The notes under the pieces were generated by a model. The model saw only the letters and a list, made by a program, of their open reading frames with translations. It was not told the DNA's origin and did not search any database. Positions 1-21,736 of a DNA stretch of 21,736 bases are shown piece by piece. The stretch is from a virus. The stretch covers positions 1 through 21,736 of IMG/VR virus record IMGVR_UViG_3300025327_000167; one strand, written 5' to 3'. Position 1 is the stretch's first letter. Every line of letters starts with the position of its first letter. A program made the position numbers and the translations under genes.

Positions 1-14
1 CCTCTCCATGAAGC

Positions 15-203
15 ATGAAGCCCGTCCTTCATCGCGTCCGTCTCGTGACCCCCTCTCGGACAGACCCGCACGAGCCGCATGAGTGGCCCGACTGGCTGGT
101 GGGCGTCGTCCTGATTGTCCTGCTGGCCGTCTCGGCTGGCACGATGGCCATCATCCTCGCCGTGACCTGGCGCGCGCTCGGGAGGCTCCTCCATGTCGGA
201 TAG
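15..203 (+). CDS. Small single-TM membrane protein, unknown function
   Basis: This encodes a 62-residue protein with a basic N-terminal half and one long hydrophobic stretch at about residues 27-52, bracketed by tryptophans (PDWLVG at the start, VTWRALGR at the end). That reads as one membrane helix. The ATG at 15 overlaps a TGA at 16-18 (ATGA), which would close an upstream gene read in frame 1 whose last codons spell PLHEA, so this gene is probably coupled to a neighbour left of the window. No ribosome-binding site is visible because the window begins too close. Its 3' end overlaps the next gene by 11 bp. A small one-TM protein in a phage late region could be a holin-like or accessory membrane peptide, but nothing proves this, and the gene lies away from the likely lysis cassette at 7802-8682. 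Confidence 0.5.
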   Translation: MKPVLHRVRLVTPSRTDPHEPHEWPDWLVGVVLIVLLAVSAGTMAIILAVTWRALGRLLHVG

Positions 204-1173
204 GATTCTGCTCGTCGAAGATACGCCGCTCCGCCGCGATTGGTTCTTCGATCAGTACGGCACGGAGCAGATCGACTGGACGGATGACCCGGAGGTGGCC
301 ATCGCCCACTTGCAGGCGCGGTCCTACGGGACGCTGCATCTCGACCACGACTTGGGGCGTCCAGGCTCGGGTCGCGATGTCACGCTCTGGCTGATCGCGC
401 ATCCCGAGGTCCAGCCGGCGCTCCGTATCGTGACCCATACGCACAACGGCGTGAGCGGCCCCAAGATCGAACGGGAGTGCCTCGTGGCCGGGCGTCCGTG
501 CGTCTGGAAGCCGTTTGGCAGTTGGGAGCCTGAGGATCTCCGCACCGAAGCCAAGCTCATGCCGGCGGGCCAGTGGGTGCCCGCGACAGCCAGCCAGATG
601 CTCCGGGCGTGGGGCGTGGCCGAGTTGCGCTCGTCGCGAGGAGATCAGGCGCTCCAGGCGGGCCTTGTCTCGGTCCATCTCCTCAGCATGCTCCGCGCGC
701 AGGAGTTCGACGCGATCTCGCCGGATGGCTGGGCCAGCGTGGAAGACGCCATCATCGCCATGCGGGGCCAGCTCGTGTCGAGCCTGCTGCATCTCGACCT
801 GCACTGGTACGAGCACGAGCTGGATCTGGCGGGGGTCACTGCGCTGCGCTTCTTCAACCTGCCCGAGTGGCAGGCCAAGTGGCCGAGTCAGAGGCTGGTG
901 GACTTGGCGGGCGAGCGCGATCCCGGTCGCACGGAGCCGGAGTGGCATGGCTTCGAGACGCCCATCGAGCGACCCATCGCCGTCGGCCGCACGCTGCATG
1001 GCCCGTTCTGCCTCGTCGAAGGTTACACGCGGGTCTGCACGTGGCTCCGGGACAGGAGGACGGGCTGGTTGTGTGAGGACAGCCTGCCCTTCCTCATCGG
1101 CATCTCACCGCGCATTGAACAGTGGGCGCATCCGCGGGGACACCGCTGGTGGCCCGTCAAGGAGGGAGACTGA
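193..1173 (+). CDS. cREC (receiver-like) domain protein with ParB/sulfiredoxin-like C-terminal region
   Basis: This is a 326-residue two-part protein. Residues 1-110 look like a receiver fold: ILLVEDTPLRRDWF at 5-18, LHLDHDLG at 48-55 and RIVTHTHNG at 78-86. The LDHDLG and H-x-x-N signature fits the cyclic-phosphate processing receiver (cREC) family rather than a canonical response regulator; members are predicted, not proven, to act on cyclic phosphate ends or nucleotides. The middle (130-220) is helical and unassigned. The C-terminal third has a conserved-looking FCLVEGYTRVCTW block at 272-284 followed by FLIGISPRIEQW at 300-311, reminiscent of the GxxxxEGxxR loop of ParB/Srx-like domains. 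The start is supported by GGAGG 7 nt upstream. The stop overlaps the next start (TGATG). The gene precedes the head genes, so it may be a late accessory enzyme. The cREC call is moderately sure and the ParB-like call is weak. Confidence 0.7.
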   Translation: MSDRILLVEDTPLRRDWFFDQYGTEQIDWTDDPEVAIAHLQARSYGTLHLDHDLGRPGSGRDVTLWLIAHPEVQPALRIVTHTHNGVSGPKIERECLVAGRPCVWKPFGSWEPEDLRTEAKLMPAGQWVPATASQMLRAWGVAELRSSRGDQALQAGLVSVHLLSMLRAQEFDAISPDGWASVEDAIIAMRGQLVSSLLHLDLHWYEHELDLAGVTALRFFNLPEWQAKWPSQRLVDLAGERDPGRTEPEWHGFETPIERPIAVGRTLHGPFCLVEGYTRVCTWLRDRRTGWLCEDSLPFLIGISPRIEQWAHPRGHRWWPVKEGD

Positions 1174-1367
1174 TGTCTCCGGCTCTGTCCAAGTCGCAGC
1201 AGCGCCTCATGATGGCCGCCGAGCACGGGGCCACCTTCCCCAAGGCGAAGGCGCTCCGCAAGTCCATGACGAAGCGGCAGCTGCACGACTACGCCGCCGG
1301 GTCTATGCACGGCAAGCCGGAGCGCGTCACGCCGAAGATGGCGGGCGTGCGGAAGGGAGACAAGTGA
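1173..1367 (+). CDS. DUF3008-like small basic phage protein
   Basis: This 64-residue lysine-rich protein opens with LSKSQQRLMMAAEHG and continues with KALRKSMTKRQLHDYA. The pattern (K/S)SK(A/S)QQRLM followed by a spaced SM(S/T)xxQLxxFA is common in small proteins labelled DUF3008 in phages and bacteria, whose function is unknown. The ATG at 1173 is chosen over a longer frame opening at 1122 because GGAGGG lies 6 nt upstream and because the start overlaps the previous stop as TGATG. The same overlap recurs at 1367, 1636 and 1851, so the genes here look translationally coupled. The small size and basic charge would suit a nucleic-acid-binding or virion-associated role, but this is a guess. Confidence 0.6.
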   Translation: MSPALSKSQQRLMMAAEHGATFPKAKALRKSMTKRQLHDYAAGSMHGKPERVTPKMAGVRKGDK

Positions 1368-1636
1368 TGGCTTCTGGTGTTGGACAAGCACTCGCTCAGA
1401 ACCCGGTGAATGTGCCACCGCTTGAGACGATCACGACTCGTTTGGCGCATCTCTTGGGCGTGGTTCGCCAGTGTCATCTCGAACTCGACGTCATCGGCGA
1501 GCGGGTTCATGGACCTGTGCCACAGGACTTAGCGAAGCTGACTGAGCCGATTGGTATGCATGGGCTCACGCTAGAGATGGGCAACGCCCTTCAGAAGCTT
1601 CAAGAACGACTGTCGGATCTCGGAAGGGCTTTGTGA
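1367..1636 (+). CDS. Hypothetical small phage protein
   Basis: This 89-residue protein is mostly helical, with regularly spaced leucines (ITTRLAHLLGVVRQCHLELDVI and ALQKLQERLSDL), suggesting a short coiled coil or helical hairpin. I do not recognise the family. The ATG at 1367 overlaps the previous TGA (TGATG) and is preceded by GGAAGGGAG with normal spacing, so this start is preferred over the much longer open frame that runs back to 515 antisense-like through the cREC gene. Codon use is slightly less GC-biased than in its neighbours (for example acttagcgaagctgactg), which may mark a later acquisition. Its position ahead of the portal gene suggests a head assembly or terminase-accessory role, but only by context. 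Confidence 0.55.
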   Translation: MASGVGQALAQNPVNVPPLETITTRLAHLLGVVRQCHLELDVIGERVHGPVPQDLAKLTEPIGMHGLTLEMGNALQKLQERLSDLGRAL

Positions 1637-1851
1637 TGGGCTCACTCTTCGGGGGTGGAGGCTCGCCCAGTCCGCCCCCTCCGCCGCCTCCGCCGCCCGT
1701 GGACAACACGGAAGCGCAGGCTGCGGCGGCCAAGGCGGCAGCGGCGCTCAAGAAGCGGCGGGGGCGCGCCTCAACGATCCTCGCCGGCGGCACGGAACAG
1801 ACCGGCACCGGGGGCAGTCCCACCGGGCGCCGCACCCTTGGAGGGACATGA
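1636..1851 (+). CDS. Small polyproline protein with RRGRASTIL motif, portal-adjacent
   Basis: This 71-residue protein starts MGSLFGGGG, continues with a run of nine prolines (about residues 14-22), then an Ala-rich helix, a basic KKRRGRASTILAGG block and a C-terminal RRTLGG. I recognise this layout from small proteins encoded next to the portal or terminase genes of many podoviruses and siphoviruses, where a Gly-rich head, Pro-rich linker and RRGxATILT block recur. Their function is not established. The ATG at 1636 follows GGAAGGG by 7 nt and overlaps the previous stop (TGATG). An in-frame GTG immediately before it is less well placed. The stop TGA at 1849-1851 overlaps the next start. Confidence 0.65.
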   Translation: MGSLFGGGGSPSPPPPPPPPPVDNTEAQAAAAKAAAALKKRRGRASTILAGGTEQTGTGGSPTGRRTLGGT

Positions 1852-2153
1852 TGCTTGAGAGTAAAGCGGCAATCTTCGACAACCCCCTGGCTGATCCGCC
1901 GGAGTTCAAGGTGACCGGGCGGGAAGCGCACACCCCGCGCATCTGTGAGGACGGCAAGGACGGGCACCTCGTCAAGGTGAAGCTCTGGCCGCCCAAGCAG
2001 CGGTACGCCGCGACGAAGCGCATGCCGAGCATCCCCGGCGCCTGCGAGAAGTGCGGCGCGCACGTGATCGTCTACGAGCAGATCCAGCCGGGGCTGACGG
2101 TCCTCCTGCCCGACGGCAAGCGGCTCCGCGGTGAGGGGCCGAAGGCGAGCTAG
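1851..2153 (+). CDS. Hypothetical protein with one CxxC motif
   Basis: This 100-residue soluble protein contains one CEKCG motif near residue 65, a further Cys near residue 30, and a C-terminal segment VLLPDGKRLRGEG that looks like a beta hairpin. The CxxC could be half of a metal site, but a second pair is not evident. Two ATGs lie in tandem at 1848 and 1851. The second is preferred because GGAGGG at 1840-1845 lies 5 nt from it and because it recreates the TGATG coupling seen at the preceding junctions; the first would sit only 2 nt from the Shine-Dalgarno sequence. I do not recognise the family. Its place directly before the portal gene suggests a head or packaging accessory role. Confidence 0.55.
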   Translation: MLESKAAIFDNPLADPPEFKVTGREAHTPRICEDGKDGHLVKVKLWPPKQRYAATKRMPSIPGACEKCGAHVIVYEQIQPGLTVLLPDGKRLRGEGPKAS

Positions 2154-3817
2154 TGCCCGCTGATCCCGTCGCCATCGTCAAGCGGTACGACACGCTCAAG
2201 ACCCGGCGCGAGAACTTCATTCCGCTCTGGGACGAGTGCGCGGAGTTCATCGTGCCGCATCGCGGGTCCATCCTGAACCGGCAGCAGAACGCCGTGACGC
2301 CGGGCCAGCGGCAGACCACGCGGCTCTTTGATGCCACGGGGGCCGAGTCCGCGCACAATCTCGCGGCCAACATGGGCGGCTCGCTGACGTCCCAAGCCGC
2401 GCCGTGGTTCCATCTCAAGACGCGCGATGACCGCGTGAACAAGATCAAGCGCGTCATGGACTGGCTGGAGGACACGGAGCAGCGGCTGTATCTCGGCTAC
2501 CGCCAGTCGAACTACTACGCCGAGGTCAACGAGGTCTACTTGGATCTCGCGGCCTTCGGGACCGGGTGCATGTTCGTGGGGGAGAAGGAGCCGGACGATC
2601 CCGAGGAACCCTTCGGTGGCTTCCTCTTCCGCGCGCATCCGGTCGGCGCCTATGTCATTGCCGAGGGGCCGGATGGCGTGGTCGAGACGATCATGCGTGA
2701 GGAGCAGATGACGGCGCGCGCCTGCGCCATCCTCTGGCCGGGCCACCTCGGCGAGGTGCTGCAAGGTCTGGCCGAGACGAAGCCCGACGAGCTGGTCACG
2801 ATCCTGCACGCGGTCTATCCGCGCACGGACGCCGACCCGAGCAAGTACGCCGCCACCAACATGGCGTGGGCGTCCTGCTATGTGGACCTGGCCCGCAAGC
2901 GGATCATCGACGAGGGCGGGTTCAAGGACTTTCGCTACGTCGTCCCCCGGTGGGAGAAAACCTCCGGCGAGGTCTATGGGCGCGGCCCGGGGATGCTCGC
3001 GCTCCCCGATATCCGTTCTCTCAACCGGGCCGATGAGATGGTGCTGGACGCTGGCGCCATGGCGATCCGGCCGCCCAAGACGATCCTGGCCGATGGGGTG
3101 TTGGGTGAGATCGACGAGACGCCGGGCGGGTACACCGTGATCGAAGTCCCGAACGCGATTCAGCCGATGAACCTCGGCGCCAAGTTCGACGTCGCGCAGA
3201 TTCTCAACGAGGACCGTCGGCAGCGGGTGCGCCGCATCTTTTTCTGGGAGCAGTTGCAGCTGCCGACCGGCAAGACCATGACGGCCACCGAGGTCGAGCG
3301 CCGCTGGGACACGATGCGCCGCATCCTCGGGCCCACGCTCGGGCGGCTGGAGTCCGAGTTCCTCAACAAGATCATCGGGCTGACCTTCGCCATGATGCTG
3401 CGCCGTGGCGCCTTTACCCAGCCGCCACCGGAACTGGCGGGGCAGGATCTCGACATCGAATACGAGGGGCCCCTGGCGCGGAGCCAGAAGTCCTCGCGGC
3501 TCTCGGCGCTGGAGCAGTCCATCCAACTCCTGACGCCCCTGCTCCCCGACCCGGAAGTCATGGCCAAGACGAAGGAGAACCTCGACCTCGACGCCATGAT
3601 CCGGGACGTGTTCCTGACCTCCGGCGCGCCGTCGGAATGGCTCACGGACACGGAGCAGCGCGATCAGGTCCGCGCCCAGCGGATGCAGAAGGAAGCCGTC
3701 ATGCAGGCGCTCGCCGCCGCCCAACAGGCTGCGGACGCCGCAGGCAAGGCGGCGCCCATGCTCAAGACGCTCAGTGAGAGCGCGGCGCAGCAGCAGCCGC
3801 AAGAGGCGGCGGCATGA
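2153..3817 (+). CDS. Portal protein (podovirus head-to-tail connector)
   Basis: The 554-residue product has the length and sequence style of the podovirus head-to-tail connecting protein, which forms the dodecameric ring at the packaging vertex. Recognisable stretches are RYDTLKTRRENFIPLWDECA near residue 11, the DATGAESAHNLAANMGGSLT block near 46-65, APWFHLKTRDD near 70-80, AAFGTGCMFVGEKEPDDPEE near 132-150, and the long C-terminal helix region with GKTMTATEVERRWDTMRRIL. The C-terminus is Ala/Gln-rich, as is usual in this family. Translation starts at GTG 2153, overlapping the upstream TAG as TAGTG; the Shine-Dalgarno sequence is weak (AAGGCGAG), so coupling probably matters. The small gene, scaffold and capsid genes follow directly, the standard podovirus order. 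Confidence is high because of length, motifs and neighbours. Confidence 0.92.
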   Translation: MPADPVAIVKRYDTLKTRRENFIPLWDECAEFIVPHRGSILNRQQNAVTPGQRQTTRLFDATGAESAHNLAANMGGSLTSQAAPWFHLKTRDDRVNKIKRVMDWLEDTEQRLYLGYRQSNYYAEVNEVYLDLAAFGTGCMFVGEKEPDDPEEPFGGFLFRAHPVGAYVIAEGPDGVVETIMREEQMTARACAILWPGHLGEVLQGLAETKPDELVTILHAVYPRTDADPSKYAATNMAWASCYVDLARKRIIDEGGFKDFRYVVPRWEKTSGEVYGRGPGMLALPDIRSLNRADEMVLDAGAMAIRPPKTILADGVLGEIDETPGGYTVIEVPNAIQPMNLGAKFDVAQILNEDRRQRVRRIFFWEQLQLPTGKTMTATEVERRWDTMRRILGPTLGRLESEFLNKIIGLTFAMMLRRGAFTQPPPELAGQDLDIEYEGPLARSQKSSRLSALEQSIQLLTPLLPDPEVMAKTKENLDLDAMIRDVFLTSGAPSEWLTDTEQRDQVRAQRMQKEAVMQALAAAQQAADAAGKAAPMLKTLSESAAQQQPQEAAA

Positions 3818-4053
3818 CGCCCGACGAGACCAAGGCCAAGCTGAAGGAGATCCTGGATCGCCGCGCCAGCGCCTATCGGATGCTCGTGCAGACCAGCGGC
3901 TGGGCCGACGTGCTCCAGGAGATGCTGGCCTACGCCGAGCGCGCGGGCGATCCGGCCGTGCGTTGCGGGCGCCTCGACATGGTGGCCCACATCATCCGCG
4001 CGGCTGATACCGCCGGGAACATGCTCACACCCCACGAGGTGACCAATGCCTGA
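3814..4053 (+). CDS. Small Bbp19-like phage protein between portal and scaffold
   Basis: This is a 79-residue helical protein. The middle, SAYRMLVQTSGWADVLQEML, followed by a GDPAVRCGRLDMVAHI segment, loosely matches the pattern (AYRxLFxTxxGxxVLxDL, then a GRxxVxxHI helix) of the Bbp19-like small proteins that often lie close to portal and scaffold genes in podoviruses. The match is by eye and weak. The ATG at 3814 overlaps the portal stop as ATGA, and its own stop overlaps the scaffold start by 8 bp, so the three genes are probably translated together. A role in head assembly is inferred only from position. Confidence 0.55.
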   Translation: MTPDETKAKLKEILDRRASAYRMLVQTSGWADVLQEMLAYAERAGDPAVRCGRLDMVAHIIRAADTAGNMLTPHEVTNA

Positions 4054-4864
4054 TCCTGTGGTCGTTGAGGCACCGCCAGTCGTCGAGACGCCCCCAGCCG
4101 GGACGCCGGACTGGCGCGAAGGCTTGCCCGAGGAGCTGCGCGCCGAGCCCTCCTTCAAGGACGTGCCGGACGTGCCGACCCTCGCCAAGCGGTTCATCGA
4201 CACCAAGAAGATGGTCGGGGGCTCGCTCAAGGTGCCGAAGGACGGCGCCCCGCCGGAGGAGGTCAACGCCTTCTACACGGCGTTGGGGCGGCCCGCGAGC
4301 GTGGACAAGTACACCGCCCGCCCGCCGGCCTTCCCCGAGGACTCCGGGCTCGCGCTGGATGAGGAGGGCTTCAAGGGCTTCCTGGGTGCCGCGCACAGTG
4401 CCGGGATCACCGACAAGCAGGCGCAGGCCATCCTGGACTGGTACGGCGGCTACACGGTCAGCGAAGGGGATCGCATCACGCAGTTCATCGCGGAGGCGCG
4501 GAAGGGCGCCGAGACGAGTCTCAAGCAGGAGTGGGGCGCCCAGTACGGGCGGAATGTCGCCCTGGCCCGACAGACGGTGCGCGATCTCTTCAGCGACGAT
4601 CCCGAACTGGCCGAAGCGGTCGAAGGCAGGGGCAATAACCTCGCGCTCATGAAGGGCTTGGTGCGGATCGGCGAGCGGATGATGGAGCACGGCGAGATCA
4701 CCACCGAGGTGCCGCCGGGCCAGTCCATCGAAGCCATGCAGGCCGAGGTGACGAAGCTCCGCAGCGAGATGGAGACCAAGCCCGGCGACGATGCGCTCAG
4801 CGAGCGGTATCTCGCGGCCATCCGCCGCGTGTTGAAGGCGGGGGGCACCGTCCCCACCGCGTAG
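4046..4864 (+). CDS. Scaffolding (capsid assembly) protein
   Basis: The 272-residue product is acidic and proline-rich at the N-terminus. It then shows the typical order of phage scaffolding proteins: PDWREGLPEELRAEPSFKDV at about 20-39, LAKRFIDTKKMVGG at about 46-59, VPKDGAPPEEVNAFYTALGRP at about 63-83, and a helical remainder with a coiled-coil segment (SIEAMQAEVTKLRSEME) followed by a short basic C-terminal end (RYLAAIRRVLKAGG). In such proteins the C-terminal basic helix usually contacts the capsid protein. GAGG precedes the ATG at suitable spacing, and the start overlaps the previous stop by 8 bp. The gene sits between portal and capsid, as in T7 (gp8-gp9-gp10). Scaffold sequences diverge, so the call rests on motif order plus position. 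Confidence 0.88.
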   Translation: MPDPVVVEAPPVVETPPAGTPDWREGLPEELRAEPSFKDVPDVPTLAKRFIDTKKMVGGSLKVPKDGAPPEEVNAFYTALGRPASVDKYTARPPAFPEDSGLALDEEGFKGFLGAAHSAGITDKQAQAILDWYGGYTVSEGDRITQFIAEARKGAETSLKQEWGAQYGRNVALARQTVRDLFSDDPELAEAVEGRGNNLALMKGLVRIGERMMEHGEITTEVPPGQSIEAMQAEVTKLRSEMETKPGDDALSERYLAAIRRVLKAGGTVPTA

Positions 4865-5031
4865 CAGGGCGAGCAGCACAGCACCGGATTCCGCCGCAAG
4901 GCGCCCGGTGGCGCTGGGGAAAGACCCAGCGAGGGACACGCCGCGTGAGGCGTGAGAGGGGCCCGGATCGGCCGGATTCCTCCTCGAACCGCAGTGGCCG
5001 TTCGCACTGAGAGTACGAGGAGATACGGATC
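4865..5031 (+). promoter_or_regulatory. Scaffold-capsid intergenic leader with two adjacent hairpins
   Basis: This is the longest gene-free stretch in the window (167 bp), and it lies just before the most highly expressed virion gene. It holds a perfect 7-bp hairpin at 4912-4931 (CGCTGGG, loop GAAAGA, CCCAGCG) and directly after it a perfect 6-bp hairpin at 4937-4954 (CACGCC, loop GCGTGA, GGCGTG). Neither is followed by a T-run, so a classic intrinsic terminator is not supported. They could be an RNA processing or stabilising site, or a partial attenuator. The capsid Shine-Dalgarno GAGGAG lies at 5017-5022, 9 nt before the ATG. A nine-base direct repeat CCGGATTCC occurs upstream and downstream of the hairpins. 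No convincing sigma-70 boxes were seen. A phage polymerase promoter cannot be excluded without other promoters to compare. Confidence 0.4.
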
Positions 5032-5904
5032 ATGGCCGAGACGGTGGACATTGCCTTCGTCCACGCCTACACCGCCGAGATCACCCGCCAGTATGCCGCC
5101 ATCGACGACAAGGTGCGGCAGGCCGTCCGGGTGAAGTCTGGCGTCAAGGGCAAGACGTACCACTTCGAGCGGCTGGCCGACGACGCGGATTTCGCGTCCA
5201 TCACCAGCCGACACCAGCCGACGCACATCATGAACGCGACGCATTCCAGGCGGCGCGTTACCTTCACCGACAAGGGCGGGGCGTATGTCCTCGACCGCCA
5301 CGATGAAGTCAAGATGCTCATCCAGCCGAAGAACGACTACGCGGTCAACCACGCGCACGCCTGGGCGCGGTTCATCAATTCGGCCGTGTTCACGGCCGCG
5401 CTCGGCAGCTCGACCGCGGTCATTGCGGATGACACGACTGCCTCCGTGGCGATCGGGTCGGGTCAGCAGATCGCGGCGGGCGGGGTCGGGCTCACCTTCG
5501 AGAAGGTGCTGCAAGCCGCGCGCATCCTCAACGAGAACAACGTGCCCAAGGCCGATCGGTACTTCGCGATCAGCCCGCAGGGGCTGGAGGATCTGCTGTC
5601 CGAGACGGAAGTCACGTCGTCCGACTTTACCCAGCTCATGGCGCTCAAGTCCGGCACCTTGCAGGGGCCCTTCTTGGGCTTCACCTGGATCGAGACGACG
5701 CAGCTCGCGCTGGCGTCCACCACGCGCTCGTGCATCGCGTGGCACAAGGCGGCGATGGGCCTCGTGATCCCGATGGAGTTGGAGGTGCACATCACCCAGC
5801 GGGACGACCTCAACAACGCCTGGCAGGCCAACGCGCTCCTGTCGGCGGGCTCGACGCGCGTCATGGAGGAGGGTGTGGTCCAGGTCGATATAACGGAAAG
5901 CTAA
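5032..5904 (+). CDS. Major capsid protein
   Basis: The 290-residue product follows the scaffold gene and has its own long leader and a strong Shine-Dalgarno (GAGGAG, 9 nt spacing). The N-terminal half carries a pattern I associate with podovirus capsid proteins: helical opening FVHAYTAEITRQYAAIDDKV, then FERLADDADF near 47-56, a THIMNATHSRRRVTFTDKGG block near 64-83, and VLDRHDEVKMLIQPKNDYAV near 86-105. The central part is Ala/Gly-rich, and the C-terminal half has KADRYFAISPQGLEDLL, typical of capsid A-domain segments. The length is somewhat below that of T7 gp10A. An HK97-like fold is expected from the family, not seen directly. There is no sign of a frameshifted longer form. A homing endonuclease gene begins 8 nt after its stop. 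Confidence 0.85.
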   Translation: MAETVDIAFVHAYTAEITRQYAAIDDKVRQAVRVKSGVKGKTYHFERLADDADFASITSRHQPTHIMNATHSRRRVTFTDKGGAYVLDRHDEVKMLIQPKNDYAVNHAHAWARFINSAVFTAALGSSTAVIADDTTASVAIGSGQQIAAGGVGLTFEKVLQAARILNENNVPKADRYFAISPQGLEDLLSETEVTSSDFTQLMALKSGTLQGPFLGFTWIETTQLALASTTRSCIAWHKAAMGLVIPMELEVHITQRDDLNNAWQANALLSAGSTRVMEEGVVQVDITES

Positions 5905-5912
5905 GAAAATCA

Positions 5913-6365
5913 ATGACTTCCATTGATATCGCATGGGCGGCCGGGTTTATCGAGGGAGAGGGATGTTTCCAATCTCGCGGGGCAGCGGCACAAATTGTCG
6001 TGTCGCAAGTCCAACTCGAACCGCTCGTGCGATTGCAACGGATCTTTGGGGGTCATATCGCGCGCTACGAGCACCAGAACAAGAACCACAGCCCGTTTCA
6101 TCGCTGGCACGTTTCCAACATCCACGCCCGCAGCATCATGATGACGATCTTCGCGCTCATGTCGCCACGTCGCCGGCAGCAGATCGCAAAAGCGCTGGCG
6201 CCGTGGCGTTCGACCCAGGTGGCCGCAAAGCATCGCACGCAGTGTCCCCTCGGGCATCCCTATGACGAGGCCAATACCTACATGAATTCCAACGGCAGTC
6301 GCCGCTGTCGCATCTGCGCGAGCGCTAGCGCGCGACGTGCCTACCTTCACAGGAGGGATCGTTAG
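5913..6365 (+). CDS. LAGLIDADG homing endonuclease with C-terminal zinc finger
   Basis: The 150-residue product starts with a clear single LAGLIDADG-type motif, AWAAGFIEGEGCF at residues 7-19, in which the acidic residue before GCF is the expected catalytic position. The remainder of the first 95 residues fits a one-motif LAGLIDADG domain, a form that works as a homodimer. Residues 111-135 add a zinc-ribbon or treble-clef-like site, CPLGH then RRCRIC (C111, H115, C132, C135), a finger usually seen attached to HNH-type phage endonucleases. It probably cuts DNA and promotes spread of its own gene. Base and codon use is less GC-biased than in the flanks (for example agaaaatcaatgacttcc), supporting later insertion. 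No clear Shine-Dalgarno is present, so translation may depend on the capsid stop 8 nt upstream. No intron or intein features are seen around it. Confidence 0.88.
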   Translation: MTSIDIAWAAGFIEGEGCFQSRGAAAQIVVSQVQLEPLVRLQRIFGGHIARYEHQNKNHSPFHRWHVSNIHARSIMMTIFALMSPRRRQQIAKALAPWRSTQVAAKHRTQCPLGHPYDEANTYMNSNGSRRCRICASASARRAYLHRRDR

Positions 6366-6851
6366 ATGGCATCAGGCAGCAGCACCGTCAAGAGTCGGGA
6401 GATCACGCTGCTCGACAGCACGCCCGCCCGGTTGCCGAGTTCGGCACTGTTCGGCGGGCCAAGCAAGTTCGCCACCTACACGGCCGCCGCACTCGCCGCG
6501 GGGGCGCTCATCAAGATGGTGCGCCTCACGCCGGGCGATGTGGTGCACGGTGGCGAGCTGTACTGGGAAGCGATGGGCGCCTCCACAGCGATCACCGTGG
6601 GGACCACCGATCTCACCAACCGCTTCATGACCGTCTGCCCAACGGTGACCGGCAAGGCGCAAGGCGGGTCCGTCTCGCCGCAGGGCAGTAACGCCGGCAC
6701 CGGGCGCTTCAACGTCATGGGCACGCTCGGGCAGGAAGGCATCGGCTACGAGGCCACGAGCGAGACCGATATCCTCATCGCCTGCAACGACCAGGAGTTC
6801 TCCGGCCGATTCGTGTTGGTGGTGCAGATCGGCCGGCCAGGCGGCATCTAG
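6366..6851 (+). CDS. Putative head decoration or minor capsid protein
   Basis: This 161-residue, Gly/Ala/Thr-rich, beta-prone protein has no signal peptide or TM segment. Its style (VKSREITLLDSTPARL, ALIKMVRLTPGDVVHGGELYW, TVGTTDLTNRFMTV, GIGYEATSETDILI) resembles small virion proteins encoded straight after capsid genes in podoviruses, where they decorate the head or line the vertex. I cannot name a specific family. Translation begins at ATG 6366, immediately after the endonuclease TAG. The strong Shine-Dalgarno AGGAGGG at 6351-6357 lies inside the last codons of that gene. In an ancestor without the endonuclease this gene would directly follow the capsid gene, which supports a head role. 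Confidence 0.55.
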   Translation: MASGSSTVKSREITLLDSTPARLPSSALFGGPSKFATYTAAALAAGALIKMVRLTPGDVVHGGELYWEAMGASTAITVGTTDLTNRFMTVCPTVTGKAQGGSVSPQGSNAGTGRFNVMGTLGQEGIGYEATSETDILIACNDQEFSGRFVLVVQIGRPGGI

Positions 6852-6871
6852 CGCGTTCACGTCCACAGCGG

Positions 6872-6901
6872 GCGGCGGCTCGGGGCACCCTGGGCCGCCG
6901 C
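6872..6901 (+). promoter_or_regulatory. GC-rich hairpin upstream of the 6915 gene
   Basis: A perfect 8-bp stem (GCGGCGGC at 6872-6879 with GCCGCCGC at 6894-6901) surrounds a 14-nt loop that could itself pair (GGG with CCC). It fills most of the 63-bp gap between the stop at 6851 and the Shine-Dalgarno AAGGAG at 6904-6909. There is no T-run, so it is not a standard intrinsic terminator; an RNA stability or processing element is as likely. GC-rich inverted repeats arise easily by chance in such DNA, hence the modest confidence. Confidence 0.35.
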
Positions 6902-6914
6902 AGAAGGAGTCAGG

Positions 6915-7280
6915 ATGGCGACCGTCAGTCCGAGCAAGGTCAACACGCCGCTGGGGGAGCGGACCGTCCGTATCTTCAAGTGGACCGGCCTCAACGCGGG
7001 TGACACAATCGAGCCCGCCATCGTGGCCGGGTACAGCGACAAGACGATCTACTTTCTCAAGTCGGGGGCCTTCGGCGGCAACGTTGGTGTGGAAGGTTCG
7101 CCTGATCCCGACGATGCCGCCGCCTCCGTCACGCTCAGCGATCCGCAAGGCAACGCGATCAGCGGCAAGACCTCAAGCGGCGCCCACACGATCCTCCAAC
7201 AGGCATACCAACTCCGCCCGACGGTCGCCGCTGGGGTTACGGCGGTGGACGTATGGCTCATCCTCAACAGTACCAAGTAA
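6915..7280 (+). CDS. Small beta-rich virion protein (decoration-like)
   Basis: This 121-residue protein reads like a single beta-sandwich. It has the order GLNAGDTIEPAIVAGYSDKT, FGGNVGVEGSPDPDD, VTLSDPQGNAISG, QQAYQLRPTV and AVDVWLILN. I associate this order (an L.NGDTG....ADKTVQ strand pair, then GGSV.IEGS.D, then LSDPQGN, then IRP.V) with small structural proteins that lie downstream of capsid genes in several phages. The exact function is not known to me; a head decoration or stabilisation role is inferred. AAGGAG lies 5 nt before the ATG. The 63-bp gap before it contains a strong hairpin, so it may be a separately regulated unit with the following coiled-coil gene. Confidence 0.55.
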   Translation: MATVSPSKVNTPLGERTVRIFKWTGLNAGDTIEPAIVAGYSDKTIYFLKSGAFGGNVGVEGSPDPDDAAASVTLSDPQGNAISGKTSSGAHTILQQAYQLRPTVAAGVTAVDVWLILNSTK

Positions 7281-7297
7281 GCGAAAGGAGCCACGGC

Positions 7298-7801
7298 ATG
7301 GCCGACGAGACGATGGATGTAGGCACGGCGCTCGATCTGGCGCGGGCGCTTGTGAACAAGTTTGCGCGCCCGTTGCTGCGCTTGGAGGAGATCTTGGAGG
7401 TGGCCGCCGAGGCGACGGCGGGACTGCCCGCGGTGGAGCAGCGGGTGGCCGCCTTGACGGCGGAGCACAGCCATCTCCTGGACGCCGTGGCGCAGGCCCG
7501 ACTCCGTGCGGATGGGGCCACCGAGGAATCAGCCCGGATCGTGGCCGCGGCGAAGCAGGAGCAAGACGCGATCGCTGTGGAGGTGGCGCGGGGACGGCAG
7601 CAGGCGGACACGGACATGGCGGCTGCGCGGCAGCGGGCCGCCGAGGCTGGGCGTGCGCTGGGGCTCGTGCACGAGCAGGCCGAAGCCACTTTGGCGGCGC
7701 AGCTCGCCGACAAGCAGCGCCAGGTTGCCGCCCTTGAGGCCCGGCTGGCGAGTCTCAAGGCGCAGGCGGAGGGGGCGGTGCGGGAGCTGGCGGGAACATA
7801 A
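7298..7801 (+). CDS. Long coiled-coil protein, unknown function
   Basis: The 167-residue product is almost entirely helical, rich in Ala, Glu, Gln and Arg with few Pro or Gly. Heptad-like leucines and valines run from about residue 27 to the end (LEEILEVAAEATAGL; VEQRVAALTAEHSHLLDAV; ADKQRQVAALEARLASLKAQ). No TM segment or signal peptide is seen. The ATG at 7298 is chosen because AAAGGAG lies 7 nt upstream; an earlier in-frame ATG at 7253 falls inside the previous gene. It ends directly against the start of the one-TM protein at 7802. It could be a virion rod or a partner of the lysis proteins, but nothing distinguishes these options. Confidence 0.55.
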   Translation: MADETMDVGTALDLARALVNKFARPLLRLEEILEVAAEATAGLPAVEQRVAALTAEHSHLLDAVAQARLRADGATEESARIVAAAKQEQDAIAVEVARGRQQADTDMAAARQRAAEAGRALGLVHEQAEATLAAQLADKQRQVAALEARLASLKAQAEGAVRELAGT

Positions 7802-8155
7802 ATGACCACCGTCGGTGCGTCCAACGGCATCAAGGCGTGGATCGAACGCGCGACGCTCATCATTGAGGTCGCAGGGAAGATCAGTGGCGGCAGCCTCGCG
7901 ACGATCCTGCTCGGCGTGATCGCAGCGAGCTACTTTGGGTGGATTCACAGCCCCTTTGCGGCTCTCCCGCAGGCGCTGACGGAGCATGACCAGCGCGTCG
8001 CGAAAGTTGTGGAGGCACGCGCGCAGACGGATAAGACGCTCGCGCTGGTGCTGTCGGCACTCCAAGGCGAACTCACAAAGATGAATCGCGTCCAGCAAAT
8101 CCGCACGTGCGCTGAGATCGCCAACCTGTCTCTCCGCGAGATGTGCTTACGGTAG
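7802..8155 (+). CDS. Single-TM protein with helical C-terminal domain (holin- or inner-spanin-like)
   Basis: This 117-residue protein has a short amphipathic N-terminus, one hydrophobic segment (GSLATILLGVIAASYFGW, about residues 30-47), and then a helical, coiled-coil-like domain of about 65 residues ending in two cysteines (IRTCAEIAN and REMCLR). The layout, anchor then helical domain, matches inner-membrane spanin subunits. The next gene is a lipoprotein and the one after is a peptidoglycan peptidase, so the context is a lysis cassette. A class III or pinholin-like holin is an alternative, since no other holin is obvious nearby. The start codon follows the previous TAA with no gap, so translation is probably coupled. 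No family was recognised by sequence. Confidence 0.5.
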   Translation: MTTVGASNGIKAWIERATLIIEVAGKISGGSLATILLGVIAASYFGWIHSPFAALPQALTEHDQRVAKVVEARAQTDKTLALVLSALQGELTKMNRVQQIRTCAEIANLSLREMCLR

Positions 8156-8176
8156 GCCATGACAAGGAGCGATGCC

Positions 8177-8416
8177 ATGGGGCAGGCGATCTTCCTGGTG
8201 GTGGTCTTAGCCCTCACGGGCTGTTCTCTTGCTCCTTCTGACAAGGTGCTGGAAGCCCTCGGCAAGAGTGAGCGGTCGTGGTGCATCTCGATCTCGTCGA
8301 TCTACGGGGTCGTGCGCATGGGGGGCTCCGGCATCCAGGGAGGCACGATGACGTGTACACAGGAAGGACTCGCCGTGAAGGACGACGCCGGGCGAGTCGA
8401 ACTCCCGCCGCGATGA
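8177..8416 (+). CDS. Phage lipoprotein, possible outer spanin
   Basis: This 79-residue precursor has a short hydrophobic signal (AIFLVVVLAL) followed by the lipobox LTGC at residues 13-16, so Cys16 should be lipidated, giving a 64-residue mature lipoprotein starting CSLAPSD. The mature part has SWCISISSIYGVVRMGG and MTCTQEGLAVK, with two further cysteines. The ATG at 8177 is preferred over one at 8159 because AAGGAG lies 7 nt upstream and the signal peptide then has normal length. It follows the one-TM gene and overlaps the endolysin-like gene by ATGA. An outer-membrane spanin role is inferred from context. The mature part is not proline-rich as in lambda Rz1, so another envelope function is possible. 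Confidence 0.6.
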   Translation: MGQAIFLVVVLALTGCSLAPSDKVLEALGKSERSWCISISSIYGVVRMGGSGIQGGTMTCTQEGLAVKDDAGRVELPPR

Positions 8417-8682
8417 CCCGGGCGGAGTTCGCGGAAGCCGCCGCGACGTTTTGCGCTCTCACGGGGGCCAGTGTGACCTCCTGGACGCGGACGCTACGCC
8501 ACAACACGGCCGTGGGTGGCGTCACGCACTCCGCGCATCTGTTTGGCCTCGCGGTGGACGTGGTGTATGACACGCCACAAGCCTTGCCGCTCACGATGGA
8601 GCGCGCGCGACGACTGGGGCTCAAGCTTATTCGGGAAGGGGACCACGATCATGTGCAGCCCGCCACCTGGACGGCGGGCTAG
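8413..8682 (+). CDS. Minimal M15-type peptidase, probable endolysin
   Basis: This 89-residue protein contains the zinc-site signature of the peptidase M15 family: SAHLFGLAVD at residues 40-49 (S-x-H-x-x-G-x-A-x-D, with H42 and D49) and GDHDHVQP at 76-83 (H78 and H80). The preceding TAVGGVTHSAH and the following RRLGLKLIREGDHDH segments match the M15_3-like arrangement. Such enzymes cut peptide crosslinks in peptidoglycan and serve as phage endolysins. The length is at the short end for the family, and no signal peptide or wall-binding domain is present, so release would need a holin. The ATG overlaps the lipoprotein stop (ATGA). A virion-associated hydrolase is an alternative role. Confidence 0.8.
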   Translation: MTRAEFAEAAATFCALTGASVTSWTRTLRHNTAVGGVTHSAHLFGLAVDVVYDTPQALPLTMERARRLGLKLIREGDHDHVQPATWTAG

Positions 8683-8685
8683 ACG

Positions 8686-8988
8686 ATGATCGCGAGCGTA
8701 CCGCTGACGGTCGAGGGCACGATCTTTGAGAAGCAGTTCGCGTGGACGATCCTTGCCCTCACGGATCTCAGCGAGGGCGGGTATCTCCAGATCCGCTGGC
8801 ACGGGCGGCTCACGCCGACGAATGCCATGACACAGTGGCGAGTGCGTGTCCGCTGGCGGGGCCATCAACATACCGCGATCGGCCCCGTGGATACGGGCAC
8901 CCGGTCGGAGGCCCTGCTGCTGGCGTGTCACCAGGCGCTCCGCTGGCTCCAGCACGAGGCCGCCACCGTGCGATTGACAGGAGGGTAA
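8686..8988 (+). CDS. Hypothetical 100-residue protein in the lysis region
   Basis: This product has alternating beta-like segments (SVPLTVEGTIFEKQFAWTILAL, GGYLQIRWHGRLTP, WRVRVRWRGHQHTAIG) and a C-terminal helix (SEALLLACHQALRWLQHEAATV). No TM segment, signal peptide or metal motif is obvious. It starts 3 nt after the endolysin stop with only a weak Shine-Dalgarno. I do not recognise the family. The clear protein-like composition and tight packing support it as a real gene. The position suggests a lysis-associated or adhesin-region accessory protein. Confidence 0.5.
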   Translation: MIASVPLTVEGTIFEKQFAWTILALTDLSEGGYLQIRWHGRLTPTNAMTQWRVRVRWRGHQHTAIGPVDTGTRSEALLLACHQALRWLQHEAATVRLTGG

Positions 8989-8994
8989 CTCCCC

Positions 8995-9666
8995 ATGCTG
9001 CTCTTTCCGTCACTCCACTTACGAACAGGACGACCACCGGTCCTCCGTCGTGGGAAGGAGTCGCCGCGTCCGGTTGGCCTCTCAGGTGGGCGTCACCTGA
9101 CATGGGGAGTGTTGTTGCTGCTCGCCGCGTTGACGGTCCCGGCCTCCGCGCAGACGCCCGCGGGCGTGTCCTGTCCTGTGTCGTGGTCGCTCAAGGAGTA
9201 CAACGTCTACCTGGCGACCAGCCCCACCGATCCCGGCTTGAAGGTGGCCACGGTGCCCGCCGGAGTCGGACCCGCTGCGACCTGGTCGTGGCCGTGTCCC
9301 ACGACACCTGGGCAGTATTATCTCCGCGTCGTGGCCGTCAATCTGTTGGGCGTTGAAGGTACGTCGTCTCCTCTGGTCACCTTCGTCATTCTTCCGCCCA
9401 CGCCTCCGCCACCTCTTCCCCCGCCGCCACCACCACCGACGACCTCGCTGCCCTCGGTCTGGACACGGTGCGCGGTCGAAAACGGCGTGTGCGCGTTTCA
9501 GGGGACGGCGGCCGTGCGGTACGGAGCCAACACCGTCTACGTGCAGAAAACGTTGACCAATGGCACCCCCTGCACCAATGCCGTGTTTGGCGATCCGATG
9601 TTCGGCGTGTTCAAGTCCTGCGACTACATTGATCCCGCCGCGCTCGTCGGGAACCCAGGCTCGTGA
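8995..9666 (+). CDS. Secreted protein: FN3-like domain, polyproline linker, Cys-rich C-terminal domain
   Basis: This is a 223-residue precursor. A hydrophobic segment at 38-49 followed by VPASAQT gives a convincing signal peptidase I site after Ala52; the 34-residue charged N-region is unusually long, but no later in-frame start is available. Residues 59-130 form a beta-sandwich resembling fibronectin type III (YNVYLATS, then YYLRVVAVNLLG). A proline-rich linker (TPPPPLPPPPPPP) occupies about 133-148. The last 60 residues carry RCAVENGVCAFQGTAAVRYG, a following TPCTNAVFGDP and FKSCDYIDP. I recognise this Cys-patterned module from bacterial extracellular proteins, where its ligand is not certain. 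AGGAGGG lies 9 nt before the ATG. A typical signal peptide is unusual in a phage structural operon. It may be a host-derived cargo gene acting in the periplasm or outside the cell, or a host-surface modifier. Confidence 0.7.
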   Translation: MLLFPSLHLRTGRPPVLRRGKESPRPVGLSGGRHLTWGVLLLLAALTVPASAQTPAGVSCPVSWSLKEYNVYLATSPTDPGLKVATVPAGVGPAATWSWPCPTTPGQYYLRVVAVNLLGVEGTSSPLVTFVILPPTPPPPLPPPPPPPTTSLPSVWTRCAVENGVCAFQGTAAVRYGANTVYVQKTLTNGTPCTNAVFGDPMFGVFKSCDYIDPAALVGNPGS

Positions 9667-9694
9667 CATACGTCATTTCCCGCGACGGGATCTA

Positions 9695-10996
9695 ATGGCG
9701 CTCAGCCTCGGCGTCACCGCCGTCGCGTCCGCCAGTGCGGTATCGGTCACAACGCCCTCGCGGACCACGACCGCCGGCAGCACGATCGTCCTGTGCGGCG
9801 ACTGGAATGCGGGCGGTCCGTTCGTCTCGTTCACGGACTCCAAAGGGAACACTTGGACTCCGATCGAAACGGAACTCGGGTCGAGTCCAGTCACCCGCAT
9901 GTATTACGCGACGAATATCATTGGCGGCACGGGACACACCTTCACGCTGAATATCACGAGTGCCGGTCAGCCGTCCATCTGGATGGTCGAGATTCTGAGT
10001 GATCGGACCATGGTGATCCTCGATCTTGGCGCGCGGCAGACGGATGCCGCCTCGCCCTTCGATTCCCCTGGGATCTTGACCACGGCCGCGAATGCGTTCC
10101 TCGTGGGATTCATCGGCGGGAACTCCGCGTCGAATCCGGCCACGCACACGGCGGGCGCGAGCTTCACGCTCCTGGATCAAGTCACGAACGGCGCGTCCTT
10201 CTGGCCCGGAGCGACAGCCTATCGCCTGGTCACGGCCACGGGCACATACAACAGCAGCTTCACCGAAAGCGGCGCCAGCAGCGCCAGGGTGTGGATTGCA
10301 GCGTTCAAGGAAGCCCAGGGTCTGATCGAATTCGTGAATAAAGGGAGCGCCAAAACGCCTGACTTGGGGACTGGCACGAGCGTTGCCATCACGATCCCAG
10401 CCACGGTGGCGGGCAGTGATCTCGTCGTGAAGGTCGCGATTGGCGATGCGACCGCTCCGACGAGCGTGACGGGGATCACGGCCACGGGGGCGAGCTTCAG
10501 CTTCGTCGCGGCGATCACGAACGGCACGGTGCGTGTCGAGTCGTGGATCGCTCGCGGGGTCGCGGCGGGCATTACCACGGTCACCGTGACGGTCGCCGCC
10601 GCCCAGGCATGGGGAGCCATCTGCGGTGAGTATGCCAATCCCCAGAGCGTGGGCATCAATGCAACGGCCAGCGGCACCTCGGCGAATCCCACAGTCAGCC
10701 TCACGACCCAGGACAGCAACAATCGACTCGTCGCGGGGCTGGCGAATCAAGGGTTGGGGACGGGCGCGTACACGGCCGCCAGTGCGGGCACCCTCCGTGG
10801 GGTGGACTATGTCCTTGGCCCCGTGATGGATGTCCCCTTCGGCCTGATCGACCGACTTGCCCCCACGGCGGCGTCGATCGCGGCCACCATGACGCACGCG
10901 CAGACGCCAGAGGACTGGGCAGCGGTGGCGGTGGAACTGCGGAGCGTCGTCGCAGGGACGCCGATCACGATCCCGCGGGCTGGGGCGTATGCGTGA
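9695..10996 (+). CDS. Adhesin-like virion protein with two tandem beta-sandwich domains
   Basis: This 433-residue protein is rich in Ala, Thr, Gly, Ser and Val with almost no Lys, typical of phage adhesins. Two similar halves are visible. The first half (about 5-205) has AGSTIVLCGDWNAGG, DSKGNTWTPI, PSIWMVEIL, then TTAANAFLVGFIGG and ARVWIAAFKE. The second (about 210-425) has AGSDLVVKVAIGDA, WGAICGEYANP, then TTQDSNNRLVAGLA and DWAAVAVELRS. Each half thus repeats the same order: AGS-hhhh opening strand, an I(C/V)E(Y/I) strand, a T(A/D)xNxxLV strand and a final W(I/A)A-A strand. The ATG at 9695 is chosen over an open frame extending back to 9560 through the previous gene; its Shine-Dalgarno is weak. 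It is probably a tail spike, fibre or decorating adhesin that contacts the host surface. Confidence 0.6.
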   Translation: MALSLGVTAVASASAVSVTTPSRTTTAGSTIVLCGDWNAGGPFVSFTDSKGNTWTPIETELGSSPVTRMYYATNIIGGTGHTFTLNITSAGQPSIWMVEILSDRTMVILDLGARQTDAASPFDSPGILTTAANAFLVGFIGGNSASNPATHTAGASFTLLDQVTNGASFWPGATAYRLVTATGTYNSSFTESGASSARVWIAAFKEAQGLIEFVNKGSAKTPDLGTGTSVAITIPATVAGSDLVVKVAIGDATAPTSVTGITATGASFSFVAAITNGTVRVESWIARGVAAGITTVTVTVAAAQAWGAICGEYANPQSVGINATASGTSANPTVSLTTQDSNNRLVAGLANQGLGTGAYTAASAGTLRGVDYVLGPVMDVPFGLIDRLAPTAASIAATMTHAQTPEDWAAVAVELRSVVAGTPITIPRAGAYA

Positions 10997-11027
10997 ACGG
11001 AGTTACAACGAAAGCGAGGAACTGACG

Positions 11028-11312
11028 ATGGCAACGATGACTCTGACGAAGTTCACAAAGAACGGTGACGGCTCGGTCTCACTGACGTATGCTTTCAACG
11101 GCAGTCCGCCGATCTACGGTTTGACCTTCCCGTCACTGGAAGATGTAGAGACCTTCCTTGATCCGACGCTCAAGCCCGAGGCAACCACGGTGCTGCAAAT
11201 GTTGCTGGCATGGTGGGCGGCCCGGAGTCCGGGGTTCACGAATACGAATCTCATTGTAGGCAAGACGTTCACGGTGGACTTCAGCGACCCGGCGCCGCTC
11301 AAGGTGCAATAA
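11028..11312 (+). CDS. Small phage protein in adhesin region, unknown
   Basis: The 94-residue product combines a beta-hairpin-like N-terminus (TLTKFTKNGDGSVSLTYAF) with a helix (VLQMLLAWWAARSP) and a C-terminal strand pair (LIVGKTFTVDFSDPAPLKV). I have seen similar small proteins beside tail fibre genes in phages, but I know no function for them. The start at 11028 is preferred over one at 10989 because GAGGA lies 7 nt upstream and the earlier start would overlap the previous gene without a Shine-Dalgarno. The next gene starts immediately after its TAA. Confidence 0.5.
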   Translation: MATMTLTKFTKNGDGSVSLTYAFNGSPPIYGLTFPSLEDVETFLDPTLKPEATTVLQMLLAWWAARSPGFTNTNLIVGKTFTVDFSDPAPLKVQ

Positions 11313-12581
11313 ATGCACCTGATTGGCCGGTGGGAGAAAGTCCGGGGTCTCGCCGCGACGGGCGAGGTTGGCGTGCCGTACTTTCTCGACCGGAAGTGGG
11401 GTCGCTTGCTCCCGACGGGCAATGAGGAATGGTGGCGCTCGCCGGAGGGACTCTGGATACCCGCGATCCATGGGGGCGCGTGGTCCGGCGCGACATTCGC
11501 TCCCCAAGTGGCCGTCGGTGATTACTTCAGTACCTCGGCGCCGTCGCAATTAACACTTGCGCTCAGTTCGGCCTATACGTTCAACTCGGCCGGGGCCGGG
11601 ATGGGGCAGCGAGTGATGGGCCTCGGCAAGACCCTCGCAAAGATTTACTTCTACCTCACAGCGTCGGCGGGCACGGCAGTGAATGTCAACGATATCAATT
11701 TTGAATTACGGAACGCGACGGCCACCACCGTGTTGCCGAGTACGACCTTACACACGTCGGGGTCCATGGACCCGAACGGGGATGCGACCTTCATCGGCTG
11801 GCACCAGATCAATCCGGCGGACTTCGCCATGGTGGCGGGCACCTACTACTGGTTCATCATCGCCGATGCGGACGGTGATGTGACCGACTTCGCGACGGTG
11901 CTCACGGCCCTCGGCGACACATCTTTTACCGACATGATGCGCCAACTCTACTCGTCGTGGACGACGGCCAACGGATTCATCGCCGACGCCATTGTGTCCT
12001 CGGCCTACGCCCATGTGATTGAGTACACCGACGGGACGGTGAGCGGACGCGGGCTCGGCACCTCTGCCGCTCCGAGCAGCACGACGAACCGCAAGGGCCT
12101 ACGGGTGGATGCGTTCACCGAGCAGATCAAGATCTACGGGGCACAATTCTCGAGCGGAGCATCGACGCTCGCTGGATTTGAAGTGTATCTCGATGACGGA
12201 ACGGTGCCGGGTGGCACGACGCAGGCCAGCAGCACATCCATTCTCTTCACGCGCACGGGCGGGAGAGTAGGCGCCTATCTGACGAGTCCCTACACGATCC
12301 CGAAGGCGACGGCGCTTCGGTTTGTATTCACGTTCTCTTCGGCGGGTGCCGCGCCGCAGGCGCTCCAGGTCGGCAATGCGAATGGCCATGGCACCATCCT
12401 GAACGCCGCGCGCTTCGGTGGCGCAGGTTGGTACTACGCGGAGGCCAATGGCACGACGGACTGGGCGAACGATGTCACCACGTCCGTTCCCCAGATGCAA
12501 CTGCTCCTTGACGATCAGGTCGCGATTGCGGCGGGCGGCGGCGGTCTCCGCCTCGCCGGGCACGGAGGGCTCGCCGCATGA
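11313..12581 (+). CDS. Large beta-rich tail fibre or adhesin-like protein
   Basis: This 422-residue protein is Thr/Ser/Ala/Gly-rich and strongly beta-prone. The N-terminus MHLIGRWEKVRGLAATGEVG may be a virion attachment segment. The body has two carbohydrate-binding-like or jelly-roll-like regions, about 65-225 (QLTLALSSAYTFNS to TYYWFIIADADGDV) and about 255-400 (GLRVDAFTEQIKIYGAQFSS to VPQMQLLLDDQV), that share the same strand order: an opening of strands on particle kinematics, an amphipathic FxV or YxF strand, and a closing stretch with a W-rich turn. The end is glycine-rich (GGGGLRLAGHGG). ATG 11313 follows the previous TAA directly; AAGGTG upstream is a plausible ribosome-binding site. 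The end overlaps the next start by ATGA. The specific family is not recognised. Confidence 0.6.
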   Translation: MHLIGRWEKVRGLAATGEVGVPYFLDRKWGRLLPTGNEEWWRSPEGLWIPAIHGGAWSGATFAPQVAVGDYFSTSAPSQLTLALSSAYTFNSAGAGMGQRVMGLGKTLAKIYFYLTASAGTAVNVNDINFELRNATATTVLPSTTLHTSGSMDPNGDATFIGWHQINPADFAMVAGTYYWFIIADADGDVTDFATVLTALGDTSFTDMMRQLYSSWTTANGFIADAIVSSAYAHVIEYTDGTVSGRGLGTSAAPSSTTNRKGLRVDAFTEQIKIYGAQFSSGASTLAGFEVYLDDGTVPGGTTQASSTSILFTRTGGRVGAYLTSPYTIPKATALRFVFTFSSAGAAPQALQVGNANGHGTILNAARFGGAGWYYAEANGTTDWANDVTTSVPQMQLLLDDQVAIAAGGGGLRLAGHGGLAA

Positions 12582-13174
12582 GAGACATCACCCTCGGCGA
12601 CACCTTCTATCACTTCTTCACGACACGGGCCTTCGCAACGGGTGTCCCTGGCACGCTCTCAGGCACGCCGGTGCTCTCCGTCCTCGAAGAGAACAACGTG
12701 ACGCCGATCACCGCGGGCGTCAGCGTGCAAGTGGATCGCGCGAGCGTGGTGGGCCTCAACCAAGCCACGATCGTCGCGACAGGCGCCAACGGGTACGAGG
12801 CCGGGAAGAGCTACGCCATCTACATCTCGACGGGAACGGTCGGGGGCACGTCCGTCGTGGGCGAAGTGGTGGGCGAGTTCACGATCCAACTGACCCACAG
12901 CGGCATCAAGAAGAATGTCGCGATGGCGAACTTCAAGTTCCTGATGACGGACTCGACCAATCATGCACCGGCGACAGGATTGACGGTCACCGTGACGCGG
13001 GCGATTGACGACGGCGCCTTTGCGGCGGGGACGTTGTCGGCCGTGACCGAAGTCGCCTTCGGCATCTATCGAGTCGATTTCGGCGCAGGCGACCTCAACG
13101 GCGACAACATCACGTTCCGCGCGACGGCGGCAGCCTCGGATGATCTGCTCGTCACCATCGAGACCGATCCGTGA
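12578..13174 (+). CDS. Tail fibre or baseplate-associated beta protein
   Basis: This 198-residue protein has two beta domains. Residues 1-105 begin ITLGDTFYHFFTTRAFATGVPG and resemble the N-terminal Ig-like domains of minor tail proteins (TPVLSVLEENN, YEAGKSYAIYIS, EVVGEFTI). Residues 110-198 begin with GIKKNVAMANFKFLMTDSTN, then APATGLTVTVTRAIDDG, AVTEVAFGIYRVDFGAGDLNGD. I recognise that block from many phage structural proteins encoded near tail fibres, where it is usually unnamed. The ATG overlaps the previous stop (ATGA), and the following gene starts at an overlapping GTGA, so expression is tightly linked. Confidence 0.6.
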   Translation: MRDITLGDTFYHFFTTRAFATGVPGTLSGTPVLSVLEENNVTPITAGVSVQVDRASVVGLNQATIVATGANGYEAGKSYAIYISTGTVGGTSVVGEVVGEFTIQLTHSGIKKNVAMANFKFLMTDSTNHAPATGLTVTVTRAIDDGAFAAGTLSAVTEVAFGIYRVDFGAGDLNGDNITFRATAAASDDLLVTIETDP

Positions 13175-13404
13175 CCCGCCTCCTTGCGTGGCGCCATGCG
13201 GGCGGGGGCGTTACCGGGCATGTCTTCGTCTGGCCGACGAATGGCCGAGCGGCCACGACGCTCTATCGCCCATGGCTGCTCTACGGGCGCATGGGCGGCG
13301 CGCATGGGCAACTGTTCGCGTGGCACGCGGAGGGCGCAGCGGGGGCGCCACCCGTCACCGCGGGCGGGGACTACATCCCGACCTGGCGCCCGAGGCGGCG
13401 CTAA
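13171..13404 (+). CDS. Small hypothetical protein in fibre cluster
   Basis: This 77-residue basic protein is rich in Trp, Gly, Arg and His (LLAWRHAGGGVTGHVFVW, WLLYGRMGGAHGQLFAWH). It begins with GTG overlapping the previous TGA (GTGA) and ends with TAA directly against the next GTG. No recognisable domain or TM segment is present. The exact fit between two fibre genes supports it as real. It might be a short linker or chaperone-like protein for its neighbours. Confidence 0.45.
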   Translation: MTRLLAWRHAGGGVTGHVFVWPTNGRAATTLYRPWLLYGRMGGAHGQLFAWHAEGAAGAPPVTAGGDYIPTWRPRRR

Positions 13405-14583
13405 GTGGCTTCCCTCATCAACTTCGGGCAGCAGTGGCAGCTCGCGACGGCGCCCCGGCAGAATGGCGTCTTTCCGGCCGCCTCCATCTTCGTGGACGAT
13501 TTCACCGTGTACGCCTTTCACCGGCACACGGACGGGCAAGCGCTGAAGTACGACGTGTCACAAGACGGGGGACAAACCTTCCCGATCGTTCGAAGTACCG
13601 CGATCACCGTAGGCTCGGATGACATCTATGGCGCGCGCGTCACGAGCTTCGCGGGCGTGCCGTTTCGTGTCCTGCTCCAGCTCTCGTCGGGCACCGGGAA
13701 AAACCTCTACGTGTCCGATACGGTCCTGAGCTTGCCGGAGACCTCCACATGGACGCAAGTGGCGTTGCCGGGGACCGGCGTGGGAAGCCCCCTCGCCGTG
13801 GAAGTCGATGGGGCTCGTGTGCAGGTCTTTGGGCAAGCCAGTGGCGGCAATGCCCGGACCTGGCACTCCGAGGACGGCGGGACGACCTTTGCCGGGCCTG
13901 TCGCGGTCGGCACGGGCGTGCTGGCCGTGTCCACGGGGAATAGCCATCTCGCCTCTCCGTCCGCGGGACTCTGGTGTCTCATCAACGGGGAGGGCATCTA
14001 TCGGTCGTCCGATAATGGCGTCTCCTGGACGGCGCTGCCTGTACATATCATCCCCGCGGGCAATGTGGCATGTCCTGACTCCTCGGCCATCATCGCGGTG
14101 AACGCCACGCGCCTCGTGGCCTGTTTCAAGGGACAGATCGCGACGTCCGACGATGCGGGAGCCACCTGGACCAATCGGCAAAACCTCACGCTCAATCCGC
14201 CGAGCACCACGTCCATCAACCAGGGCGCCATCGTCGCCTTCGCGAATTTCGGGTCGCACGCCGGGTCGCCCGTGCTCGGCGCCGCGACGGCCTACGTGAA
14301 AGAGTTTACCGCGGCGATCACCCGCGGGGCCTTCTGGCGCTCCGTGGACGTCGGCACGACCTGGACGCTGGTGGAGTGTGTCGGCGGCGCGAACGTTGCC
14401 GGGTCCTCTCAGTTGATGACGGCCTTCATCGCTCGTGGGGGCCGCGGGGTCATGGATCTCCGAGAGGCCGGCCCCACGCGCTACACCTTCTTCAACCCCA
14501 ACACCGACGTGGCCGGCGTGGCCGCGCGCCGCGCGCCATCGGCGTCGTCCTTCACCGTGCGTCCATGTTTCCAACCCTGTTGA
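13405..14583 (+). CDS. Asp-box (BNR-repeat) beta-propeller-like tail protein
   Basis: This 392-residue protein has five Asp-box-like motifs of the form SxDxGxTW: SQDGGQTF (52-59), SEDGGTTF (155-162), SSDNGVSW (201-208), TSDDAGATW (247-255) and SVDVGTTW (313-320). Such repeats mark beta-propeller proteins including sialidases and other glycan-binding or glycan-cutting proteins. The sialidase arginine triad and FRIP motif are not obvious, so binding rather than catalysis is the safer reading. No signal peptide is seen, which fits a virion protein. Translation starts at GTG 13405 directly after the previous TAA. The likely role is host glycan recognition by a tail fibre or spike. Confidence 0.68.
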   Translation: MASLINFGQQWQLATAPRQNGVFPAASIFVDDFTVYAFHRHTDGQALKYDVSQDGGQTFPIVRSTAITVGSDDIYGARVTSFAGVPFRVLLQLSSGTGKNLYVSDTVLSLPETSTWTQVALPGTGVGSPLAVEVDGARVQVFGQASGGNARTWHSEDGGTTFAGPVAVGTGVLAVSTGNSHLASPSAGLWCLINGEGIYRSSDNGVSWTALPVHIIPAGNVACPDSSAIIAVNATRLVACFKGQIATSDDAGATWTNRQNLTLNPPSTTSINQGAIVAFANFGSHAGSPVLGAATAYVKEFTAAITRGAFWRSVDVGTTWTLVECVGGANVAGSSQLMTAFIARGGRGVMDLREAGPTRYTFFNPNTDVAGVAARRAPSASSFTVRPCFQPC

Positions 14584-14601
14584 GCCGAGAGGAGTTTGCC
14601 C

Positions 14602-15219
14602 ATGGCTGATGTCGCCGTAGCCCATCCGTTTGTGAGCACGAAAGCCGACGGGGCCGATACCACGCGCGTCCGGCCGTCGAACTGGAACGCCAACCATCTC
14701 TATGCAGGCGGCGCCGATGACGACGTGGTGGCCTTCGATACCGCCTCGGCGACCAAGGGCACCTGGGTGAAGCGCCGGAAGGTCCTGGCGAGTGGCGTCA
14801 TCACCACGGCCGTGGGCAACGTCGGCGCCGGCACAGACGACCTGATGAGCTTCACGCTGGCCGCGGGCGCCCTCGGCACGGATAAGCAGACGCTGGCCAT
14901 CACCGTCTGGGGCACCACGGCGGGCAATGCGAACGTCAAGACGGTGACGTTCAATTTCGGGGCGACGGTCGTCACGATCAACCCGACGACGGCCGCACCA
15001 AACGCGCAGAACTGGCGCGCCGAGTTCACGATCGTCCGCACGGGGGCGGCGACGCAGCTCCTCAGCGGCCGTGCGACGTTTGGCGCGGTGCAGGAAGGCA
15101 CCTTTGCCGCCACTCCCACGGCCACGCTCTCTGGCGCTGTCGTCATCAAGTGCACCGGGGCCGCCACGGCCGACAACGACATCATCCAGGTCGGCATGAT
15201 CGTGGAGCAGCTCAACTAG
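14602..15219 (+). CDS. Tail fibre-like protein with VRPSNWNANH motif
   Basis: This 205-residue protein opens MADVAVAHPFVSTKADGADT and contains RVRPSNWNANHLY at about residues 25-37. That motif is frequent near the N-terminus of phage tail fibre and minor tail proteins. The rest is a beta-rich jelly-roll-like domain (VLASGVITTAVGNVGAGTDD, LAITVWGTTAGNANVKTVTF, RAEFTIVRTGAATQLL, IIQVGMIVEQLN). The ATG at 14602 is preferred over a TTG at 14596 because GAGGAG lies just upstream with normal spacing. It closes the adhesin cluster and lies directly before tail tubular protein A. It could be a fibre adaptor or a short fibre. Confidence 0.6.
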   Translation: MADVAVAHPFVSTKADGADTTRVRPSNWNANHLYAGGADDDVVAFDTASATKGTWVKRRKVLASGVITTAVGNVGAGTDDLMSFTLAAGALGTDKQTLAITVWGTTAGNANVKTVTFNFGATVVTINPTTAAPNAQNWRAEFTIVRTGAATQLLSGRATFGAVQEGTFAATPTATLSGAVVIKCTGAATADNDIIQVGMIVEQLN

Positions 15220-15224
15220 CCGCC

Positions 15225-16097
15225 ATGGCGACGACGCTCACGGCGGTCAACATCGCGAACCAGGCGCTCGCCAACCTCGGCGAAGACCCGATCACGGCCT
15301 TCACCGATCCGACCAAGCGGGCGCGGATCGTGAACGAGCATTATCCGACGATCCGGGATGCCACGCTCCAGGCGCACCCCTGGACCTTCGCACTCCAGCG
15401 GACCACGCTCCTGGCCTACACGGAGCCCGCGGGGACGCTGACGCCGGGCGCTGGGGCGCTGACCGTGGATACCGAGGGCGTGATCTTCACGGCGTCGCAG
15501 GTGGCGTTCGTCGCGGGTGATGTGGGCAAGGAGTTGCGCGGCGACGGCGTGGCGGGGGTGGCGACGATCACCGGCTTCACGGATACCCAGCACGTTACCG
15601 CCACGATTGATACCGCCTTCGCGGCGCTCACGGCCATCGTAACGGGTGCGTGGCGCCTCTACAACGCGCCGCCCGCGTGGGGCTTCTCCTTCACGATCCT
15701 CAAGCCCGCCGGGTGCCTCGCGGTCTATCGCCAGGAGGATAGCTCGCTGACGGGCGCGCAGGGTGGCGACCACCTGATGGTGGCCGATCCCGAGCCGTAT
15801 CAGATCGAAACGGATGGGACGCAGGAAGTCCTCATCAACGAGGCGGACAGCATCAATGTGCGCCTGCTCCTCCAGGTGACGGACCCCACGCGGTTCTCGC
15901 CCATCTTCGTGCGCGCCTTCGTGAGCCATCTCTCAGCCGTCATCGCGGAGCCGATCACGGGGCAGGCGGGGAAGTCGGATCGGTTCTGGAACCTCTACCA
16001 GGCGTTGCTCAAGCGGGCCCGGTCGGACAATCTCAAGGAGGGATCACGGAATATCCGGCGCTCGAGCCCCTTGGTGGACGTACGGACGAACGAGTGA
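15225..16097 (+). CDS. Tail tubular protein A (T7 gp11-like) with inserted repeat domain
   Basis: The 290-residue product begins with the family pattern (ANQALANLGEDPITAFTDPT, RARIVNEHYPTIRDATLQAHPWTFALQR), continues with PPAWGFSFTILKPAGCLAVYR, and ends with an FVSHLSAVIAEPITGQ helix and a basic tail. This is the gatekeeper ring that joins the portal to the nozzle. Residues 71-146 form an extra domain (FVAGDVGKELRG, ATITGFTDTQHVTATI, GAWRLY) inserted between the two normal halves. Without it the protein would be about 214 residues, close to the usual size. The same domain recurs twice in tail tubular protein B. The ATG at 15225 is 6 nt after the previous stop with a weak Shine-Dalgarno. Confidence 0.87.
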   Translation: MATTLTAVNIANQALANLGEDPITAFTDPTKRARIVNEHYPTIRDATLQAHPWTFALQRTTLLAYTEPAGTLTPGAGALTVDTEGVIFTASQVAFVAGDVGKELRGDGVAGVATITGFTDTQHVTATIDTAFAALTAIVTGAWRLYNAPPAWGFSFTILKPAGCLAVYRQEDSSLTGAQGGDHLMVADPEPYQIETDGTQEVLINEADSINVRLLLQVTDPTRFSPIFVRAFVSHLSAVIAEPITGQAGKSDRFWNLYQALLKRARSDNLKEGSRNIRRSSPLVDVRTNE

Positions 16098-16105
16098 AAG
16101 AGGGG

Positions 16106-16372
16106 TCAGGGGTTGTGCTGGGCCATGCGTCGATTGAAGTTGGCGACGATGCTCTCGGCCTTTGCGTCGAAATCGTCACCGAAGACAATGCTGTCGGTCA
16201 AGGCCTCGCCAAGTTCATGCTGAAACAGTGTAAATTCTTCCGAGAATTGCGTTTCGAGGGCCTGTTGGACCTTCGCGGCGCATTCATCCAGCCAGTCTTG
16301 AGAGACATCCGTGTCTGGCCGAGTCGGGCGAAGGCTGATCCACTGACGACTCATGGGGGCAGAGTCTAGCAT
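16106..16372 (-). CDS. Reverse-strand small acidic ORF, unknown (possible moron)
   Basis: This is an 88-residue reading frame on the opposite strand to everything else. Its predicted product is acidic and helical (DVSQDWLDECAAKVQQALETQ, FSEEFTLFQHELGEALTD, SIVFGDDFDAKAESIVANFN) and looks like an ordinary soluble protein. AAGGGG lies 9 nt before the ATG at 16372. A later in-frame ATG at 16354 would give 82 residues but lacks a Shine-Dalgarno. A sigma-70-like promoter lies further upstream. The start codon shares a CATG palindrome with the tail tubular B start. A plus-strand frame (GTG 16094 to 16369) covers the same DNA and is the main alternative, but it lacks a ribosome-binding site and looks less protein-like. 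The sequence is less GC-rich than the neighbours. Function unknown. Confidence 0.5.
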   Translation of the reverse strand: MLDSAPMSRQWISLRPTRPDTDVSQDWLDECAAKVQQALETQFSEEFTLFQHELGEALTDSIVFGDDFDAKAESIVANFNRRMAQHNP

Positions 16373-18695
16373 GCCTAGCCACCCCTTCAAAACAAATTTT
16401 ACGGCGGGCGAGCTGACGCCCAAGCTCACGGGCCAAGTGGACCTCGCCAAATATGCCCACGGCGCGGCCTGCCTGGAGAACTTCGCGGTCCAGGTGCATG
16501 GGGGCGCCGCACGCCGGGCGGGGACGACCTACATTCAGGACGCGCGGGAATCCGGCGCCTTCCAGTCTGACTTCGTGCAAACCGATGCCTTCGACGTGGC
16601 CACCGGGGACACGGTGGTCCGTCTCGTGCCCTTCAAGTTCTCGACGACGCAGGTGTACATGCTGGAGTTCGGCAATCAGTACATCCGCGTCTTCACGGAT
16701 CGGGCGCCCCTGCTCTCCGGGAGCGTGCAGGTGGAAATCACCTCGCCGTATGCAGGGGAGGATCTTCGCTCACTTCGGTTTACGCAATCGGCGGACGTGC
16801 TCTACATCGCGAGCCAGTTCTACCCGCCGCACAAGCTCTCGCGGATCACGGCGACGACCTTCTCACTGACCGCGATCACGTTCTTGCCGCCGCCGACGAC
16901 GGAGGTGGGCGTGGACCTCGACGCGAGCCTCACGCTCACGGCCACGACGGGCCTCGGCATCACCATCAGCGCGAGTAATTTGGTCTTTCTCGCGGCTGAT
17001 GTGACGCGACAGATCAAGGCCGATGCCGGCGGCCGGGCGGTCATCACGGCCTTTACCGATGCCCAGACCGTCACGGCGGATGTGCTAGACCCCTTTACGA
17101 CCGTGGGGCCCATTGCCCCGGGTGCTTGGCTCCTCGAAGGCTCGCCCGGCGCCACGGCCACGCCGTCCATCAAGGAACCGAAGTTCGGCGCGGTCACGGT
17201 CACGCTCGGCGCGGCCGGGTTCCGCAGCAGCGAAGTCGGCCGGTATCTTCGGATCAGCGGCGGCGTCATCAAGCTGACCGCGGTCACGGGGTCCACGACC
17301 GCCACAGGTCAGATCCTCAAAGTCCTCACGACGGTGACGGCCGCACCTGCGGGCGCCTGGTCGCTGGAAGAGGAAGCCTGGTCCGAGGCGCGGGGGTATC
17401 CCGGGACGGTGGCGCTCTACGACCAACGGCTCTACTGGGCGGGCACGCTCGTCCAGCCGGATACGGTCTGGGGCTCCGTCGTCGCGGATTACGAGAACCA
17501 TGGTGGCGGCGCCGATGATGACGATGCCGTGGAGTTCGTCATCGCCCAGGATGCGGTCAATGTCATTCGGTGGCTCAAGGGCCTCCGCCAGCTCATGATC
17601 GGGTCTGTCGGCGGGGAGCTGCAAGCGACGGGCAGTACGGATGGCCCGATCACGCCGAGCGCGATCAATGTCAAGAACCAGACGGCATGGGGCTCGGACT
17701 ACAACGTGGATGCCGTGCCCGTCGCCAACGTGATCCTGTTCCTCCAGCGGGGCGCCAGGAAGATCCGTGAGGAAGCCTTCAGTTTCGAAGCGGACAGCTT
17801 CGTCTCCCCGGATCTATCCATTCTCGCTGAACATCTCTTCACATCGGGCATCGTCGAAATGGCGTACCTATCCCAGCCCGATTCGATCCTGCTCTGCGTC
17901 CGCGACGATGGCGTGCTGCTCGGCATGACCTACGAGCGCCCGGAGAACGTCGTGGCGTGGCATCATCACACGACGGATGGGAAATTCATCTCCGTGGCGA
18001 CGCTGCCGAATGTCTCCGGTGATGAGTTGTGGGCCGTCGTGGAGCGCGAGTTTGCCACGTCCGAAGGGGCCTTCCAGACCAATGCCTTCCAGGCCAACGC
18101 CTTCCAGGACAGCGGGCTCTCCACGGAACGCCGCCGGAGCATCGAGGTCTTCGACGGGGCGCTCACCACGGACATGAGTGCCACCTACGAGGGCGATCCG
18201 ACCACGCTGATCGCCGTCCCGCATCTCGAAAGCAAGACCGTGGCGGCCGTGTTCGCTGAGGGGACGTTCCAGATGGACGCCTGGCAGCAGGATCTCATCC
18301 AGGGCGATCTGCTCGACTTCGAGTACGGCGTCGTCGTGGACGGGCAGCTCACGATGAGTGCCGAGCACGCGGCGGTCGAGATCGGCCTGCCCTTCGCGTC
18401 GCACCTTGAACTGCTGCGGCCGGAACTCGCCTTAGCGACGGGCAGCATCCAGGGCCGCCGGCTCCGCTACAACGAAGTCACGGTGCGCTTGCTCTGCACG
18501 GAGGGAAGCCCCACGATCAACGGCGAGGCGATCCGCTATCCCGATGAGGGCCAGGGGATCGGCCCGTTCACGGGCGATGTGCGGATACTTGAGCAGGGGT
18601 GGGACCGGACAGGCATCATCCGCATCGAGCAGCCCGATCCGCTGCCATGTACCGTGCTGGCGGTGGGTGGCAGCATTGAGGCGGACAATGGGTGA
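16371..18695 (+). CDS. Tail tubular protein B (T7 gp12-like nozzle protein) with repeat domains
   Basis: The 774-residue product opens with the family hallmark KTNFTAGELTPKLTGQVDLAKY (residues 7-28), then GAACLENFAVQVHGGAARRAGT. Later it has GYPGTVALYDQRLYWAGT (342-359), WGSVVADYENHGG, WLKGLRQLMIGSVGGEL and VILFLQRGARKIREEAF, as in podovirus nozzle proteins. It forms the distal tail tube. Residues about 181-256 and 271-333 are two copies of the small domain also inserted in tail tubular protein A. A 15-bp unit repeats three times at 18069-18113, giving AFQTN, AFQAN and AFQDS; related FQ segments occur near residues 63 and 631. The ATG at 16371 is preferred over 16353 because the family begins just before KTNF. 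The end overlaps the next gene by 8 bp. Confidence 0.9.
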   Translation: MPSHPFKTNFTAGELTPKLTGQVDLAKYAHGAACLENFAVQVHGGAARRAGTTYIQDARESGAFQSDFVQTDAFDVATGDTVVRLVPFKFSTTQVYMLEFGNQYIRVFTDRAPLLSGSVQVEITSPYAGEDLRSLRFTQSADVLYIASQFYPPHKLSRITATTFSLTAITFLPPPTTEVGVDLDASLTLTATTGLGITISASNLVFLAADVTRQIKADAGGRAVITAFTDAQTVTADVLDPFTTVGPIAPGAWLLEGSPGATATPSIKEPKFGAVTVTLGAAGFRSSEVGRYLRISGGVIKLTAVTGSTTATGQILKVLTTVTAAPAGAWSLEEEAWSEARGYPGTVALYDQRLYWAGTLVQPDTVWGSVVADYENHGGGADDDDAVEFVIAQDAVNVIRWLKGLRQLMIGSVGGELQATGSTDGPITPSAINVKNQTAWGSDYNVDAVPVANVILFLQRGARKIREEAFSFEADSFVSPDLSILAEHLFTSGIVEMAYLSQPDSILLCVRDDGVLLGMTYERPENVVAWHHHTTDGKFISVATLPNVSGDELWAVVEREFATSEGAFQTNAFQANAFQDSGLSTERRRSIEVFDGALTTDMSATYEGDPTTLIAVPHLESKTVAAVFAEGTFQMDAWQQDLIQGDLLDFEYGVVVDGQLTMSAEHAAVEIGLPFASHLELLRPELALATGSIQGRRLRYNEVTVRLLCTEGSPTINGEAIRYPDEGQGIGPFTGDVRILEQGWDRTGIIRIEQPDPLPCTVLAVGGSIEADNG
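16396..16423 (-). promoter_or_regulatory. Candidate sigma-70-like promoter for the reverse-strand ORF
   Basis: On the minus strand TTGGGC (16423-16418) and TAAAAT (16401-16396) are separated by 16 bp. The -10 box matches TATAAT at five of six positions; the -35 box matches only TTG. A transcript would start near 16389 and give a leader of about 17 nt to the ATG at 16372. The AT-rich -10 region also encodes the conserved KTNF residues of tail tubular protein B, so its composition may reflect that protein instead. Confidence 0.4.
18069..18113 (+). repeat. Three tandem 15-bp units inside the nozzle gene
   Basis: Three units GCCTTCCAG(A/G)(C/A)C-A(A/G)(T/C) lie back to back at 18069-18083, 18084-18098 and 18099-18113, translating AFQTN, AFQAN and AFQDS. 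The first nine bases are identical in all three copies. Confidence 0.8.
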
Positions 18696-19110
18696 TCGCC
18701 GCGTGGTGCCCTATGAGCCCGCGCATTATCTCGAAGCCGCGGGGACGCCCCAGCCCCCGGACGCGGGCCAGTTCTATGCGACGCACCCTGCGTGGACGGC
18801 GCTGATTGATGACCGCGTGGCCGCCTGCGCGGGCATCATCATCCGCTGGGCGGGCGTCGGAGAAGCCTGGGCGATCTGGACTCCACTGGGTCGCGAGCCG
18901 CAGCATCGCCGGTTCATCCACCGGGCCGTCCGGGATGGGCTCTGGCGTATCATCACCGAACGGAGTCTCTACCGCGTCCAGGCGCAGATCGTGAGCGACT
19001 TCTGGGCGGGGCGGCTCTGGGTGGATCACCTGGGATTCAAAGAAGAGGCCACCATGCTCTTGTATGGTCCGCATCGCGAGCACTTCACGCAAGTGGTGCT
19101 CTTCCCATGA
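18688..19110 (+). CDS. T7 gp13-like internal protein with GNAT-like fold (DUF2833-like)
   Basis: This 140-residue protein has the layout of the small T7 gp13-like or GNAT-like proteins encoded between the nozzle and ejection-protein genes of podoviruses: DDRVAACAGIIIRWAG, GEAWAIWTPLGREPQHRRFI, RDGLWRIITERSLYRVQAQI, GRLWVDHLGFKEEATMLLYG. The last block (WVDHLGFKEEATM) mirrors the end of acetyltransferase folds, where a YxxxGF segment follows the last helix. The acetyl-CoA-binding QxxGxG/A loop is not evident, so catalysis is doubtful. T7 gp13 is needed for virion morphogenesis. The ATG at 18688 overlaps the nozzle gene by 8 bp, and the stop overlaps the next gene as ATGA. Confidence 0.7.
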   Translation: MGDRRVVPYEPAHYLEAAGTPQPPDAGQFYATHPAWTALIDDRVAACAGIIIRWAGVGEAWAIWTPLGREPQHRRFIHRAVRDGLWRIITERSLYRVQAQIVSDFWAGRLWVDHLGFKEEATMLLYGPHREHFTQVVLFP

Positions 19111-19688
19111 GCCAGCCGCGCGTGCGCGGGCATCGGTATGCGGGCGTCCTCGCGTGTCGAGATTTTACTCGCCACACTGGCGTCGAAACTGTGGCGATCA
19201 TCGGCGCGGCAGCGGCGGTCGCGGGCACGGCGGTCAGTGCCTATGCCGCCTATAGTGCAGGCCAAGCGCAGCAGCAAGCCTCAAAGTACAACGCCAAGGT
19301 TGCAGCCAACCAGGCGGAAGCCGCCCGCAATGCCGCGGCCGTGCGCGCGCAACAGGCGGCCCTCCAGCATCGCCGCGTGGCCGCCTCAAACGTGGCCGCG
19401 GCGGGGTCCAGCGGCGTCGAAGTGGCCGCCGGGAGCCCCTTGCTCGTCCTAGCGGACGAAGCCATGCAGGCCGATCTTGAGCAGCAGCGCATCCGGTACG
19501 GGGGCGAACTGGAAGCCTCGACCCAGCGGGCCAACGAGCGCCTGTTTCGCTTCCAGGGGCAACAGGCGCGCGCGGCCGGCGGGTTGCGGGCGGGTACCAC
19601 GCTCCTGAGTGGGGCGTCAGCCTTCGCGACCCGCTATGGTGGGCGTTCGGGCGGCAGCATTGATCCGAATGCGGTCCAGGCGAACTGA
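19107..19688 (+). CDS. Internal virion protein B (T7 gp14-like)
   Basis: This 193-residue protein has a Gly/Ala hydrophobic stretch AIIGAAAAVAGTAVSAYAAY at 30-49, followed by a long Ala/Gln-rich helix (QQQASKYNAKVAANQAEAAR) and the block GSSGVEVAAGSPLLVLADEA. This pattern is typical of gp14-like internal virion proteins, which are ejected and form part of the channel across the outer membrane. A C-terminal Gly/Ser-rich tail completes it. The ATG at 19107 overlaps the previous stop as ATGA. The family normally begins near the hydrophobic segment, so a GTG at 19191 is possible, though it lacks a Shine-Dalgarno. The stop overlaps the next ATG as TGATG. Confidence 0.75.
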   Translation: MSQPRVRGHRYAGVLACRDFTRHTGVETVAIIGAAAAVAGTAVSAYAAYSAGQAQQQASKYNAKVAANQAEAARNAAAVRAQQAALQHRRVAASNVAAAGSSGVEVAAGSPLLVLADEAMQADLEQQRIRYGGELEASTQRANERLFRFQGQQARAAGGLRAGTTLLSGASAFATRYGGRSGGSIDPNAVQAN

Positions 19689-21340
19689 TGCCCAAGCTCC
19701 TCCGCCTCCCACCGCAGACGGGCATCCCGGGGAGCCTGCCGTATGCGCAGGCGAGCCCGGCGACCTTTGCGGCGCCCTTCGGAGCGCTGGAAGACACGAG
19801 TGCGCAGATTGCGGAGACGGGCTTCAGGATTCTGGACCAGAAGGCGAAGATTGACGGCGAACTGCGCAAGGCGGACGCCGCGCTAGAAGTGGACACGGCC
19901 GTCGGCACGCTCAAGACGCAGTTCGCGGAGGAACAGGCACGGCTCACATCCCAAGGCATCCATCCCGACGCCTACGCACCGACGATGCACATGGCTCTGG
20001 AGAAGCTGGGGCGGAGCCTTATGGGCACGATGCGCTACCCAGAAGCGCAAGCGACCTTCCAGCGGCGCCTGCTCCAGTTCCGCGCGGAAGAGGGCGTCAA
20101 GGCGATCCACAAGGGCTGGGAGCTGAAGCACAACGCGATCAAGTTCGGGGAAGACATCCAGCAGCGCGAGAACGAATCGGCGTATATCGACACGCCGTCC
20201 AGCGAGAACCTCGATACGCTCTTCGAGTTGCCCACCCGCGGCATGGGCATCTACCGCACCGAGGCCGAATCCCGAGCGATGTTCGCCGGGTCCATGACGC
20301 GCGTGCAGCGAGGACTCATCGACAAGGAGTGGCAGACCAACAACCCGAGTTTGCAGCAGACGATTGTGACGAAGCTGCGCAAGGGGGCGTACCCCTGGCT
20401 GCTCCGCGGGGAGCAGACGGCCTTAGCCGACACGCTCGAAGAGCGAAGCCGCGCGGAAAAGAAACGGCGGGACGAGGAACTCAAGGACGCCCGGAAGGCT
20501 CAAGCCGACGAAAGCGAAAAGGCGATTGAAGATGCCCTCTTGTCGCGCAACTTCGACGCGGCCCATGGCACGCTGGCGCAGGTCCGCGACTATCTGACGC
20601 CGGAACGGTACGCTCACTGGAAGGACGCGATTGTCAAGCGGGAAAGCGGTGAGGGCACCAGCGATCCGGCGACGAACAAGCGGCTCCGCCTTGCCGTGGT
20701 GGAGGTCCAGGACGACCCACAACGGGAAGCCGCGCATGCCCGTGCGGTGCTCGCTGATGCCCAGGAACAATACCGCGTGGGCCGCCTCAATGACAAGGAC
20801 TATGACCATGTGGCCGGGGCTGCCCGGACGCGGATCACCAGCGCGGGCGATAAGGGGTTGAGCCAACTTGGGCGCCAGCACGCCCAGGCTGAACAGTTGC
20901 TCAGTGAAGCCCTGCGCGTCACGGGCCCCGCGGCGCCCATTCTCAATACCGCCGCGCAGGACATCCTGCAACTCGGGCTCGAAGACCTCACGCGCAACTC
21001 CGCCTATTTGGGCAAGGGCAATGAGAACCCGCTGGACTGGGCCGACCGGAAAGTCCACACGTATCGGGCCCGGTTGCAAACCGTGGCGACACAGCGGATC
21101 AAGAGTCTTGAACAGGACCTCCGGCGCTATCCCGACCGGGAGACGCTCAAGGCGCGCCGGGCTGACTTTCGCACGGAGGCAGACTTCCTCGACGCGGTGC
21201 GGAAACTGCGTGATCTCGAACTCTTGCGGCAAGAAATGAGCGAGGTCGGGAAACCCTCGATGCCCGCAGGTGGTGGCACGCGGCCCACGCCGACACCAGC
21301 GCCCGGCGGCGCCACGCTCGGCCGAACCCCGAAAGGTTAG
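19688..21340 (+). CDS. Internal virion protein (T7 gp15-like position), helical
   Basis: This 550-residue protein is almost wholly helical, highly charged, and free of TM segments. Features include an N-terminal LLRLPPQTGIPGSLPYAQAS, a DQKAKIDGELRKADAALEVD helix, a charged coiled coil near 255-285 (ERSRAEKKRRDEELKDARKA) and a Pro/Thr/Gly-rich C-terminal tail (GGGTRPTPTPAPGGA). The length is shorter than T7 gp15 (about 750 residues). Its placement between gp14-like and gp16-like genes supports the role of an ejection protein that lines the periplasmic channel. The N-terminal style also recalls gp15-like proteins of other podoviruses. The ATG overlaps the previous TGA (TGATG). Confidence 0.7.
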   Translation: MPKLLRLPPQTGIPGSLPYAQASPATFAAPFGALEDTSAQIAETGFRILDQKAKIDGELRKADAALEVDTAVGTLKTQFAEEQARLTSQGIHPDAYAPTMHMALEKLGRSLMGTMRYPEAQATFQRRLLQFRAEEGVKAIHKGWELKHNAIKFGEDIQQRENESAYIDTPSSENLDTLFELPTRGMGIYRTEAESRAMFAGSMTRVQRGLIDKEWQTNNPSLQQTIVTKLRKGAYPWLLRGEQTALADTLEERSRAEKKRRDEELKDARKAQADESEKAIEDALLSRNFDAAHGTLAQVRDYLTPERYAHWKDAIVKRESGEGTSDPATNKRLRLAVVEVQDDPQREAAHARAVLADAQEQYRVGRLNDKDYDHVAGAARTRITSAGDKGLSQLGRQHAQAEQLLSEALRVTGPAAPILNTAAQDILQLGLEDLTRNSAYLGKGNENPLDWADRKVHTYRARLQTVATQRIKSLEQDLRRYPDRETLKARRADFRTEADFLDAVRKLRDLELLRQEMSEVGKPSMPAGGGTRPTPTPAPGGATLGRTPKG

Positions 21341-21342
21341 CC

Positions 21343-21736
21343 ATGGCCGATGACAGCCTGAGCGCCATCTACACAGAGAATCGCAAGACGGCCGATCGTG
21401 AGGAACTGTTGCGATGGCTGGAGGAGCCGACGGTGCCAGTGGCGCCAACTGCGCCAGTGGCAGCACCGACCGCACCAGCGGAGAAGGCCCAGCCGAAGAC
21501 CATGTTTGAAGGCCCCATCACAGCGGCCGGAACCGCTGTCGTTGAAAGCGTCGTCGAGGGGGGACGGAACGTTGCCGCGGGGCTGGTGTCGCCGACGCCC
21601 CCGGCTCCAGGGATTGGCGGCACGCTCTCACAGGTAGGACAGGGCCTCCTCGGCGCGCTCCAAATCATCTCGGCGCCATTTCCGGGCATCATGGCGGGTG
21701 TCCAGCAAGCCGTGCGAGAGTGGACGCCCGAGTCCG
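21343..21736 (+). CDS. Internal virion protein D-like (T7 gp16-like), N-terminal part only
   Basis: The frame opens at ATG 21343 (AAAGG 6 nt upstream) and is still open at the window end after 131 codons. It begins MADDSLSAIYTENRKTADRE, followed by a Pro/Ala/Val repeat-like linker (PTVPVAPTAPVAAPTAPA at about 29-46) and then a helical, glycine-containing region (GLLGALQIISAPFPGIMAGV). The domain that would confirm a lytic transglycosylase or ejection-protein identity lies beyond the window. Position after gp14- and gp15-like genes suggests the large internal core protein of podoviruses. The short proline-alanine linker comes from an imperfect direct repeat in the DNA (gtgccagtggcgccaactgc region). 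Confidence 0.55.
   Translation, partial: MADDSLSAIYTENRKTADREELLRWLEEPTVPVAPTAPVAAPTAPAEKAQPKTMFEGPITAAGTAVVESVVEGGRNVAAGLVSPTPPAPGIGGTLSQVGQGLLGALQIISAPFPGIMAGVQQAVREWTPES

Follow-up and report, generated by a model that had tools for sequence, protein, structure and literature searches.

This locus raises the question of what a phage gene encodes when a receiver-like domain is fused to a long orphan tail, and the fusion is placed among the genes for the virion. The window, meaning the whole 21,736-nucleotide stretch analysed (positions 1 to 21,736 of IMG/VR record IMGVR_UViG_3300025327_000167), carries this gene at exactly the coordinates originally predicted (Table 1). The gene is genuine, and purifying selection acts along its entire length: relative to a homologue with 87% protein identity (in contigs L004/L005), the dN/dS values for receiver, middle region and tail were 0.10, 0.11 and 0.15, respectively. 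An SD-like GGGAGG stands ahead of its ATG, and both its GC and GC3 are near the values of the structural genes. Full-length relatives were found in only four IMG/VR contigs besides the window, all from sample series 3300025325-3300025327, giving a total of five contigs. The motifs quoted in the original prediction were all recovered from the translation, at residues 7-12 (LVEDTP), 50-55 (LDHDLG), 81-86 (THTHNG), 272-280 (FCLVEGYTR) and 303-311 (GISPRIEQW).

Table 1. Coordinates in the window of the cREC-fusion gene, its parts and its neighbours
Feature	Position	Strand	Basis
Small protein, 62 aa, one hydrophobic stretch (by eye), no Pfam match; overlaps the start of the cREC-fusion gene	15..203	+	
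cREC-fusion gene, 326 aa: cREC receiver, helical middle and orphan C-terminal domain	193..1173	+	ORF; whole-length selection
cREC-type receiver domain, residues 1-119, predicted complete (βα)5 fold	193..549	+	PF20274, AF2, Foldseek
LDHDLG; D51 aligns with the classical phosphoacceptor Asp	340..357	+	alignments
HTHN, residues 82-85, matching the cREC signature H-[ST]-x-N; T83 lines up with the receiver Ser/Thr	436..447	+	alignment
KPF, residues 106-108, after β5; classical receiver Lys	508..516	+	alignment, AF2
Middle region, residues 113-200, predicted helical with low confidence, no relatives found	529..792	+	AF2; dN/dS 0.11
C-terminal region, residues 201-326, conserved, orphan, ParB/Srx motif resemblance	793..1170	+	dN/dS 0.15; no family match
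LVEGYTR, residues 274-280, ParB-like motif	1012..1032	+	sequence
GISPRIEQW, residues 303-311	1099..1125	+	sequence
Small protein, 64 aa, weakly DUF3008-like; ATG overlaps the stop of the cREC-fusion gene (TGATG)	1173..1367	+	
Head-tail connector (portal)	2153..3817	+	PF12236, 403.8 bits

Profile searches and structural modelling both identify the N-terminus as a receiver of the cREC lineage, whose predicted fold is that of a complete receiver, bearing out the earlier description of a cREC receiver-like domain. The cREC profile PF20274 scored 41.6 bits against the full protein and 44 bits against the isolated domain, passing its cut-off of 27, whereas Response_reg (PF00072) scored 15.5 bits, under its cut-off of 30.2, and a classical receiver profile gave 1.5 bits. 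Across this gene's family PF20274 ranged from 41.6 to 49.9 bits; other phage cRECs scored 55-101 bits, apart from one outlier at 24.5. In a calibration on 299 Bacillota genomes, clear cREC genes, which were short frames, scored 83-105 bits, and other receiver-like matches did not exceed 30.7. Hence the domain is assigned to the cRECs, though as an atypical member, because its score sits between the background and typical cRECs.

The receiver fold anticipated for the N-terminus was also predicted by AlphaFold. With 30 sequences, residues 1-110 were modelled at a pLDDT of about 90-98, as five strands (residues 5-8, 27-30, 47-50, 78-81 and 103-105) alternating with helices; with three sequences, the pLDDT was 33.5. 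Foldseek searches returned a phage protein annotated as cREC as the top viral match in BFVD, and response regulators and related receivers as the matches in the PDB. PorX stood at the head of the PDB list, and was set aside as its alignment spanned the low-confidence middle region, with an rmsd of 10-14. A separate 111-aa phage cREC ORF (L035, RIDWFF...) resembles the window's receiver, scoring 57.3 bits with PF20274 and 19 bits with Response_reg, and has a β5-like end that lacks the Lys.

The active site combines the features of two receiver classes. Alignment with 22 classical receivers matched E9/D10 to the acidic pair, D51 to the phosphoacceptor, T83 to the Ser/Thr and K106 to the Lys, and the cREC signature is present in full, comprising E9 and D10, R14, LDHDLG and the H-[ST]-x-N motif, with H82, N85 and HDLG as its characteristic positions. 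The active-site residues are all conserved across both lineages of the fusion gene, and the residue after N85 is Gly in the window and Pro in the relative. It is the KPF motif, overlooked in the original prediction, that completes a response-regulator-type active site. As β5 and KPF are kept, the full receiver quintet therefore coexists with the cREC signature LDHDLG...HTxN. This combination appears to be rare: none of about 105 distinct phage cRECs gathered by a DNA pattern had Lys at the K106 position, the lone near case being a KPL close to that position, at the very end of one protein (L128). The pattern forced DHDLG and HxxNP, so agreement in these columns is not independent evidence, whereas the acidic pair and R14 were free of this constraint. 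Scanning genome contigs with a combined cREC and KPF DNA pattern yielded one chance match, antisense to a long unrelated ORF, which indicates rarity rather than absence, because the pattern covers just the GAC codon at D51.

The remainder of the protein is an orphan: residues 120-326 have no family match in Pfam, PHROGs, NCBIfam or PADLOC, and a PDB search with the last 128 residues gave no convincing match. The tail had been described as ParB-like, a claim that profile-profile comparison did not bear out: hhalign against the ParB_N alignment placed RPIAV...LVEGYTR in the expected register with a score of 13.9, compared with up to 18.0 for shuffled tails, and 50 of 150 shuffles were equally good against a broader ParB set. 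The AlphaFold confidence for the tail was about 50-60 or lower, and this model has a strand, not a helix, after LVEGYTR. Hence a ParB/Srx identity for the tail is not supported beyond motif resemblance, although the relatives are so few that it could yet hold.

Protein searches of phages and plasmids for relatives of the tail gave only chance-level matches, and most of those opened were antisense to annotated genes or had no coherent same-family reading. Two degenerate tail patterns retrieved nothing real from viral contigs, the first being a weak negative because it used a GAG codon that is absent from the window. Searching as many as about 400 Bacillota genomes for the tail also returned nothing, which says little because nothing points to a Bacillota host.

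The genomic setting places the gene between TerL and the portal, as the predicted late-cluster position implied. In longer contigs TerL lies upstream (L003 3742-5202, by tblastn to annotated phage TerL), and the order of TerL on the 5' side and portal on the 3' side is the same in both lineages. The earlier description of the gene as next to the portal was therefore right as to the gene cluster, but the two are separated by about 1 kb, and the terminase lies beyond the opposite end of the gene. Matches to major capsid, tail and internal virion proteins fit a podovirus-like phage. As ORFs overlap the gene at both its start and its stop, the cassette at 15-1367 looks translationally coupled. In the fragmentary loci of sister phages (L223 and L225-L227), whose portals are 41% and 31% identical to that of the window, there was no cREC match, nor any match to the full 193-1173 gene. 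Hence the gene looks accessory to this phage.

Other genes in the surrounding clusters were also noted. An ORF directly 3' of the major capsid gene (window 5913-6365, + strand) is LAGLIDADG-like, with a match to PF00961 (E 0.002) below cut-off, and by sequence is possibly a homing endonuclease. A short endolysin-like M15 peptidase ORF (PF08291) lies inside the structural cluster (window 8377-8682, + strand). Upstream of TerL in L003 are a methyltransferase-like gene (505-1245; PF13489, just under cut-off) and, following it, a gene for a hydrophobic, probably multi-TM protein (about 1242-2399).

An earlier suggestion, that the protein acts on RNA ends or counters tRNA cleavage, is unsupported. 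The tRNA and Rfam scans found no tRNA gene and no Rfam match, and there were no RNA ligase, sirtuin, KptA, Nudix or 2H genes among the scanned ORFs, a set outside which the early genes of the phage lie.

We favour, with a probability of roughly 0.4, the reading that this accessory gene of the TerL-portal interval encodes a two- or three-part effector that either handles phosphoesters or is phospho-switched. D51, with E9/D10, T83 and K106, would engage a phosphoryl or cyclic-phosphate group, and this engagement would alter or position the C-terminal domain. The output would come from that domain, possibly through action on nucleic acid, should the ParB-like motif prove genuine. The receiver could be a phosphoester hydrolase, as hypothesised for cRECs, or a phospho-switch, as its sequence fits either. 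Were it synthesised late, along with the head genes, the protein would either work at a late stage of infection or travel inside the virion to act on the next host; only the gene's position points to such late expression or packaging.

The complete classical quintet including KPF, missing from the sampled phage cRECs, would also suit a phage response regulator, in which a host histidine kinase or small phosphodonor phosphorylates the receiver, and the tail, by binding DNA or protein, serves as the output that controls functions of phage or host. The full β5-α5 of the model, and the response regulators among the PDB matches, are in keeping with this explanation. It is nevertheless unlikely, as the sequence is cREC-like and falls short with both Response_reg and the classical receiver profile, the scanned ORFs include no kinase gene, and published cRECs never occur with histidine kinases (PMC7824862). 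Somewhat less probable again is the fusion of a cREC phosphoesterase to a ParB/Srx-like nuclease or NTPase, which would make it a small protein related to the injected late-gene DdrB-ParB proteins. The tail segment RPIAVGRTLHGPFCLVEGYTR is in the right register with ParB QPIvV...yelVaGeRR, R280 is invariant in relatives of the protein, and phage DdrB-like ParB domains adjoin virion genes (PMC5512222), yet this is opposed by the scores of the shuffled tails, the lack of any Pfam ParB family match and the strand past the motif in the low-confidence model.

The gene's position between TerL and the portal, and its coupling to the cluster's small ORFs, might instead reflect a head or packaging accessory protein in which a catalytically idle receiver is a mere binding module. 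This is improbable, given that both lineages have kept every active-site residue in a gene under selection, and that it is missing from the sister-phage loci covered. The effector of phosphoester-handling or phospho-switched type remains our preferred reading. A still bolder version of it, and a long shot, is that the protein is an intermediate between cREC phosphoesterases and phospho-relay receivers, a viral cREC in which the full receiver switch has been kept and gates a new nucleic-acid-acting output that is injected, or expressed beside the virion genes. Cyclic-phosphate processing by cRECs is a prediction, described as uncharacterised in PMC7824862 and PMC9503650, neither of which gives any cREC biochemistry. 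A cREC with the classical Lys and a full receiver fold is therefore a natural test case for whether these domains are enzymes or phospho-switches, because D51, T83 and K106 can each be mutated singly.

Three known systems frame this protein. With the ParB/Srx-like DNases, including the DdrB-like ParB of phage P1 (PMC5512222), it shares LVEGYTR in the ParB register and a late-gene setting, but its tail has neither significant profile similarity nor a supporting fold model. With classical receivers (PF00072) it shares the predicted (βα)5 fold and the whole set of five switch residues, K106 of KPF among them, whereas it scores under the Pfam cut-off, has the cREC-specific HDLG and HTHN, and is accompanied by neither a kinase gene among the scanned ORFs nor a recognised output domain. 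Some phage cRECs (L099, L071, L059 and L067) have added N- or C-terminal parts, in some cases with zinc-ribbon-like Cys motifs, which by eye are unlike this tail. The likeness to the cRECs (PF20274; PMC7824862, PMC9503650) extends to LDHDLG, H-[ST]-x-N, the acidic pair, the conserved Arg and the phage setting, as well as to profile and fold matches. The protein differs from them in scoring below typical members, and in lacking their typical RNA-repair and NAD partners among the scanned ORFs; it also differs in keeping β5 and KPF, and in carrying a long orphan tail.
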